Of a stretch of 64,000 nucleotides of DNA, positions 1-64,000 are shown piece by piece. Source of the DNA: Natronorubrum sulfidifaciens JCM 14089 (GTDB lineage: Archaea; Halobacteriota; Halobacteria; Halobacteriales; Natrialbaceae); contig NZ_AOHX01000043.1 of NCBI RefSeq assembly GCF_000337735.1, forward strand, positions 48,799 to 112,798, in the 5' to 3' direction. The notes under the pieces are model-generated. The model did no database searches. It had not been told where the DNA came from and was given only the letters and a program-made list of their open reading frames with translations. Position 1 is the first letter of the stretch; each line of letters opens with the position of its first letter. A program made the position numbers and the translations under genes.

Positions 1-209
1 ACATATCCAAATGAAGCAACGGTAATACCGATAACAACCTGTTCTGAGGACGCTTTGATAGCAAGAAGATAGCCTGGCAAAAAAAGAGAGGTTGGGAATA
101 CTTTTCCGATTATTGCCCCTTTTAAGAGGAATAGGAGAAATAACGCTGGCTCGTCAAAAACCAATAAAAGCGAAAAGATTTCCTCAATTAACTGTTCAGT
201 TACGGACAC
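1..209 (-). CDS. Partial multi-membrane-span protein, cut by the window edge
   Basis: Reading the minus strand from a GTG at 209, the frame stays open to base 1, giving at least 69 residues with no stop. The protein has hydrophobic segments (EEIFSLLLVF, ALFLLFLLKGAIIG, TSLFLPGYLLAI, VVIGITVASFGYV) and is clearly membrane-embedded. The FPTSLFLPGYLLA stretch is reminiscent of the Pro/Gly re-entrant segment of DedA/VTT-type proteins, but that is only a resemblance. Codon use (TTT, TTA, ATA, AAA) is AT-rich and unlike every other gene here, which suggests transferred DNA. A TTG at 236 is an alternative start. A TATA-like CATATAATC lies at about 222-230. The C-terminus is outside the window. Confidence 0.6.
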   Translation of the reverse strand, partial: MSVTEQLIEEIFSLLLVFDEPALFLLFLLKGAIIGKVFPTSLFLPGYLLAIKASSEQVVIGITVASFGY

Positions 210-372
210 GCGCTGTAAGTGATTATATGAAATCAAACGTATTGTCTTTTACTATCTATGTGTCAACCGATCTTCATACGTTTGACTGAATCCGAAATCG
301 AGCTGCTATCTACTGTGGGGATTCGCCGTTTACATCACAAAAATCGAACTGCGACTCGAGCGAACGGACAGG

Positions 373-1665
373 TTAGGACTGGCGTTCAAGCGAACACCCG
401 AGTTCCTCGAGCAGGCCGAAGAAGCCGGGGAACGAGACGTCGACGTGGTCGGTCCCTTCGACGGTCGTCTCGCCGTCGGCGACCAGCCCCGCGAGCGCGA
501 GCGCCATGATGATCCGGTGGTCGGCTCGACCGGAGACGGTCGCGCCCTCGAGGGTCGACTCGCTGCCGTGGATCGTCAGCGAGTCGTGTTCCTCCGTACT
601 CTCGACGCCCATCGTGCCCAACTCCTCGGCCATCGCGCTCACGCGGTCGGTCTCCTTGTAGCGGACGTGCTCGGCGTTCGTGATGTGGGTGTCGCCGTCG
701 GCGACGGCCCCGAGGGTTGCGATCGTCGGCAGCAAGTCCGGCGTGTCCTCCACCGAAACTTCGATCCCCGACAGTGGGGCGCTCGAGACGTCGATCGTCC
801 CCGCCTCGCGGTCCCAGTCGACGTCGGCCCCCATCCGGTCGACGATGTCGACGATGGCCGTGTCGCCCTGCGCGCTCGGGTTGGCTCCCTCGATACGGAC
901 GCCGTCCTCGCTGGCGATCGCCCCCGCGGCGAGCGGGTAGGAAATCGACGAGAAGTCACCGGGGACGGCGTACTCGCCACCGACGGGATCGTATGACTGG
1001 CCGCCCTCGACCGAGAACCCGTCGGCCGTCTGGCGCGCCTCGACGCCGAAGTCCTCGAGCACCTCGAGCGTGATATCGACGTACGGTGCAGACTTGAGTT
1101 CGGTCTCGAGGACGACGTCGATCCCTTCGTCGGTGACGGCACCGGCCATCAACAGGGCAGTGATGTACTGCGAGGAGACGTCGCCTGGAATCGCGACCTC
1201 GCCGCCGGCGATAGGGCCGGTGACGACCAGCGGGGCCTGGCCGTTCCCGCGCGTGCTTTTCGCCTCGCCAGCGAGGTCGGCGATCGCCCCGAGCAGCGGG
1301 CCCTGTGGCCGCGAGCGCAGCGACTCATCGCCCGTGAGGACGCTGGTGCCGTCGGCGAGGGCGGCGGCAGCCGTGACCAGTCGCATCGTCGTCCCGCTGT
1401 TGTCACAGTTGATGACATCCGCGGGGACGTCGGGTCGGCCGTCGAAGCCGTCGATCTCGAGTGTGCCGTCGTCGGCCCGCGAAACGGCCCCACCGAAGCA
1501 ATCGACGGCCCGCGCGGTCGCCTGCGTGTCGGCGCTCCAGAGCGCGTCGCGGACCGTCGTCTGGCTCGCGTACCCCGCAGCAAGGATCGCTCGATGGGTG
1601 TAGCTCTTCGACGGCGGTGCCTGTGCCGTGCCCTGCAGGCTCGAGGGCGTGATCGTGACGTTCAT
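373..1665 (-). CDS. aroA: 3-phosphoshikimate 1-carboxyvinyltransferase (EPSP synthase)
   Basis: Catalyses PEP + shikimate-3-phosphate to EPSP, step six of the shikimate pathway for aromatic amino acids, in the cytoplasm. The 430-residue product has normal family length and carries the N-terminal substrate loop [11 protein letters not shown], the [11 protein letters not shown] segment matching the EPSP-synthase LGNAGT region, [19 protein letters not shown], and a C-terminal RYKETDR(V)SAMA followed by [13 protein letters not shown], which corresponds to the conserved DHR(I/M)AM block. The ATG at 1665 begins at the conserved N-terminus; the frame stays open upstream but shows no family similarity there. 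It lies beside AT-rich DNA on its 3' side. The downstream enzyme tyrA is also in this window, in a separate unit. Confidence 0.97.
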
Positions 1666-1733
1666 GCTCTGTCTGTGGGATGGGCCTGCCTTACCGGTAC
1701 CGATCCGCACACTCGTTGGGGCCGATAGAGTGC

Positions 1734-2879
1734 TTACGGACAGCCGATCGAGGCCGCGATCTCGAGCAACGGTGTGTCGTCGGTCAGACTCGAGACCTCG
1801 TAATTGAGGTCCTCGCAGGTCCAGAAGACGCTCTGGATGCGGCCGTCGCGACGGTAGGCCGTCCGACCGTCGATCGTAATTTCCTCGAGGGCATCGGGAT
1901 TGAACCGCTGGACGTTGCGGACGACGACGAACAGTTCGCGGGCGATCACGGTCGGATCGTTGTACCACAGCGTCGTAGTCGTCCCGAACCCCTCGCCTTT
2001 CTCGACGACGGTGATGCGATCGAGGACGTACGTGTTCGGGACGGGGGGCTCCGGTAGGCGATAGGGAAGGATCTCCTCGGCAGCCGCGCGGGTCTCGAAG
2101 ACGCCCTCGGGTTCGGGGCCGTCGGTGACGACGGTTGCGTCCGCCGGCGGCTCGAAGGAGAACGTTTCCGGCTCGAGTCCCGTATCGATCTCGAGATCCT
2201 CGTAGGTGACGGCGACGCGGTGGCGCGTCTCGCCGTCGTCGCTGATCGTGTTTTCCTCCTTGATCGGATATCGGTACTCGTCGTCGATCCAGACGGTTCG
2301 AGAGACGTCCAGTTTCTCGAGGTCGCCCGTCGCTCGCAGCGGGACGACGAATGTCGTGTCTCCAACGACGAGGTCGATCGTCGGCCCGATGTCGTCGACC
2401 GGCGGTTTCGTCTCGATGACGTGGGCCTCGCGGCCGTCGACGGTCGTCGTCCCCTCGTAGCGCAGTCGGTGCTCGTCGAGCAAACGCTCGAGGACGCGTC
2501 GTGTCCGATCGGCGTCGACCTTGTTCGGGTGGGACTGCTTGTCGACGATCTCCGTCCGGGGGTTGTACTCCCACGTGGTCGCACGGTTCGTCACCGTGAT
2601 CGAGCCGACCGGGACGCTCGAGTCGGTCGACTCGAGCACCTCGATCCGTTGGCTGGCCGGCGGGCGTCGAACGACGGCTTCGGTTCGCTCGCGGGTGTCG
2701 GTGTCGGTTTCGACCGCCATCGTCCGGCGAGCCGTGAGGTCGGTCATCCCGCGGCGTGTCTCGATCGCATCCCGGACGAGACTCTCGGCAGTGGGCGACT
2801 CCTCGTCGTCGGCGGTGTAGCTCACACAGCCGGCGAGTGCGGCTACTGCCCCCGCCGCCAGAAGCCGTCGACGGTTCAT
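1734..2879 (-). CDS. Tat lipoprotein with LolA/RseB-like fold
   Basis: 381 residues. It begins [18 protein letters not shown]: a twin-arginine type signal ending in a lipobox with Cys18, so it is probably exported folded and lipid-anchored on the outer face of the membrane. The body resembles the haloarchaeal outer-membrane-lipoprotein-sorting-like proteins (LolA/MucB-RseB fold): alternating strands such as [15 protein letters not shown], a repeat of [21 protein letters not shown], and [12 protein letters not shown]. Function in archaea is unknown; a lipid- or peptide-binding role is inference. The ATG at 2879 was chosen because it places the RRR motif at the N-terminus; the open frame upstream adds an unrelated hydrophobic stretch. 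It is followed by aroA, 68 nt away on the same strand. Confidence 0.8.
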
Positions 2880-3037
2880 ACACGCCAGATACTCGCGTTT
2901 ATTGATAAGAATGTGGATTTGAAATAGAGTCACAGACAGCGGGGAAACGGGTCTCGTTCATAGAGATGGGCTGTGGTCCCGACCACGGGTGGCAGCGTCG
3001 GTGATCGGCGGGCCGTGCCGACAGCAGCCCGTCTGAC

Positions 3038-3056
3038 CTGTCCGACAGTATATATG
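3038..3056 (+). promoter_or_regulatory. Palindrome adjoining TATA box of the M24 peptidase gene
   Basis: CTGTCCGACAG is a near-perfect dyad (arms CTGTC/GACAG around one base) that runs directly into a TATA-like AGTATATATG. The ATG of the peptidase gene at 3080 lies about 27 nt after the TATA centre, so the mRNA is probably leaderless. The dyad sits where the BRE would lie, so it may be an operator. Fourteen bases of it (CTGTCCGACAGTAT) recur at both ends of the palindromic element at 54968-55075. Confidence 0.5.
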
Positions 3057-3079
3057 TGATCGTCTGCTACGTCTCCGGC

Positions 3080-4267
3080 ATGAACGTAGACGTCGACCTG
3101 TCGCCACTGCGCGAGTCTCTCGAGGCCGAAGGCATCGACGGGTACTGCATCGACGCCGACGGATCGGATTCAGACCAGCGATACGTCTCCGGCTTCACCG
3201 CGCCGGACCCCTACCAGACACTCGTGACGGCTGACGGCGTTCACCTGCTCGTCTCCGGCCTCGAGTACGGCCGCGCGAAGGCGGAGTCGAGCGCCGACTC
3301 GGTGACGCGCCGATCCGCGTACGACTATCGGGACCTCGTCGCCGAACACGGCCCCTACGAGGCCAAGCATCGACTGCTCGCGGCGTTTCTCGAGGATCAC
3401 GGCGTCGACTCGGTCGCCGTCCCGCGGAGCTTCCCGACGGGAACGGCGGACGGGCTGCGAGCTCGGGGCCTCGAGATCACGGTCGAACCCGAGGGGATCA
3501 TCGAGGGGATTCGAGCGACGAAAACCGAGTGGGAAATCGAGCAGATCCGAGCGAGCCAGCGCGCCAACGAGGCCGCGATGGCGACCGCCGAGTCGCTGCT
3601 CGCGACCGCCGACGTCGAAGACGGCGTGCTCGTCTCCGACGGCGAACCGCTCACCAGTGAGCGCGTCAAGACCGAAATCGAAATCACGCTCTTGCGACAC
3701 GGCTGCGGCCTCGACGACACCATCGTCGCCTGCGGGGCCGACGGCGCGGACCCGCACGATCGGGGGAGTGGGCCGCTCGAGGCCGACGAACTGATCGTGA
3801 TCGACATCTTCCCGCGGGACAAGGAGACGGGCTACTTCGCGGACATGACTCGCACCTTCGCCCGCGGCGAGCCGAGCGAAGAGGCTCGACGGCGCTACGA
3901 GGTGACCAGAGAGGCGTACGAAGCCGCCCTCGAGGCCGTCGAGGCGGGCGTCACTGGCGCGGACGTCCACGACGCGGCCTGCGATGTACTCGAGACGGCC
4001 GGCTACGAGACCCTACGGAGCGATCCCAGTACGGAAACCGGCTTCATCCACAGCACGGGCCACGGCGTCGGCCTCGACATCCACGAGGCACCGAGCGTCT
4101 CGCCCTCCGGCGGCGAGCTCGAGGCCGGCCACGTCATCTCGATCGAACCCGGTCTCTACGACCCCGCGGTCGGCGGCGTTCGGATCGAGGATCTGATCGT
4201 CGTCACCGAGGACGGCTACGAGAACCTGACCGATTATCGAGTCGGACTCGAGCCAACTACCGAGTAG
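3080..4267 (+). CDS. M24 metallopeptidase, Xaa-Pro dipeptidase/aminopeptidase type
   Basis: 395 residues. Probably cleaves the bond before proline in peptides. An N-terminal creatinase-like domain (about 1-125) is followed by the pita-bread catalytic domain. All five dinuclear metal ligands are visible: Asp in VIDIFPRD, Asp in FADMTRTF, His in HSTGHGVGLDIHEAP, Glu in SIEPGLY and Glu in VRIEDLIVV. The ATG at 3080 is preferred over the in-frame GTG at 3056 because a TATA box lies about 25 nt upstream, which fits a leaderless mRNA, and because homologues begin near this point. Cytoplasmic; no signal peptide. Pro-specificity is inferred from the family. Confidence 0.9.
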   Translation: MNVDVDLSPLRESLEAEGIDGYCIDADGSDSDQRYVSGFTAPDPYQTLVTADGVHLLVSGLEYGRAKAESSADSVTRRSAYDYRDLVAEHGPYEAKHRLLAAFLEDHGVDSVAVPRSFPTGTADGLRARGLEITVEPEGIIEGIRATKTEWEIEQIRASQRANEAAMATAESLLATADVEDGVLVSDGEPLTSERVKTEIEITLLRHGCGLDDTIVACGADGADPHDRGSGPLEADELIVIDIFPRDKETGYFADMTRTFARGEPSEEARRRYEVTREAYEAALEAVEAGVTGADVHDAACDVLETAGYETLRSDPSTETGFIHSTGHGVGLDIHEAPSVSPSGGELEAGHVISIEPGLYDPAVGGVRIEDLIVVTEDGYENLTDYRVGLEPTTE

Positions 4268-4469
4268 CACGGGCCTCGAGCTGACTGCCGAGTACGAAGC
4301 GAATTCGACGTCGACTGCTGCGGTGGCGCGCGCTGGACCACGATGAGCGACAAGCGAATCGTGGTCCGATACTGCGCGAGGGATGAGCGAGCGACAGCGG
4401 CGCGAGCGAATCGGCTGGGGAGGACGTGGGAATCAGTGGTGGCAGTGTGAGCGGATCAGTGGCTCGTCG

Positions 4470-5531
4470 TCACCCAACGTGACAGTCCACGTTCGACTCC
4501 TCACTCACAACGCGATCGCCGACCTCGAGTCCGTTCCGTACCGCAGCGTGCACCCGCGCCTCGCCGGCGACCCAGTCGCCGAGACAGTACAGCCCCTCGG
4601 CTTCGGCTTGCCGGAGCGGCTCCCGATCGACTGCAGCCTCGGGCTGAGCGTAGCGCCAGCCCTGATGATCCGTCCAGTCGGGCTCGAGCAGGCGCTCGTC
4701 GCCCAGTACGTCCGCCGTCAGCGAGGCCAGTTCCTCGAGGTTCGCGTCGGGGTCGGCGTCGTAGTGGTCGACCGACCACTCGTGGTTGGCCTGCACGATC
4801 AGTAGCGACTCACCGTCGGGGACGTGGCCCGGCTTGCACTCCTCGCGGGAGATCCAGCCGATCTCGTGGGCTTTGTCCGTGTTGACCAGCCCGTAGTAGG
4901 GCACCTCGAGGTCGAACGGGTAGTGCAAGACGCCGGTCCAGATCGTCCGATAGGGAACGGCGTCGACGGCCTCGAGCAGCGGCTCGCGCCGGTCGCTGTC
5001 CCACTCGGCCGTCCGTACCAACTCGGCGGTCTGTGGCGCTGGCGGGTTCAGGAGAACGACGTCGAAGGGACCCCATACTGTGCCAGCAGTATCCTCGAGA
5101 TGCCACGTCTCGCCATCCCGTCGAAGCGTCTGGACGCGCGTCTCGCGGTGGATCGTCGCGTCGGTGCGGGCGAAGAGGCGTTTGGCGAGTTGGGTCAGCC
5201 CGTCGCGGTAGGTCATCTTCTGTTCGTCCGTCTTCCGGCCCTCGGAGACGGTGCCCTCGCCGTCGAACGTCCAGATCGGCTCCGTGATGTCGACGAGGCC
5301 GTCGGTCTCGAGCGTCTCCGTGAGCAACTCCACGACGCGGTCGTCGGCGTCTTTGACGTAGTTCGCGCCGTAGTCGTACCTGCTGCCGTCACGGCGTCGG
5401 GTTGCGGCCCGCCCACAGAGTCCGCGGGATTTCTCGAGGACCGTCACCGAGATGTCTTCGTGTGCAGTGTCGATCCGAGAGGCCGCGGCTGCGGCTGCAG
5501 CGCCGGCACCGACGATGGCGATCCGTGTCAT
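4470..5531 (-). CDS. Renalase-like FAD-dependent amine oxidase family protein
   Basis: 353 residues. The N-terminus RIAIVGAGAAAAAAASRI is a Rossmann dinucleotide-binding glycine motif, followed by the second-strand region LEKSRGLCGRAATRR and a YDYGANYV segment typical of the NAD(P)/FAD-binding renalase and monoamine-oxidase superfamily. The C-terminal LYCLGDWVAGEARVHAAVRNG is the FAD-contacting closing motif (GDW...V..A..SG class). The substrate cannot be told from sequence. Bacterial renalases oxidise misreduced dihydro-NAD(P) isomers, which is the best guess. The gene stands alone, with 93 nt to the next minus-strand gene. About 200 bp between it and the M24 gene shows no convincing gene. 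Confidence 0.82.
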   Translation of the reverse strand: MTRIAIVGAGAAAAAAASRIDTAHEDISVTVLEKSRGLCGRAATRRRDGSRYDYGANYVKDADDRVVELLTETLETDGLVDITEPIWTFDGEGTVSEGRKTDEQKMTYRDGLTQLAKRLFARTDATIHRETRVQTLRRDGETWHLEDTAGTVWGPFDVVLLNPPAPQTAELVRTAEWDSDRREPLLEAVDAVPYRTIWTGVLHYPFDLEVPYYGLVNTDKAHEIGWISREECKPGHVPDGESLLIVQANHEWSVDHYDADPDANLEELASLTADVLGDERLLEPDWTDHQGWRYAQPEAAVDREPLRQAEAEGLYCLGDWVAGEARVHAAVRNGLEVGDRVVSEESNVDCHVG

Positions 5532-5624
5532 GGCTGATACTCCGGGGTGCTCGCAGAAATAGTCCGAGCCAACCAGTGTCAGTTGCCGGTGACGATACTG
5601 GCGGCAAACTGCGAGTCCACGGCG

Positions 5625-6356
5625 CTACAGCTCGCGGGCCATCATCACCTCGTCGACGAGGTCGCCGTCGATCGCGTAGTGGTCCCGGCGGATCGCCTCG
5701 GTGTCCCAGCCGTGGTTCGTCAAGAACTCGAGGGCGTGATCGTTGGTGATCGGCACGCTGTTGTACAGCTTTCGGTAGCCGTTGGCTTCGGCCCACTCGA
5801 TGCCGCGCTCGAGGAGTTTGCTCCCGATGCCGTGGCCGCGGAAGTCCTCGCGGACGCCGACGGTCTGTTGGGCGGTGCCCTGCATCTGTTCGATCTGCGG
5901 GAGGTCGAGATGCGTCCAGCCGACGACCTCGCCGTCGACCGTCGCGACGAAGAACATCCGAGATTTGACGGTGTTGTGTCTGGTGACGGTATCGTCGTAC
6001 AGCAGTTGCTCGGCGATGGTTTCGGCGACGACGTACGTCTCCTCCGCTGTCACGTCCCGAATCGTGTCGATGAGGCTCTCGAAATCGGACTGGCGGCCCG
6101 GGCGGATCACGAACTCGGTGTCGTCTCGCTCGTGTTCGGTCACCGCGCCGAACTCGAGGGCGATTCGGAGCGTTCCCCCCTCCTCTTGCAGATAGCCGTC
6201 TGTTGTCAGTGACTCGAGGTTCGACTGGAACTCCTCGGCCGAGAGCGACACGACCTCCAACAGCTTGTGTCGCTTGACGGTTCCGTTGCGTTCGACGTAC
6301 TCGTAGAGACGCCGTTTGGTGTCGGATGTAAACGTTGGCCGTTCGGTCGCTCCCAT
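5625..6356 (-). CDS. Winged-helix/GNAT acetyltransferase fusion
   Basis: 243 residues in two parts. Residues about 8-75 (SDTKRRLYEYVERNG, SAEEFQSNLESLTTDGYLQ) have the pattern of a winged helix, including a recognition-helix-like segment and a following beta wing. Residues about 80-243 are a GNAT domain with FVIRPGRQSDFESL, FFVATVDGEVVGWTHL, the acetyl-CoA motif VREDFRGHGIGSKLLERG, and ALEFLTNHGWD. It transfers an acetyl group from acetyl-CoA to an unknown amine, perhaps a protein. The N-terminal domain could bind DNA or a protein partner. This HTH+GNAT arrangement recurs in haloarchaea, but I know of no defined function. Confidence 0.82.
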   Translation of the reverse strand: MGATERPTFTSDTKRRLYEYVERNGTVKRHKLLEVVSLSAEEFQSNLESLTTDGYLQEEGGTLRIALEFGAVTEHERDDTEFVIRPGRQSDFESLIDTIRDVTAEETYVVAETIAEQLLYDDTVTRHNTVKSRMFFVATVDGEVVGWTHLDLPQIEQMQGTAQQTVGVREDFRGHGIGSKLLERGIEWAEANGYRKLYNSVPITNDHALEFLTNHGWDTEAIRRDHYAIDGDLVDEVMMAREL

Positions 6357-6528
6357 AGGAGTCGTACGTAGAGTGGTGACTTAGATATTGGGTGATGATA
6401 TCACGGTGCAAGGGTGTTGTCCGAACGTGGTCTGAAACGGCACTCGCGTGGTCCGTTCGAGCGAGGTGACGGTCTTGCGAACCGATCGATCGAACGCCTT
6501 TTGCAACGTCGGGGGGTAGGTGGCGTCG

Positions 6529-7335
6529 ATGGACGTACTGATCGTCGGCGCGGGCGCGATGGGGACGTGGTTCGGCCGGGCCACGGACGCCACCGTCACG
6601 TTCGCCGACGTGGACGAAGACGCCGCCGCCAGGGCTGCCGCTGCAGTCGGGGCCGACGCCGGAACCACCGGCCTCGAGGAGATAGACAGCTACGACGTCG
6701 TCTGTCTCGCCGTCCCGATGGGCCACGTCGTCGACGCGATCGCCGACCACGCCGACCGGGCCGAGCGCGCGATCGTCGACGTCTCGGGCGTGATGGGACC
6801 TCCGCTCGAGGCGATGGCCACCCACGCACCCGACCTCGAGCGGGCCAGTTTTCACCCGCTGTTCGCCCCCGAGCGGGCCCCCGGCTCGATCGCCGTCGCC
6901 AGCGACAACCCCGGCCCGACGATCGACGCGCTCCTCGAGCGGCTCGTCGCGCGCGGTAACGACCCACTCGAGACGACGGCGACCGAACACGACGAGGCGA
7001 TGGAGACGGTACAGGCGGCGACCCACGCCGCCGTGCTCTCGTTTGCCCTCGCCGCGGACTCTGTTCCTGACGGGTTCGAGACACCGATTTACGACGGGCT
7101 CAGTCAGCTCGCCGAGCAGGTGACCGAGGGCACGCCGCGTGTCTACGCCGATATTCAACAGACCTTTGCTGGTGCCGAGAAGGTCGCCACCGCTGCCGAA
7201 CGGATCGCCGACGCCGACCCGACGACACTCGAGTCGCTGTACCGGCAGGCGGCCGAGCAGTGGCACGGCGACGACGCTGATGGCTCCGCAACCGAGCAAA
7301 CGACCGACGAGACTGATGGAGGACATACGGAATGA
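6529..7335 (+). CDS. tyrA: Prephenate/arogenate dehydrogenase
   Basis: Oxidative decarboxylation of prephenate (or arogenate) to the tyrosine precursor with NAD(P). The 268-residue protein starts MDVLIVGAGAMGTWFGRA (dinucleotide-binding GxGxxG) and carries the TyrA hallmark SFHPLFAPERAPGS, in which His is the catalytic base region, plus the mainly helical C-terminal dimer domain. There is no fused chorismate mutase. The ATG at 6529 places the Rossmann glycines at residues 7-12; a GTG three codons earlier is possible. The stop codon overlaps the next start (ATGA), so the two genes are translationally coupled to the Rsm22-like gene. Confidence 0.9.
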   Translation: MDVLIVGAGAMGTWFGRATDATVTFADVDEDAAARAAAAVGADAGTTGLEEIDSYDVVCLAVPMGHVVDAIADHADRAERAIVDVSGVMGPPLEAMATHAPDLERASFHPLFAPERAPGSIAVASDNPGPTIDALLERLVARGNDPLETTATEHDEAMETVQAATHAAVLSFALAADSVPDGFETPIYDGLSQLAEQVTEGTPRVYADIQQTFAGAEKVATAAERIADADPTTLESLYRQAAEQWHGDDADGSATEQTTDETDGGHTE

Positions 7336-8882
7336 GTGACCAGCGAGACGCCGTCCGATCGAACGCCAAATACCTGCGCAACGTCAGGCCGATCGACCCC
7401 GACGAGATCTGTGAGTACGTCGACGGCTCGCCCCACCCTGCCGTTGTGCGCCAGCATCTCCGAGAGTTGGCCGTCGACCTCGGCTTGCTCGAGCGCGAGG
7501 ACGGTACGTTCGTCCCCGTCTCCGAGGAGCCGGTGTCGCCACGGCGCGGCCCCGTCGAGCGGTTCCCCGCGGCGTACGAACGCCGCCTCGACGACCTGCT
7601 GGCCGATCGCTACGGCGTCAACTGGCACGAAGACGCCACGGGCGACCTCCTGCGCTCGACGATCCGCCGATTCAAAACACAGTATCTCGAGGGCCGGTCG
7701 GTCGAGTACGACGACGACGTCGCCGCCGGCTACGCGATCTATCACCTGCCGGGGTACTACGCCGCCGTCCAGTACGCGCTGGACGACCTCGCCGATCGTG
7801 GACTGTTAGACCGCAGTATGCGCGTCCTCGACATCGGGGCTGGCGTCGGCGGGCCAGCGCTTGGGCTCTGTGACTATCTGCCCGACGACTCACTGCTCGA
7901 GTACCACGCGGTCGAGCCGAGCGCAGCCGCGGACGTCCTCGAGGAGTTGCTCGACGAGACTGGACAGAACGTCCACTCGACGATCCACCGAACGACCGCG
8001 GAAGCGTTCGACCCGGCCGCCGTCACAGACGACGACAGCGACGGCTTCGATCCGACGGCTCCCGACGACGGCTTCGACCTCATCCTCGCCTGTAACGTGT
8101 TAAGCGAGGTCGACGACCCGACGGCCGTGCTTCGCTCGGCGCTCGAACTCCTCGCGCCGGACGGGACGGCCCTCGCGATGGCTCCCGCCGACAAAAACAC
8201 CAGCGTTGGACTTCGCGCGGTCGAACGCGACCTCGAGGACGAGCGGTTGTGGGAGCCCGACGAACTGGGGCTCGCCGACGGCGACGACGCCGACGGCCGG
8301 CACGGACGGGTAACCGTCTACGGCCCCACGGTTCGGCTCTGGTCCGGCAAGCGACCCACCGACCGTGGCTGGTCGTTCGACGTCCGCCCCGACCTCGAGG
8401 TGCCCCGATTCCAGCGCAAACTCGACGAAGCGACGCCGGAAGGCGACGACGAGCACGCCTCCGGCGAGTTCGTCAACGTCGACGTCCAGTTTTCCTACTC
8501 GCAACTGCGTCTCGACGGCCGACGACGCCACGAACTCGCTCTCGAGACCAACGACTGGGCGACGATGGCCGAGATGGATCGCCACGTCACCAACCGGATC
8601 GACCTCGTCGCGGCGAAACTCAGCCGCTCGCTGAGCGAGAGCGATGACGACTACCACGGGCGCTCCGGCCGGTCGAATCCCCTGTTCAAGATCAGCGACG
8701 GCAGCGAGTCGATCGACCAGTACGCCGTCCTCACGAACGAAACCGAACTCAATCGGCCGCTGCTCGAGGCCGACTACGGCGACCTCTGTTCGTTCGAGCA
8801 GATTCTCGCCCTCTGGAACGACGACGAGGGGGCGTACAATCTGGTCGTCGACGAGAACACGATCGTCGACCACCTCGGATAG
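7332..8882 (+). CDS. Rsm22-family small-ribosomal-subunit methyltransferase-like protein
   Basis: 516 residues. The central region holds a class I SAM-dependent methyltransferase fold: VLDIGAGVGGPALGL (motif I), YHAVEPSAAA (acidic motif II region), and DLILACNVLSEVDD followed by LAPDGTALAMAP, the usual Rsm22 order. The flanks are long: an N-terminal wing (DEICEYVDGSPHPAVVRQHL) and a C-terminal domain (FVNVDVQFSYSQLRLDG and onward). Eukaryotic and bacterial relatives associate with the mitochondrial or small ribosomal subunit, so an rRNA or assembly role is likely but inferred. It overlaps tyrA by four bases, a coupling with no obvious functional reason. Confidence 0.82.
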   Translation: MSDQRDAVRSNAKYLRNVRPIDPDEICEYVDGSPHPAVVRQHLRELAVDLGLLEREDGTFVPVSEEPVSPRRGPVERFPAAYERRLDDLLADRYGVNWHEDATGDLLRSTIRRFKTQYLEGRSVEYDDDVAAGYAIYHLPGYYAAVQYALDDLADRGLLDRSMRVLDIGAGVGGPALGLCDYLPDDSLLEYHAVEPSAAADVLEELLDETGQNVHSTIHRTTAEAFDPAAVTDDDSDGFDPTAPDDGFDLILACNVLSEVDDPTAVLRSALELLAPDGTALAMAPADKNTSVGLRAVERDLEDERLWEPDELGLADGDDADGRHGRVTVYGPTVRLWSGKRPTDRGWSFDVRPDLEVPRFQRKLDEATPEGDDEHASGEFVNVDVQFSYSQLRLDGRRRHELALETNDWATMAEMDRHVTNRIDLVAAKLSRSLSESDDDYHGRSGRSNPLFKISDGSESIDQYAVLTNETELNRPLLEADYGDLCSFEQILALWNDDEGAYNLVVDENTIVDHLG

Positions 8883-8936
8883 CGCCGGATTCGAAAAAGC
8901 GGTGGCCTTTTCGCGCCCCCCTCCAACGTGAGTCAT

Positions 8937-9743
8937 ATGAGCGACCCCCTCGAGATCCTGCTGACGAACGACGACGGGATCGACAGCACCGGCATTCGGG
9001 CACTCCACGATGCACTCACCGAACACGGCAACGTGACCGTCGTCGCTCCAGCAAACGATCACAGCGCCTGCGGGCGCGCACTGTCACACGAGGTCGACGT
9101 CAGCGACCACGAGCTGGGGTACGCCGTCCACGGAACGCCCGCCGACTGTGTCGTCGCCGGGCTGGCCGAACTCGGGCCGTTCCCCGACATTGTCGTTGCG
9201 GGCTGTAACAAGGGGGCGAATCTAGGCGAGTACGTCCTCGGCCGCTCGGGGACGATCAGCGCCGCGGTCGAGGCTGCCTTCTTCGACGTCCCTGCCATCG
9301 CGACCTCGATGTACGTCCCGGCTTCCGGGTCGTCGCTCAGCGAGATCGATCTCACTGCCGACGACTACGCCGAAGCGACGCGGGTGACGAGCTATCTGGT
9401 CGATCACGCCCTCGAGGCCGGCGTCTTCGATCACGCTGCGTATCTCAACGTCAACGTCCCACTGGCTGACGGCGAACCAGCCCCCTTCGAGGTCACGCGC
9501 CCCTCCAAACGGTACGAGATGGACGCCGAACGCGACGGGGATCGGGTGCATCTCAAGGATCGCGTCTGGGAACGGATGGACCCCGAGACGCTGCCCGATC
9601 CCGAGGGAACGGACCGTCGAGCCGTCGTCGAGGGTCGGATCAGCGTCTCTCCGCTGACCGCACCTCACTCGACGAACCACCACGAGGCGCTCACCGCACT
9701 CGCGGAGACGTATCCGGCGGCGGTCGATCAGCAGTCGCCGTAA
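8937..9743 (+). CDS. surE: 5'/3'-nucleotidase SurE
   Basis: 268 residues. Metal-dependent phosphatase that removes phosphate from nucleoside monophosphates. The signature residues are all present: ILLTNDDGIDSTGIRAL (metal-binding DD), APANDHSACGRALS (Asn/Ser ligands), and AGCNKGANLGEYVLGRSGT for the glycine-rich active-site loop. The ATG at 8937 is preferred to a GTG three codons earlier, because it follows the usual N-terminus MSDPLEILLTNDDG more closely. Cytoplasmic. It lies 54 nt after the Rsm22-like gene and may share its transcript. Confidence 0.95.
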   Translation: MSDPLEILLTNDDGIDSTGIRALHDALTEHGNVTVVAPANDHSACGRALSHEVDVSDHELGYAVHGTPADCVVAGLAELGPFPDIVVAGCNKGANLGEYVLGRSGTISAAVEAAFFDVPAIATSMYVPASGSSLSEIDLTADDYAEATRVTSYLVDHALEAGVFDHAAYLNVNVPLADGEPAPFEVTRPSKRYEMDAERDGDRVHLKDRVWERMDPETLPDPEGTDRRAVVEGRISVSPLTAPHSTNHHEALTALAETYPAAVDQQSP

Positions 9744-9837
9744 CTCACAGCAATCGTTCAGGACTATTCGTGACTGTCCGCACGGCCGACCGCCGTGCGA
9801 CCGAACTGATTTGTATTGGGATGGTGAATCCCAGAGT

Positions 9838-9939
9838 ATGACGAGCGTCGAGATCGAATACGGCGTGCCGTGTGGGTTCCTCGAGGCTGCTGAAGACCGC
9901 CAGCATGCCCACCAGTCGACGGTTGGTGACTGCCTGTGA
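9838..9939 (+). pseudogene. Remnant of a Rdx/SelW-like thioredoxin-fold gene
   Basis: A 33-codon frame beginning MTSVEIEYGVPCGFLEAAED closely matches the N-terminus of the small haloarchaeal Rdx (SelT/SelW/SelH-type) proteins, which usually begin with a VEIEYCVPCG-like strand and a CxxC redox pair. Here the first Cys is Gly (codon GGC where TGC is expected) and a TGA at 9937 stops the frame before the rest of the fold. The bases after it show no recognisable continuation. I read it as a decayed gene; a short expressed peptide cannot be excluded. It lies in the 398-bp stretch between surE and the next HTH gene; nothing else was recognised there. Confidence 0.5.
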
Positions 9940-10141
9940 CGGCCGCTGTCGATCGGCGCGCGTGTCGAGTCGGTGACGTGATAACTGACTTGCGGGTCGC
10001 AAGGCCGTCGCTATTCGCCGGCGGTAGCGTTAGCAAACTCAGACGACGACTATCAGCGACAGGGATCGATATCGAATGAAACACAACAACAAGGTAGCTG
10101 CGTGTTCGGCGAACGGCAGTTTCCACGGAACGTGATCACTA

Positions 10142-10531
10142 ATGGTATTCAATGCACTCTGGACCCGGCTTTCGTCTCTCTGGTCGACGGATTCGGCGGA
10201 CGAACAGACAGGCGGCGAGTCGACAACCGAAGACGCGGACGACGGCACTGACGACGAAACGTTGAGTTATGCAGAGGAGATCGAGTACGGTGTCGACGAG
10301 CGGGAACTTCCCGATGAGGACAAAATTCTCCGGCTACTGGTCAAACGTGGCGGGCGCGTCGACCACGCAACTGTCCAAGAAGAAACCGGCTGGTCTGACG
10401 ATCATCTGGCCGAAGTTATCACCAGTATGGAAGACGACGGGCAGGTCAGTGCGATCACCGTCGGCCGGAAACAGGTGATCTGCCGGCGCGGATTCGAACC
10501 CAAGGGCTATCGCTCCCATCTCAACGAATGA
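10142..10531 (+). CDS. Small winged-helix DNA-binding protein with acidic N-terminal linker
   Basis: 129 residues. An N-terminal amphipathic or hydrophobic start (MVFNALWTRLSSLW) is followed by an acidic, disordered-looking linker (about 15-60). A winged helix follows: DEDKILRLLVKRGGRVDHATVQEETGWSDDHLAEVITSMEDDGQVSAITVGRKQVICRRG, split here as helix 1, helix 2 (VQEETG), recognition helix (DDHLAEVITSM) and wing (AITVGRKQVI). It resembles the haloarchaeal HTH module often attached to membrane proteins. The target is unknown. The ATG at 10142 is the only good start. Confidence 0.7.
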   Translation: MVFNALWTRLSSLWSTDSADEQTGGESTTEDADDGTDDETLSYAEEIEYGVDERELPDEDKILRLLVKRGGRVDHATVQEETGWSDDHLAEVITSMEDDGQVSAITVGRKQVICRRGFEPKGYRSHLNE

Positions 10532-10776
10532 GCGTCCGGTAGGGTAGCCCGTCATCCAACGAACGCCGTGAACGGCCCCCATCGCTGTTTGAGGGAACTG
10601 TGGCACTGTCGAGACGACGCTGGTGGACGAACTCGAGCCCCAACTGAAGGACACACCCATCACACTGTCCACGGCTCTCGCCAAGACTGTTCTCGAGACA
10701 GTATCATCTCTTCCTGACCACCTGTTCGGCGTATTCAGGCCGAATCGACTTCCGTCGACCGGCCGTTGGTCCATCT

Positions 10777-10923
10777 ATGCTTGAACTTGCACTGCTGTTT
10801 TTCGTGATCGCACTCATCGCCGGGGCACTCGGCGCAACCGGCGTTGCAGGGCTCACCATGGCGATCGCGAAGTGGCTGGTCGCGATCTTTCTCGTCCTCG
10901 CAGTCATCTCGCTGCTGCTGTAG
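10777..10923 (+). CDS. DUF1328-type small membrane protein
   Basis: A 48-residue protein ([20 protein letters not shown]... ending VISLLL) with two hydrophobic helices joined by [16 protein letters not shown]. This is the exact layout of the DUF1328/YtjA family of tiny membrane proteins found in bacteria and haloarchaea: first helix rich in Ala/Ile/Phe, central G-x-G...A-K turn, second helix ending in Leu. Its function is not known. The 245 bp upstream shows no gene. Confidence 0.8.
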
Positions 10924-11036
10924 CCGTCGCCGCCATCCCCGGCGCGTCTGTCGACCGAAAGGCGGGAGTCTTAGGGATCCAGTCACAACCTCCGTGTACA
11001 GATGCGTACTAACACCGACGACGCGGGGTGGCGTCG

Positions 11037-11429
11037 ATGATCCTCGACGATTCGGCGGGAACCGCAGCCGAGTACGAGGCGCTCGCCGACGCGCTCGAGG
11101 ACCTCCGCGATGAAGTGGCGGACGAACCGATCAAAGCGTCACGACTCGAGGGGCTGTTCGACGAAGCCACCACGAGCGACCCGAAGATCTGGAACACCGT
11201 CACCGCCTTCATCGACCTCGAGGACGGCGAGGCGGTGATCACCGAGGAGTCGAAACTCGCCCGTGGAAAGTGGGCTCCCGAGATCGTCGACGACTGTGAT
11301 GCGATGCTCACCGTCGACATCGAGTACGGGCAGATGCCCGACGCGTTCGCATACAGCGTCGTAAAGAAGCTAGATGCACAGATTGAGGACGCACGGGAAC
11401 GGGCGGCTGCCGCTCGAGACGACGAGTAA
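11037..11429 (+). CDS. Conserved-looking haloarchaeal protein of unknown function
   Basis: 130 residues, acidic and mainly helical: MILDDSAGTAAEYEALADALEDLRDEV is followed by a compact block (KIWNTVTAFIDLEDGEAVITEE, APEIVDDCDAML) and a C-terminal charged helix. There is no membrane segment and no motif I can name. The even codon usage and high third-position G+C argue for a real gene. Start at the ATG at 11037; a GTG three codons earlier is possible. A 12-codon frame at 11002-11040 ends in ATGA overlapping this start. Confidence 0.65.
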   Translation: MILDDSAGTAAEYEALADALEDLRDEVADEPIKASRLEGLFDEATTSDPKIWNTVTAFIDLEDGEAVITEESKLARGKWAPEIVDDCDAMLTVDIEYGQMPDAFAYSVVKKLDAQIEDARERAAAARDDE

Positions 11430-11495
11430 CGGACTCGAGTGTCGGTCCTGCGCCGTTCGGTCGCTTGGCGGCCGCCAGCGCTCCCGAAGACAGAG

Positions 11496-12050
11496 TTAGC
11501 GTGTGTTGCAGATCTCGAGGAAGTTCTCGAAGATCGCGTCGCCCTCTTCGGTGTGGGCGACTTCCGGGTGCCACTGGACGCCGTAGAGGTCGCGGTCGGT
11601 GTCGCTCATCGCCTCGACGCCACAGACGTCGCTTTTGGCGGTCAGCTCGAACCCGTCGGGGAGCTCTTTGACCTCGTCGGCGTGGCTCGCCCAGACGCGG
11701 GTTTCGGGGTGAAGCGAGCCCGTCAGTGGGTCGTCTGCGTCGAGAATGTCGACGTTGACATCGGCGTAGCCGCCGTACTCGCCGCTGCCGACGCGGCCGC
11801 CCAGTTCCTCGGCGATCAGTTGCATTCCCAGACAGATGCCGAGCACTGGCACGTCTGCCTCGAGGTAGTCTGCGGAGTTGCCGATCCGGTCCATATCCGG
11901 CCCGCCCGAGAGGACGACGCCGTCGGCGTCGACGTCTTCGGGTGGCGTCTCGTTGTCGATTAGCTCCGTGTCGACGCCGAGGTCGCGAAGCGCCCGGCGC
12001 TCGAGATGAGTGAACTGTCCGTGGTTGTCCACCACGACGATCTTCGTCAT
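11496..12050 (-). CDS. guaAA: GMP synthase, glutamine amidotransferase subunit A
   Basis: 184 residues; the stand-alone amidotransferase subunit typical of archaea. It hydrolyses glutamine and passes ammonia to subunit B (not in this window) to convert XMP to GMP. Class I GATase triad: Cys in PVLGICLGMQLIAEELGG, His and Glu in YGVQWHPEVAHTEEG. The N-terminus is KIVVVDNHGQFTHL, as in archaeal homologues, with LSGGPDMDR forming the oxyanion-side loop. The ATG at 12050 is at the conserved beginning; 42 codons of open frame upstream look non-coding. Confidence 0.95.
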   Translation of the reverse strand: MTKIVVVDNHGQFTHLERRALRDLGVDTELIDNETPPEDVDADGVVLSGGPDMDRIGNSADYLEADVPVLGICLGMQLIAEELGGRVGSGEYGGYADVNVDILDADDPLTGSLHPETRVWASHADEVKELPDGFELTAKSDVCGVEAMSDTDRDLYGVQWHPEVAHTEEGDAIFENFLEICNTR

Positions 12051-12291
12051 TGAGTGGCCATAGCCAGTCACTCGGTAAAAACGGTCCGGAACACGTTCTA
12101 TGCCCGAAACGACGCGACCCGATATCCGTTTTAGTCGTGTCCAACACCACTCACAGCTGAATACGTCTCTGTCCAACTATCGGGCGTATTTGTGTGGTTT
12201 TTGATCCATCTTGGGTATCCGCTCGAGTTTTCCAACCGCTTTTGTGTGCTATACCAAAACACTCATACATCCGTCTGGAGTATCCACGGGT

Positions 12292-12465
12292 ATGACACTC
12301 GAGGGCGAGTCCGTGGGTAGTCAGTCGGAAGCCGACAGCAGTGTCGTCGCTGCGATCGACGAGATCGATGGCCGTTCACACCTCGTTATCGCGGATATCA
12401 CTCGAGATGACGTCTGGCTCTCGATGCCGGAGCGAAACGCCGTCTCGCTCGAGATGTGGCAGTAG
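12292..12465 (+). CDS. Small conserved haloarchaeal protein (DUF7556-like)
   Basis: 57 residues from the ATG at 12292. After a polar start it has SSVVAAIDEIDGRSHLVIADI and DVWLSMPERNAVSLEMWQ. The IADITRDDVWLSMPE...W segment is one I associate with a haloarchaeal orphan family (number from memory). No catalytic motif. It is preceded by a TATA-like GCTATACC about 40 nt upstream. Confidence 0.65.
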   Translation: MTLEGESVGSQSEADSSVVAAIDEIDGRSHLVIADITRDDVWLSMPERNAVSLEMWQ

Positions 12466-12543
12466 CGTGGCTGTCGCGGGAGTGGTGTCACGATCGTCCC
12501 CGGTTCCGGTACGTTTATGCGTGTTTCGCCGGAGAATACACGT

Positions 12544-12681
12544 ATGGCAGTCGATCTCAGTGAGTTCGAGCATCCTTCGTGGGTTACCGCCGGCGGGACA
12601 GCGATCGGGTATCTACTGATACTCGCCGTCTTAACGGTCGCATTGTTTGTCGTTCCGTGGCTGATTTTCGCGGCGCTGTAG
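12544..12681 (+). CDS. Small single-span membrane protein
   Basis: A 45-residue protein: MAVDLSEFEHPSWVTAGGTA followed by one long transmembrane helix, IGYLLILAVLTVALFVVPWL. Very small membrane proteins of this shape are common and conserved in haloarchaea. Function unknown. A TATA-like GTTTATGC lies about 32 nt before the ATG, suggesting a short or absent leader. Confidence 0.7.
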   Translation: MAVDLSEFEHPSWVTAGGTAIGYLLILAVLTVALFVVPWLIFAAL

Positions 12682-12837
12682 CGGGCCGGGTGACGGTGGC
12701 CGACTCGACCCGAACACCCTAGTCTCTTGTGTCGACGTCGACGCCAAATCACCGCCCTCTTGTGCCGGAAACCGAGCGTCCTCGCCAGTTACCGACGGCG
12801 ACGCTCTCGAGCGGTGTGCAGAGAAAAGAACCGACGA

Positions 12838-14055
12838 TCAGGCGAACGTCTTGGAGACGTCTTCGGTCTCGTCCGAGTCGGCCTGGACTTTCTCCCAAGC
12901 GTTGCGGAAGTCCTCCATACGGATTTCGGTCCGGTCGTCGCGGATGGCGAACATCCCGGCTTCCGTACAGACGGCCTTGACGTCGGCACCAGAGGCCGAT
13001 TCGGCTTCTTCGGCCAGTTCCGCGAAGTCGACGTCGTCAGCGACGTTCATTCCACGGGTGTGGATCTCGAAGATGATCTCACGACCGTCCTGATTGGGTT
13101 TTGGCACCTCGATGAGACGGTCGAATCGACCGGGGCGGAGGATCGCGCGGTCGAGCATATCGAACCGGTTCGTGGCGGCGATGATGCGGATCTCACCGCG
13201 TTCCTCGAAGCCGTCCATCTCACTGAGAAGTTGCATCATCGTCCGCTGCACCTCGGCGTCGCCCGACGTTTTGGACTCCGTTCGCTTGGCGGCGATGGCG
13301 TCGATCTCGTCGATGAAGATCACGGCGGGTTCGTGCTCGCGGGCGACCTTGAACAGGTCACGGACGAGCTTTGCTCCCTCACCGATGAACTTATGCACCA
13401 GTTCCGAGCCGGCCATCTTGATGAAGGTGGCGTCGGTCTGGTTGGCGACGGCTTTCGCGAGCATCGTCTTTCCGGTACCCGGTGGCCCATAGAGCAAGAC
13501 GCCACTCGGGGGGTCGATCCCGACATCGTCGAACATCTCGGGTTTCTCGAGGGGCATCTCGACGGTCTCGCGGACCTCCTGCATCTGTTCTTCGAGCCCG
13601 CCGATGTCCTCGTAGCTGACGTCGGGACTTTCGGTGACTTCCATCACGCGGGCACGCACGTCAGTCTCGCTCGAGAGACTCTTCACGATAGACAGCGAGT
13701 TGTTGACGGCGACCCGGTCGTCGGGGTTGATCTCTTCGCGAAGCTCGTCGGTAACCTCCGTCAGCGCCTCCTGGTTGTTGCCGTGCTGTTTGATAATGAC
13801 GCCTTCGTCCGTGATCTCTTGGACGGTGGCGACGAACAGCGGGGACTGCTTGAGCTTCTTGTTTTCGTGTGTGAGTCGCTCGAGTTTCTGCTGGTACTTG
13901 TTGTTCTCGGCGTTGGCATCGAGGAGCTTGTCTCTCATCTCCTCGTTTTGCGCCTCGAGGATCTCCAGCCGTTCCTCGAGCGCCTGGATCTTCTCCTGTT
14001 GGGACGCCTCGTCCTCGTCGTATGGGAGGTCGACGTCGTCCACAGTGTCGCTCAT
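12838..14055 (-). CDS. pan: Proteasome-activating nucleotidase (AAA+ ATPase)
   Basis: 405 residues. Hexameric unfoldase that feeds substrates to the 20S proteasome (beta subunit PsmB is at 62392). An N-terminal coiled coil (about 15-75: QEKIQALEERLEILEAQN) is followed by an OB domain, then the AAA+ module with Walker A GPPGTGKT, Walker B VIFIDEIDAI, sensor-1 IIAATNRFD, the Arg finger region RPGRFDR, and pore loop residues KFIGEGA. The C-terminus ends SKTFA rather than a clear hydrophobic-Tyr-X. The ATG at 14055 directly follows an in-frame GTG; a TTATGA TATA-like box about 25 nt upstream fits a leaderless mRNA. Confidence 0.96.
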   Translation of the reverse strand: MSDTVDDVDLPYDEDEASQQEKIQALEERLEILEAQNEEMRDKLLDANAENNKYQQKLERLTHENKKLKQSPLFVATVQEITDEGVIIKQHGNNQEALTEVTDELREEINPDDRVAVNNSLSIVKSLSSETDVRARVMEVTESPDVSYEDIGGLEEQMQEVRETVEMPLEKPEMFDDVGIDPPSGVLLYGPPGTGKTMLAKAVANQTDATFIKMAGSELVHKFIGEGAKLVRDLFKVAREHEPAVIFIDEIDAIAAKRTESKTSGDAEVQRTMMQLLSEMDGFEERGEIRIIAATNRFDMLDRAILRPGRFDRLIEVPKPNQDGREIIFEIHTRGMNVADDVDFAELAEEAESASGADVKAVCTEAGMFAIRDDRTEIRMEDFRNAWEKVQADSDETEDVSKTFA

Positions 14056-14136
14056 CACCCGTCCTTTGGGTGTTGCTTCATAAGAGGCTTCGGGTAGGGG
14101 GGCACTTACTCACGAAATATAACCAATGCGCATTTA

Positions 14137-14174
14137 TCGAAACAGAAAATATTATCACCCTGTATTCGAAACAG
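14137..14174. repeat. Direct repeat TCGAAACAG in the pan/HTH divergent promoter
   Basis: Two identical 9-bp copies of TCGAAACAG, at 14137-14145 and 14166-14174, spaced 29 bp start to start (nearly three helical turns). The second copy ends 7 bp before the ATG of the HTH gene. The layout suits an operator for the small HTH protein, but this is inference. Confidence 0.4.
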
Positions 14175-14181
14175 TGAGGTG

Positions 14182-14451
14182 ATGAGTGCTTCAGAGTCGT
14201 TGCGACACGAGGCCGAACCGCGGGGGACGTGGGATGACGTCAGAGAGCTGCCGCCGAGTGCGAAACTCGTCGCGAAGGTCCTCGAGTACAACGACACGAT
14301 GACCCAACAGCAGATCGCCGACGAGACGCTTCTTCCGTCCCGAACCGTTCGATACGCACTGAACCGTCTCGACGAAGAAAACGTCATCGACTCGCGATTT
14401 TCGTTCTCGGACGCCCGCAAGCGACTCTACAGCCTCGACATCGACGAGTAA
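14182..14451 (+). CDS. Small winged-helix transcriptional regulator
   Basis: 89 residues. PPSAKLVAKVLEYNDTMTQQQIADETLLPSRTVRYALNRLDEENVI is a textbook MarR/TrmB-type winged helix, here described as helix 1 (SAKLVAKVLEYN), helix 2 (QQQIADET), recognition helix (SRTVRYALNRLDE) and wing (SRFSFSDARKRLYSLDI). It is divergent from pan across 126 bp. The ATG at 14182 is preferred to the preceding GTG. It could regulate itself, pan or mre11-rad50; direct repeats just upstream support autoregulation. Confidence 0.78.
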   Translation: MSASESLRHEAEPRGTWDDVRELPPSAKLVAKVLEYNDTMTQQQIADETLLPSRTVRYALNRLDEENVIDSRFSFSDARKRLYSLDIDE

Positions 14452-14549
14452 CGTCCGCCGGTCTCCTCGATTTGACGCTCGAGCGGTTTCGCTTCACTTT
14501 CACTTCGGTCACGGAACCCCTTTAGGACACGCTTGCCAATCACGTGGCA

Positions 14550-15878
14550 ATGACACGGGTACTCCATACGGGCGATACACATCTCGGGTATCAGCAGTAC
14601 AACTCGCCCGAGCGACGCCAGGATTTCCTCGAGGCGTTCCGTTCCGTCGTCGAGGACGCCGTCGCCGACGACGTCGACGCCGTGATCCACGCCGGCGACC
14701 TCTTTCACGACCGTCGGCCGAGTTTGGTCGACCTCCAGGGCACCGTCGAAATCCTTCGGACCCTCGCCGACGCCGATATTCCCTTTCTCGCCGTCGTCGG
14801 CAACCACGAGGGTAAACGCGACGCCCAGTGGCTCGATCTTTTCGCCGATCTCGGACTGGCGACGCGACTCGGTGCCGACCCCGAACTGGTCGACGACGTG
14901 GCCGTCTACGGACTCGACTTCGTCCCCCGATCACGACGGGACGACCTCGAGTACGAGTTCGCTCCCGTCCCCGAGGCAGCCGACCACGCAACGCTCGTGA
15001 GCCACGGCCTGTTCGAGCCCTTTGCCCACGCCGACTGGGACACCGAGCGACTCCTGACCGAATCGACAGTCGAGTTCGACGCCGTGTTACTCGGCGACAA
15101 CCACAAACCCGACACCGCGGAACTGCTCGACACGTGGGTCACCTACTGTGGCTCGACCGAGCGCGCGAGCGCGAGCGAACGCGAGGACCGGGGCTATAAC
15201 CTCGTCGAGTTCACCGACGATGCCATCTCGATCAGTCGCCGTGGTCTCACCGAGACCCGCGAGTTCGTCTTCGTCGACGTCGACCTCGCCGAGGACGAAG
15301 GGGTCGACCGCGTCCAAGAGCGCGTTCGTGAGTACGACCTCGAGGACGCCGTCGTCATCGTGACGATCGAAGGAGACGGGCGACCGATTACGCCGGCGAC
15401 GGTCGAGGAAGCAGCCATCGACCGCGGCGCACTCGTTGCCCGCGTCAACGACCGCCGAGAGCTGCCCGACGATGACGAGGAGCTGTCGGTCCGCTTTGCC
15501 GATCCCGACGCGGCCGTTCGCGACCGCGTCCGCGAACTGGGCCTCAGCGATGCCGCTCTCGAGATCGACGAAACCGTTCGGAACGACGATCTGGTCGACT
15601 CGAACGTCCGCGAGACCGTCGAACGGCGTGTCCGGGATATCCTCGAGGACGACGTTGCTGCGTTCGATCCGGCTCCGGACCGCGAGCCCGACGACGAGGA
15701 CGTGACGACGGTCGCAGACCAGCTCGCCGACGGCGCTGCGACCACGACCGACGCTGCCACTGCTTCCGAGTCCGATGGTGACGCCGCTTCGACTGGCGGC
15801 GACGAACAAACCGAAGGCACGGCCGCGGACGGCGAGCGCGGGGCCGAGGACTCGACCTCGCTGGGTGATTTCGCATGA
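14550..15878 (+). CDS. mre11: DNA double-strand break repair nuclease Mre11
   Basis: 442 residues. Mn-dependent 3'-5' exonuclease/endonuclease that works with Rad50 on DNA ends. Phosphoesterase motifs: LHTGDTHLGYQ, VIHAGDLFHDRRP, VVGNHEGKR, LVSHGLFEP and LLGDNHKP carry the metal-binding Asp/His/Asn residues. The C-terminal half includes the capping region, then an acidic, Thr/Ala-rich tail (about 385-442) that looks disordered and is typical of halophilic Mre11. The ATG at 14550 is chosen over a GTG two codons before. The stop overlaps the rad50 start (ATGA), so the two are translationally coupled. Confidence 0.96.
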   Translation: MTRVLHTGDTHLGYQQYNSPERRQDFLEAFRSVVEDAVADDVDAVIHAGDLFHDRRPSLVDLQGTVEILRTLADADIPFLAVVGNHEGKRDAQWLDLFADLGLATRLGADPELVDDVAVYGLDFVPRSRRDDLEYEFAPVPEAADHATLVSHGLFEPFAHADWDTERLLTESTVEFDAVLLGDNHKPDTAELLDTWVTYCGSTERASASEREDRGYNLVEFTDDAISISRRGLTETREFVFVDVDLAEDEGVDRVQERVREYDLEDAVVIVTIEGDGRPITPATVEEAAIDRGALVARVNDRRELPDDDEELSVRFADPDAAVRDRVRELGLSDAALEIDETVRNDDLVDSNVRETVERRVRDILEDDVAAFDPAPDREPDDEDVTTVADQLADGAATTTDAATASESDGDAASTGGDEQTEGTAADGERGAEDSTSLGDFA

Positions 15879-18553
15879 GAGTCGACCGTCTCCGGCTGCT
15901 GAACTTCAAGTGCTACGAGGAAGCCGAACTCGGACTCGAGCGGGGTGTCACCGTCGTCCACGGCGTCAACGGCAGCGGGAAATCGACGCTGCTCGAGGCC
16001 GTGTTCTTCGCGCTGTACGGCTCGAAGGCGCTGGATGATCGCACCTTAGACGACGTGATCACGACCGGCGAGGACGAAACGGAGGTCGAACTCTGGTTTA
16101 CCCACGACGGTCGCGAGTACCACATCGAACGCCACCTCAAACTCCGGGGCGATCGGGCGTCGACAGCGAAATGCGTCCTCGAAACGCCCACCGAGACGAT
16201 CGAGGGGGCTCGTGACGTCCGCCGCGAGGTAACCGAACTGCTCCGGATGGACGCCGAGGCGTTCGTCAACTGCGCGTACGTCCGGCAGGGCGAGGTCAAC
16301 AAGCTGATTCACGCCTCACCGAGCGATCGACAGGACATGATCGACGACCTGCTTCAGCTTGGGGCCCTCGAGGCCTACCGCGAGCGGGCCAGCGACGCCC
16401 GACTGGGCGTCAAGACGGTTCTCGACGGCCAGCAGGAAGTCCTCGAGGACCTGCACAAACAGGTCGAGCAGAAAGAAGGGAAGGAGCTTCACGAGCGCCT
16501 GAACGGCCTCGAATCCCGCCACAACGACGTTCGCGAGGAGATCGACCGCTTCGAGACACAACGTGAACAGGCCCGAACCACCCTCGAGAACGCCGACGAC
16601 GTCCTCGAGCGCCACGCGGAGACCCGCGAGGAGATCGCAACCCTCGAGGACGAGATCGACTCGTTGCGATCGAAGATTTCAGAGACCGAGCGCAAACGCG
16701 AGGATGCCACAGCCGAGATCCGTGAACTCGAGGACCGACGCGAGGAACTCGCCGCGGAACGCGACGACCTGCTGGCCGAGACCGATCTCGAGCCCGACGC
16801 CGACGACGCAGTCGAGGCACATCTCGAGACCCTCGAGGCACGCGACGATGAACTCCGGGACGAACTCGAGGACGTCCGCGTTTCGATTACGGAGACGAAC
16901 AGCGAGATCGAACGCTGTCGTGAGCAGGCCGAGACCCTCGAGACGGAAGCCGAGGCTGCCCGCGAGCGGGCCGCGGACCTCGAGGCGAAACTCGAAGCCG
17001 ACGAAACGGCTATCGTGGAGCGCGAACGCAAACTCGAGGACCTCGAGGCCGACATCGATGCCGAACGCGAGCAGTTCGCCGACGCACCGGTCGACTTCGG
17101 CGAGGCCGAAACCCACCTCGCAGCACTCGAGACAGAGCGCGAGGCGCTAACCGACGAGATCGGCGACGTTACCGCCGACATTCGGACCGTCGAGAACGCG
17201 ATCGAGGAGGGCGAACGACTGCTCGAGGAAGGGAAGTGTCCCGAGTGTGGCCAACCCGTCGGGGACTCGCCACACGTCGACGTGCTGGATGAAAAACGCG
17301 AGGAACTCGCAGAACTCGATGATCGACTCGAGGCCCTCGAGGCCGACCGCGACGAGCTCGACGATCGGTTGGAGCGCGCCGAGACCCTTCGTGAGGCCGA
17401 GCGGACGGTCGAGCAACTCGAACAAAACCGGGACAACATCGAGCAGTTGCTCGCAGAGAAACGCGACACGCTCGCGGAACGCCGTGAGCAACGCGAACAA
17501 CTCCGCGAGGAGGCCGAGACGAACGAGGCCGACGCCGAATCGAAACGCGCCACTGTCGCCACCCTCGAGGACGAAGTCGCCGACTACCGAGCCGAACTCG
17601 GCGCGATCAACACCGAACGCGGTGAGATCAAAGACACCCTCGAGTCGCTTCAGCGTCTCGCCGAGATCAGCGACGACCGCGACGACCTCGCGAACGAAAT
17701 CGACACGCTGCGCGAGCGCCGTCAGGACTGGCAGACGATGAACGACGAGCGCCGCGAGACGCTCTCGAGCAAACGCGACCGCAAGCGAGACCTCGAGTCG
17801 GCGTTCGACGAGGACCGTCTCGAAACCGCCCGCACGGACAAACAGAACGCCGAGCAATACATCGAACAAGTCGATTCGAAACTCGAGGAGCTCGAGTCCA
17901 ACCACGACAATCTACAGAACGCGATCGGGGCTGCCGAACGGGAACTCGAGGAACTCGAGGAGCTTCGTGAGCGTCTCGAGGGCGTCAAAGAGCGGTGTGA
18001 GCGCCTCGAGTCGCTGTACGACGAAGCCGAGACGCTGCAGGCGACGTATGGCGACCTGCGCGCGGAGTTGCGCCAGCAAAACGTCGAGACGTTAGAGCGG
18101 CTGCTCAACGAGACGTTCGAGTTGGTCTACCAGAACGACTCCTACGCCGCGATCGACCTCGACGGCGAGTATCGATTGACCGTCTACCAGAAAGACGGCG
18201 AAACGCTCGAGCCCGAACAGCTCTCGGGCGGCGAGCGGGCGCTGTTCAACCTCAGCCTGCGGTGTGCGATCTATCGGCTGCTCGCCGAAGGGGTCGAGGG
18301 AACGGCCCCGTTGCCGCCGTTGATTCTCGACGAGCCGACCGTCTTCCTCGATTCGGGTCACGTCACCCAACTCGTTTCGCTGATCGAATCGATGCGCGAA
18401 CTCGGCGTCGAACAGATCGTCGTCGTCAGTCACGACGAGGAACTCGTCGGGGCGGCGGACTCGCTCGTCCGCATCGAGAAAGATGCCACGTCGAACCGCT
18501 CGCGACTCGAGCGTGGTGAGCCGCCCGAAGCGGAACTGCTCACCTCGGACTGA
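15875..18553 (+). CDS. rad50: DNA double-strand break repair ATPase Rad50
   Basis: 892 residues. SMC-like ABC ATPase partner of Mre11; ATP-driven closing of the dimer controls nuclease access and DNA tethering. Walker A GVNGSGKSTLLEA at about 30-42, Q-loop region YVRQGEVNKLI, long antiparallel coiled coils, zinc hook Cys455-Pro-Glu-Cys458 at the apex, and near the C-terminus the ABC signature LSGGERALFNLSLR, Walker B LILDEPTVFLD and H-loop VVVSHDEEL. All parts of the family are present at normal length. The coiled-coil arms are extremely Glu/Arg-rich, as expected in a halophile. Confidence 0.97.
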   Translation: MRVDRLRLLNFKCYEEAELGLERGVTVVHGVNGSGKSTLLEAVFFALYGSKALDDRTLDDVITTGEDETEVELWFTHDGREYHIERHLKLRGDRASTAKCVLETPTETIEGARDVRREVTELLRMDAEAFVNCAYVRQGEVNKLIHASPSDRQDMIDDLLQLGALEAYRERASDARLGVKTVLDGQQEVLEDLHKQVEQKEGKELHERLNGLESRHNDVREEIDRFETQREQARTTLENADDVLERHAETREEIATLEDEIDSLRSKISETERKREDATAEIRELEDRREELAAERDDLLAETDLEPDADDAVEAHLETLEARDDELRDELEDVRVSITETNSEIERCREQAETLETEAEAARERAADLEAKLEADETAIVERERKLEDLEADIDAEREQFADAPVDFGEAETHLAALETEREALTDEIGDVTADIRTVENAIEEGERLLEEGKCPECGQPVGDSPHVDVLDEKREELAELDDRLEALEADRDELDDRLERAETLREAERTVEQLEQNRDNIEQLLAEKRDTLAERREQREQLREEAETNEADAESKRATVATLEDEVADYRAELGAINTERGEIKDTLESLQRLAEISDDRDDLANEIDTLRERRQDWQTMNDERRETLSSKRDRKRDLESAFDEDRLETARTDKQNAEQYIEQVDSKLEELESNHDNLQNAIGAAERELEELEELRERLEGVKERCERLESLYDEAETLQATYGDLRAELRQQNVETLERLLNETFELVYQNDSYAAIDLDGEYRLTVYQKDGETLEPEQLSGGERALFNLSLRCAIYRLLAEGVEGTAPLPPLILDEPTVFLDSGHVTQLVSLIESMRELGVEQIVVVSHDEELVGAADSLVRIEKDATSNRSRLERGEPPEAELLTSD

Positions 18554-18679
18554 TCGGGACAGTGGTTGGCTGTGGCGCTGAGACGGATTGCTGTCCCGAT
18601 GTCTCACCGATCGCCAGCACGGGTCGGCGATCGGCGGTCAGTGACGGCAGTACCGTATGAACCACACTCGAGGCGGCGC

Positions 18680-19162
18680 TTATGAACCGGTGTCAGCGGC
18701 TTCGTCCGCCGGCCCGGTGGCTGCGTGGACCTGTTCCGCGTCCGTCGAGAGCTGTTCGAGTGCGATCGCCCCGCTCTCGGTCAGCCGGTAGCCACGCTCC
18801 CCGGCGACCTCGACTTCCTCGAGCAGGTCAGCAGCTGACAACACCGTGAGCCGACCGTGGAGGTCGCGCTCACAGAAGTCGTACTCCCCGAGCAGTGTGC
18901 GGATACCGAGTGGACCGCGGTTCTCGAGTTCGACCAACAGGCCAAGCGTCGCCTCGTCGTGGACGTTCGTCAGGAGCGTCCGGACCGGGTCTGAGATGGT
19001 TCGAGCCGCGATCTCGAGGGCCGATTCGTCGGTGTCGTCCTCGAGGCGGTCGTTCTGGATGTAACACTCGTTGCCGTTCTGTGGATTTCGAACGAGGCTG
19101 GCATGTTCGGAGCGTTTGAGAAGCAGATACCGTTTGCCGGTGTCATCGTGGACGGTTTTCAT
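18680..19162 (-). CDS. Winged-helix protein next to mre11-rad50 (DUF7346-like)
   Basis: 160 residues. The N-terminus KTVHDDTGKRYLLLKRS is followed by a beta-rich segment with NPQNGNECYI, and then a winged helix: ISDPVRTLLTNVHDEATLGLLVEL, RTLLGEYDFCERDLHGRLTVL, and the wing GERGYRLTESGAIALEQL. It matches a haloarchaeal family I recall as DUF7346, which often neighbours rad50. It lies convergent to rad50 with 126 bp between. Role unknown; the helix arrangement suggests a DNA-binding regulator or repair accessory factor. Confidence 0.72.
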   Translation of the reverse strand: MKTVHDDTGKRYLLLKRSEHASLVRNPQNGNECYIQNDRLEDDTDESALEIAARTISDPVRTLLTNVHDEATLGLLVELENRGPLGIRTLLGEYDFCERDLHGRLTVLSAADLLEEVEVAGERGYRLTESGAIALEQLSTDAEQVHAATGPADEAADTGS

Positions 19163-19229
19163 GATCGGTGTGCTCGTCCGGTGATTGATGTACGGAGACC
19201 GCTATTGAAGTAGTTTCGCCTGCATCCCG

Positions 19230-19748
19230 CTACGTTGAGTTGGGGGGCCGTTCGTCGTCGGTACTGGCCTCCTCGGCGGTCTCGAGACTGGAGTCGGACG
19301 GTGTCTCGAGGTCGTCGTCGGCGTCGTCTGCCGTGGGGTCGTCGTCGGCGTCGTCTGCCGTGGCATCGTTCGTCCGCTTGAACGTTCGGTAGCGACGAAC
19401 GGCGAAGCCGGTGAGGGCGAGCCCGACGGCCCCAAGAGAGGCGCTGTAGGTGAGTTCGCCGTCGAAGATTAGAAAGAGGAGAGCGAGTGCAAACGCCAGG
19501 ACAACAGCGTTGACGACGAGGACGAGCGCCCAGAACTGTGTGAGTAACTCGCTGTCGACGTCGCTGTCCGCTGTCGAGAACTCGGGGTCGACGTCGTCCT
19601 CGAGTTCCGATTTGAGATCCGACCGCAGATCGGAGCCCGCATCTTCGGTCGCCACTCGAGGAATGGTAATGGAGTCACTGTCGGGGTCTCTGAACTCCGC
19701 TTCGGGATCGTACTCGTCGGGTTCGTGCTCGGATCGGTCGGCTCCCAC
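19230..19748 (-). CDS. Two-span membrane protein with acidic tails (DUF7322-like)
   Basis: 172 residues. A disordered acidic N-terminus (EPDEYDPEAEF at the start) is followed by two hydrophobic helices, ALVLVVNAVVLAFALALLFL and SLGAVGLALTGFAV, then a basic stop (RRYRTFKR) and an acidic tail containing a tandem repeat. The orientation rule puts both tails in the cytoplasm. Haloarchaeal-specific; function unknown. The only sensible start is GTG at 19748. It forms a loose minus-strand run with its neighbours on both sides. Confidence 0.7.
   Translation of the reverse strand: MGADRSEHEPDEYDPEAEFRDPDSDSITIPRVATEDAGSDLRSDLKSELEDDVDPEFSTADSDVDSELLTQFWALVLVVNAVVLAFALALLFLIFDGELTYSASLGAVGLALTGFAVRRYRTFKRTNDATADDADDDPTADDADDDLETPSDSSLETAEEASTDDERPPNST
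19311..19363 (-). repeat. 27-bp in-frame tandem duplication in the acidic tail
   Basis: The unit beginning GTCGTCGTCGGCGTCGTCTG occurs at 19311 and again at 19338, a period of 27 bp. It duplicates nine residues (TADDADDDP / TADDADDDL) in the tail of the two-span membrane protein, so the frame is kept. Confidence 0.85.
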
Positions 19749-19846
19749 ACTCGAACGGTGGACAACGACTCAAAAAAGCGTTCGTGTTCGATCGTTGCTC
19801 GTGTCGAGAACAGTCGAACAGCAGCGCTGATCGGTCGCCGGGACTA

Positions 19847-20023
19847 TCAGGCGACTTCTGAAAGCGAAAAGATCTGCGAGGTTTCGACCCACGCAAGCGG
19901 GTTCTCGGCGTCATAGAAGACGACACCGTCGTCCGTTTCGTAGGACTCGACCGTCGCGGTGCCCGCTGGTTCACTACGTGGCTCGCTACGATCCGTCGTG
20001 TCGTCGTTGACGTGGGTGGACAC
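19847..20023 (-). CDS. Small haloarchaeal protein (DUF7331-like)
   Basis: 58 residues, starting at GTG 20023. An in-frame GTG at 20032 overlaps the ribosome binding site: GGAGATAGGTGAT contains a strong match to the 16S anti-SD sequence (GGTGAT) 4 nt before the 20023 start, so the shorter product is preferred. The sequence is polar, with a conserved-looking core VESYETDDGVVFYDAENPLAW ending in SQIFSLSEVA. This core occurs across haloarchaea; no function is known. Divergent from polB, with 129 bp between them. Confidence 0.72.
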   Translation of the reverse strand: MSTHVNDDTTDRSEPRSEPAGTATVESYETDDGVVFYDAENPLAWVETSQIFSLSEVA

Positions 20024-20152
20024 TTCAATCACCTATCTCCATGGTATGTGTTACCACGTTATATGTCTTGCTGCACCTGCAATACTCGGACAGCCCGGAT
20101 GCAGCAGTCGAATTGAGGGGGTTTTTACCCGGTCACTGCCAACTTCGGAACC

Positions 20153-23100
20153 ATGACTAAGGCGGGCCAGACCGGACTCTCGGAGTTTTCTCAAGAGCCC
20201 GACGAGCGACCGGACGCAGAGGCAGTCGCCGTCGCGGGCAACGGTGGATCGAACGCTGGCGAGGTGATCGACGTCGTCGAGGAAACGCTCCCCGAAACCG
20301 ACGGCGACCTCGAACTGGCCGTGATGCAAGTCGACTACACCATTGCCGGCTACGGCGACGAGGAACGACCGATCATGCACGTCTTCGGCCGGACCCCCGA
20401 CGGCGAACTCGAACACGTGCAGGTCGTCGGTTTCAAGCCGTATTTCTACGCGCCGACGGACTCACTCGAGCGCCCACCCGAAGAGCAGTACGATCGCCTC
20501 ACTGGCAGCCGCGAGGTCGATGCGGACGGCAAGCCGTACGAAAGTATTCGTGGCGAGAAACTGACCAAAATCTTCGGGCAGACGCCCCGAGACGTCGGGC
20601 AGGTGCGTGATGAGTTCCAGCACTTCGAAGCCGACATTCTCTTTCCGAACCGGTTTCTGATCGACAAAGACGTTCGTAGCGGCATCCGCGTGCCCGAACG
20701 CCGGGCCGACGACGGCTCGCTGGTGGTTCCCCACGACGAGGTCGAATCCACGGCCGTCGACGCCGACCCGCGCGTCTGTACGTTCGACATCGAGGTCGAC
20801 GACCGCTCGGGCTTTCCCGAAGACGGCGAGGAGCCGATCGTCTGTCTCACCAGCCACGACTCCTACCGCGACGAGTACATCATGTGGCTCTACGAGGCCC
20901 CGATCGGCGACGGCCCGATTCCCGATGCGATCACCGACTACGAGCCAATCGAGGGCGAGATCGAACACGAGGTCCGGAGCTTCGCGGAGGAGGAAGCGAT
21001 GCTCGAGGCCTTCGTCGACTACATCCGAGACACAGACCCCGACGTCCTGACGGGTTGGAACTTCGAGGATTTCGACGCCCCCTATTTCCTCGACCGCCTT
21101 GAGGAACTACAGGGTCCCCACCACGACTACGATCTCGAGATCGACCGCCTCTCTCGAGTCGACGAGGTCTGGCGCAGCAACTGGGGTGGCCCCGACATCA
21201 AGGGCCGGGTCGTCTTCGACCTGCTGTATGGCTACCAGCGGATGGTCTTCTCCGAACTCGATTCCTACCGCCTCGACGCCGTCGGCGAGGCCGAATTAGG
21301 AGTCGGAAAAGAACGCTACACCGGCGACATCGGCGACCTCTGGGAGGACGACCCCACCCAACTGCTCGCGTACAACCTTCGGGACGTCGAACTCTGTGTC
21401 GAACTCGATCGCCAACAGGAGATCATCCCGTTCTGGGACGAAGTGCGCGCCTTTGTCGGCTGTAAACTCGAGGACGCCCCTACACCCGGTGACGCGGTCG
21501 ACATGTACGTCCTCCACGAGGCCCACGGCCGCTTTGCCTTACCGTCGAAGGGCCAACAGGAGGCCGGCGAGGAGTACGAAGGTGGCGCGGTGTTCGACCC
21601 GATCACGGGCGTCAAAGAGAACGTCACCGTCCTCGACCTGAAGTCGCTGTACCCGATGTGTATGACGACGGTCAACGCCTCGCCGGAGACGAAAGTCAAC
21701 CCCGACGAGTACGACGGGGAGACCTACGTCGCCCCCACCACCCCCGAGCCGATTCACTTCCGCAAGGAACCCGACGGCGTCATGCGCGAAATGATCACCG
21801 AGTTGCTCGCCGAGCGCGAGGAAAAGAAGTCGCTGCGAAACGAGTACGAACCGGGTTCACTCGAGTACGAGCAGTACGACCGCCAGCAGGGTGCGGTAAA
21901 GGTTATCATGAACTGCTTTACGCCGGACACGGACGTCTTGACTCCCGACGGCGTGCGCAATATCACTGACCTCGAGATCGGCGACGAGGTGTATTCACTC
22001 GATCCGGAGACGGAGCAACTGGAGATCAAGCCAGTCGTCGAAACCCACGCCTATCCCGACTACGACGGCGAGTTGATCGACATCGAGACGAGCAAGATCG
22101 ACTTCCGTGTCACGCCGAATCACCGAATGCTCGTCCGAAAGAACGAGACGAACGGGATCACCGAAGACGAATACGACTTCGTCGAGGCCGGCAATCTCGA
22201 TCGGGCGACGAACTACGAACTGCCCCACGACTGGGACGGGCCGGATGGTGAGGAACTCGAGCACGTCGATCTCACGGAACTGATCGACGGCGAGTACGAA
22301 GTCTGGGTTCGACCGTCCGTCCACGGCCACACGTTCACCGCCGAGCTCGGGTGGACACCGCGTCGCGTGCCGAAGGCTGATGTCGGGAAGACGGGCTACG
22401 TCTTCACCGCCGAGGAGTTCGAGGAACACCGCGAATACATCGAAGAGGTCTGTGAGATGAGCTACATCCACCGTGAATCCGGCCGAAAATGGATCCCACG
22501 GACCTACGATGGCGACGACTTCCTCGACCTGCTCGCGTGGTTCGTCACGGAAGGGAATATCTACACCTCCGAAGACAAACAGTTCGGCGAGAACTTCCGC
22601 GGGTCGGCGACGACGATACAACTCGCACAAGACAAACTGCCTGTCACTGACGGTGGTGTCGACCACCACACGACGATCGGCACCCTGCTCGACGAGATGG
22701 GATTCGATTACTACGTCGACGACCGCTCGTATTCGGTGACGTCGAAACTCCTCGGAAACCTCCTGACATCGCTCTGTGGCGATGGCAGCTTCGAGAAACA
22801 ACTCCCCGGCTTCGTGTTCGAGTGCAGCCGTCGGCAGAAACGACGATTCCTCGAGGTCCTGATCGACGGTGACGGCGATCGACAGACGAACGCGTGGCGA
22901 TACACGACCTCGAGTGAGCGGCTTCGCGACGACGTGCTTCGGCTCTGTGCACATCTCGGGCTGACGGCCAACTACAACCGCGATAGCGGCTCGTGGCGAA
23001 TCTACGTGACCGAAGGTTCGAAGAACACACTTCGAATGCACCGCAGTTCCGCCCAAAGCACGGCCGAAAACGGCGTCTACTGCGTCACCGTTGCGGACAA

Positions 23101-24118
23101 CCACACGCTGCTTGCAGGCCGGAACGGCACGTTCCAGTTCGTCGGCCAATCGTTGTACGGCGTGTCCGGGTGGGAACGATTCCGTCTCTACGACAAAGAG
23201 GCGGCAGCCGCGATTACAGCCACCGGACGCGAGGTCATCGAATTTACCGAGACTGCCGCAACCGAACTGGAGTATCAGGTTGCATACGGTGACACCGACT
23301 CGGTCATGCTCGAGCTCGGCCCCGACGTCCCAAAAGACGACGCCCTCGAGCAATCGTTCGAAATCGAGGAGTACATCAACGAACGCTATGATGACTTCGC
23401 ACGCGACGAGCTCAATGCGGAGTTCCACCGCTTCCAGATCGAGTTCGAGAAACTCTACCGACGGTTCTTCCAGGCAGGCAAGAAGAAACGCTACGCCGGC
23501 CACATCACGTGGAAGGAGGGCAAAGACGTCGACACGATCGACATCGTCGGCTTCGAGTACCAGCGCTCGGACATCGCCCCGATCACCAAGGAGGTCCAGC
23601 ACAAGGTCATCGAGATGATCGTCAAAGATGGCGACGTCGAGGGGGCAAAGGAGTACGTCAACGGCGTCATCGAGGACGTCCGTGCGGGCGACATCTCGCT
23701 CGAGGAGATCGCCATCCCGGGCGGAATCGGCAAACGACTCGACAACTACGACACCGACACGGCACAGGTTCGCGGCGCGAAGTACGCCAACCTGTTGCTC
23801 GGCACGAACTTCCAGCGTGGCAGCAAGCCCAAACGACTGTATCTGGATCGCGTTGATCCGCGCTTTTTCGAGCGACTCGAGGCCGAGGAAGGGTTCGACG
23901 CCCGCACTGATCCGCTCTACGGCGCGTTCAAGCGCGATCCGGACGTGATCTGCTTCGAGTACGACGACCAGATCCCCGAAGCGTTTGAGGTCGATTACGA
24001 CACGATGCTCGAGAAAACGCTGAAAGGGCCGATCGAACGCATTCTCGAGGCACTCGGCGTCTCGTGGGAGGAAGTCAAAAGCGGGCAGGAGCAGAAGGGA
24101 CTGGACAGCTTTATGTGA
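20153..24118 (+). CDS. polB: Family B DNA polymerase (PolB) precursor containing an intein
   Basis: 1321-residue precursor; 909 residues after splicing, normal for haloarchaeal PolB. Replicative or repair polymerase with proofreading. Exo I has Asp212-Ile-Glu214 (CTFDIEVDD), Exo II TGWNFEDFDAP, Exo III AYNLRDVELCVE. Polymerase motif A is DLKSLYP (Asp495), motif B is KVIMN/SLYG (interrupted by the intein), motif C is YGDTDS (Asp1047, Asp1049). A KKKRYAGH-like block follows. The N-terminal about 40 residues are poorly conserved. Regulated promoter not obvious. Activity requires correct protein splicing because the intein sits in the nucleotide-binding helix. Confidence 0.97.
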   Translation: MTKAGQTGLSEFSQEPDERPDAEAVAVAGNGGSNAGEVIDVVEETLPETDGDLELAVMQVDYTIAGYGDEERPIMHVFGRTPDGELEHVQVVGFKPYFYAPTDSLERPPEEQYDRLTGSREVDADGKPYESIRGEKLTKIFGQTPRDVGQVRDEFQHFEADILFPNRFLIDKDVRSGIRVPERRADDGSLVVPHDEVESTAVDADPRVCTFDIEVDDRSGFPEDGEEPIVCLTSHDSYRDEYIMWLYEAPIGDGPIPDAITDYEPIEGEIEHEVRSFAEEEAMLEAFVDYIRDTDPDVLTGWNFEDFDAPYFLDRLEELQGPHHDYDLEIDRLSRVDEVWRSNWGGPDIKGRVVFDLLYGYQRMVFSELDSYRLDAVGEAELGVGKERYTGDIGDLWEDDPTQLLAYNLRDVELCVELDRQQEIIPFWDEVRAFVGCKLEDAPTPGDAVDMYVLHEAHGRFALPSKGQQEAGEEYEGGAVFDPITGVKENVTVLDLKSLYPMCMTTVNASPETKVNPDEYDGETYVAPTTPEPIHFRKEPDGVMREMITELLAEREEKKSLRNEYEPGSLEYEQYDRQQGAVKVIMNCFTPDTDVLTPDGVRNITDLEIGDEVYSLDPETEQLEIKPVVETHAYPDYDGELIDIETSKIDFRVTPNHRMLVRKNETNGITEDEYDFVEAGNLDRATNYELPHDWDGPDGEELEHVDLTELIDGEYEVWVRPSVHGHTFTAELGWTPRRVPKADVGKTGYVFTAEEFEEHREYIEEVCEMSYIHRESGRKWIPRTYDGDDFLDLLAWFVTEGNIYTSEDKQFGENFRGSATTIQLAQDKLPVTDGGVDHHTTIGTLLDEMGFDYYVDDRSYSVTSKLLGNLLTSLCGDGSFEKQLPGFVFECSRRQKRRFLEVLIDGDGDRQTNAWRYTTSSERLRDDVLRLCAHLGLTANYNRDSGSWRIYVTEGSKNTLRMHRSSAQSTAENGVYCVTVADNHTLLAGRNGTFQFVGQSLYGVSGWERFRLYDKEAAAAITATGREVIEFTETAATELEYQVAYGDTDSVMLELGPDVPKDDALEQSFEIEEYINERYDDFARDELNAEFHRFQIEFEKLYRRFFQAGKKKRYAGHITWKEGKDVDTIDIVGFEYQRSDIAPITKEVQHKVIEMIVKDGDVEGAKEYVNGVIEDVRAGDISLEEIAIPGGIGKRLDNYDTDTAQVRGAKYANLLLGTNFQRGSKPKRLYLDRVDPRFFERLEAEEGFDARTDPLYGAFKRDPDVICFEYDDQIPEAFEVDYDTMLEKTLKGPIERILEALGVSWEEVKSGQEQKGLDSFM
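21914..23149 (+). other. Intein with LAGLIDADG homing endonuclease domain in PolB
   Basis: 412 residues (precursor 588-999). It begins with Cys588 (CFTPDTDVLTPDGV) after Asn587 and ends FQFVGQ before Ser1000. The flanking host sequence KVIMN plus SLYGV rebuilds the polymerase motif B. Splicing block B is VTPNHRMLV and block F is VYCVTVADNHTLLAGRNG. Endonuclease motifs are both kept: LLAWFVTEGN (Glu800) and VLIDGDGD (Asp905), so the homing enzyme may be active. The last intein residue is Gln with Gly before it, rather than the classical His-Asn, which I recall in other haloarchaeal PolB inteins. Base composition equals that of the host gene, which implies long residence. Confidence 0.95.
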
Positions 24119-24352
24119 CCGCCTCGGAGTTCGAGGCGAACACCACCGTGAGCAGCCGTCTTTTGGGCTGAAACTGAGGTCGTCGTAGAACCCTCAGTAT
24201 GACGGGGATTTGCTGGTCAGGTCGGTCCGAACACGTCAAACAGAACCTTCCGTTTTCGTTTTATGAAATAATCTTCTCCGATTGGAATCGTATGCAATCA
24301 GATACGAAACCGTTATCAGTCATACGACCTACGGTTTAGGTGACAGAGTACT

Positions 24353-25261
24353 ATGGCACGTCTCGAACTAAACAACCTGCACGCGGAAGTAGCAGAGGGC
24401 GACGAGAAGATTCTCGAGGGCGTTAACCTCGAGGTCGAGTCGGGCGAGATTCACGCGCTGATGGGTCCAAACGGCTCCGGGAAGTCGACGACCGCGAAGG
24501 TCATCGCTGGCCACCCGGCCTACGAGGTCACCGACGGCGAAGTCCTGCTCCATCTCGAAGAGGACGAGTTCGGCGAGGAGATCGAGATCGACGAGGACCA
24601 GCGAACCTGGAACCTGCTCGACCTCGAGCCAAACGAGCGTGCCGCGCTCGGCATCTTCCTCGGCTTCCAGTATCCAGCCGAGATCGACGGCGTCACGATG
24701 ACGAACTTCCTTCGCACGGCGCTCAACGCCAAGATCGAAGAGCGCGAAGAGCTCTTCGAGGGCGAGGAAGGCGACGACGAGGACGAAGCAGACGAAGGCT
24801 TCGAGACCTCGCCGATGGAAGGCCCCGCAGACGAGGGCGAAGTCGGCGTCGCCGAGTTCCAAGAGATCCTTCAGGAGAAGATGGAAGCGCTCGACATGGA
24901 CGAGCGCTTCGCCCAGCGCTATCTCAACGCTGGCTTCTCCGGCGGTGAGAAAAAACAGAACGAGGTCCTGCAGGCAGCTATCCTCGAGCCGTCGATCGCC
25001 GTCTTAGACGAGATCGACTCCGGGCTCGACATCGACCGCCTCCAGGACGTCTCCGCCGGCATCAACGCCCTTCGCGACGAGCAGGGCACCGGCATCCTCC
25101 AGATCACCCACTACCAGCGCATCCTCGACTACGTCGAGCCAGATCACGTCCACGTGATGCTCGACGGCCAGATCGCCAAAAGCGGCGACGCCTCGCTCGC
25201 AGCGGAACTCGAGGACAAGGGCTACGACTGGGTCCGCGAAGAGGTCTACGGCACCGCGTAA
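24353..25261 (+). CDS. sufC: Fe-S cluster assembly ATPase SufC
   Basis: 302 residues. ABC-type ATPase of the SufBCD scaffold for Fe-S cluster assembly. Walker A GPNGSGKSTTAKVI, signature FSGGEKKQNEVLQ, Walker B IAVLDEIDSGLDID, H-loop ITHYQRIL. It is about 50 residues longer than bacterial SufC because of an acidic insertion (EEREELFEGEEGDDEDEADE and onward, about 125-165), a halophile adaptation. A TATA-like GGTTTAGG lies about 20 nt before the ATG. First gene of the suf operon; sufB follows after 61 bp. The 234 bp before it hold the promoter and nothing else recognised. Confidence 0.97.
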   Translation: MARLELNNLHAEVAEGDEKILEGVNLEVESGEIHALMGPNGSGKSTTAKVIAGHPAYEVTDGEVLLHLEEDEFGEEIEIDEDQRTWNLLDLEPNERAALGIFLGFQYPAEIDGVTMTNFLRTALNAKIEEREELFEGEEGDDEDEADEGFETSPMEGPADEGEVGVAEFQEILQEKMEALDMDERFAQRYLNAGFSGGEKKQNEVLQAAILEPSIAVLDEIDSGLDIDRLQDVSAGINALRDEQGTGILQITHYQRILDYVEPDHVHVMLDGQIAKSGDASLAAELEDKGYDWVREEVYGTA

Positions 25262-25322
25262 CCGAATCCGGCTAGAACAACGGTAATAACCCTACAGCCG
25301 TAACCATAGACACAATCAAATT

Positions 25323-26753
25323 ATGAGTTCCGAACAAGATCACCTCAAAGAAACTGACACTGAAGCGCGGTTCGAGTTCAAGAAAGAAGAGCGCTCGGCC
25401 GTCAAATCGGACAAGGGCCTCACCGAAGAGGTCGTTCGACTAATCAGTGAAGACAAAGACGAGCCAGAGTGGATGCTCGAGCGCCGTCTGCGTGCGCTCA
25501 AGCAGTACCAGAACATGCCGATGCCGACGGACTGGCCCGGCCAGCCGGACCTGACCGAACTGGACATCGAAGAGATCGTCCCGTATATCCGCCCGGACGT
25601 CGACAAGCGCGAAGGCGTCGACGACTGGACGGAGCTGCCGGACGAGATCAAAGACACCTTCGACAAATTGGGCATTCCGGAAGCCGAGAAGAACGCCCTC
25701 TCGGGCGTCGGTGCCCAGTACGAGTCGGAGGTCGTCTACCAGAACATGCAAGAACAGTGGGAAGAGAAAGGCGTCATCTTCATGAACATGGACCGGGCGG
25801 TCCAGGAACACCCTGAGATCGTCAAGGAACACTTCATGACGACGTGTGTCCCCCCAAGCGACAACAAGTTCGCCGCACTCCACGGTGCCGTCTGGTCCGG
25901 CGGCTCGTTCGTCTACGTCCCCGAGGGCGTCACCGTCAACATGCCCGTCCAGGCGTACTTCCGGATGAACTCGGAAGGGATGGGCCAGTTCGAGCACACA
26001 CTCATCGTCGCCGAGGAAGGCTCCGAAGTCCACTACATCGAGGGTTGTTCCGCGCCGAAATACGGCACGCACAATCTGCACTCGGGTGGTGTCGAAGTCT
26101 TTGTCGGCGAGGACGCACACGTTCAGTACTCGACCGTCCAGAACTGGTCGAAGAACACGTTCAACCTCAACACCAAACGCGCCATCGTCGAAGCGAACGG
26201 CACGATGGAGTGGGTTTCGGGCTCGATGGGCTCGAAAGCGACCATGCTCTACCCATGTTCGATCCTCAAGGGCCGCGGCGCGACCGACACCCACATCACC
26301 ATCGCCTTCGCTGGCGAGGGCCAGGACATCGACACCGGCGCGAAGGTCTACCACAACGCGCCCGAGACGAGTTCGACCATCGAATCCAAGTCGATCTCGA
26401 AAGACGGCGGCCGCACCAACTACCGTGGCCTCGTCCACATCGCCGACGGTGCCGAGAACTCCTCGACCGCCGTCGAGTGTGACGCGCTGATGTTCGACAA
26501 CGAATCGACCTCGGACACCATGCCGTACATGGAGATCGAGGAGTCGAAAGTCGACGTCGCTCACGAGGCGACCGTCGGCAAGATCGGCGACGAGGACATC
26601 TTCTACCTCCAGTCGCGCGGACTGGACGACGACGACGCCAAGAAGATGATCGTCGCCGGCTTCATCGAGCCGATCACGGAGGAACTGCCGATCGAGTACG
26701 CGGTCGAACTGAATCGCTTGATCGAACTCGAGATGGAGGGAAGCCTCGGATAA
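25323..26753 (+). CDS. sufB: Fe-S cluster assembly scaffold SufB
   Basis: 476 residues, normal family length. Core scaffold on which clusters are built, bound to SufC and SufD. Typical features: YESEVVYQNMQEQWEEKGVIF at the start of the beta-helix domain (shown shortened), PPSDNKFAALHGAVWSGGSF, YIEGCSAPKYGTHNLHSG, MLYPCSILKGRGATD, and the C-terminal AKIGDEDIFYLQSRGL region that contacts SufD/SufC (here GKIGDEDIFYLQSRGL). Conserved Cys residues are kept in GCSAP and YPCSI. One base separates its stop from sufD, so co-translation is likely. Confidence 0.97.
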   Translation: MSSEQDHLKETDTEARFEFKKEERSAVKSDKGLTEEVVRLISEDKDEPEWMLERRLRALKQYQNMPMPTDWPGQPDLTELDIEEIVPYIRPDVDKREGVDDWTELPDEIKDTFDKLGIPEAEKNALSGVGAQYESEVVYQNMQEQWEEKGVIFMNMDRAVQEHPEIVKEHFMTTCVPPSDNKFAALHGAVWSGGSFVYVPEGVTVNMPVQAYFRMNSEGMGQFEHTLIVAEEGSEVHYIEGCSAPKYGTHNLHSGGVEVFVGEDAHVQYSTVQNWSKNTFNLNTKRAIVEANGTMEWVSGSMGSKATMLYPCSILKGRGATDTHITIAFAGEGQDIDTGAKVYHNAPETSSTIESKSISKDGGRTNYRGLVHIADGAENSSTAVECDALMFDNESTSDTMPYMEIEESKVDVAHEATVGKIGDEDIFYLQSRGLDDDDAKKMIVAGFIEPITEELPIEYAVELNRLIELEMEGSLG

Positions 26754-26754
26754 T

Positions 26755-27972
26755 ATGAGCACGACGCAGGTACACGCCAATCTGACCGACGAACAGGTAC
26801 GCGAAATCAGCGGGAACTTAGACGAGCCCGAGTGGCTCCTAGAGACCCGTCTCGAGGCACTCGAGGCGCTCGAGGAGCTCGACATGCCCGACGTCATCCG
26901 CACGCCGGGTCGAGACTGGACGAACCTCCACGAACTCGACTTCGAGTCGCTCGTGGACCCGCTAAACGCGGCCGAAAACAAGGATCAGGTCGGGCCCGAC
27001 GAAGTCGACGTCCTGCCGTGGGCCGAGGCCGTCGACGAGCACGAGGAACTCCTCAAAGAGCACTTCGGCTCGATTGTCGATCCTCAGGAGAACTACCTGA
27101 CGGCGCTGTCGACGGCGCTGTTTAGCACCGGGACGGTCGTCTACGTCCCCGAGGGCGTCGACGCCGAGGACGTCACCATCCGCACCGAGCAGAACTCCCG
27201 CTCGCTGTTCAACTACACGCTCGTCGTCACCGAGGAGTCGTCTTCGGTCACGATCCTCGAGCGCCAGTCCACCGGCGAGGAACAGGCCGAACAGTACTAC
27301 AGCGGTATCGTCGAAATCGCCGCCGGCGAGAACAGCTACGTCCAGTACGGCAGCCTCCAGAACCTCTCTGAGGACGCCTACAACTTCACCGTCAAGCGTG
27401 GTGTGACGGACACGTACGCGACGATCGACTGGATCGAGGGCAACCTCGGCACCCAGTTGACGAAGACCGAAGTCTCGACGGAGCTCAACGGCGACTCCTC
27501 GGAAACCCAGATCGTCGGTGCCTTCTACGGCCACAACGACCAGCACTTCGACCTCGATGTCAAGGTTTGGCACCGTGCCGAGCACACGACGGCCGACCTC
27601 GTCACCCGTGGCGTCACCGACGACGTCGCCCGCTCGGTCTACGAAGGTGTTCAGGACGTCGGCCGCGACGCCTGGGACACCAGCTCCTACCAGCGCGAGA
27701 ACACGCTGATGCTCTCCGACGAGAGTGAGGCCGACGCCTCACCGAAGCTGATCATCAACAACCACGACACCGAGGCCAGCCACTCCGCGACGGTTGGTCA
27801 GATCGATGCGGAGGACCTGTTGTACATGACCTCCCGTGGCGTCGATCCACGCTCCGCACGCAACATGCTCGTCGAGGGCTTCTTCGTGCCCGTCCTCGAG
27901 GAAGTCGACGTCGACGAACTGCGCGAGGACTTAGAAGACCTCGTCGCCGCGCGACTTCGCCAGCGAACCTAA
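26755..27972 (+). CDS. sufD: Fe-S cluster assembly protein SufD
   Basis: 405 residues. Paralogue of SufB that forms a heterodimer with it and binds SufC. The N-terminal segment EPEWLLETRLEALEALEEL parallels the start of SufB, then comes a parallel beta-helix (VVYVPEGVDAEDVTI, YVQYGSLQNLS, GNLGTQLTKTEVST) and the C-terminal helical domain ATVGQIDAEDLLYMTSRGVD with the His of NNHDTEASHSATVG near the SufB interface. End of the suf operon. About 50 nt after the stop is a T-rich run (GAGTTTTTTCGC) that could end transcription. Confidence 0.96.
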   Translation: MSTTQVHANLTDEQVREISGNLDEPEWLLETRLEALEALEELDMPDVIRTPGRDWTNLHELDFESLVDPLNAAENKDQVGPDEVDVLPWAEAVDEHEELLKEHFGSIVDPQENYLTALSTALFSTGTVVYVPEGVDAEDVTIRTEQNSRSLFNYTLVVTEESSSVTILERQSTGEEQAEQYYSGIVEIAAGENSYVQYGSLQNLSEDAYNFTVKRGVTDTYATIDWIEGNLGTQLTKTEVSTELNGDSSETQIVGAFYGHNDQHFDLDVKVWHRAEHTTADLVTRGVTDDVARSVYEGVQDVGRDAWDTSSYQRENTLMLSDESEADASPKLIINNHDTEASHSATVGQIDAEDLLYMTSRGVDPRSARNMLVEGFFVPVLEEVDVDELREDLEDLVAARLRQRT

Positions 27973-28152
27973 GCGGGTCTCCCCGGACACCCGTTCTCGA
28001 GCGAGGACACGCGTCCGAAGCGAGTTTTTTCGCACGCGCCACCGGATCGAACTGTCTCCGAACGCACGGCACTGCTCTCGAGAGCCATCGGTGTCCCGAC
28101 ATCCACGGTGTCTGACGACGACTTTTGTACGATGATCCGGTACCCTCTGACG

Positions 28153-29217
28153 ATGCGGGCCCTTTCCGTCGAACTCGAGGACGAACTCGTCGACGTACTC
28201 GAGGCCGAGCGAGAGCTGTTCGGCTTCGAGAGTCGCCAAGCGTACGTCCGCTGGATCATCGACCACCGCGGGTCGATCACTGCCGAACCCGAGCCCACGA
28301 CGACAGCACTCGAGGCTGCTCACGAGCGGCTCGCGACGCTCGAGCAGCGGCTGGCGGCAGTGACCGACCGAGAAGCGACACCAGCGCCAACACACGCCCG
28401 GTCGGCCGGAGATGACTGTTCGATCGTGGGTGACGACTCGACCGATTCGACCGGCTCGACCGGCGAGTCGCCACCGACCGCGGTAGACTCACACCACACT
28501 GATGACGGGTGGACGCGCCCGAAAAGCGATCCGTCGGTCGAGGTTCGAGGCTCACCCCGGACAACCGTTTCCCGTGAGTCGCCCGCCATCACGTCGACCG
28601 ACTCGCCTGACGGCCGGGAACGCGACCGCGCCGACTCGTCTGTCACCGACGCCATGCGTGCGTCGGATCAGGACCGATCACCGGCGTGTGGTCGTCGGTC
28701 GGAATCGGAACACGACGCGACGCCGGAGACGAACACACAACCACTCTCTCCGGAACGCGTCGTCCGTATTCCGGGCGACCCCATCTCGGAGGACGCCGAC
28801 GTACTCGAGACGGTGGAGTTCGACCGACTCGATGAACTCTCCCGGCGAGCGATCGCAACGACACGCAAGCGCCTGAACAGGGAGGTCCAGACCGGCCTCG
28901 AGTACACTTCATCGACGCGACTTGCGAGCGACGGGATCAGACCCGGCGAAGAACTCGCCGATCTCGAGGCGCTTTCGCTTCCGGGACGGTCGTCCGAGAC
29001 GCTCGAGCAACGTCGTCGTGCCGTCGGTCGCGCGCTCGCATACGTGCGAGACGAGGGACGCGCACGTCGTTCGGACTTCATCAAGGCGCTCTATACGGAA
29101 TGTCCGGCCGAATACGAGACCGCAGACGGCTGGTGGCGATGTATCAAGGCAGGGCTGAAGCAGGTCGACTGCGTCGACGGGGGCGAGGGGACCCGTGTCT
29201 GGCGGTATCGACGCTGA
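28153..29217 (+). CDS. Protein with ribbon-helix-helix-like N-terminus and winged-helix-like C-terminus
   Basis: 354 residues from the ATG at 28153; an upstream GTG at 28108 would add 15. Residues 1-45 (MRALSVELEDELVDVLEAER, then FGFESRQAYVRWIID) have the strand-helix-helix pattern of CopG/RHH proteins. A long low-complexity Ser/Thr/Asp/Arg linker (about 50-225) separates this from a compact C-terminal domain (LSRRAIATTRKRLNREVQ; RRAVGRALAYVRDEGRARRS; WWRCIKAGLKQVD; GTRVWRYR) with a winged-helix look. Probably binds DNA at both ends. Target unknown; it sits between suf and iron genes. A TTTTGTAC TATA-like box about 28 nt before 28153 supports that start. Confidence 0.6.
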   Translation: MRALSVELEDELVDVLEAERELFGFESRQAYVRWIIDHRGSITAEPEPTTTALEAAHERLATLEQRLAAVTDREATPAPTHARSAGDDCSIVGDDSTDSTGSTGESPPTAVDSHHTDDGWTRPKSDPSVEVRGSPRTTVSRESPAITSTDSPDGRERDRADSSVTDAMRASDQDRSPACGRRSESEHDATPETNTQPLSPERVVRIPGDPISEDADVLETVEFDRLDELSRRAIATTRKRLNREVQTGLEYTSSTRLASDGIRPGEELADLEALSLPGRSSETLEQRRRAVGRALAYVRDEGRARRSDFIKALYTECPAEYETADGWWRCIKAGLKQVDCVDGGEGTRVWRYRR

Positions 29218-29289
29218 ACCTCGTGCCGGTGGCCGAACCGAACGTATCGAGTAGGGACGGTTAAGTATCAGGGGCCCGGACACCGTCGT

Positions 29290-29784
29290 ATGAGTTTGGG
29301 ACAGCGTGTCTCGAGCGACAACCAGCTGACCCGACTCCTTCAGATCGGGGTTGTGTTGGAAGAGCTCGTCGAGTCACGTGCCGCCCACCACCTCGAGTCG
29401 CTGCCACCGACCGAACGGACTGCAGTCGACGAGGCGGTGCGCGAGTTGCTTGCCGAAGCTGCCACGGAGTCGGCCGACCACCGAGAACGACTCGAGGCCC
29501 TGATCGAGGATCTCGAGGCCGAGACGGTCCCGTACGAAGAGATCAACGCGTTGGTCGACGCACAGTACGGGCCGCCGGAGGATACCGACGGCGTCCTCTA
29601 CGATCAGCTGGCAAACGAGGAGACCGCATACAAGTTCTACGACGATCTGATCGAGGCGATCGAAGCCTCCGACGCCGAGTTCGCGATCGACCGCGACCGA
29701 CTGCTCGAGACGCTGACCGAGATTCGCGAAGACGAACGCGAAGGCGTCGAAGACGTGACCGAGATCATGGAGCAACGAGCATGA
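29290..29784 (+). CDS. Ferritin-like four-helix protein
   Basis: 164 residues, almost entirely helical, in four helices: LTRLLQIGVVLEELVESRAA; TAVDEAVRELLAEAATESAD with following HRERLEALI; LANEETAYKFYDDLIEAI; and RLLETLTEIREDEREGVEDV. Glu/His residues repeat at carboxylate-bridge positions (VLEELVESRAAHH, ESADHRE, NEETAY, EDEREG), as in rubrerythrin-like or ferritin-like proteins. A metal-storage or oxidoreductase role is inferred from fold and from its place directly before a DtxR-type regulator and after the suf operon. A TATA-like GGTTAAGTAT lies about 31 nt before the ATG. Confidence 0.68.
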   Translation: MSLGQRVSSDNQLTRLLQIGVVLEELVESRAAHHLESLPPTERTAVDEAVRELLAEAATESADHRERLEALIEDLEAETVPYEEINALVDAQYGPPEDTDGVLYDQLANEETAYKFYDDLIEAIEASDAEFAIDRDRLLETLTEIREDEREGVEDVTEIMEQRA

Positions 29785-29902
29785 TCGGACACGCGGCCGC
29801 TGTTCCCACCACACCGTGTCGAATCGGATACTGTATGGACGCCCGGGGGCTGTTACGCCGGCGAGAAACCACTGCAACAGACGGTCACGACCGAGGGATG
29901 CA

Positions 29903-30337
29903 ATGAATACCGCAGATCAGTATCTCAAAGCGATCTATCTCGCACAACGAATCGAAGAGGGGCCTGCATCGACCGGCACGCTCGCTGACTTACTCGAGGT
30001 CAGTCCAGCAAGTGTCAACGAGATGGTCGGGAAACTCGAGGACCGAGGGTTCGTCGACCACGAGAAGTACAAGGGGGCAAGCCTCACCGACGAGGGACTC
30101 GAACGTGCACACAACGCCCTCCAAACCTACTGCATCATCGAACGGTTCCTCGCGAACGTCCTCGAGGTCGATGAGTTCCGTGATGAGGCACGTGCCTTAG
30201 AGAGCGTCATCGACGACACCGTCGCCGAGCGCCTCGACACCATTATCGACCGACCCAGTGACTGTCCGGACTGTTTCGATCCCGAACGGGATTACTGTGA
30301 GCGACTCGAGGTCGGGCCTGACGGCTGTGCGGACTGA
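29903..30337 (+). CDS. DtxR/SirR-type metal-dependent transcriptional regulator
   Basis: 144 residues. The N-terminal winged helix (NTADQYLKAIYLAQRIEEG; TGTLADLLEVSPASVNEMVG; RGFVDHEKYKGASLTDEG) and the dimerisation helix region (AHNALQTYCIIERFLANVL) are diagnostic of DtxR family repressors that sense Fe2+ or Mn2+. The C-terminal PSDCPDCFDPERDYCERLEV is Cys-rich and probably helps bind metal. There is no SH3 domain, as in the short archaeal SirR/Idr group. The ATG at 29903 is used because it starts the conserved MNTADQYLKAIY. Likely controls iron genes including neighbours. Confidence 0.9.
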   Translation: MNTADQYLKAIYLAQRIEEGPASTGTLADLLEVSPASVNEMVGKLEDRGFVDHEKYKGASLTDEGLERAHNALQTYCIIERFLANVLEVDEFRDEARALESVIDDTVAERLDTIIDRPSDCPDCFDPERDYCERLEVGPDGCAD

Positions 30338-30353
30338 GCCGCGGCGCTCTGTG

Positions 30354-32174
30354 CTATGACTTCGCGTGTGATTCTGTCTCGCCGAAACGCAGATATCTGT
30401 ACCCGACGAGCGCTGCGACCGCGAGTGCAGCGACGATGGTGGCACTGATTCCGAACGGCAGCGTCCACTGGCTTCGGCCGCCGGCCCAGTCGTCGTCGAA
30501 GACGGCTGCGTAGTAGGCCGCGATCTCAGTCCCGTGGACCGCAAGGAGCACCTCACGGTTGTTCTCGAACGCATTGTCGTTCCAGTTGGCGCTGCCGACG
30601 ACGGCAACCTCTCGGTCGATCACCACACCCTTGGCATGGATCTTTTCGAACCGGTCGGTCTCCTCGACGAGTCTGGCCTCGAGCGGGAGCGATTCGTCGG
30701 CAGCCAACTGCTGTAGCTCCTGTGCAAGCGCCTCGTTCTCGGCTTCGTGATACCACGTCGAATCGAGCAGGAGCCTGACGTCGACGCCACGGCGGGCGGC
30801 GTCGATCGTCGCCTCGAGGACGGCCACATCGTCGGCGACACTGGCCTGTTTGACGAGGATTTCGTCGTCTGCCTCGGCCAAAAGCTCCACCAGTCGTCGC
30901 TCGGCGTTGTCCGGGGCTACAAGCAGTTCGGCGTCGTCGATGGGGACCGTCGTCGGTTCGTACTCGCTGGGTTGGGTGTGTGTCGCCGCCCCGACGCCGT
31001 CATCGTCGACGAACGTGGTCGTGTCTCGGTGGGTCGAACTCGACTCGGTGTCCCACCCCTCGTAATCGGCCCGAAACACCGTTGCGAGATCGGCCGCGAG
31101 GCGCTCGCTCTCGAGGCGAACACCCCAGCCACGGCTCGAGGCCCCACCGATACCTGACGGCTTCCAGTTCTCGCTCGTAACGAGGACCGTGTCGTCGGCG
31201 ACGGCGTACTTCGGATGGTGATACCGATATCGGGCCCCCTCACCACCGATGACACGCACGTCGACGCCGCCAGCCTCGAGTGTCTCGAGAACCGGCTCGG
31301 TCGCCTGTGGCGTGCCACCGACGGGGCCGGACTCGAGCAGGACCGCGACGTCGACGCCGCGGTCGGCGGCCGCGACGAGTTCGTCCGCGATCTCACTCGA
31401 GGTGAACGTATAGCCCGCAAGCAACAGTCGATCGTCGGCTTTCTCAAGCGTCTCACGTGGGAGGTCGGGGGCGTCGGGCAGGACGAACGCCGTCGCCTCG
31501 TCGATATCGTGACTCGAGACAGGGAGACAGGTCGCGTCTCGAGGGTGCCAGCTCCCGTCGGCTGGGTCGGTCGGCTGTGAACCGGCAGCGACCGCGCCGC
31601 CGTCGGTTCGGTACCATCGTTCGGCTGTCGGCGCGCGGTCGTAGGAAACCGTATCGATGACGGTCGTTCCGTTTCGCATCTCGAGTGTGTCGCCGTCGAC
31701 GGCGAGGCGGAGCGTGCCGTCGAACTCGAGCACAGGGTGGTCAGTCAGCCCATCGGTCGCGTCCGGATCGCTGCTCAGCGCGACGGGGCCGGAGACGGTG
31801 CGGTTGGGAAGGGCAGCGGTCGTGTGTCCATCGGTGATCGTCCAGTTCTCGAGTGACGTCGCTTCCGGCGTCTCGAGGACGAGATACTCGCCGACGTTAC
31901 CATAGGTGGTTGGATTGGGATAGAGTTCGACGATTCGGGGACCGGTGTCGGTTGTATTCCCTGCTGTCGCCGTCGCGTTCGTCGTGCTCGTCGCCCCAGT
32001 CACACCGGGGGGACAAGGTGGGCCGTTTTCCGAATCGTGTTGTGGGTCGATCGACGGGGGCGCGTTCGTCGTGGCGTCGGCTGTCGTGAACCCGAACCCT
32101 GCCGTCACAGTCGCGACGAACCCGACGGTACCGACCACGACGAGCACGACGTACGCGAGCCGTCGGCGCTCCAT
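30354..32174 (-). CDS. Secreted or membrane-anchored phospholipase D-like protein with lamin-tail-like domain
   Basis: 606 residues. N-terminal membrane helix (LAYVVLVVVGTVGFVATVTA), then a Thr/Asn-rich linker. Residues about 80-190 resemble the lamin-tail domain (RIVELYPNPTTYGNVGEYLVLE, shown over its first 19 residues as RIVELYPNPTTYGNVGEYL). Two PLD HKD motifs follow: HHPKYAVADDTVLVTSENW and IHAKGVVIDREVAVVGSANW with NDNAFENNRE. A C-terminal helix (FGISATIVAALAVAALVGY) anchors it. Both catalytic His/Lys/Asp sets are intact. It may cleave phosphodiesters (nuclease or lipase) outside the cell; the substrate is unknown. Confidence 0.85.
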   Translation of the reverse strand: MERRRLAYVVLVVVGTVGFVATVTAGFGFTTADATTNAPPSIDPQHDSENGPPCPPGVTGATSTTNATATAGNTTDTGPRIVELYPNPTTYGNVGEYLVLETPEATSLENWTITDGHTTAALPNRTVSGPVALSSDPDATDGLTDHPVLEFDGTLRLAVDGDTLEMRNGTTVIDTVSYDRAPTAERWYRTDGGAVAAGSQPTDPADGSWHPRDATCLPVSSHDIDEATAFVLPDAPDLPRETLEKADDRLLLAGYTFTSSEIADELVAAADRGVDVAVLLESGPVGGTPQATEPVLETLEAGGVDVRVIGGEGARYRYHHPKYAVADDTVLVTSENWKPSGIGGASSRGWGVRLESERLAADLATVFRADYEGWDTESSSTHRDTTTFVDDDGVGAATHTQPSEYEPTTVPIDDAELLVAPDNAERRLVELLAEADDEILVKQASVADDVAVLEATIDAARRGVDVRLLLDSTWYHEAENEALAQELQQLAADESLPLEARLVEETDRFEKIHAKGVVIDREVAVVGSANWNDNAFENNREVLLAVHGTEIAAYYAAVFDDDWAGGRSQWTLPFGISATIVAALAVAALVGYRYLRFGETESHAKS

Positions 32175-32279
32175 CGGGCCGTCTGGCCGCCCCTTCTACT
32201 ATAAACCCTCGGCTCCAGCGCCGGATGAGAGACGGCGTCCGTCAGACGGACACGTGAAAAATCGAGTCGACGCCGACCG

Positions 32280-33623
32280 TTAGGCTGCCGGCTCGAGGGA
32301 GACCTTCTCGGCTTCGACCTGCACGAGATACGCGCGGTCGTCACCGTAGTCGGCGACGACCTCGAGGGCGTCGGCCGTGCCGATCTGGTTGAGCGCCCAG
32401 GCGGCGCTGGCGCGGACGCGGTCTTCGTCGTCGTCGGCCAGCACCTCTGCGAGCGGTTCGATGGCGCGCGTGTCACCGATCAGACCGAGTGCACGGGCGG
32501 CCCAGCTTCGGACGTCCGGATTCTCCTCGACCAGTTGGTTGGCGATCGGCTGGACGGCCTGCTCGGCCCCGACTTCGCCGAGCGCGCGGAACGCTGGCTG
32601 TTGGAGCGTTGGGTTCGAATCGACGTAATCGAGCAGCGTCTCGACGACGTCGTCGCTGTCGACGCCGATCTTCCCGAGGATGCTCATCGCGGCCGTATCT
32701 CGACGGTTGGCCTTCTGGAGCATCGGCTCGATCGCTTCTTCGGGACCCATTCGCTCGAGCGCCTCGAGACAGTGTTCCTCCATGAAGTCCGAATCGAACG
32801 TCTCGAGGGCGAGCAGGATCATCTCGACGTTACCACGTTTCTCGTGGACTTTGAGGGCGTGCCACTCCGGCGGGAAGTCCTTGACGTGGTCGAGCACGTC
32901 GTAAAAGCCCTCCCGGCGCATCTGTTCGCGAACCTTGAGATCGGTCCACTCAGTGGCGTCGTCGATATCGGACTGAAAGTCGTCACAGCACTCGAGCAGG
33001 CCGGCAATCGTCTCGGCGTCGTCGTCAGCATCGAGCGCGGCGGCCTCGACGGCGTCGACCGCGTCCTCGAGCGTCGCCTCGAGTTGGGCGGGTACGTCCT
33101 CACCCTCGGCGGTGCGTGTTACGTCGCTGCCGAGCAGATCGGTGAACGTCTCGAGGAAGTCGTCGACAGCCACGAGCAGTTCCTCGTCGCCTTCCTCGGT
33201 CCAGCGGGTGCCGGTGATCGTGCCGCTGGCGCTTTCGATTTCGCTGACGACGTCCTCGCCGTAAGGGCCGCGCTGGTCCTCGAGGTCGGACTCGAGGTCC
33301 GAAACGTCGCTGTCGATGTCGTCGTAGCGCTCCTGCAGTTGTTCTTCGGGCGCTGGCTCCTCGTCTTCGTCGTCTTCGTCCTCGTCGTCGGTTTCGGGTG
33401 GCTCCGGGATCTCGACCTCGCCGAACGCGTCGCGAAACGCCTCGAGGTCGGCTTCGACGACGTCCAGATCGTCCTCGGTGTCGGCGGCCTCGAGGTCGGC
33501 CTCGAGGGCTTCGACGTCCGATTCGAAGGACTCGAGGTCGTCGCGGATGGCCTCGAGGTCGACTGGCTCCTGTTCTTCTTCGGCGTCCGCTCCGTTGTCA
33601 TCGGCTGACTCGTCGTCGCTCAT
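32280..33623 (-). CDS. HEAT-repeat protein with acidic coiled-coil N-terminus
   Basis: 447 residues from the ATG at 33623. Residues 1-180 are very acidic and coiled-coil-like (DLEAIRDDLESFESDVEALE; EDEDDEDEEPAPEEQLQERY). The C-terminal half holds HEAT/PBS-lyase-type repeats: FMEEHCLEALERMGPEEAIE, NPTLQQPAFRALGEVGAEQA, NPDVRSWAARALGLIGDTRA and DRVRASAAWALNQIGTADAL. Such repeats are protein-binding scaffolds; no enzyme motif. Partner unknown. It lies 105 bp from the PLD-like gene and 72 bp from pssA on the same strand, possibly co-transcribed. Confidence 0.88.
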   Translation of the reverse strand: MSDDESADDNGADAEEEQEPVDLEAIRDDLESFESDVEALEADLEAADTEDDLDVVEADLEAFRDAFGEVEIPEPPETDDEDEDDEDEEPAPEEQLQERYDDIDSDVSDLESDLEDQRGPYGEDVVSEIESASGTITGTRWTEEGDEELLVAVDDFLETFTDLLGSDVTRTAEGEDVPAQLEATLEDAVDAVEAAALDADDDAETIAGLLECCDDFQSDIDDATEWTDLKVREQMRREGFYDVLDHVKDFPPEWHALKVHEKRGNVEMILLALETFDSDFMEEHCLEALERMGPEEAIEPMLQKANRRDTAAMSILGKIGVDSDDVVETLLDYVDSNPTLQQPAFRALGEVGAEQAVQPIANQLVEENPDVRSWAARALGLIGDTRAIEPLAEVLADDDEDRVRASAAWALNQIGTADALEVVADYGDDRAYLVQVEAEKVSLEPAA

Positions 33624-33695
33624 GGCATCACCCGGGTGCTGAAACGACGTCGACGCGTAGCGGTGTGCATACACTACGGTCGTGTCAGGACCGTC

Positions 33696-34421
33696 CTAAG
33701 CGTTTCCATGCAGTTCGGACGCTGTCGACTGTGTATCCTCCCGCCAGTAGAGCCACGGGCTGAGTGTCATGTAGGCGATCCCGAGCGTCAACAGGGCGTA
33801 CGGGAACGTTCGGCCGGCAAACGAGGGGATCAGAATCGCGAGCGCGTGGACGATGCCCATGATCGCGGCGTCGCGGGCGAGCAAGTCGGGATACCGAATG
33901 CGCGAGACCATCAGATAACAGAACGCGCCCGTGACCGCGAGGACGAGCCACGGCTGGGTCTCGCCCGCGAGGATCGCCGCCCCGAGGATCGTCGCCGCGA
34001 GCGTCGTCTGGACCCCCTCCGTGCAGCTGCCGCTGACATCGTACGCCGTGTACATCCCGAGTCGGGTGACAGCCATGGCGACGAACAGTGCACAGATCGC
34101 GGTGACGAACAACAGCTCGGCCGTTACGACGCCGAATCCGATGTCGAACCCATCGGTAATGACGACGAAAGCGAGGACAGCGGGGGCAACGGCGAAGGAC
34201 GCGACGTCAGCCAGCGAGTCGAGATAGGGGCCAGCGTCGGTGCCGCCGTACCGGCGGGCGAGAATCCCGTCCAGTCCGTCTGCGATCGCTGCGAGCAAAA
34301 TAAGGCGAGCAGCGAGGTCGATATCGACAAAGGCGATGACGACGGCGACGAATCCCAGCGCTGCGTTGGCGACCGTCACCGCATCGGCGACACCGAGTCG
34401 CCCGACGAACCGGGGGAGCAT
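33696..34421 (-). CDS. pssA: CDP-alcohol phosphatidyltransferase; archaetidylserine synthase type
   Basis: 241 residues, about seven membrane helices. The CDP-alcohol phosphotransferase signature is complete: DGLDGILARR, then GGTDAGPYLDSLAD, giving D-x2-D-G-x2-A-R-x8-G-x3-D-x3-D with both metal Asp pairs. It should join L-serine to CDP-archaeol to make archaetidylserine, the precursor of archaetidylethanolamine. In Haloferax volcanii the homologue is needed for archaeosortase ArtA to lipid-anchor surface proteins; that link is from the literature, not visible here. Divergent from the halocyanin gene. Confidence 0.9.
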   Translation of the reverse strand: MLPRFVGRLGVADAVTVANAALGFVAVVIAFVDIDLAARLILLAAIADGLDGILARRYGGTDAGPYLDSLADVASFAVAPAVLAFVVITDGFDIGFGVVTAELLFVTAICALFVAMAVTRLGMYTAYDVSGSCTEGVQTTLAATILGAAILAGETQPWLVLAVTGAFCYLMVSRIRYPDLLARDAAIMGIVHALAILIPSFAGRTFPYALLTLGIAYMTLSPWLYWREDTQSTASELHGNA

Positions 34422-34544
34422 ACTCGCGGATTCGACGGGGAGCTACCTTACGTGTTTTCGTTTTCGAACGCCCCTGCTCGAGTCGATCCGGCGTTCGACG
34501 ATCGAACCGGGGCCGTTATGTCGCGACTCTCCTAACGCGTTCGT

Positions 34545-34982
34545 ATGAACAGGCGCGTTTATCTCGCCGCCGTCGGAACCGCCGTCTCCGCCGGACTGGC
34601 TGGCTGTTCGGCCGTTCGCAGCGCCTTCGAAGACGAACCCTGTAGCGGCGACGAATGTACGATCGGCATGAGCCGAAACGAGTTCCTCCCCGACGAATAC
34701 GAAACGCAGGTCGGCGAAACCGTCGTCTGGAAGAACACGAGCGGCGCAGACCACACCGTGACCGCCCTCGAGAACAACATGCCGGACGGTGCGGAGTACT
34801 TCGCAAGCGGCGGCTTCGACGACGAAGAGACGGCTCGAAACGCGTGGCACGAGGAGACCGGCGGTCGGCTCGGTCCCCGCGATACGTTCGAGCACACGTT
34901 CGAAGTCCCCGGCTCGTACACCTACATCTGTGAACCACACATCAAAGGAGGGATGATCGGGACGGTCATCGTCTCCGAGTAA
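34545..34982 (+). CDS. Halocyanin-like blue copper lipoprotein
   Basis: 145 residues. Tat-type lipoprotein signal MNRRVYLAAVGTAVSAGLAG followed by the lipobox Cys, so it is anchored outside the membrane. The cupredoxin domain shows all type-1 copper ligands: His in SGADHTVTAL, then Cys-x2-(Pro)-His and Met in YTYICEPHIKGGMIGTVIV. Single-electron carrier in a respiratory or related chain; its partner is not evident. The ATG at 34545 is set by the signal sequence. Confidence 0.92.
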   Translation: MNRRVYLAAVGTAVSAGLAGCSAVRSAFEDEPCSGDECTIGMSRNEFLPDEYETQVGETVVWKNTSGADHTVTALENNMPDGAEYFASGGFDDEETARNAWHEETGGRLGPRDTFEHTFEVPGSYTYICEPHIKGGMIGTVIVSE

Positions 34983-35310
34983 TCGAGTGCTTCGTCGATA
35001 GTCTCCGCGTACACGGATGCGAGACAGTGGTCCGGACCGTCATCGGACCGACGATGTCTCGGTCACGGAACGATGAGTGGGTTGGCCGTCTCTCCCCCAC
35101 GCTGCGCTGCCGTCGGCCCTTTAGAATTATTCCTAACTCGAGTACATTTCTACATTTGTATGTTTCCAGACAACTAGTCAATGGATAACGAATCGGGCGC
35201 TCACGACCGGCTACAGGGGAAAAATGGCACATGTCATCTGGTCACTGGGTAGGATATGACATACTCTGAGCAGAATCCTCCATGTTTATACATCGGGCTA
35301 ACGGTGGTCT
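34983..35310. other. Intergenic, AT-richer, with promoter of pckA
   Basis: 328 bp without a supported gene. It contains an imperfect 16-bp dyad, TTAGAATTATTCCTAA, at 35121-35136, an unsupported 23-codon frame at 35181-35252, and a TATA box TTTATA at 35285-35290, 26 bp before the first ATG of pckA. Confidence 0.6.
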
Positions 35311-36828
35311 ATGTATATGTCCGAAACCGGGGCTGAGACCCGTCCGCTGGTCCGGCAGCTTCCCGATCCGACAACAGCGTCGAACGTCCGGTACAATCCA
35401 TCGCTTGCTGAACTCCGTGAACTCGCAGCCGACGACGAGACGACCACCGAGTTTGGGTCGCCGTCGTACGTCAGCGAGTATCGGTCACGGAGTTCCGATC
35501 GGACGAAAAACACCGTCGATGCCGACTTCTTCGAGCACGATCACGAACTCGTCACCGAAGCAATCGACCTCGCGGGCGAGCGCGAACTTGTCTGTGTCGA
35601 CCGTCTGATGGGACGCCACCCCGAGGCGACCTTCTGTTGCCGTCTTTTCGTTCCCGTCGAGCACGCACGCATTGCGCTGGCGTGGGCGAACCTGTTCGAG
35701 CCGACCGACGGCCGCGAGCCCGACCTCTACACCGTCCAGCTTCCCGACCACGACGAAACGGCGATCCGTGTCATGCCGGATGAAAGCTTCACTGCGGTGT
35801 TAGGCAGCGACTACACCGGTGAGGCCAAGAAGTCGTTCCTTCGGATGTTCATGTTCCGAATCAAAGAGCAGGGCGGACTCGGCCTCCACGCCGGCAGCAA
35901 GCGCGTTCGCGTCCGCGACGAGGACGACGAACTGCGCACCGTTGGACAGGTGTTCATGGGCCTCTCGGCGACCGGCAAATCGACGCTGACCTCTCACGGC
36001 TGCTGGCTCGAGGACCCCGAAGACGCCACCATGCTACAGGACGACGTCTGTGGGCTCCTGCCCGACGGCTCGGTCCCCGGCAGCGAGGGGAAAGGCCTGT
36101 TCATCAAGACGATCGGCCTCGGCGAAGACGAACAGCCGGAACTGTACGAAGCGGCAACCGACGAGTCGGCGATCTTAGAGAACGTCGCCGTCGACGACGA
36201 CGGCACGGTTCACTTCGACGAGGATCGCTACACCGCAAACTCCCGTGCGATCATCCAGCGCGATCAACTCGAGAGCGCCGACGACGAGATCGATCTCGAG
36301 CGGATGGATCAGGTCTTTTTCATCACGCGGAACCCGCTGATGCCGCCGGTCGCAAAGCTCAACGACGAGCAGGCCGCCGTCGCGTTCATGCTCGGTGAGT
36401 CGATCGAGACCAGCGCCGGCGATCCGTCACGCGCGGGCGAGTCGATCCGTGTCGTCGGCACGAACCCCTTCATCATGGGTCCAGAGGGCGAGGAAGGAAA
36501 CATCTTCCAAGACCTCATCGACGAACTCGACGCCGAATGTTTCGTCATCAACACGGGCTATCTCGGTGCGAAATCCAAAGACATCGGCGTCACCGAATCC
36601 GTCACGGTGCTAACCGAAACCGCACGCGGGACGATCGAGTGGACCGACGACGACCGAACCGGACTGACGATTCCCGAATCTGTCCCCGGACTGGACATCG
36701 AGGAGTACTACGTCCCCGACCACGTCGAGGACTACGACGACGCTGTCGCGGACCTGCGAGCCGAGCGACGAGCGTACCTCGAGCAGTTCGACGAACTCCG
36801 CGACGAGATCAAAGACGCCGTCTACTGA
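35311..36828 (+). CDS. pckA: Phosphoenolpyruvate carboxykinase (ATP)
   Basis: 505 residues (503 if the second ATG at 35317 is used). Converts oxaloacetate + ATP to PEP, the entry to gluconeogenesis. Nucleotide-binding P-loop GLSATGKSTLTSHG (kinase-1a), kinase-2/metal segment MLQDDVCGLLPDG, the adenine-side ANSRAIIQ region, and the mobile-lid RNPLMPPVAKL and FMLGESIETSAGD stretches identify the ATP-dependent family. A strong TATA box lies 26 bp upstream, so the transcript is short-leadered or leaderless. Monocistronic. Confidence 0.94.
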   Translation: MYMSETGAETRPLVRQLPDPTTASNVRYNPSLAELRELAADDETTTEFGSPSYVSEYRSRSSDRTKNTVDADFFEHDHELVTEAIDLAGERELVCVDRLMGRHPEATFCCRLFVPVEHARIALAWANLFEPTDGREPDLYTVQLPDHDETAIRVMPDESFTAVLGSDYTGEAKKSFLRMFMFRIKEQGGLGLHAGSKRVRVRDEDDELRTVGQVFMGLSATGKSTLTSHGCWLEDPEDATMLQDDVCGLLPDGSVPGSEGKGLFIKTIGLGEDEQPELYEAATDESAILENVAVDDDGTVHFDEDRYTANSRAIIQRDQLESADDEIDLERMDQVFFITRNPLMPPVAKLNDEQAAVAFMLGESIETSAGDPSRAGESIRVVGTNPFIMGPEGEEGNIFQDLIDELDAECFVINTGYLGAKSKDIGVTESVTVLTETARGTIEWTDDDRTGLTIPESVPGLDIEEYYVPDHVEDYDDAVADLRAERRAYLEQFDELRDEIKDAVY

Positions 36829-36951
36829 TTCAGACGGTCCGTTCACGCTGTCCTCGATCCCCGTTTTGCCCTGTTGAGCGTCTCTCAGCCGTGAGCGGTA
36901 GCGTTGCCGAACAGGAATACTGTTATATGAGTCCAGTTCTCACCTCCAGTA

Positions 36952-37143
36952 ATGAGTCCACAGGTACGAACGCCGACGGCCCGCGTATGCGAACGGTGTG
37001 GTCGAGCAGAACGATGGGATAGCGACCTCGAGGCATGGCAACTCGCCCGCGAAGACGGCGACAAGCAGGTCGGGAACCCACATTGTCTTCACGAGTGGGA
37101 CATCAACGGGACGTTCAACCCGGTCGCCGAACCCGACGAGTAA
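36952..37143 (+). CDS. HEWD family small protein
   Basis: 63 residues, ATG at 36952. It contains CERCGRAERWDSDLEAWQL and the name-giving LHEWDINGTFNPVAE block near the C-terminus, diagnostic of this haloarchaeal family. The single CxxC (plus Cys in NPHCLHE) could hold zinc, so it may be a one-zinc microprotein. Function unknown. A TATA-like TGTTATATG lies about 30 nt upstream, which fits a leaderless mRNA. Confidence 0.88.
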   Translation: MSPQVRTPTARVCERCGRAERWDSDLEAWQLAREDGDKQVGNPHCLHEWDINGTFNPVAEPDE

Positions 37144-37230
37144 CCGGACGTGTGACCGCGACGGCAGGTCATCGCGACGTGTCACGAGCGGTGCGCGGAC
37201 CTTTTTGCGGTCTCGTCCGTATGTGACGGT

Positions 37231-37533
37231 ATGCCGACCGTCTACATCACAGTGCCGCCGGACGACGCCGACGAGATCGCCGAGACGCTGGTCGAGGAGC
37301 GACTCGCAGCCTGTGTCAACCGGCTGTCGACGACCTCGACGTATCGCTGGGAGGGTGAGATTCACCGCGACTACGAGGCCGTCTTGCTCGCGAAGACGAC
37401 GGACAGCGCATACGACGACCTCCTCGAGCGCGTGCAGACGTTGCATCCACACGACGTGCCGTGTATCGAGCGCTTCGACGAAGCGGACGTCCTCGAGTCG
37501 TTCGCGACGTGGCGTGCCGAGAGCGTCGACTGA
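37231..37533 (+). CDS. cutA: Divalent-cation tolerance protein CutA
   Basis: 100 residues, typical length. Trimeric ferredoxin-like protein. PTVYITVPPDDADEIAETLV, LVEERLAACVNRLSTTSTY, RWEGEIHRDYEAVLLAKTT and HPHDVPCIERFD cover the CutA1 signature blocks. The molecular role is debated (copper tolerance in bacteria). Short intergenic gap to the HEWD gene. Confidence 0.93.
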   Translation: MPTVYITVPPDDADEIAETLVEERLAACVNRLSTTSTYRWEGEIHRDYEAVLLAKTTDSAYDDLLERVQTLHPHDVPCIERFDEADVLESFATWRAESVD

Positions 37534-37630
37534 CCGTCAGCCGCTCGCCAACACCGGTACGGTACGCCGTCACAGGCGGTGACTGCCCGAAAAAGCAACC
37601 CTTAAAACTCGCGCACGGGTTATCACGGGT

Positions 37631-38113
37631 ATGGCTGGAACCATCGAAGTGCTCGTTCCGGGTGGCCAGGCCAACCCTGGCCCACCGCTCGGTCCCGAGC
37701 TCGGACCGACGCCCGTCGACGTGCAGGCAGTCGTACAGGAAATCAACGACCAGACGGCCGCGTTCGACGGCACGGAAGTGCCCGTCACCGTCGAATACGA
37801 CGACGACGGCTCGTTTGACATCGACGTCGGTGTCCCACCGACGGCCGCACTCGTCAAAGACGAGGCCGGTTTCGAGACCGGCAGCGGCGAACCGCAGAAA
37901 GACTTCGTCGCTGACCTCTCGGTCGACCAGGTCAAGAAAATCGCCGAGCAGAAACACCCTGACCTGCTCGCCTACGACACGATCAACGCGGCAAAGGAAG
38001 TCGTCGGCACCTGCGCCTCGATGGGCGTCACCATCGAAGGCGACGACGCTCGAGACTTCAAGGAAAAAGTCGACAGCGGCGAGTACGACGACGTGCTCGC
38101 GGCAGACGCGTAA
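37631..38113 (+). CDS. rpl11: 50S ribosomal protein L11
   Basis: 160 residues. Binds the GTPase-associated centre of 23S rRNA with the L10-L12 stalk. IEVLVPGGQANPGPPLGPEL and ELGPTPVDVQAVVQEIND match L11; the C-terminal RNA-binding domain has PDLLAYDTINAAKEVVGTCASMG (first 20: PDLLAYDTINAAKEVVGTCA). A TATA-like CCTTAAAAC lies about 28 nt before the ATG, so this is a separate leaderless transcript from the downstream rpl1 operon, as known in Halobacterium. Confidence 0.97.
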   Translation: MAGTIEVLVPGGQANPGPPLGPELGPTPVDVQAVVQEINDQTAAFDGTEVPVTVEYDDDGSFDIDVGVPPTAALVKDEAGFETGSGEPQKDFVADLSVDQVKKIAEQKHPDLLAYDTINAAKEVVGTCASMGVTIEGDDARDFKEKVDSGEYDDVLAADA

Positions 38114-38306
38114 TCGGTTCGGACGTCGACGCCGGACGAGACCGTTTTTTCGACATCACGACGCGCGCAGAGACATCCGTCACGATGCACGTGGGCGACA
38201 AGTGCTGTCTCGATTACGGCCCGCTGTGTGAGCAACTCTCGGTCGCTCGAGTGAGGTGCTGACAGAACGGAAAGCAACCGAACTCAAAAACGGATCGCAG
38301 CCGGAC

Positions 38307-38915
38307 TCAAATTTTGTTCGCGGGTGGAACGGTCCGCTCGTCGGGACTGGTCGTGCCGGACGAGCCAAACAGCACGCGAACACCGGCACCGACGCCGAGT
38401 CCACCGGCGAGAACGGCGACGGCGACGGTCGCCACGACCGACAGGCCAGCGAGGCCGGCCAGAACGCTTCCAGTGAGAACGCCGGCCCACAACCGATCGG
38501 CACCAACTCGTGTTGCAATCGAGTGGCCGATTGCGACCAGTCCGAGCACTGTCAGTATCGGGAGCAGCGTCAGGCCGATGATAACCAGTACGACACCGAA
38601 GAACGTCCCGAGACTCGTTCCAATGATGAGATAGCCCGTCCCCGTGACGCCGGCGAGGACGAGTAGGCTCGGGAGTCCGATACAGAGCGAAATGACCGGG
38701 CTTCGACGTGCTTTCGCGACCGTCCGAGGACCGTGTCCCTGACTCAATCCGAGAACGACCAACGCGATGACGAGCGTTGCCGCGAACTGAACGCCAACTC
38801 GCTCGAGTCCGCTTAGTGCGCGATACGTTTCGAGGTCGATCCCGCCGATAGCGAGTGGACCGAGCGATTGGAGTGTCGTTGGATCAACGACAGTATATAA
38901 ATCTAATGGCCACAT
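38307..38915 (-). CDS. Membrane protein of unknown function, divergent to rpl1
   Basis: 202 residues with about five hydrophobic helices (FAATLVIALVVLGLSQ; VISLCIGLPSLLVLAGVTG; TFFGVVLVIIGLTLLPILT; ATRVGADRLWAGVLTGSVLA; SVVATVAVAVLAGGLGVGAG). The short polar tail ends SPDERTVPPANKI. No family motif. It lies between rpl11 and rpl1 on the opposite strand, so it splits the usual L11/L1 neighbourhood. An AT-rich region follows its start. Confidence 0.72.
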   Translation of the reverse strand: MWPLDLYTVVDPTTLQSLGPLAIGGIDLETYRALSGLERVGVQFAATLVIALVVLGLSQGHGPRTVAKARRSPVISLCIGLPSLLVLAGVTGTGYLIIGTSLGTFFGVVLVIIGLTLLPILTVLGLVAIGHSIATRVGADRLWAGVLTGSVLAGLAGLSVVATVAVAVLAGGLGVGAGVRVLFGSSGTTSPDERTVPPANKI

Positions 38916-39102
38916 GGAAGAAAGTTACAGCATCATATTAAATAGTATTTTCGGTCGTTGATATTAGTATCACACATAACTGAGTCACAGATAGTCTTCT
39001 CCGCGAAAACCGGTGGTGTGTGTGTCGCTGTCAGGTGCCATCGGGCTCGAGGCCAGATCTCGTGGCCGGTTTCGACGGGGTTCGTGAGGACAGTTCGACG
39101 GG

Positions 39103-39195
39103 TTTAAGTTCAACATGGCACTTCGTTCAACAGAGACAGGCGTAGCCTGTTTCACTGACCCGTAGGAGCACTCCTGCGTACTACGGAGGTGAACG
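39103..39195 (+). promoter_or_regulatory. rpl1 operon promoter and structured L1 leader
   Basis: TATA-like TTTAAG at 39103-39108. About 25 bp later the leader begins. A 9-bp stem with a GTA loop (GAGACAGGC/GCCTGTTTC, 39133-39153) is followed by a second hairpin (AGGAG/CTCCT, 39164-39175) and a strong Shine-Dalgarno GGAGGTGA at 39185-39192. In Halobacterium the tricistronic L1 mRNA has a leader resembling the L1 site on 23S rRNA; here the first hairpin is the candidate site for autogenous control. Confidence 0.6.
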
Positions 39196-39828
39196 ATGGC
39201 AGATTCGGATATCAAAACCGCAGTGGCTCGCGCACTCGAGGAGTCGCCCGATCGGAACTTCACCGAAACGGTAGACCTCGCGATTAACTTGCGCGACCTT
39301 GACCTAAACGAACCGTCGAACCGTGTTGATGAGTCTATCGTCCTGCCGTCCGGAACCGGCCAAGAGACGATCATCGTCGTTATCGCCGAAGGCGAAACCG
39401 CTGTCCGCGCCGAAGAGGCCGCGGACAACGTGCTTTCGGTAGACGACGTGGCCGATCTGGACGACGACGAAGCAAAAGATATGGCTGACGAGACGGACTT
39501 CTTCATCGCCGAAGAGGCGATGATGCAAGACATCGCCCGGCACCTGGGTACCATTCTTGGTCCTCGAGGGAAGATGCCGGACCCGCTCGCGCCCGACGAC
39601 GACGTCGTCGAGACCGTCAACCGGCTCAAGAACACCGTGCAGCTTCGCTCCGGCGACCGACGAACGTTCCACACGCTCGTTGGTGCCGAAGATATGGATG
39701 CCGAAGCGATTTCGGACAACATCGACGTCATCCTGCGTCGCCTGCACGCCGACCTCGAGAAGGGGCCCCAGAACATCGACGCCGTCTACGTGAAGACGAC
39801 AATGGGCCCGTCTGTGGAGGTGGCCTAG
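39196..39828 (+). CDS. rpl1: 50S ribosomal protein L1
   Basis: 210 residues. Binds the L1 stalk of 23S rRNA, and in many archaea its own mRNA. The N-terminus is [20 protein letters not shown] and the core [20 protein letters not shown] contains the L1 signature. [19 protein letters not shown] and [16 protein letters not shown] close the domain. One base before rpl10, preceded by a structured leader with a perfect SD. First gene of the L1-L10-L12 operon. Confidence 0.97.
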
Positions 39829-39829
39829 A

Positions 39830-40870
39830 ATGAGCGCACAGGCTGAACGCAAAACCGAGAACCTTCCCCAGTGGAAGAAAGAGGAAGTCGATGAGCTCAT
39901 ATCGCTCATCGACAACTACGAGAGCGTCGGTATCGTCGGCATCGCTGGCATTCCGAGCAAGCAGCTCCAGGACATGCGCCGTGACCTCCACGGGACTGCC
40001 GAGTTGCGCGTCAGCCGCAACACCCTGCAGGTCCGTTCGCTGGAGGAGACCGGGCTCGACGACCTCGTCACTCATATCGAGGGACAGGTCGGCCTGATCG
40101 CAACGGACGACAATCCGTTCGCGCTCTACAAAGAGCTCGAGGCGTCGAAGACGCCCGCGCCGATCAACGAGGGCGAAGTCGCCCCGAACGATATCGTCAT
40201 CCCCGAGGGTGACACCGGTGTCGATCCGGGGCCGTTCGTCGGTGAACTCCAGAGCATCGGTGCGAACGCACGCATCGAAGAGGGCTCGATTCAGGTCATG
40301 GAGGACTCGACGGTCTTGGAGGCCGGCGAGGAAGTCTCTGCGGACCTGTCGAACGTCCTCAGCGAACTTGGGATCGAACCCAAGGAAGTCGGGCTCGACC
40401 TCAAGGCAGTCGTTGCCGAGGGCGTGCTCTTCGACCCAGAAGACCTCGACATCGACATCGAGGCCTACGAGAGCGACGTGGCGACGGCCGCCGCTCGTGC
40501 TCGGAACCTCTCGGTCAACGCGAGCTACCCGACGGAAGCGACCGCACCAACACTCATCGCCAAAGCCACGGGCGAGGCCAAGAGCCTCGGCCTGCAGGCG
40601 GCGATCGAGGACGAAGCCCTGATGCCCGACCTCGTCTCCAAGGCCGACGCACAGCTGCGTGCGCTTGCGGCCCAGATCGACGACGAGGACGCCCTGCCTG
40701 AGGAACTGCAAGGCGTCGAGGCCCCTGCCGCACCGGCAGCGGCTGACGAGGGCGAGGACGAATCGGCAGACGACCACGACGACGCTGAGGCCGACGACGC
40801 CGACACCGACGACGACGATGACGACGAAGACGGTGGCGGTGGCGAAGGACTCGGCGCAATGTTCGGCTAA
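39830..40870 (+). CDS. rpl10: 50S ribosomal protein L10 (aP0)
   Basis: 346 residues. The stalk base protein that anchors L12 dimers and binds L11-region r[23 protein letters not shown] and [20 protein letters not shown] are in the rRNA-binding domain; the archaeal P0-type insertion and helical spine for L12 dimers follow. It ends in an acidic tail and EGLGAMFG, the same closing peptide type as rpl12, which contacts elongation factors. Confidence 0.97.
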
Positions 40871-40888
40871 TCAACGGAGGATTTACCA

Positions 40889-41227
40889 ATGGAATACGTA
40901 TACGCTGCACTCATCCTGAACGAAACGGACGAAGAGCTCAACGAAGACAACATCACTGGCGTGCTCGACGCTGCTGGCGTCGACGTCGAAGAATCCCGAG
41001 TCAAGGCGCTTGTCGCCGCACTCGAGGACGTCGACATCGACGAGGCAGTCTCGGAAGCCGCTGCCGTCCCCGCCGCAGGTGCCGCCGCAGGCGGCGCAGC
41101 CGCAGGGGCTGCAGACGACGAGGAAGCCGAAGAAACTAGCGACGTCCCGGACACGACGGACGAAGACGAAGACGACGACGAAGACGACGACGCCGGTGGC
41201 GAGGGCCTCGGCGAACTCTTCGGCTAA
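40889..41227 (+). CDS. rpl12: 50S ribosomal protein L12 (aP1)
   Basis: 112 residues. [20 protein letters not shown] is the N-terminal dimerisation domain; then an Ala/Gly-rich hinge ([20 protein letters not shown]) and an acidic tail ending GEGLGELFG. It delivers elongation factors to the ribosome. A GGAGG ribosome binding site lies 9 nt before the ATG. Last gene of the operon. Confidence 0.97.
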
Positions 41228-41390
41228 GTCGCGACGCGACGATACTTCGAAACCCCGATTTTTATCGACGCAACAGTCGACCAGCAGCGGCTGTGTGCTG
41301 CCGATGGGCGACGCGGTCGGTGATCGACTCGAGTGAGCCGACGACGAATCGACCGCAGGTTTAAGACCGAACGGGCGGCCAAACGAGTCG

Positions 41391-42632
41391 ATGGCCACCG
41401 TTCCGGTCGAGTTCGTCACCGAGCCCTCGTTGACCCTGCAGTTGCTCGGCTGGGTGCTGGCCGGTGTGGCACTCGGATGCTGTAGCGGCCTCGTTCCCGG
41501 CCTTCACGCGAACAATTTCGCGCTGTTGCTCGCCGGCATCGCGCCGTCGGTGCCCGGCCCGCCCCTGTTCGTCGGCTGTGCGATGCTCGCGGCCGGCGTC
41601 GTCCACACCTTTCTGAACGCCGTCCCCGCGATGGCACTCGGCGTTCCCGACGCCGAGATGGCCGTCACTGCGCTACCAGCCCACCGAATGGTCCTCGAGG
41701 GGCGTGGCTACGAAGCGATTCGTCTCTCCGCACTCGGGAGCGTGCTCGCCGTCCTCGTGGCAGTGCCGCTGGCCGTCCCGGTCACGTGGGGCGTAACGGC
41801 TGCGTATCCGACGATCCGGGACAATCTGGCGCTCGTGTTGGCGATGGTCGTCGTCGCACTGGTCGCCTCCGAACGGACGTGGCACGGCCGTGTCGGCGCT
41901 GGCGTTTCGTTTGCGCTGGCCGCTGCGCTGGGGCTGGCCACGCTCGATCTCTCCCCGGACGCGCCACTCGAGGCCGGCGGGATGCTCGCCCCGCTGTTTG
42001 CCGGCCTCTTCGGCGCGCCGGTGTTGATCGATGCGATCCGCGGACGCGGAATCCCGCCACAACACGACGATGCCATCGCGATGTCCCACCCGCTTGTCGG
42101 GGTGACGGCGATCGCCGGTGCGATCGCGGGTGCCGTCGTCGGCTACATTCCCGGGATTTCGGCGGCGATCGCCGCCGTCGCGGTGCTGGTGTTCGTGCCC
42201 GGTCGCTCCGGTGATCGCGGCTACATCGTTGCGACCAGCGGCGTCGATACGGCGAATACGATCTTCGCACTCTTCGCGTTGGTCGCCATCGGACAGCCCC
42301 GAACCGGCGTGATGGTCGCCTTCGAGCGCGTCGGCGCACCGCTCGAGCTTCCGATCTTGCTCGGCGGCGTCGTCCTCGCGGGACTGTTCGGGTTCGTGCT
42401 CGTGATTCTCGTCGGAGATGCGTATCTCGAGGCCGTCGGCCGGATCGCCTACTGGAAGATTTCGGCTGCTGTCCTCGCACTCCTCCTCTGTCTCTCGTAT
42501 CTATTCACTGGCGTTGTCGGGATCGGCGTCTTCTGTCTCGCAGCTGCGATCGGGATGGTGCCAGTCCGATTTCGGGCGCGACGAGTTCATCTGATGGGCG
42601 TGTTGATCGGGCCGTTGCTGATCGGCTTCTAA
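41391..42632 (+). CDS. TctA/DUF112-type membrane transporter (orphan permease)
   Basis: 413 residues, about ten membrane helices in two halves. Each half has the TctA glycine-proline motif: GCCSGLVPGLHANNFALLL near the start and GAVVGYIPGISAAIAAVAV in the middle, matching the inverted-repeat large subunit of tripartite tricarboxylate transporters. No TctB-like small subunit or TctC-like binding protein is next to it. The substrate is probably a carboxylate, but that is inference. TATA-like GGTTTAAG about 25 nt upstream of the ATG. Confidence 0.85.
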   Translation: MATVPVEFVTEPSLTLQLLGWVLAGVALGCCSGLVPGLHANNFALLLAGIAPSVPGPPLFVGCAMLAAGVVHTFLNAVPAMALGVPDAEMAVTALPAHRMVLEGRGYEAIRLSALGSVLAVLVAVPLAVPVTWGVTAAYPTIRDNLALVLAMVVVALVASERTWHGRVGAGVSFALAAALGLATLDLSPDAPLEAGGMLAPLFAGLFGAPVLIDAIRGRGIPPQHDDAIAMSHPLVGVTAIAGAIAGAVVGYIPGISAAIAAVAVLVFVPGRSGDRGYIVATSGVDTANTIFALFALVAIGQPRTGVMVAFERVGAPLELPILLGGVVLAGLFGFVLVILVGDAYLEAVGRIAYWKISAAVLALLLCLSYLFTGVVGIGVFCLAAAIGMVPVRFRARRVHLMGVLIGPLLIGF

Positions 42633-42709
42633 CACGTTCGAGGCCTGTTAGCGGCGTATACCAACACGCCAGCGCTGGCTGCACGAGAGTTCGGCTCGAC
42701 AGTGTGCGT

Positions 42710-43552
42710 TCACGGCTGTCTCGAGTCCCGTGCGGCTGCCACGAGAGTCTCGACGCGCTCGCGTGAGACTTGGTTCGTGGTTTCCCCGCCCGCTTTGAGC
42801 GCCGTGCCGACGATAACGCCGTCAGCACCCGCCTCGAGGCAGTCGCCGACCGTTTCGTTCGTGACGCCGCTGCCGACGAAGACAGGGATGCGCTTTGGCG
42901 TCGATGCTCGGTCCGCCAGCACGTCCGCGACTCGCTCGACGTCCTCGAGTGCGGTCTCGGCTCCAGTGCCAGGCCCGGAGACGATCACGCCGTCAGCCAG
43001 GCCGCGCTCGACCGTCTCGAGTGCGGCCTGCTCGAGGCGCTGTTCGCCGACCGGCGTCGCGTGTTTGACGTGAACGTCCGCGAGGACGGCGACATCGGCC
43101 TCGAGCCGGTCGCGAAGCCGGAGCGTCTCGTGAGCCCGTCCCTCGAGGATGCCCTGATCGGTCGCCGCGGTGCCGACGTGGACGTTCACCCGAACGAAGT
43201 CGGCGTCGGTGGCCGCAGCGATCGACAGCGCCGCGTCGGCGTCGTTTCTGAGCACGTTGATGCCGAGCGGGATGTCCACGGTTCGCTGCAGCGCCGACGC
43301 CAGTGCAGTCATGTCTGCGACGACGTGGGTCGGAACGTCTTCGGGGTAAAACGGCGCGTCGCCGAAGTTCTCGAGCACGATGCCGTCGACCCCGCCAGCC
43401 TCGAGTCGGCGGGCGTCCTCGAGCGCGCGAGTGCGGACGGCCTCGCGGTCGCCGTCGAATCCCGGCGCGCCGGGAAGGGGTGGGAGGTGAACCATCCCGA
43501 GAACGGGTCGATCGGCGTCGAATCGATCGCGGAGGGGTGTCGGTGTGGGCAT
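42710..43552 (-). CDS. BtpA/SgcQ family TIM-barrel protein
   Basis: 280 residues. MVHLPPLPGAPGFDGD at the start, GGVDGIVLENFGDAPFYPED, PLGINVLRNDADAALSIAAA, ADFVRVNVHVG and GVIVSGPGTGAETALEDVER, then PVFVGSGVTNETVGDCLEAG and ADGVIVGTALK give the full BtpA order. The family includes a cyanobacterial photosystem I assembly factor and SgcQ in sugar operons; the archaeal role is unknown. The ATG at 43552 places MPTPTPLRDRF at the N-terminus. Confidence 0.9.
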   Translation of the reverse strand: MPTPTPLRDRFDADRPVLGMVHLPPLPGAPGFDGDREAVRTRALEDARRLEAGGVDGIVLENFGDAPFYPEDVPTHVVADMTALASALQRTVDIPLGINVLRNDADAALSIAAATDADFVRVNVHVGTAATDQGILEGRAHETLRLRDRLEADVAVLADVHVKHATPVGEQRLEQAALETVERGLADGVIVSGPGTGAETALEDVERVADVLADRASTPKRIPVFVGSGVTNETVGDCLEAGADGVIVGTALKAGGETTNQVSRERVETLVAAARDSRQP

Positions 43553-43626
43553 AGCGGTGGTGTGGGCTCGAGCGGGATAAGTCCGCACGACAAGCGGCCG
43601 GGCGATACCGGGTTCGAGACTGTACC

Positions 43627-43983
43627 TCAGCCAGTCGACGGCTCAGTCGACGACTGGCTGGCGTAAAACCGGGTTCGTGCGACCAACAGATACGCAAGGA
43701 CGACGAGCGAGACGGCGACGAGTGGCACGTGGCTGAGACCGAAGACAGTCGCCCCGAGTGCCAGATTGAGCAGCAATACCGCGTACAGTACGACGGCTGC
43801 GATCCACCCCATCAACGACCCTCGCCAGAGCAGGTAGGCGACAGCGAGCCCCGCGATGCCCGTGTAAAACGCGAGTGACGTCTCAGAGAGACTCGCTACG
43901 ACTCGCTCGAGGCTGTACAATACTGTCAGAAAAACGACAGCGAGCACGCCGAGAGGGCGGGTGAGCGCGGATTCTCCGTCCAT
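43627..43983 (-). CDS. Small four-helix membrane protein
   Basis: 118 residues with four hydrophobic helices: PLGVLAVVFLTVLYSL; LAFYTGIAGLAVAYLLWRGS; LMGWIAAVVLYAVLLLNLAL; and HVPLVAVSLVVLAYLLVART. Only short polar ends. No recognisable motif. It precedes btpA by 74 bp on the same strand and may be co-transcribed. Confidence 0.72.
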   Translation of the reverse strand: MDGESALTRPLGVLAVVFLTVLYSLERVVASLSETSLAFYTGIAGLAVAYLLWRGSLMGWIAAVVLYAVLLLNLALGATVFGLSHVPLVAVSLVVLAYLLVARTRFYASQSSTEPSTG

Positions 43984-44089
43984 GGTGAGAGATACGACCG
44001 AGCACGGATAAGTATGTATTCCAATGTGAAAGCGGTTGATCTCTAGAACAAATCTATAGAAACAACCTTAATCGTCGTGGACCAAGTCT

Positions 44090-44590
44090 ATGGCGATGCC
44101 AGAACCGTCCCGGCGTTCGGTCCTCCAAGCACTCGGCGGCGTGGGTCTCGGTGTCGCAGCCTCGAGACAGCCACACTGGCCAGGCTTTTTCGGCGGATAT
44201 ATCGAGGCAGCGCCGCTCGAACCGCTGCTCGACGCCGACGCACACGACGATCAGCTTCCGCCGGATGCGTTCGTGACTCCCCACGATGATGACCTGCTCG
44301 TCGACCTCGACCCGCTCCACGCAGCACTGGAACGACCCGACGAGCAGGTCACGCTCTCACGGCGGGAGTTTGGTGCCACGTTCACTGCCCTCGAGGAACT
44401 CCCAGTCTTCTACCCCCACCGCCACGAGGGACACGATCATCCGGCAGTCGCTCGTGGACTCTACATCCGTGATCTCGAGTATACGTACCGGGTCCAACTC
44501 GTTCCCTGGTGTAGTGACGCGTGGTGGATTCGGACGCGAGGAACGCCCGAGGGATGGGCCAGCTGTCGCGAGCGATACTCGAGCCCGTGA
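44090..44590 (+). CDS. Tat-signal secreted protein of unknown function
   Basis: 166 residues (164 if ATG 44096 is used). PEPSRRSVLQALGGVGLGVA is a clear twin-arginine signal, so it is exported in folded form. The mature part is acidic and His/Tyr-rich: LPPDAFVTPHDDDLLVDLDP, VFYPHRHEGHDHPAVARGLY, IRDLEYTYRVQLVPWCSD. Metal or cofactor binding by the His cluster is possible. There is no lipobox. It ends 107 bp before the old-yellow-enzyme gene. Not recognised as a named family. Confidence 0.65.
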   Translation: MAMPEPSRRSVLQALGGVGLGVAASRQPHWPGFFGGYIEAAPLEPLLDADAHDDQLPPDAFVTPHDDDLLVDLDPLHAALERPDEQVTLSRREFGATFTALEELPVFYPHRHEGHDHPAVARGLYIRDLEYTYRVQLVPWCSDAWWIRTRGTPEGWASCRERYSSP

Positions 44591-44697
44591 CATTCCCCAC
44601 GGGTAGTCAGCACCACGAACAGCTCCGATCGAGCCTCGAGGCGGCAAGGCCGTCGCCGTCCACGACCGTTTTCCCTCCGCCGTCGAAACACCACGTG

Positions 44698-45801
44698 ATG
44701 ACTGACTTGTTTACGCCACTCGAGTTGCGCGACCTCGAGGTTCCCAACCGGATCGCCGTCTCGCCGATGTGCCAGTACTCCTGTGAGCCCGACGGGCTCC
44801 CGACGGAGTGGCATCGCGTCCACCTCGGCAGCCGCGCCGTCGGCGGGGCCGGCATCGTCATGACCGAAGCGACTGCCGTGGAACCGCGCGGGCGGATCAC
44901 GCCCCACGATCTGGGTATCTGGAGCGACGAACACGCCGACGCGCTCGAGCCGATCACCGCGTTCATCCGCGAGCAGGGTGGCGTGCCGGGGATTCAACTG
45001 GCTCACGCGGGTCACAAGGCGAGCAAGTGCCGCCCATGGGATGGCAACCTCCCGATTCAGCCCGGCGAGACCGACCCCGACGGCGCGTCGGGCTGGGAGG
45101 TGCTCTCGCCGTCGCCCGACGCGTATCCACCGTTCGACGGCGACCGACCCGCAATGAAACGGGCCGACGCGGACGACATTCAGGGTGTCATCGACGCCTA
45201 CCGGGCCGCAGCCGAGCGATCGCTCGCGGCCGGCTTCGAGATCGCCGAGGTCCACGCGGCCCACGGCTACCTGCTCCACGAGTTCCTCTCACCCGTGACG
45301 AACCACCGGGCGGACGAGTACGGCGGGAGCTTCGAGAACCGCACGCGCCTGCTCCGGGAGGTCGTCGACGCCGTCCGAGACGTCTGGCCCGAGGACAAGC
45401 CCGTCTTCGTTCGCATTTCGGGTACCGACTGGCTCGAGGGGAGAGACGCGTGGGATATCGACCAGTCCGTTCGACTGGCCGACGACCTCGCCGACCGCGG
45501 CGTCGATCTGATCGACGTCAGTTCGGGCGGACTCCATCCCGAACAGGACGTTCCCGGTGGGCCCAACTTCCAGGTGCCACTCGCCGAAGCGGTCCGGGAG
45601 GGTGCAGACGTCGCCGTCGGTGCAGTCGGCGGCGTCACCGAGCCCGAACAGGCCGACGCCCTCGTTCGCAACGGCCGCGCCGACGTCGTCCTCGTCGGCC
45701 GGGAGTTCCTCCGCGATCCGTACTTCGGGCTCCGAGCGTCCGACGACCTCGAGGACGATCCGACGGCGTGGCCGGAGCAGTACCGACGGGCGGTTCAGTA
45801 A
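44698..45801 (+). CDS. NADH:flavin oxidoreductase, old yellow enzyme (YqjM-like)
   Basis: 367 residues. FMN TIM-barrel ene-reductase that reduces activated alkenes with NAD(P)H. NRIAVSPMCQYSCEPDGLPT holds the YqjM-type Cys near FMN, GIQLAHAGHKASKCRPWDG the FMN loop, and IAEVHAAHGYLLHEFLSPVT the catalytic His pair with the following NHRADEYGGSFENRTRLL. GAVGGVTEPEQAD and VLVGREFLRDPYF bind the FMN phosphate. Start at ATG 44698 (MTDLFTPLELRDL); the open frame before it has no homology. Confidence 0.95.
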   Translation: MTDLFTPLELRDLEVPNRIAVSPMCQYSCEPDGLPTEWHRVHLGSRAVGGAGIVMTEATAVEPRGRITPHDLGIWSDEHADALEPITAFIREQGGVPGIQLAHAGHKASKCRPWDGNLPIQPGETDPDGASGWEVLSPSPDAYPPFDGDRPAMKRADADDIQGVIDAYRAAAERSLAAGFEIAEVHAAHGYLLHEFLSPVTNHRADEYGGSFENRTRLLREVVDAVRDVWPEDKPVFVRISGTDWLEGRDAWDIDQSVRLADDLADRGVDLIDVSSGGLHPEQDVPGGPNFQVPLAEAVREGADVAVGAVGGVTEPEQADALVRNGRADVVLVGREFLRDPYFGLRASDDLEDDPTAWPEQYRRAVQ

Positions 45802-45814
45802 ATCGCTGTTCGAT

Positions 45815-46405
45815 TCACCAGAGCCCCGGGAACAGCCGATGCGGCGTCTGATCGGTATATTCGTCGTAGGACTCGCCCAACGTCTCCCGAAGGGCTCGTT
45901 CCTCGACGCGGATTCGGTAGCCGTACGCGAGCAGGCCAGCACCAGTCACGACTCCGACCCCCATCCACGTCCCACTGGCGACGCCGAGTCCGACCAGCGA
46001 AAGGAACCCGCCCGTATACGATGGGTGTCTGACCCATCGATAGGGACCCGCAGTGACAACATCGTCCGCCTCGTCGACGTCGACCTCGAGCGAAAAGTAC
46101 TCGCCGAGCGTCCAGACCGCATACTGGCGGATGGCGATGCCGACGAACACGAGCCCGATCCCGAGCCAGAACGTGCCAACAGGACGTGGGAGAGCAGGCA
46201 CGGACAGCAGTTCGGGACCCAACGCGGCCGCCAGCACGCCGCCACTAACGGTCCCACCAATGACGTGCTTCGACCACTGATCCTGCGTGGTATCCGACTG
46301 GTCGCCGTGTCGAACGCCGATGCTGAGGTCCGAGACGACCCACAGTCCGATCGAACCGAGGAACACGTACAGATACGGGGGCTGTGAGTACAGCGGGAGC
46401 TCCAT
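45815..46405 (-). CDS. Isoprenylcysteine carboxyl-methyltransferase-like membrane protein
   Basis: 196 residues, about five membrane helices. GPYRWVRHPSYTGGFLSLVG and RIRVEERALRETLGESYDEY then TPHRLFPGLW match the ICMT/PEMT-type SAM-binding C-terminus: RHP(x)Y, E-E-R-x-L and the YxxY-x-RLxP end. It should transfer a methyl group from SAM within the membrane; the acceptor in archaea is unknown, because prenylated CaaX proteins are not typical. Only 13 bp from the convergent oxidoreductase gene. Confidence 0.82.
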   Translation of the reverse strand: MELPLYSQPPYLYVFLGSIGLWVVSDLSIGVRHGDQSDTTQDQWSKHVIGGTVSGGVLAAALGPELLSVPALPRPVGTFWLGIGLVFVGIAIRQYAVWTLGEYFSLEVDVDEADDVVTAGPYRWVRHPSYTGGFLSLVGLGVASGTWMGVGVVTGAGLLAYGYRIRVEERALRETLGESYDEYTDQTPHRLFPGLW

Positions 46406-46513
46406 AGCGACTATTCAGTCATGTCACCATATAGTTGTTAATTAACTGTCTGTTCCCACAGTCAAAACGGAGAGGCGACGAGACAGTCGGCAGGGGAATC
46501 CGTTTCGACAGCC

Positions 46514-47077
46514 TTACTCGTCGGTCCACTTGATCGAACAGCCCTGCGACGGCTGCCACTCGAGGTCGACCGACTCGCCTGCGAGCACGGCCTCGATCGC
46601 CTCGCGGATGTGGAAGCGCGTCGGTTCGTCGTTGGGACTGAGCGCGTCGTCGAGGCGGCCCTGGTACACGAGTTGGAACTCACCGTCTGCGTTTTCGAAC
46701 AGGAACGGGTCCGGCGTACAGACCGCGCCGTACGCTCGAGCGACTTCCTGACTGGCGTCGCGCAGGTAGGCGTCGTACTGGATCGTGCCGTCGTCGACGT
46801 ACTCACGCATTGCCTCGAGGGAGTCGTCGGGGTACTCCTCGGCGTCGTTGGGGTTGATCCCGACGACGGCGACGTCGTCGTACTCGGCGGCCAACTCGTT
46901 GAGGAGGTCGAACTTCGCTTTCGCGTACGGGCAGTGGTTGCATGTGAAGACGACCAGCAGTGCCTCGGCGTCGGCGAACGACTCGAGGGTGTAGGTCTCG
47001 CCGTCTGCCCCCTCGAGTTCGAACGCGGGGGCCGCGTCGCCGGCCGCGAGTTCGGAGTCGGATTCTTTGAGTACCAT
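46514..47077 (-). CDS. Thioredoxin-like/peroxiredoxin-like family protein
   Basis: 187 residues. AHpC/TSA-type thioredoxin fold: GDAAPAFELEGADGETYTLE, LLVVFTCNHCPYAKAKFDLL (CxxC redox pair), VGINPNDAEEYPDDSLEAM, the cis-Pro loop GAVCTPDPFLFE and DPFLF...YQGRLDD. The C-terminus GCSIKWTDE is the typical end of the subgroup. Probably reduces or oxidises thiols in the cytoplasm. ATG at 47077 gives the normal N-terminus; no signal peptide. Confidence 0.88.
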   Translation of the reverse strand: MVLKESDSELAAGDAAPAFELEGADGETYTLESFADAEALLVVFTCNHCPYAKAKFDLLNELAAEYDDVAVVGINPNDAEEYPDDSLEAMREYVDDGTIQYDAYLRDASQEVARAYGAVCTPDPFLFENADGEFQLVYQGRLDDALSPNDEPTRFHIREAIEAVLAGESVDLEWQPSQGCSIKWTDE

Positions 47078-47200
47078 GGTCGTCGGTTCCGGACCTGCGG
47101 TCTTAAGCACCTCGCTGGGCTGTGGATTCGAGCAACAGGCTGTGCCAGCGGACGGTCAACACGACCTACATATTTGTACCCGCCGTGAGATCGATATCAT

Positions 47201-47845
47201 ATGCAAACGCTCGAGGTCACGGACGACCAGTACGCTGCCATCCAGTCGCTTCGCGAAGCGATCTCCGAGGACGTCGTCGGCGAGTACGGCTTCGTCCGCG
47301 AACGCGATGCTGTCCAGTTCCTGCTCGACAATCTCGACGACGATGCGGCCGTGTCTGTCGAGACGACAGTCGAGTCCTCGGCGACCGACGACGTCGCCGC
47401 CTCAGTCGGAGCCGCAATCGAAGGGGAAACTGATCCACACGCCCTCGAGGAAGTCTCCTACGTCGAAGACGAGTCCGTCACGGACGACGAAGCCGACCGC
47501 GACGCCGGGGCTGACAGCGATTCGACGGGCGAGACGGTGGACGACTCGAGTGATGACGAAGCCGACGCCGAAGAGCGTGGCGACGACAGCGATGCTGGGA
47601 ACGAACTCGAGTCCGGTTCCGACAGCGATGAGATCGGGGCCGATTCGTCCGGGGGTGCCAGCGGCGATGCCGACGACGACGATATGTTAGACGAGATGAT
47701 GAGCCTCCTCGAGACCCACGACGACAAGTGGGGCGAGGCCACGTCGGCAGACTACCGCTACAGCGTCGAGTTGCCCGACGGCACGACGGAACAGGTCCAG
47801 ACGAAAGACGACGTGCGGGCACTGTTGTTCAAGAATTACCGATAG
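47201..47845 (+). CDS. Acidic haloarchaeal protein with RHH-like N-terminus
   Basis: 214 residues. N-terminus LEVTDDQYAAIQSLREAISE and YGFVRERDAVQFLLDNL has a strand-helix-helix pattern like ribbon-helix-helix proteins. A very acidic, Ser/Asp/Glu-rich linker (about 65-165) follows, and a conserved-looking C-terminal region DDDDMLDEMMSLLETHDDKW, YRYSVELPDGTTEQVQTKDD and VRALLFKNYR. I do not recognise a function. Divergent from the thioredoxin-like gene with 123 bp between. Confidence 0.6.
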   Translation: MQTLEVTDDQYAAIQSLREAISEDVVGEYGFVRERDAVQFLLDNLDDDAAVSVETTVESSATDDVAASVGAAIEGETDPHALEEVSYVEDESVTDDEADRDAGADSDSTGETVDDSSDDEADAEERGDDSDAGNELESGSDSDEIGADSSGGASGDADDDDMLDEMMSLLETHDDKWGEATSADYRYSVELPDGTTEQVQTKDDVRALLFKNYR

Positions 47846-47948
47846 GTCGGGACTGGGTCGTGGCTCGGCCACGATCGGTCATGCGTCCGGTCGTTCTGGA
47901 CGAACGAACAACGGTAGAACTTTACTCGCGCTTGCGTTTCTGAGAGAT

Positions 47949-48434
47949 ATGAGCGAACGCGAGGTACTCGAGTTGCTTCGTGAGAACGCGCGCTATTCGA
48001 CGGCGGATATCGCGCGAATGACCGGCCTCGACGAGTCCGAGGTCGAGACCACGATCGAGGAACTCGAGGCAGCAGGTGTGGTTCGTGGGTATCAGGCGGT
48101 CGTCGACTGGGACAAACTGGAAGACGAGCGCGTCCGCGCCGAAGTCGAGTTGAACGTCACGCTCGACCGCGAGACGGGCTACGACGACATCGCAGAGCGC
48201 CTCGCACGGTTCCCCCAGGTCACGGCCTTACGGCTGGTCAGCGGCGACTACGACTTCGATATGGAAGTCGAAGGCGACTCCATCCGCGAGGTCTCTCAGT
48301 TTATCAGTGAGAAAGTCGCGCCCGTCCCCGAGATCACTCAGACGGTCACCCACTACGTGATGACGTCCTACAAGGAACACGGGATCGAACTCGGTGACGG
48401 CGAAGACGACGAACGACTGTCGTTCTCACCCTAA
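47949..48434 (+). CDS. Lrp/AsnC-family transcriptional regulator
   Basis: 161 residues. N-terminal HTH (SEREVLELLRENARYSTADI, ARMTGLDESEVETTIEELEA) and a RAM/AsnC ligand domain (ERVRAEVELNVTLDRETGYD, VTALRLVSGDYDFDMEVEGD). Forms oligomers that sense amino acids. It lies 2 bp before an aminotransferase gene, so the pair is a single operon, and the regulator probably responds to the substrate or product of that enzyme. TATA not obvious. Confidence 0.93.
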   Translation: MSEREVLELLRENARYSTADIARMTGLDESEVETTIEELEAAGVVRGYQAVVDWDKLEDERVRAEVELNVTLDRETGYDDIAERLARFPQVTALRLVSGDYDFDMEVEGDSIREVSQFISEKVAPVPEITQTVTHYVMTSYKEHGIELGDGEDDERLSFSP

Positions 48435-48436
48435 CC

Positions 48437-49597
48437 ATGACGTTCGAACTGTCCGAACGCGTCCAGACGGTGCCGCCGTCAGGGATCCGACGGTTCTTCG
48501 AGATCGCCGAGGAGCGCGACGACGTCATCTCACTGGGTGTGGGCGAACCCGACTTCTCGACGCCGTGGGCGGCCCGCGACGCCGCGATCACCTCCTTAGA
48601 GCAGGGCAAGACGTCCTACACAGCAAACCGTGGGAAGCGCGAACTCCGCGAGGCGATCGCCGACTACGTCGCCGACCGCTTCGAGTTGGGGTACGACCCC
48701 GAAGAGGAGATCATCGTCACCGCAGGCGCAAGCGAGGCCGTCGACCTCGCCTTCCGGGCGTTCGTCGACCCCGGCGACACGGTCGCCATCGCCCAGCCGT
48801 CGTACATCTCGTATGAGCCCGGCGTCATCTTCGCCGGCGGCGAGGTGCTGCCGGTCCCGACGAAAGAGGAGGACGACTTCCGACTCACCGTCGAGGGCCT
48901 CGAGCAAGCGGGCGCGGACGAAGCTGACATGCTCGTGCTCTGTTATCCCAACAACCCGACGGGTGCGATTATGACGGCCGAGGACCTCGAGCCGATCGCG
49001 GAGTTCGCCCGTGAGCACGATCTGACGGTGCTTTCCGACGAGATTTACGCCGAACTCACCTACGATGGAAACGAGCACACCTCGATCGCGAGTTTCGAGG
49101 GGATGCGCGAACGGACCATCGTCTTCAACGGCTTCTCGAAAGCCCACGCGATGACCGGGCTACGACTGGGGTATGCACTCGGCCCCGCCGAGGCCATCAA
49201 TGCGATGAACAAGATCCACCAGTATACGATGCTGTCGGCCCCGACGACGGCCCAACACGCTGCCCTCGAGGCGCTTGACTCCTGTGACAACGACGTCCGG
49301 GACATGATCAATGAGTACGACCGCCGTCGTCAGTTCGTTCTCTCACGATTCCGCGAGATTGGCATGGACGTCTTCGAAGCGAAAGGGGCGTTCTACTGTT
49401 TCCCCGAAGTGCCCGACGGCTTCACCGCAGAGGAGTTCGCTGAAGGCGTCCTCCGCGAACAGGGCGTCGCAGTCGTCCCCGGCGACGTCTTCGGTGAGGG
49501 TGGCGAGGGCCACCTGCGGATCTCCTATGCGACCGGGCTCGACGACCTCCGGAAGGCCTTAGCTCGGATCGAAGCGTTCGTCGAGGACCACGCGTAG
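48437..49597 (+). CDS. Class I/II PLP-dependent aminotransferase
   Basis: 386 residues. SLGVGEPDFSTPWAARDAA, YTANRGKRELREAIADYV, VTAGASEAVDLAFRAFVD, PNNPTGAIMTAEDLEPIAEF, TVLSDEIYAELTYDG, and the PLP lysine in VFNGFSKAHAMTGLRLGYAL, followed by LRISYAT with the carboxylate-binding Arg. This is the aspartate/aromatic class I fold. In haloarchaea such enzymes next to Lrp genes serve amino-acid metabolism; exact substrate unclear. Co-transcribed with the Lrp gene (2 bp apart). Confidence 0.93.
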   Translation: MTFELSERVQTVPPSGIRRFFEIAEERDDVISLGVGEPDFSTPWAARDAAITSLEQGKTSYTANRGKRELREAIADYVADRFELGYDPEEEIIVTAGASEAVDLAFRAFVDPGDTVAIAQPSYISYEPGVIFAGGEVLPVPTKEEDDFRLTVEGLEQAGADEADMLVLCYPNNPTGAIMTAEDLEPIAEFAREHDLTVLSDEIYAELTYDGNEHTSIASFEGMRERTIVFNGFSKAHAMTGLRLGYALGPAEAINAMNKIHQYTMLSAPTTAQHAALEALDSCDNDVRDMINEYDRRRQFVLSRFREIGMDVFEAKGAFYCFPEVPDGFTAEEFAEGVLREQGVAVVPGDVFGEGGEGHLRISYATGLDDLRKALARIEAFVEDHA

Positions 49598-49638
49598 TCC
49601 AGCGCCCTCGAGACAGTTACTGCGATTTTCACTTCGAC

Positions 49639-51081
49639 CTACGCATCCGGATAGTGCTGCGCCCAAGGTCGGGCGCGCTCGAGTGCCCTCGTCGCAGCGA
49701 GCACGTCCGACTCGGCGTAGCGGCGGCCAACGATCTGTAGTCCGACCGGCAGGCCATCGTCGGTGAGGCCGGCGGGAACCGACGCAGCCGGATGGCCAGT
49801 CAGATTGAACACCCACGTCAGCATCGCGTCGGTCGGAATGCCTGCGACCTCGTGGCCGTCGATCTCCGTCGGGTAGCGATCGCGCAGGTGTTTGCCGTAC
49901 GGTGGGACGGTCAGTGTCGGCGTCATGAGGACATCCGCGCCCTCGAGTGCCGCCTCGATCGCGTCGTAGGCCTCGACTCGCGGCCCGTTTGCGAGTCGTT
50001 CCTCGAGCGGCTCCGTATCCGACCCCAGCGCAATCGTCGAACGGACCGTCTCCTCGACGTCGGCCGTCTCGAAGTCGATGCCGTACTCCTCTTCGACCCG
50101 ACTCGCAATCGACGCGAAGTAGCCGCCGACCTGCGTGTAGTAGGCCCGGCGAAGCACGTCGACACCGGGAAGGGAGACGTCGACGGTGTCGACCGTCGCG
50201 CCGGCAGCCGCGAGGTCGTCGACGGCCGCCCCGACGGTCTCGCGGACGACGGGCGAAACGGGCTGGAGATCCAGATTCGGACTGTACGCGACCGAGAGCT
50301 CCGCTGTCGGTCGCTCGAGCGCCTCGAGGGCGTCGTCGTCACCACGGGGGACGCTCAGTGGATCGCGATGATCCGGCCCGGCCATGATCTCGAAGCCGAG
50401 TGCAACGTCCGCAGCGCTGCGGGCGATGGGGCCGCCGACCATAAACGGCGAGTGGCTGTCGAACGACTCGAGCCGTGAGTTCGAGGGGATGCGTCCGAAC
50501 GAGGGTTTGAGTCCGATGACGTTACAACACGACGCCGGAACCCGCAGCGAGCCACCGATATCCGAGCCGGTCGCGAGTCTGGCCAGTCCGGCGGCGACTG
50601 CCGCCGCCGACCCGCCGGAAGAGCCACCCGCCGACCGCTCCGTATCGAACGGGGTCGCCGTCGCACCGACGAGCCGGTTGTCGGTCTTGATCGTGTGGGC
50701 GAGCGCCGGCGTGTTGGTCGTGCCGACGATCACCGCGCCGGCGGCCTCGAGGCGTTCGACGGTGATCGAATCCTCCGTCGCGACGTTTTCGGACAGGGCC
50801 TTGAGGCCGAGCGTGTTCCGAACGCCGGCCTTGCGATCCCGGAGGTCTTTGATCGCGACCGGGACGCCGTGAAGCGGGCCGAGGTCCTCGCCGGCGGCGG
50901 CCGCACGGTCGGCCTCGCGGGCCCGTTCTCGGGCCGACTCCTCGAGAACGGTGACGTAGGCGTTCAGCTCTTGGGTGGCCTCGATTCGCTCGAGGACGTC
51001 GCCGACGACGGCTTCCGACGACGTCTCGCCGGTGCGGATTGCCGTCGCCAGTTCGTCGATAGTCGTGAGAGTATCAGTCAT
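49639..51081 (-). CDS. Amidase (amidase signature family)
   Basis: 480 residues. Catalytic Ser-cisSer-Lys set visible: Lys in HGVPVAIKDLRD, cis-Ser in AGGSSGGSAAAVAAG, nucleophile Ser in GSDIGGSLRVPASCCNVIGL. Hydrolyses an amide; GatA is excluded by context, since no gatB/C is near, and by sequence. The following domain is typical of AS enzymes (GPIARSAADVALGFEIMAGP). ATG at 51081 (MTDTLTTIDELATAI) is used; an upstream Met is possible. No signal peptide. Confidence 0.92.
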   Translation of the reverse strand: MTDTLTTIDELATAIRTGETSSEAVVGDVLERIEATQELNAYVTVLEESARERAREADRAAAAGEDLGPLHGVPVAIKDLRDRKAGVRNTLGLKALSENVATEDSITVERLEAAGAVIVGTTNTPALAHTIKTDNRLVGATATPFDTERSAGGSSGGSAAAVAAGLARLATGSDIGGSLRVPASCCNVIGLKPSFGRIPSNSRLESFDSHSPFMVGGPIARSAADVALGFEIMAGPDHRDPLSVPRGDDDALEALERPTAELSVAYSPNLDLQPVSPVVRETVGAAVDDLAAAGATVDTVDVSLPGVDVLRRAYYTQVGGYFASIASRVEEEYGIDFETADVEETVRSTIALGSDTEPLEERLANGPRVEAYDAIEAALEGADVLMTPTLTVPPYGKHLRDRYPTEIDGHEVAGIPTDAMLTWVFNLTGHPAASVPAGLTDDGLPVGLQIVGRRYAESDVLAATRALERARPWAQHYPDA

Positions 51082-51219
51082 AGATAACGTGACTGGAGCT
51101 GATACAATAAAGCCGGGGGCACTCACGAGTCACTCGCCAATCACACGACGGTTCGGAACAAGCAGACCGGCGCGCCGGCGGGTCAGGCAACTGAAGTAGT
51201 CGACCGCCGATGTGCGCGT

Positions 51220-52209
51220 ATGGTTCGCGTGCTCTCCGACGAGGATATCGCGTCGGTACTCGACCTCGAGGCGCTGCTTCCGATCGTTGCCGACGCCTTC
51301 GAGAAACAACGGGTAGGCGCGGTTGAACGGCCCGACCGACCCCACTACCCGATCGGGACAGGTCTCGACCCCGACACACCCGACGAGCCGACTGGCACCG
51401 GGCTCTGTATGCCAGCCTATATCCATGGCAACGCCTACACCGCGACGAAGCTCGTCACCGTCTGCGAGGACAACCCCGAACGCGGGCTGCCGACGGTGAC
51501 GTCACAGCTGACGCTCGCCGACGCCGAAACCGGCCAGCCGATCGGCTACCTCGCGGGCAATCGGATCACCAGCGCCCGAACGGGCTGTATCGGCGGGCTC
51601 GCCGCCCGTGAACTCGCCGTCGACGGCGACCTCGAGGTGGCAGTGATCGGCGCGGGCACGCAGGCGCGCTGGCAGACGCGAGCGATCGCTGCCGCCGTCG
51701 GCGTCGACCGACTCGACTCGATCCGCGTCTACTCGCCCAGCGACTCCCGACTCGAGTGTGCTCGTGACCTCGAGTCGGACCTCGACGTCGACGTGACGCC
51801 AGTCTCGAGTCCGCGCGAGGCCGTGACGAACGCCTCGGTCGTCGTCACGACGACGACGAGCACGGAACCCGTCTTCTCTGGTTCGGCCCTCGCTGACGGG
51901 GCGCTCGTGGTTGCCGTCGGCGCATACACGGCCACAATGCGCGAACTGGACGACACGACGATCGAACGCGCATCCCGCATCATCGCCGACGTTCCAGAGG
52001 AAGCCAGCGAGACCGGTGATCTCCGAGGTCACGACGACCTCGAGGTTCGCTCGTTCGGTGACGTGTTGGCTGCCGGCGACGGCCGTCAGTCGTCGGACGA
52101 GATCGTCGTCCTCGCAAGTGTCGGGAGTGCGGTCTTAGACGCTGCAACCGCCGAGTTCGTCTTCACTCGAGCCGAAGACGCCGACCTCGGCACGACGGTT
52201 CCGATCTGA
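51220..52209 (+). CDS. Ornithine cyclodeaminase/mu-crystallin family protein
   Basis: 329 residues. NAD(P)-dependent enzyme of the OCD/alanine dehydrogenase type. YTATKLVTVCEDNPERGLPT has the substrate Lys/Arg region, QPIGYLAGNRITSARTGCIGG binds substrate, LEVAVIGAGTQARWQTRAIA is the Rossmann GxGxxA, and ASVVVTTTTSTEPVFSGSAL the following strand. The real substrate is uncertain (ornithine, alanine or an imino acid). Divergent from the amidase gene, with 138 bp between. Confidence 0.88.
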   Translation: MVRVLSDEDIASVLDLEALLPIVADAFEKQRVGAVERPDRPHYPIGTGLDPDTPDEPTGTGLCMPAYIHGNAYTATKLVTVCEDNPERGLPTVTSQLTLADAETGQPIGYLAGNRITSARTGCIGGLAARELAVDGDLEVAVIGAGTQARWQTRAIAAAVGVDRLDSIRVYSPSDSRLECARDLESDLDVDVTPVSSPREAVTNASVVVTTTTSTEPVFSGSALADGALVVAVGAYTATMRELDDTTIERASRIIADVPEEASETGDLRGHDDLEVRSFGDVLAAGDGRQSSDEIVVLASVGSAVLDAATAEFVFTRAEDADLGTTVPI

Positions 52210-52407
52210 AGGGCAGGCCCAAACACTGTCGTGAGCTGATGCGTGGTGGTGCATACCACAGCGGCTCGCGGCCACGACACTGAAATAGCCACTCCCCAAA
52301 GTGGGTGCCGAGTAGCTGCCGATGAGTCATCAGACAGTGCGACCCCACAGCCACCGTCTCGGATGGGGTATCAAACGGGTGTCGAACGGCGATGGAGGGC
52401 ACGACCG

Positions 52408-54324
52408 ATGACGATTCGCTCAATTCCTGTTGCCGACCGTGTCACCGACGCCTTCTTCGCACTCGATACGGACTTTCGCTTTACCTATCTTAACGAGCGC
52501 GCCGAAACCCTGCTGAAACGCTCCCGTGAGGAGCTGATCGGTCGGGTGATGTGGGATGAGTTCCCTCAGACTGTCGAAACCCAGTTCCCCGACGGCTTCC
52601 ACCGCGCGATGGACGAGCAAGTCCCCGTTTCGTTCGAGGTGTACCATGCCCAACTCGAGACGTGGTTCGAAGCCCGTGCGTATCCGTCCGAGACCGGCCT
52701 CTCGGTCTACATGCGCGACGTCACCGAGCGCAAGTCACAGGAGACGACGCTCGCCCAGCACGCCGCCGTCGTCGAGGCCGTCTACGACGCGATCCTCACG
52801 CTCGACCGCAACCGCGAACTCGTCACCGTCAACAGCGCCATCGAGGAACTCCTCGGCACCGATCGCTCGGACCTCATCGGCGAACACGTCGAGACGCTGA
52901 CCCAGCAAGCGGGGATTTCGGACACCGATGCCGTCGAGATCGGTCGGGCGATCACCGACGTCGACGTCGGCAACGCCGACAGACGCCAACTCGAGGTGTC
53001 GTTTACCGCCGCCGACGGGAGCGATCGGGTCGGCGAGTTCCGGTTCGTGCCGATCGAAGACGACCACGCGACCGTCGCCGCCGTCATCCGGGACGTCACC
53101 GACCGCCATGAGTACGAACGCGTCGTCACGTCGCTGCACGAAGTCACCCGGTGGCTCCTCGAGTCGGACGACCCCGAGGAGATCTGTGCGGTTGCCGTCC
53201 ACGCCGGCGGCGATCTGCTCGATCTCCCGATCAGCGGCGTCTGGTTGCTCGACGACGAACAGGGGTATCTCGATCCCGTCGCCGGAACGGCCGGTGCACA
53301 CGAGGAGTTCGGCGGGCTCCCACGCTTTTCCCCCGGCGAGGGACTCGTCTGGGATGTCTTTGAAGACGGCTCTGTGACACGGTTCGACGATCTCGAGGAG
53401 AGATCGGGCCTCTACAATCCCGACACCCCGATCCGATCGGAGATCATCGCGCCCATCGGCACCCATGGGGTGCTCATGACGGGGTCGTTGGCCGTCGACC
53501 ACTTCGACGAGACCGACGTCGACCTCGTCTCGATCCTCGTCGAGAACACTCGTGCAGCGCTCGATCGAGCGACCCGCGAACGCGTGCTTCGGGAGCGAAC
53601 AGCCGAACTCGAACACCGGAGCGAGCGCCTCGAGTCGGTCGCCGAAATCCTCTCGAACGATCTGCAACAGCAGCTGTCGGCCGTCGCCGACGCACTCGAC
53701 GACGGCGACGACGCGACCGACGAGTGGGAGTTTCCGCTGGCGGAGGACTCGGTCGACGCCACGCTCGACCGGGCCGAAGGACTCGTCGACGATATCCGCG
53801 AGTTCGCCCGAAACGCCTCGGCCGTCGGCCCGCGCTGTCGGATCGACCTCGAGACGGCGATCGACGACGCACTCGAGCGATCACGCCTCGATGGCGACCG
53901 CGATCACGTCATCGTCGAGCAGTCGGCGACGCTTCGAGCCGACGCGGAGCGATTCGGCCGCCTGCTCGAGACGGTGTACAACGACGTTGCGGCCCGCGCC
54001 GACGGCCCAGTGACGATTCAGGTCGGCGTCGTCGGCCTCGATGACACGGATCGCTCTCGAGGGCTGTTTATCCGAGACGATGCCACGACCCGTCCACCAG
54101 CGATACGGTCTCACGAGGTCGACTCGTCGACCGGTGTCGTCGCCGAGAGAGCGGCCGATGGGCTGGGACTGACACTCGTCAAAGCGATCGCCGAAGCCCA
54201 CGACTGGACGTTCACGGTCGATCCCGGCGACACGGGTGGGACGAGACTCGAGATTCGCGATCTGACGACGCTCGAAAAACGCCCGCAAACAGGCTACAAA
54301 AGCGGCTCGGACTCGAGGTCCTGA
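52408..54324 (+). CDS. PAS-PAS-GAF sensor protein with degenerate histidine-kinase core
   Basis: 638 residues. PAS 1 (about 8-115: DAFFALDTDFRFTYLNERAE), PAS 2 (about 120-235: AVYDAILTLDRNRELVTVNS), GAF (about 240-385). The H-box region reads EILSNDLQQQL, with Asn417 at the phospho-acceptor His position of halophilic kinases (ILSHDLRNPL type). The ATPase half keeps a G2 box (DGLGLTLVKAIAEAHDW, Gly585) but the N box (LLETVYNDVAARADG) and the G1 box (FIRDDATTRPPAI) are altered. Likely a sensor without autophosphorylation. Its 3' end overlaps the HalX regulator gene by 31 bp, tail to tail. Confidence 0.85.
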   Translation: MTIRSIPVADRVTDAFFALDTDFRFTYLNERAETLLKRSREELIGRVMWDEFPQTVETQFPDGFHRAMDEQVPVSFEVYHAQLETWFEARAYPSETGLSVYMRDVTERKSQETTLAQHAAVVEAVYDAILTLDRNRELVTVNSAIEELLGTDRSDLIGEHVETLTQQAGISDTDAVEIGRAITDVDVGNADRRQLEVSFTAADGSDRVGEFRFVPIEDDHATVAAVIRDVTDRHEYERVVTSLHEVTRWLLESDDPEEICAVAVHAGGDLLDLPISGVWLLDDEQGYLDPVAGTAGAHEEFGGLPRFSPGEGLVWDVFEDGSVTRFDDLEERSGLYNPDTPIRSEIIAPIGTHGVLMTGSLAVDHFDETDVDLVSILVENTRAALDRATRERVLRERTAELEHRSERLESVAEILSNDLQQQLSAVADALDDGDDATDEWEFPLAEDSVDATLDRAEGLVDDIREFARNASAVGPRCRIDLETAIDDALERSRLDGDRDHVIVEQSATLRADAERFGRLLETVYNDVAARADGPVTIQVGVVGLDDTDRSRGLFIRDDATTRPPAIRSHEVDSSTGVVAERAADGLGLTLVKAIAEAHDWTFTVDPGDTGGTRLEIRDLTTLEKRPQTGYKSGSDSRS

Positions 54325-54875
54325 TAGAGCCGCCGATAACTCCCTTGATCGAGGAATTCCGTCATCGTCTCTTCGATGCGGACACGAGACAGTGCGAGTT
54401 GATCCTCTAGCCGTGCGTACTCCGCGCTCGATTTGCGCTCGGCTTCGGTTTTCTCGGCATCGAGCAGGGCTTTCGTCGAGGCGAGCGAGAAAAACTCCTG
54501 TAGCTGTTCGTCGTAGCTCGAGCGCAACACCAGTTGCTCGACGATTCGGGTCAGTTCGTCTCTCGAGACCGGTTTGACGAGATAGTCGTCGAACCCCATT
54601 CCGATGACGTCGAACGCCGGTTCGACAGCGGTAACCATCGCCACCCGACACGCCAGCTCGCGCTCCCGGAGCGTCGCCAGCAGCGTCTCACCCGACAGCC
54701 CGGGCATTCGTCGATCGAGAAGAACGATATCGACCGTCTCGTCGATGGCAGTGAGTGCCGTGTCGCCATCGGACACGGTCTCGACGGCGTACGTCTCCTC
54801 GAGCCAGGTGGCATAGAGGTCTGCGATGTCGGGCTCGTCGTCGACGATCAGGACGGATGGCGTCTCAGTGGTCAT
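54294..54875 (-). CDS. HalX-domain response regulator
   Basis: 193 residues. Receiver domain with acidic pair Asp12-Asp13 (LIVDDEPDIA), phospho-acceptor Asp54 (IVLLDRRMPG), Thr82 and Lys101 (DDYLVKPVSRDELT), all intact. A C-terminal HalX module (SSYDEQLQEFFSLASTKALL, ERKSSAEYARLEDQLALSRV) follows, a haloarchaeal output domain. No DNA-binding domain. Convergent and overlapping with the sensor gene, so not in its operon. The upstream region carries the left end of the palindromic element. Confidence 0.92.
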   Translation of the reverse strand: MTTETPSVLIVDDEPDIADLYATWLEETYAVETVSDGDTALTAIDETVDIVLLDRRMPGLSGETLLATLRERELACRVAMVTAVEPAFDVIGMGFDDYLVKPVSRDELTRIVEQLVLRSSYDEQLQEFFSLASTKALLDAEKTEAERKSSAEYARLEDQLALSRVRIEETMTEFLDQGSYRRLYQDLESEPLL

Positions 54876-54967
54876 AGCTCTCTCCGAGAGTGGTTCATCT
54901 CCCGAATTGTCTCGAGACTATATCAAAATATCGGGTAGTCGGACGATTCCGACGCGAGCGACGCTTA

Positions 54968-55075
54968 TACTGTCGGACAGAACGACGTGAAGATCGGTCG
55001 CTCTACTGCGGCCGTCTCCGACGGTGACGGCCGCGAATTCGCGACCGACTTCGCATTGACTTCTGTCCGACAGTA
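54968..55075. mobile_element. 108-bp MITE-like palindromic element
   Basis: Perfect 15-bp terminal inverted repeats TACTGTCGGACAGAA and TTCTGTCCGACAGTA. Nested inner pairs CGGTCGC/GCGACCG (54995-55001 and 55041-55047) and GCGGCCGTC/GACGGCCGC (55008-55016 and 55026-55034) make almost the whole element one imperfect palindrome. It is flanked by the 3-bp direct repeat TTA (54965-54967 and 55076-55078), as after insertion with a TNA-type target duplication (known for the IS1031 group of IS5). The right TTA is the complement of the purL stop codon TAA. It has no coding potential. It could alternatively be a bidirectional terminator hairpin. Confidence 0.6.
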
Positions 55076-57289
55076 TTACTCGAGGCCGTCTTCGATGGTC
55101 GAGCGGTGGTCGTCGATCGCCGCGGCGTCCGTCGTGATCGTCTCCGAGCCGACGTCGATCGTCAACTCACCGTCGTCGGTCGCCGTCCCGAGTTCGACCA
55201 CCGGGGCGACGCCGTCGAACGCCGCTGCAACGGCGTCGGGCGAGTCGGTCTGAATCAGGACCCGACCCGGCTGTTCGTGGAAGAGGACAGCCGATTCGTC
55301 TCCACTGTCGGGGACGGGAAGCGAGACCTCGAGACCAGCATCTTCGGTGACCATCTCAGCGAGCGAGACAGCGAGCCCACCGTGACTGATGTCGTGAACC
55401 GCAAGCGTCGACTCGTCGTTGGCCACGTCGGCCAGCGTTTCGATGACGGCGGCGGGGTCGGCCGGCAGTTCGGGGAACCCGTCACTGCCATCGAACTGGG
55501 CGAGATACTCCGAGCCACCGAGTCGGAGGTCGCCGGCCTCGAGGCCGACGTCGCCGACGAGCAACAGCGTGCCTTCCGATTCGACCGACAGCGGCGGGGC
55601 GTCGTAGCCGTCTTTGGTCCCGACCATCGCCAGCGTCGGCGTCGGCGGGATCGGGCCGGCGACGGAGTCGTTGTACAGCGAGACGTTCCCGCCAACGACC
55701 GGCGTCGACAGTGTCGAGCACATGTCCGCAAGCCCGTCGACGGCACCCTTGAAGCCGCCGTACACATCTGGTTTCTCGGGGTTGCCGCCGTTGAGACAGT
55801 CGACGGCGGCAAGCGGCGTCGCGCCTTTGGCTGCGATGTTCGTCGCGTTCTCGAGGGCGATCGCTTTCGCCCCGACGTACGGGGCAACGGCAGTCCAGTT
55901 CGGTGCCGCACCGGAGGAAATAGCCAGCCCTTGCCCGATCTCGCGGCTATCGCCGCTCGATTTATCCGCGGAGTGTGGCTCCGCGCTCGCTTCTCGGACA
56001 GCGATAATCGCCGCGTCGTCGCCCGGCCCAACGCTCGTGCGGACGCCGACCTCGTGGTCGTACTGTCGGTAGACCCACCGTTTCGAGGCCGTGTTCGGAC
56101 TCGAGACGACCGTCTCGAACGCCGCCTCGAGGTCGACGTCGGGCAGGTCGGTCTCGGGTTGGTCGACGGGTTCGCTCTCGAGGTCGTTCATCGGCGCGCC
56201 TTCGCCGAGGAAATAAGCGTCGACGTCGACGACCGTTTCGCCTTCGAACGTGCAGGTGTAGTTCTTCTCGGTGACGTCGCCGATGACCGAACAGCCGAGA
56301 TCGAAGCGCTCGGCGATCTCACGGACGCGGTCGACGTTCTCGGGTTCGACTTCGTAACACATCCGCTCCTGGGATTCGGCCAGCAGGATCTCCAAGGCGT
56401 TCATGTTCGGCTCGCGCTGGTGGACGCGCTCGAGTTCGATGTGTGCGCCGAGACCGCCTTTGGCGACCAGTTCGCTCGAGGCACCGCCGAGGCCGGCGGC
56501 ACCGAGGTCGCGGGCGGATTCGATCAGCTGCTCTTCGACGAGCTGTTCGTTGGCCTCGATCAGCAGCTTCTCGGCGTAGGGGTCGCCGACCTGAACGGCC
56601 GGTCGATCCTCGGTTTCGGCGTCCTCCGCGAGGTCCTCGCTGGCGAAACTCGCACCGCCAAGCCCGTCGCGGCCGGTGCCGTTACCGACGAGCACCAGCT
56701 TGTTGCCGGGCTCTTGGGCGACGGCGGTGACGAGCCGTTCCTCGTTCGTGAGGCCGACGCAAGCAACGTTCACCAGCGGATTACCCTCGTAGTCGGGGTG
56801 GAAGTCGACGCTGCCCGCGACCGTGGGCACGCCGATACAGTTGCCGTAGTGGCTGATCCCTTCGACGACGCCCTCGAAGAGGTATTTCGAGTGTTCGTCG
56901 TCGAACTCGCCGAAGTACAGCGAGTCCGCAAGCGCGATCGGGTAGGCACCCATCGAGAGGGTGTCCCGGACGATCCCGCCGACGCCCGTCGCGGCCCCGT
57001 CGAACGGGTCGACGTAGGAAGGGTGGTTGTGGCTCTCGATTCCCATCGTGATGTAGGTGCTCGAGCCGTCCTCGTCCTCGTTTCCGGGCAGCGCGACGAC
57101 TGCTGCGTCATCACCCGGCCCGATGACGACCTGCTCGCCCTCGCTGTCGAACGCGGAGAGCAGCGGTCTCGAGGAGCGGTACGCGCAGTGTTCACTCCAG
57201 AGGTTCTCGAACAGCGCGACCTCTGCCGGCGTCGGCTCTCGCCCCAGCTCAGAAACGACGAGCTTGTGGTCCGAATCGGCAAGACTCAT
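55076..57289 (-). CDS. purL: Phosphoribosylformylglycinamidine synthase subunit PurL
   Basis: 737 residues. ATP-dependent synthetase component for FGAM formation in purine biosynthesis, working with PurQ and PurS (not here). [19 protein letters not shown] starts the catalytic region, [40 protein letters not shown] (ATP/metal site) and [19 protein letters not shown] are the first half; [17 protein letters not shown] and [17 protein letters not shown] are the repeated second half. Short archaeal/Bacillus-type PurL. Its stop codon is the TTA flank of the palindromic element. Confidence 0.97.
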
Positions 57290-57375
57290 TCATGTCGGTG
57301 ATGGAAGTCGGGTAGTAAAGGGGTTTCTATATACACGTTCGTGCATCGATTCGGTGAGGGCCCGTGTGGCTCCGC

Positions 57376-57723
57376 TCAGTGTGTGAGCGTCTCCTCATCG
57401 AGCCACGAGCCAGCCCAGCACTCGATTTCGTCGAACACCGGCTCTAAGGATTCGCCCTTCGAGGTCAGGCTATAATAGGTCGCGATCGGGGCGTCTTCCT
57501 CGATGCGGCGTTCGACGAAGCCCATCTCGCCGAGATCATCGAGCACACGGGAGAGCGTCCGGGCGTTCGCGCCGGTCGAGCGCTTGAGTTCGTTAAAGCG
57601 CTGTTCGCCGGCCAGCAGTTCGTGGAGGACAGCCAGACGCCACTGCGAACCGATCTGCTCGAGCGACTGGATGACGGGACAGGCAGCGTTCTGGTCGCGG
57701 GGTTCGGTCTGTGGAGAGGACAT
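57376..57723 (-). CDS. HxlR-family transcriptional regulator
   Basis: 115 residues. Cys-containing start (QNAACPVIQSLEQIGSQWRL), winged helix LAVLHELLAGEQRFNELKRS, recognition helix TGANARTLSRVLDDLGEMGF, wing ERRIEEDAPIATYYSLTSKG and a C-terminal dimer helix. The Cys15 position fits redox- or thiol-responding members. Target unknown. Between purL and the SRPBCC gene, all on the minus strand. Confidence 0.93.
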   Translation of the reverse strand: MSSPQTEPRDQNAACPVIQSLEQIGSQWRLAVLHELLAGEQRFNELKRSTGANARTLSRVLDDLGEMGFVERRIEEDAPIATYYSLTSKGESLEPVFDEIECWAGSWLDEETLTH

Positions 57724-57833
57724 TGTTTCGCTCCGTTGTGGGTACGCTGTAGACGACTTTAGCAGTTCGGGTCTGAACCAGCTAACATCGCGTTAGTCAT
57801 GTCAACCACCGAATTAGTGCGCCGATGGCGCAG

Positions 57834-58247
57834 TCAGTCGCCCTCGAGCATCGACTCGAGGGACTCGAGGGCCCGAAGCGAGATCGGCGCGGAGCCGACA
57901 GCGAAGAACGGGAGTTCGAAGCTGATCCGACACCGAGTCTCATCGAGGGCTTCGACTCGGTGGGTCGCGATTGGCACGCCAGTCACACGCCAGCTCCATC
58001 GTCGATCCGACCGCGAGTAGTCCGTGACGCGAAACGGAATCCAGACACCGGACACCCGCACGTGGCCGGTCGTGTCGGCCCGAATCCGGCGATCAGTGGC
58101 TTCGACACCGTTTACGAGCGCCATCCACTCCGGCCACTGGGTCGTGTCGACGAGCAGGTCCCACGCGTCGTCTGCAGGGACCGAACAGACCTGTGAGGCC
58201 TCGAGGCGGCGACCATCCGGCGTGTGTGCAGTCTGCAGTCGCGTCAT
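57834..58247 (-). CDS. SRPBCC-family (START-like) protein
   Basis: 137 residues. Polyketide-cyclase/lipid-binding type: LEASQVCSVPADDAWDLLVD, TTQWPEWMALVNGVEATDRR, VSGVWIPFRVTDYSRSDRRW, VTGVPIATHRVEALDETRCR and ISFELPFF give the beta-grip with a hydrophobic cavity. The ligand is unknown. Divergent from an aldo/keto reductase gene (125 bp). Confidence 0.85.
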   Translation of the reverse strand: MTRLQTAHTPDGRRLEASQVCSVPADDAWDLLVDTTQWPEWMALVNGVEATDRRIRADTTGHVRVSGVWIPFRVTDYSRSDRRWSWRVTGVPIATHRVEALDETRCRISFELPFFAVGSAPISLRALESLESMLEGD

Positions 58248-58372
58248 GTGTACCGACTGGTACGTCGGCCGTGGGCATGGAGGTTTGGACCGCCACGACT
58301 ACTGTCTCGTCCAGCGGCTCGGAGCAGTCGGTGGACACATACTGTTTTTTGACCGGCACGCATCGGTCCAGT

Positions 58373-59347
58373 ATGGAGTATACGACACTCGGATCGACCG
58401 GGATGGAAGTCAGTCGGCTCTGTCTGGGCTGTATGAGCTTTGGCTCGAGCGACTGGCGCGAGTGGGTCTTAGAAGACGACGAGAGCAAGGCGATCATCGA
58501 TCGGGCGATCGACCTCGGGATCAACTTCTTCGATACGGCGAACCTGTACTCGAACGGCGAGTCCGAACGGATCGTAGGCGACGCACTCGAGGGCCACCGC
58601 GAGTCGTCGGTCGTCGCGACGAAAGGCTACTTCCAGATGCGCGAGGACGACCCGAACTCGGGGGGCCTGTCGCGAAAGGCGATCGAACAGGAACTCGCCG
58701 CCAGCCGCGAGCGGCTGGGCATGGACACCATCGACCTCTATCAGATCCACCGCTGGGACGACGAGACGCCGATCGAGACGACGCTTCGGGCACTCGATGA
58801 CGCCGTCCGACGGGGCCACGTTCGTTACATCGGCGCGTCGTCGATGTGGGCCCACCAGTTCGCCGAGTCGCTCTATACGAGCGATCGGCTGGGACTCGAG
58901 CGATTCGTCACGATGCAAAACCACTACAATCTCGTCTACCGGGAGGAAGAACGCGAGATGCTGCCGCTCTGTGACAAGGAGGGTATCGGCGTCATGCCGT
59001 GGTCGCCGCTGGCCCGGGGCTATCTCACGCGCCCGCACGCGGAGATCGACGCGACAAAACGCGGCGAGACGGAAGAACACATGTACGACCACCCCTACCG
59101 CGATGGCGGCGGCCAAGAGATCAACGACCGTGTCGCCGAAATCGCCGCCGATAAGGGTGTAACGATGGCCCAGCTCTCGCTTGCGTGGCTGTTGCACAAA
59201 GAGTGGGTCGACGCACCCATCATCGGTACGACGAGCGTCGAACACTTAGAGCAGGCTGTCGAGGCGCTCGAGCTCTCGCTGTCGGCGTCGGAGCTCGCCT
59301 ATCTCGAGGAGCCATACGAGCCGGTGTCGGTTTCTGGCCACGACTGA
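58373..59347 (+). CDS. Aldo/keto reductase
   Basis: 324 residues. NADPH-dependent reductase. Catalytic Asp-Tyr-Lys-His: FFDTANLYSNGESE (Asp, Tyr), VVATKGYFQMREDDPNSGG (Lys), LYQIHRWDDETPIETT (His). VMPWSPLARGYLTRPH and PIIGTTSVEHLEQAVEALEL bind the cofactor phosphate. Start ATG 58373 gives MEYTTLGSTGMEVSRLCLG, the normal N-terminus of YajO-like AKRs. Substrate unknown. Confidence 0.95.
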   Translation: MEYTTLGSTGMEVSRLCLGCMSFGSSDWREWVLEDDESKAIIDRAIDLGINFFDTANLYSNGESERIVGDALEGHRESSVVATKGYFQMREDDPNSGGLSRKAIEQELAASRERLGMDTIDLYQIHRWDDETPIETTLRALDDAVRRGHVRYIGASSMWAHQFAESLYTSDRLGLERFVTMQNHYNLVYREEEREMLPLCDKEGIGVMPWSPLARGYLTRPHAEIDATKRGETEEHMYDHPYRDGGGQEINDRVAEIAADKGVTMAQLSLAWLLHKEWVDAPIIGTTSVEHLEQAVEALELSLSASELAYLEEPYEPVSVSGHD

Positions 59348-59681
59348 GACGGACTACTGTCGTCAGTGACCACCGATCACCGACTTTGCCGCTGGTGATC
59401 GGCGGTACATCGTTACAGCACACCGTATGACTGAGCCGCTTCTCGAGGACTTGATCTCCGTTGGAAACGGAAATCAGAGGCGCGTGGTCGAGTGACGACG
59501 CCGCGTCGGAATTTCTGAGATACTATTCGTCATTAGTAAACCGATTTCAGTTACTCGACACCAGAATTTGGGGAAAGAGTAATTAGAGTTCGTTACAACA
59601 GGTCGACCAGCGACGACCGGAACCGCCGTGTCCACACAGCCGAGATGTCGGGCGTCCGGTCAGCGAAGCCACCCCAGCATA
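59348..59681. other. Intergenic region upstream of the TFB gene
   Basis: 334 bp with no supported gene, rather AT-rich toward 59515-59585. A short dyad CCGTTGGAAACGG occurs at about 59458-59470. Presumably carries the TFB promoter; no strong TATA box could be singled out. Confidence 0.5.
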
Positions 59682-60686
59682 ATGCCACACACGAAATTCG
59701 ATTCGACATCGTCGACCGCAGAGGGAACGAAAGCGCAGTCTGCGAGCGAGCGAACTGACCAGTCCCCCGACGGCAGGACGACCACGACCTGTCCCGAGTG
59801 CGACGGCAGACTGATCGTTCGGAACGACCAGACACACTGTGAGGACTGTGGCCTCGTCGTCGACGAGGACCGCATCGACCACGGCCCGGAGTGGCGTGCG
59901 TTCAACGCCACTGAAAAGAACGAAAAGTCTCGGGTCGGTGCGCCGACGACGAACATGCTGCACGATCGCGGTCTGTCGACGACGATCGATTGGCAGAACA
60001 AAGACGGCTACGGGAGTACCCTCTCCGCCCGAAAACGACAGCAGTTTCAGCGACTCCGAACCTGGGACGAACGGTTCCGTACGCGTGATGCCACCGAACG
60101 GAACCTGAAACACGCCCTCGGGGAGATCGACCGGATGGGCTCGGCACTCGGGATTCCGGATGCCACCTTAGAAACCGCGAGCGTCATCTATCGCCGCGCA
60201 CTCGAGGAAAACCTGTTACCCGGCCGATCGATCGAAGGGATGGCGACAGCCGCGCTGAACGCTGCCGTTCGACAGACGGGCGTCCCGCGGTCGATCGACG
60301 AACTCGCAACCGTCAGCCGGATCGACTACCTCGAGGCGGCCCGCGCGTACCGATATCTCGTCAGGGAGCTCGAACTCCCAATGGCACCGCCGGACCCACT
60401 CGAGTATCTCCCACGGTACGCGTCGGCGCTCGAGATCACGGCCGAGACGGAACGGCGTGCCCATGATCTCCTCGAAGGCGGAATGGAGGCAGGGCTTCAC
60501 AGTGGGAAACATCCCGTTGGTCTCGCCGCTGCTGCGATCTATGCGGGGAGCCGACTGACAGGCGAAGCGCTCACACAAGCGGACGTCTCGGATGCAATCG
60601 ACGTCAGCAAGGTGACGATCCGGAACCGGTATCAGGAACTGCTCGAACACGAGATCGCGACGGCCGACTCCACCGCTGCGGACTGA
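59682..60686 (+). CDS. tfb: Transcription initiation factor IIB (TFB)
   Basis: 334 residues. Recruits RNA polymerase to TBP-bound promoters. Zinc ribbon CPECDGRLIVRNDQTHCEDCG, written by its Cys pairs CPEC and CEDC (about residues 38-59), then the B-reader/linker (EWRAFNATEKNEKSRVGAPT and IDWQNKDGYGSTLSARKRQQ), and two cyclin repeats (ALGIPDATLETASVIYRRAL; LEITAETERRAHDLLEGGME) with HTH helices. Haloarchaea have several TFBs; which one this is cannot be told. The polar N-terminal extension before the ribbon is variable. Confidence 0.96.
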   Translation: MPHTKFDSTSSTAEGTKAQSASERTDQSPDGRTTTTCPECDGRLIVRNDQTHCEDCGLVVDEDRIDHGPEWRAFNATEKNEKSRVGAPTTNMLHDRGLSTTIDWQNKDGYGSTLSARKRQQFQRLRTWDERFRTRDATERNLKHALGEIDRMGSALGIPDATLETASVIYRRALEENLLPGRSIEGMATAALNAAVRQTGVPRSIDELATVSRIDYLEAARAYRYLVRELELPMAPPDPLEYLPRYASALEITAETERRAHDLLEGGMEAGLHSGKHPVGLAAAAIYAGSRLTGEALTQADVSDAIDVSKVTIRNRYQELLEHEIATADSTAAD

Positions 60687-60770
60687 TGTGACCGCAGGCA
60701 CAACCGTGTCACACGCAGGTTACGGCGTCGTTTGGTTCGGCAATCGCGGCCGCACACGCGCTTGCGCCGA

Positions 60771-61310
60771 TCAAGAAAAGCGAGAGGCGATATCCGCTTC
60801 GGTGATGATGCCGACCGTCTCGCCGGCTTCGGTAATCATCACGGCCTTGTAGTGCTCGAGCAAGTTGCTGATTTCGTCTAGGGTCGCATCTTTCGACACC
60901 GTCGGGAAGCTCTCACTCATGTGTTCTTCGATGGGTTCGTCTCGAGCCTCGGCGTCGAGATGCACGAGGTCGCTCTGACTGATCGACCCCACGGGGATTC
61001 CGTCCTGGATAACTGCCAGCTGGGAGTAGGCCTCCTCTTCCATCTTTCGAGCCGCTTCTTTGACGGGGTCGTCGGGCGAGACGTTGACGACGGCCTCGTT
61101 CATCAGGTCCTCGGCGCGGACGACGTCGCTTTCGGCCTTCTCGAGCGCGTTGACGATCCGACGGAGCGTCGAGAGCCGTGGGTCGACGTCGCCGCCCTCG
61201 ATCCGGGCGATCAGTGGCTGAGAGACATCGGCCGTATCGGCGAGTTCGCTTTGGGTGAGCCCGAGTTCGGTTCGGCGTTGGCGGAGATCCGCGGGCGTCG
61301 GGAGTTCCAT
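60771..61310 (-). CDS. XRE-type HTH protein with two CBS domains
   Basis: 179 residues. HTH residues 5-60 (LRQRRTELGLTQSELADTAD, VSQPLIARIEGGDVDPRLST), then CBS 1 (VNVSPDDPVKEAARKMEEEA, SQLAVIQDGIPVGSISQSDL) and CBS 2 (FPTVSKDATLDEISNLLEHY, AVMITEAGETVGIITEADIA). CBS pairs bind adenosine-type ligands, so DNA binding may respond to energy or nucleotide state. This combination is common in archaea. The ATG at 61310 starts MELPTPADLR. Confidence 0.93.
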   Translation of the reverse strand: MELPTPADLRQRRTELGLTQSELADTADVSQPLIARIEGGDVDPRLSTLRRIVNALEKAESDVVRAEDLMNEAVVNVSPDDPVKEAARKMEEEAYSQLAVIQDGIPVGSISQSDLVHLDAEARDEPIEEHMSESFPTVSKDATLDEISNLLEHYKAVMITEAGETVGIITEADIASRFS

Positions 61311-61405
61311 ACGCTACAATAACTAAGGGTTATAGAAAATGCTTTGGGTCGTCCCCTGTTTCGCCGTCACCGCCGACGCGGTGGCGGACGCGGAGTGGGG
61401 TATCG

Positions 61406-61759
61406 TTAGTCTTCGTCGGGCACTTCGATGACTTCGACGACCGACAGCGGGACGTCCCGCAGCGCGCCGCCGACTTCGCTTTTTGCGATTCGGGAGGCGT
61501 GTTCTTCGCCGTCGGCGTTGAACACTTCCATCTCGAGGCCGAGGCCGACGAGTGCAGTGTCAGCCGCGATAAAGGCGGAGTCGAAGGGCTCGCCACAGGC
61601 CGGACAGCCCGTCGCACCGACTTCGACTTCGACGTAGTCCATGTTTTCGCTGTTGAGTCGTTTCCCGGCTTCGCTGACGGCGACACCGATCGCGTCGTCG
61701 ATCGCTTCGACGTCACGAACGAGCCATGCCGCTTCCATTGCGACGAGATAGTTGGTCAT
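61406..61759 (-). CDS. DUF555 family protein
   Basis: 117 residues from ATG 61759. MTNYLVAMEAAWLVRDVEAI, DDAIGVAVSEAGKRLNSENM, VGATGCPACGEPFDSAFIAA and ALVGLGLEMEVFNADGEEHA are the conserved UPF0212/DUF555 blocks, found only in archaea. The CPAC pair is the only Cys motif and may bind metal as a dimer. Function unknown. Confidence 0.9.
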   Translation of the reverse strand: MTNYLVAMEAAWLVRDVEAIDDAIGVAVSEAGKRLNSENMDYVEVEVGATGCPACGEPFDSAFIAADTALVGLGLEMEVFNADGEEHASRIAKSEVGGALRDVPLSVVEVIEVPDED

Positions 61760-62071
61760 ATGTCGTGGTCGGGCCGAGGGGTCTCTTGTCTTGCGGTTCG
61801 TCGCCAGCACCGCATCGGGCTCGAGTGACCCGACTGACGCGCCCGCGGTGCGCACGTGAGTTGGATAATCCCCATAAGTTACGAGAATTGTGCGGATCGA
61901 TTGCCGTCTGGATAGCCGGATCCGGCCTCGAGTTCAGCTTAACTTGTAACAAAATCAACCAGCGTTTAATCGCATGACTGCGGCGACCTCGTCCGGCCCT
62001 AACGATCGTTATGATTTCGACGACTCAGTAATGTTTATATACACCCTCGGTCTGCTCCAGAGTGAACGCTG
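61760..62071. other. Intergenic region with a possible 32-codon frame
   Basis: About 312 bp. A frame 61974-62072 (MTAATSSGPNDRYDFDDSVM... then FIYTLGLLQSER) ends TGA overlapping the ATG of the next gene. Within it is a strong TATA TTTATATAC at 62034-62042, about 28 nt before the likely start of transcription of that gene, so the frame may be chance. Confidence 0.4.
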
Positions 62072-62242
62072 ATGATATCCCGCGTGTACCACGCGACCCT
62101 GTTCGCACTGTACCAACTGTGCATTGTGATCGGTATCGCCGCAATGCCACTTGCAATCGCCGCTCGCCAGGCTGGGTTTACCCTGCCAATCCACCGCATC
62201 CTCGAAACTCTCGAAACGGCCGCCGAGGCCAGCCACAACTAA
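62072..62242 (+). CDS. Small membrane protein upstream of psmB
   Basis: 56 residues. MISRVYHATLFALYQLCIVI, GIAAMPLAIAARQAGFTLPI and HRILETLETAAEASHN: one or two hydrophobic segments with a Pro-Leu kink and an amphipathic C-terminal helix. The MISRxYHxTLxALYQL start is a pattern I associate with small haloarchaeal proteins. Good TATA box at 62034-62042 gives a leader of about 10 nt. Function unknown. Confidence 0.68.
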   Translation: MISRVYHATLFALYQLCIVIGIAAMPLAIAARQAGFTLPIHRILETLETAAEASHN

Positions 62243-62391
62243 TGGGCTAACATACGCCGGGATCGAACCACACTGTTTCTGTCGCCGATCGTGCTGACGA
62301 ATAGTCGGCGGTCCAATCGTCGACTCGAAAACCGGAAACCGCCGTGGTGACCGCCGGTGTTTTATACCGTGCCGGTCGTAACGTTCGGTCA

Positions 62392-63123
62392 ATGCGAGCA
62401 CCTCAACATAACTCGGACTTCTCCCGTACCGTCGACCAGTTGGCCGACGACCCGAACCCCTACGAGCCCGAAATCGGTTCGATGCCGAAAAACGATCTCT
62501 CGCGTGCTGATCTGGACAACGTGAACAAGACCGGAACGACGACGATCGGCATCTCGACGGCCGACGGCGTCGTCATCGCGACGGACATGCGCGCCAGCCT
62601 CGGCGGCCGCTTCGTCTCGAACAAGAACGTTCAGAAGGTCGAACAGATCCACCCAACCGGCGCGCTCACGCTCGTCGGCAGCGTCGGTGGCGCACAGTCG
62701 TTCATCTCGAGTCTCCGTGCCGAGGTCAACCTCTATGAAGCCCGTCGTGGCGAGACCATGAGCATCGACGCACTGGCGACGCTCGCGGGCAACTTCGCCC
62801 GCGGCGGCCCGTTCTTCGCCATCCACCCGATTCTTGGCGGTGTCGACGACGACGGCAGCCACGTCTACAGCATCGACCCCGCCGGCGGCGTCATGGAAGA
62901 CGACTACACCGTCACCGGCTCCGGGATGCAACTCGCCTACGGTCACTTAGAGCAGGCCTACGAAGACGACATGTCCAACGAGGAAGCGAAGACGGTCGCC
63001 GCTCGCGGCATCAAATCGGCCGTCGAGCGTGACACCGGCTCCGGAAACGGTGTCTTCCTCTGTGAGATCACCGACGAGGGCGTCGACATTCACGGCCACC
63101 ACGACTTCGACGAAGTCCTGTAA
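62392..63123 (+). CDS. psmB: Proteasome beta subunit
   Basis: 243 residues. Catalytic subunit of the 20S proteasome. A 48-residue propeptide (MRAPQHNSDFSRTVDQLADD and onward) ends KTG before Thr49 (TTTIGISTADGVVIATDMRA), the N-terminal nucleophile after self-cleavage; Asp and Lys partners follow (ATDMRASLGG; NKNVQKVEQI). SDGSGS-type GSGMQLAYGHLE is also kept. The alpha subunit gene is not in the window; the PAN ATPase is at 12838. TATA-like TTTTATAC about 28 nt upstream of ATG 62392 fits a leaderless mRNA. Confidence 0.97.
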   Translation: MRAPQHNSDFSRTVDQLADDPNPYEPEIGSMPKNDLSRADLDNVNKTGTTTIGISTADGVVIATDMRASLGGRFVSNKNVQKVEQIHPTGALTLVGSVGGAQSFISSLRAEVNLYEARRGETMSIDALATLAGNFARGGPFFAIHPILGGVDDDGSHVYSIDPAGGVMEDDYTVTGSGMQLAYGHLEQAYEDDMSNEEAKTVAARGIKSAVERDTGSGNGVFLCEITDEGVDIHGHHDFDEVL

Positions 63124-63240
63124 CTCGGCCACCCGTTCTTTCGAGCCGCAATTCCGTGCCCAGCGAACGCTCTCTGGGTCCGTCGACAACCAACGTTGCG
63201 GATTGAAATCGTTTTACGACGGTCCCCCTATTGACCGGTA

Positions 63241-63975
63241 ATGGCGCTGCTACTGGAGGACGGTGTGCGATATCCGTTCCGTGGCGATCGGCCGACCGAC
63301 CGCCTCGCCGTCGGTGGACTACTGGGAATCGTCACCGCCATCCTGATCCAGTTCGGAGCGGCTGCGTACCCGTCACTGCTCTCGGCGCTTTTCGTCGGGC
63401 TCGCAGCTGTCTCGAGTGTCGCGTTACTCGGCTATCTGCTCCGGGTGTTCGAAACGACCATCGACGGCGACGACGCCCCGCCACGGTTTCGACCGGTCGG
63501 ACCGTTGCTTCGTGATGGGAGTCGGTTGGGGCTGCTCTCGCTTGGCTACGTGATCCTGCCACTGGCCATCATCGCCATCACCATCGGCGGGCTGTTACAG
63601 GCCCCGTTTGCCCCCGAGTCGGCGGGCTTCATGGGCTCGCTGCTGTTTTTCGGGGCGTCGACGATCGTGTTGCTCGTCGTGCTCACGTTCGGCTACGTCT
63701 ATCCGGCAGCAGTCGGCCGACTCGCCGACGGCGGACGCCTCCGTTCGGCCGCCGATCTTCGGCGTACGCGTCCCGTACTCGGCGACAGCGGCTACGCTAC
63801 CGGCTGGCTGTTCGCCTCACTGGTCGCCGTCCCGGGCTCGGCGTTTCTCCTGACGGCGCTCTCGAGTGCAACGCCGTTCGGCGTCGTCGCCGTCTTCGTG
63901 ACGTTTTACGCCCACGTCGTCGCCACCCGACTCGTTGCCCGTGGCTATCGAAACGCGGTGACAGGACTCGAGTAA
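63241..63975 (+). CDS. DUF4013 membrane protein
   Basis: 244 residues, about six membrane helices: RLAVGGLLGIVTAILIQFGA; SLLSALFVGLAAVSSVALLG; LGYVILPLAIIAITIGGLLQ; LFFGASTIVLLVVLTFGYVY; GWLFASLVAVPGSAFLLTAL; FGVVAVFVTFYAHVVATRLV. RPVGPLLRDGSRLG between helices is typical of DUF4013, frequent in haloarchaea. Function unknown. Start ATG 63241. Confidence 0.8.
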   Translation: MALLLEDGVRYPFRGDRPTDRLAVGGLLGIVTAILIQFGAAAYPSLLSALFVGLAAVSSVALLGYLLRVFETTIDGDDAPPRFRPVGPLLRDGSRLGLLSLGYVILPLAIIAITIGGLLQAPFAPESAGFMGSLLFFGASTIVLLVVLTFGYVYPAAVGRLADGGRLRSAADLRRTRPVLGDSGYATGWLFASLVAVPGSAFLLTALSSATPFGVVAVFVTFYAHVVATRLVARGYRNAVTGLE

Positions 63976-64000
63976 GGACGGACGACACGGCGGCGAAAAT

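Follow-up and report, generated by a model that had tools for sequence, protein, structure and literature searches.

A gene of Natronorubrum sulfidifaciens JCM 14089 encodes a sensor protein with asparagine at the position of the phospho-acceptor histidine, and it overlaps the gene of a HalX response regulator. Is this protein a kinase in decay, a kinase whose histidine lies elsewhere, or a maintained protein that signals by other means? We addressed this question in the window (the whole stretch of DNA that was analysed, 64,000 nucleotides) and across related genomes.

Domains and motifs of the sensor

The 638-residue product is the translation of positions 52408-54324 on the + strand, and its H-box stretch runs E413-I-L-S-N417-D-L-Q-Q-Q-L. 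The features of the gene pair, in window coordinates, are as follows.

52408..54324, + strand: sensor pseudokinase gene, PAS-PAS-GAF-DHp-like-CA-like, 638 aa (Pfam and translation; homology to orthologues from residue 1)
52435..52734, + strand: PAS domain 1, residues 10-109 (Pfam PAS_4, 3.2e-24)
52786..53103, + strand: PAS domain 2, residues 127-232 (Pfam PAS_9, 9.1e-18)
53167..53565, + strand: GAF domain, residues 254-386, with the family-specific His265 and Cys260 (Pfam GAF_2, 3.2e-16)
53599..53815, + strand: DHp-like two-helix domain, about residues 398-469 (alignment; AlphaFold2 helices 368-431 and 443-469)
53656..53658, + strand: codon of Asn417, the phospho-acceptor His position (His in 0/84 orthologues and 34/34 paralogues)
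53833..54267, + strand: degenerate HATPase-like CA domain, about residues 476-620 (N box and G1 lost, G2 kept, lid predicted to be disordered)
54294..54875, - strand: REC-HalX response regulator gene, 193 aa, Asp54 intact (Pfam Response_reg 9.4e-22, HalX 8.4e-18)
54294..54324, no strand assigned: 31-bp convergent overlap of the sensor and regulator genes (rare in relatives)

An earlier note on this DNA had described the PAS and GAF domains and the G2 box as sound, the N and G1 boxes as altered, and Asn417 as standing at the phospho-acceptor position; Pfam, translation and alignment with paralogues bear out all of these points. The PAS_4, PAS_9 and GAF_2 matches are strong, and the G2 box is retained as GLGLTLV. 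The N box of the window sensor is LLETVYNDVAARAD, its counterpart in paralogues being LFENLFRNAVEHG, and G1 reads DDATTRP, against DDGPGIP in paralogues. With 19.1 bits, the window sensor stays below the Pfam gathering cut-off for HATPase_c (26.4); among six members of the sensor family scanned, only one (L032, 37.7 bits) scores above it.

The predicted fold is nevertheless that of a kinase core. The AlphaFold2 model preserves both DHp helices and, in the CA domain, the alpha/beta sandwich (pLDDT mostly above 80 in this domain); the ATP-lid stretch (about residues 567-585) is disordered. Foldseek matched the core most closely to solved histidine kinase cores, at E-values of about 1e-9. Ordered by E-value, DivL (4q20) comes second and RetS (6dk8) fourteenth; as the scores are close, this rank itself says little. 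Judging from sequence, the DHp-like and CA domains are probably kept as a fold in which autophosphorylation at the normal residue would be impossible and ordinary ATP binding improbable. Weak nucleotide binding by the sensor is conceivable, as its G2 box is intact and G1 still has its Asp.

Absence of the histidine across orthologues

To separate orthologues from paralogues, we searched the proteins of 61 relatives and ran a profile against 293 genomes of the order. The profile scores are bimodal: orthologues reach at least 592 bits (plus one truncated copy, G096, with 393), and paralogues at most 392. An orthologue is present in 62 of the 63 sampled genomes of the window's family, the Natrialbaceae (G015 is the exception; G008 and G007, of the same genus, are the closest relatives of the window genome). 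Beyond this family, orthologues occur in seven f7 genomes (one of them Halostella pelagica), two f10 genomes (Salinarchaeum) and one f3 genome.

Among the 84 orthologues, the window protein included, residue 417 is Ser in 23, Asn in 22, Thr in 13, Glu in 9, Gly in 7, Asp in 4, Arg in 4, Lys in 1 and Ala in 1, and His in none. Around it, Leu415 is invariant (84/84), Ser416 is found in 78 and Asp418 in 75. In contrast, the 34 best-scoring paralogues all carry His in the H-box column, together with the N-box Asn and DxGxG. At the equivalent of N-box Asn526, Asn occurs in 4% of the orthologues (most have Asp) and in 100% of the paralogues; the only orthologues with it are those of the Salinarchaeum branch plus a small number of others. 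The G1 box keeps its Asp in 88% of the orthologues and its glycines in 8% and 2%, while the paralogue glycines are at 100%.

A substitute for the missing residue was sought in the DHp-like helices of the 84 orthologues, and no conserved His was found there; where the window protein has His403, 74 of them have Arg. Of the C-terminal histidines, only His598 is strongly conserved; it belongs to the CA domain, and ordinary kinases conserve it to the same degree. Because the DHp helices hold no conserved His, we rule out another histidine as phospho-acceptor. The earlier note had read the sensor as a possible pseudokinase, a reading to be abandoned if a conserved His could be aligned with the H box, and had proposed looking for this His in relatives. 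No such His exists in the orthologues, and since it is missing from all of them and its loss is ancient, the pseudokinase reading is firmer than first proposed. Compared with a histidine kinase (HisKA plus HATPase_c), the protein has the DHp-CA fold and lacks the His, the N-box Asn, the DxGxG of G1 and an above-threshold HATPase_c score; as in a histidine pseudokinase, the kinase fold is retained and the catalytic residues are lost throughout the orthologous group.

Two proteins that a pattern search had returned as lacking an H box, L049 and L054, in fact carry AHDVRNP and SHDLRNP, respectively. Separately, the genome that contains the window encodes a second histidine kinase-like protein (L209, G000:C61:25978-26286, + strand) with Arg for the H-box His (IVRRQLRNDI), which is unrelated to the sensor family.

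The His-less proteins make up one side of a single branch in our tree (SH-aLRT 100, in a quick tree built without bootstrap). From the sequences compared here, the sensor family is one of old, maintained pseudokinases, and the loss of His is older than the split of at least four families. The Salinarchaeum branch (L038, L121) has no His and still retains DDG and the Asn of the N box, which fits a loss of His before the decay of the ATP site, in this one branch. Overall dN/dS (Nei-Gojobori) is 0.08-0.23 in six close orthologue pairs; by domain, with estimates from few changes, it is 0.05-0.26 for the DHp-like domain and 0.09-0.39 for the CA-like domain, the fastest. The fast evolution of the CA-like domain (up to 0.39) would equally fit a domain that is slowly losing importance.

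Several core residues set the family apart from the 34 paralogues. Namely, Leu415 is found in 100% of the orthologues (Val in paralogues), as are Arg476 and Arg510; Arg530 is found in 97% (His in paralogues) and Glu465 in 95% (0% of paralogues). In the GAF domain, Cys260 is present in 100% of the orthologues versus 29% of the paralogues and His265 in 96% versus 0% (window about 53185-53202), and Leu281 and Gly303 are likewise fixed, unlike in paralogues. Cys260 and His265 form a possible ligand or redox site.

The HalX regulator and the locus

The neighbouring regulator, described earlier as normal and as keeping Asp54, is indeed so: both REC and HalX exceed their gathering scores, and 73 of 73 regulator relatives carry Asp at the position of Asp54. 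In four genomes (L014, L034, L114 and L115), the rest of the receiver domain has diverged, with the sensor still present; for example, the conserved Lys is replaced by Ala in L014. These four regulators are possible pseudo-receivers.

All 67 adjacent sensor-regulator pairs measured are in convergent order, and this pairing of the sensor with a REC-HalX regulator is of long standing. The 31-bp overlap reported for the window (54294-54324) is real; it is created by a C-terminal extension of the sensor, namely its last ~13 residues (window 54282-54324), which are missing in the nearest relative, L002. Yet the median stop-to-stop gap is +24 bp, and only 6 of the 67 pairs overlap (by 31, 31, 8, 8, 8 and 8 bp). 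As the overlap is not conserved, the antisense effects once proposed for it find no support, and we reject it as a conserved antisense device.

A recurrent gene order is seen across families: Lrp, aminotransferase (AspAT), (amidase), (OCD, ornithine cyclodeaminase-like), sensor > < regulator, purL. The regulator has disappeared from between sensor and purL, with the sensor kept, in G010, G018, G021, G022, G024, G035, G145, G175, G189, G250, G257 and G300. No trace of a regulator remnant was found between the two genes in the regulator-less loci checked, and a loss that leaves a remnant is thus rejected for these; G018 has no close HalX relative anywhere. In G015 and G058, the regulator is still beside purL and the sensor is gone. 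Since each gene occurs without the other, the pair is associated but not obligate.

Between purL and the regulator gene lies a perfect 16-nt inverted repeat, ATACTGTCGGACAGAA...TTCTGTCCGACAGTAT (window 54967-54982 and 55061-55076, with 78 nt between the arms). The sequence ACTGTCGGACAGAA, allowing up to 1 mismatch, has 59 copies in the genome versus 2 for its reversed control, and these often form inverted pairs ~60-170 bp apart. By its sequence and distribution, this repeat resembles a dispersed element of the MITE or REP type.

Proposed mode of action and its alternatives

Our analysis makes it fairly likely that the sensor is a cytoplasmic histidine pseudokinase that senses through its PAS and GAF domains and acts through protein contact, as DivL, RetS and NifL do. 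Without an acceptor residue, its signal is probably passed by contact with partner proteins, and a conserved dimer and docking core that lacks chemistry makes binding the simplest mode. A ligand, or a redox or light signal, at the PAS/GAF domains would shift the conformation of the DHp and CA domains; the DHp surface would then bind a partner, either a receiver domain or a different kinase, and alter that partner's phosphorylation or output. The adjacent HalX regulator, chosen by position, is most likely the first candidate partner, and a kinase other than the sensor would phosphorylate it. Repeated loss of the regulator from loci that keep the sensor makes a second partner likely, either a canonical kinase or a different HalX regulator, or else rewiring to another HalX protein. 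A putative role in titrating or modulating other kinases, as the earlier note suggested, is plausible.

The closest parallels are bacterial. DivL of Caulobacter crescentus likewise combines multiple PAS domains with a DHp-CA core in which the acceptor His is replaced across orthologues (4q20, TM 0.60); this core reads phospho-DivK, no kinase or phosphatase activity is needed, and the CA domain and a phosphorylated core are dispensable (PMC4211667). Unlike the sensor family, where the position is variable and the N and G1 boxes are lost, DivL has a conserved Tyr and the N, G1, F and G2 boxes; Tyr occurs at this position in 0 of the 84 orthologues. DivL also has no GAF domain, and sequence kinship between the two is shown only at the level of the kinase superfamily. 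NifL of Azotobacter vinelandii, with tandem PAS domains and a kinase-like C terminus, controls its partner NifA by direct binding, without kinase activity (PMC8063818). It differs in keeping the H-motif His and a nucleotide-binding GHKL domain and in having its partner as an operon neighbour rather than a convergent receiver protein; the neighbours of our sensor are the REC-HalX gene and purL, not an AAA+ activator of the NifA type.

Among archaea, nonenzymatic histidine kinase-like proteins that keep the His, have no HATPase domain and show no kinase activity have been described (PMC5847659). The sensor family is their reverse, with the His absent and a HATPase-like fold present. The same census of archaeal two-component systems lists HalX as without documented function (PMC5847659). 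Canonical haloarchaeal PAS/GAF kinases (L040-L059 and L124-L138, except L135) have the same GAF-DHp-CA layout at 27-36% identity and, unlike the sensor family, all keep motifs of the SHDLRNPL, ENLFRNA and DDGPGI types. HVO_1356-1358 of Haloferax was considered as a studied homologue and set aside, since these genes encode a Bat-type regulator and a sensor box kinase and no match to our arrangement was established. A tentative extension, which we regard as doubtful, is a kinase core run in reverse: it would sense whether HalX regulators are phosphorylated, or dock on other kinases, and relay that state under PAS-PAS-GAF gating, as an independently arisen archaeal counterpart of DivL.

The alternative that fares best places the contact elsewhere: the sensor would form a heterodimer with, or dock on, a canonical histidine kinase, and its HalX neighbour would be incidental. 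RetS of Pseudomonas, also kinase-like, reportedly modulates another kinase by dimer contact, and its core is among the folds nearest to ours. The ChrS pseudokinase of Corynebacterium, the product of a laboratory frameshift, acts with the kinase HrrS (PMC9491836); neither protein has the sensor's domain order. The survival of the sensor in many genomes after regulator loss, the conservation of the DHp-like helices that would be the interface (dN/dS 0.05-0.26) and the at least 12 His-bearing kinases encoded in the same genome are consistent with such docking. Nonetheless, no kinase gene adjoins the sensor in any locus examined, and the convergent pairing with HalX is kept in most genomes, which leaves this alternative unlikely, if still worth weighing.

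A phosphatase-only protein, which would dephosphorylate the HalX regulator through the acidic residue after the H position and have no kinase activity, is improbable. The acid at H+1 is widespread (Asp418 in 75 of the 84 orthologues, Glu in 4), and Gln at H+5 in 58 of 84 recalls DxxxQ, the phosphatase motif of HisKA_3 kinases. However, this Gln is not invariant, and some members have Pro, His or Arg at H+1. HisKA-type phosphatases need Thr or Asn at H+4, and it is the loss of this residue (Asn in 4% of orthologues versus 97% of paralogues) that makes the role less likely.

Two further proposals are both very improbable: that residue 417 is itself phosphorylated, as its being Ser or Thr in 36 of 84 orthologues might suggest, or that antisense RNA from the 31-bp overlap regulates the pair. 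Position 417 is also Gly, Lys, Arg, Ala, Glu or Asp and the ATP site is degenerate, and overlap is confined to 6 of 67 pairs. Decay into a function-less, drifting kinase, which the comparatively fast CA-like domain and the multiple motif losses might recall, is scarcely credible and already contradicted by open frames in 62 of 63 family genomes, dN/dS well below 1, fixed clade-specific residues and a loss that came before at least four families separated.

The protein is therefore of a known kind, a histidine pseudokinase; what is new is that it is archaeal and family-wide, varies freely at the acceptor site and stands beside a HalX regulator. Only a few pseudo-histidine kinases are known, all of them bacterial, and a literature search on archaeal and histidine pseudokinases and HalX, with few subscription journals covered, returned no account of the sensor family. 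Present in nearly all sampled Natrialbaceae, having arisen once and having a regulator as its conserved neighbour, the family would demonstrate that archaeal signalling, too, uses dead kinase cores as stable parts, and it offers a test case for the role of uncharacterised HalX regulators. Automatic annotation would label such proteins sensor kinases, which would be misleading.

One further candidate for a His-less member, L135, from another family, is actually a PAS-PAS-GAF-Bat-HTH protein (335-2833). It has its N-terminal half in common with the sensor (342 bits to the profile), and a REC-HalX gene likewise follows it (2904-3500). This arrangement may reflect one PAS-PAS-GAF input module joined to differing outputs near HalX regulators.
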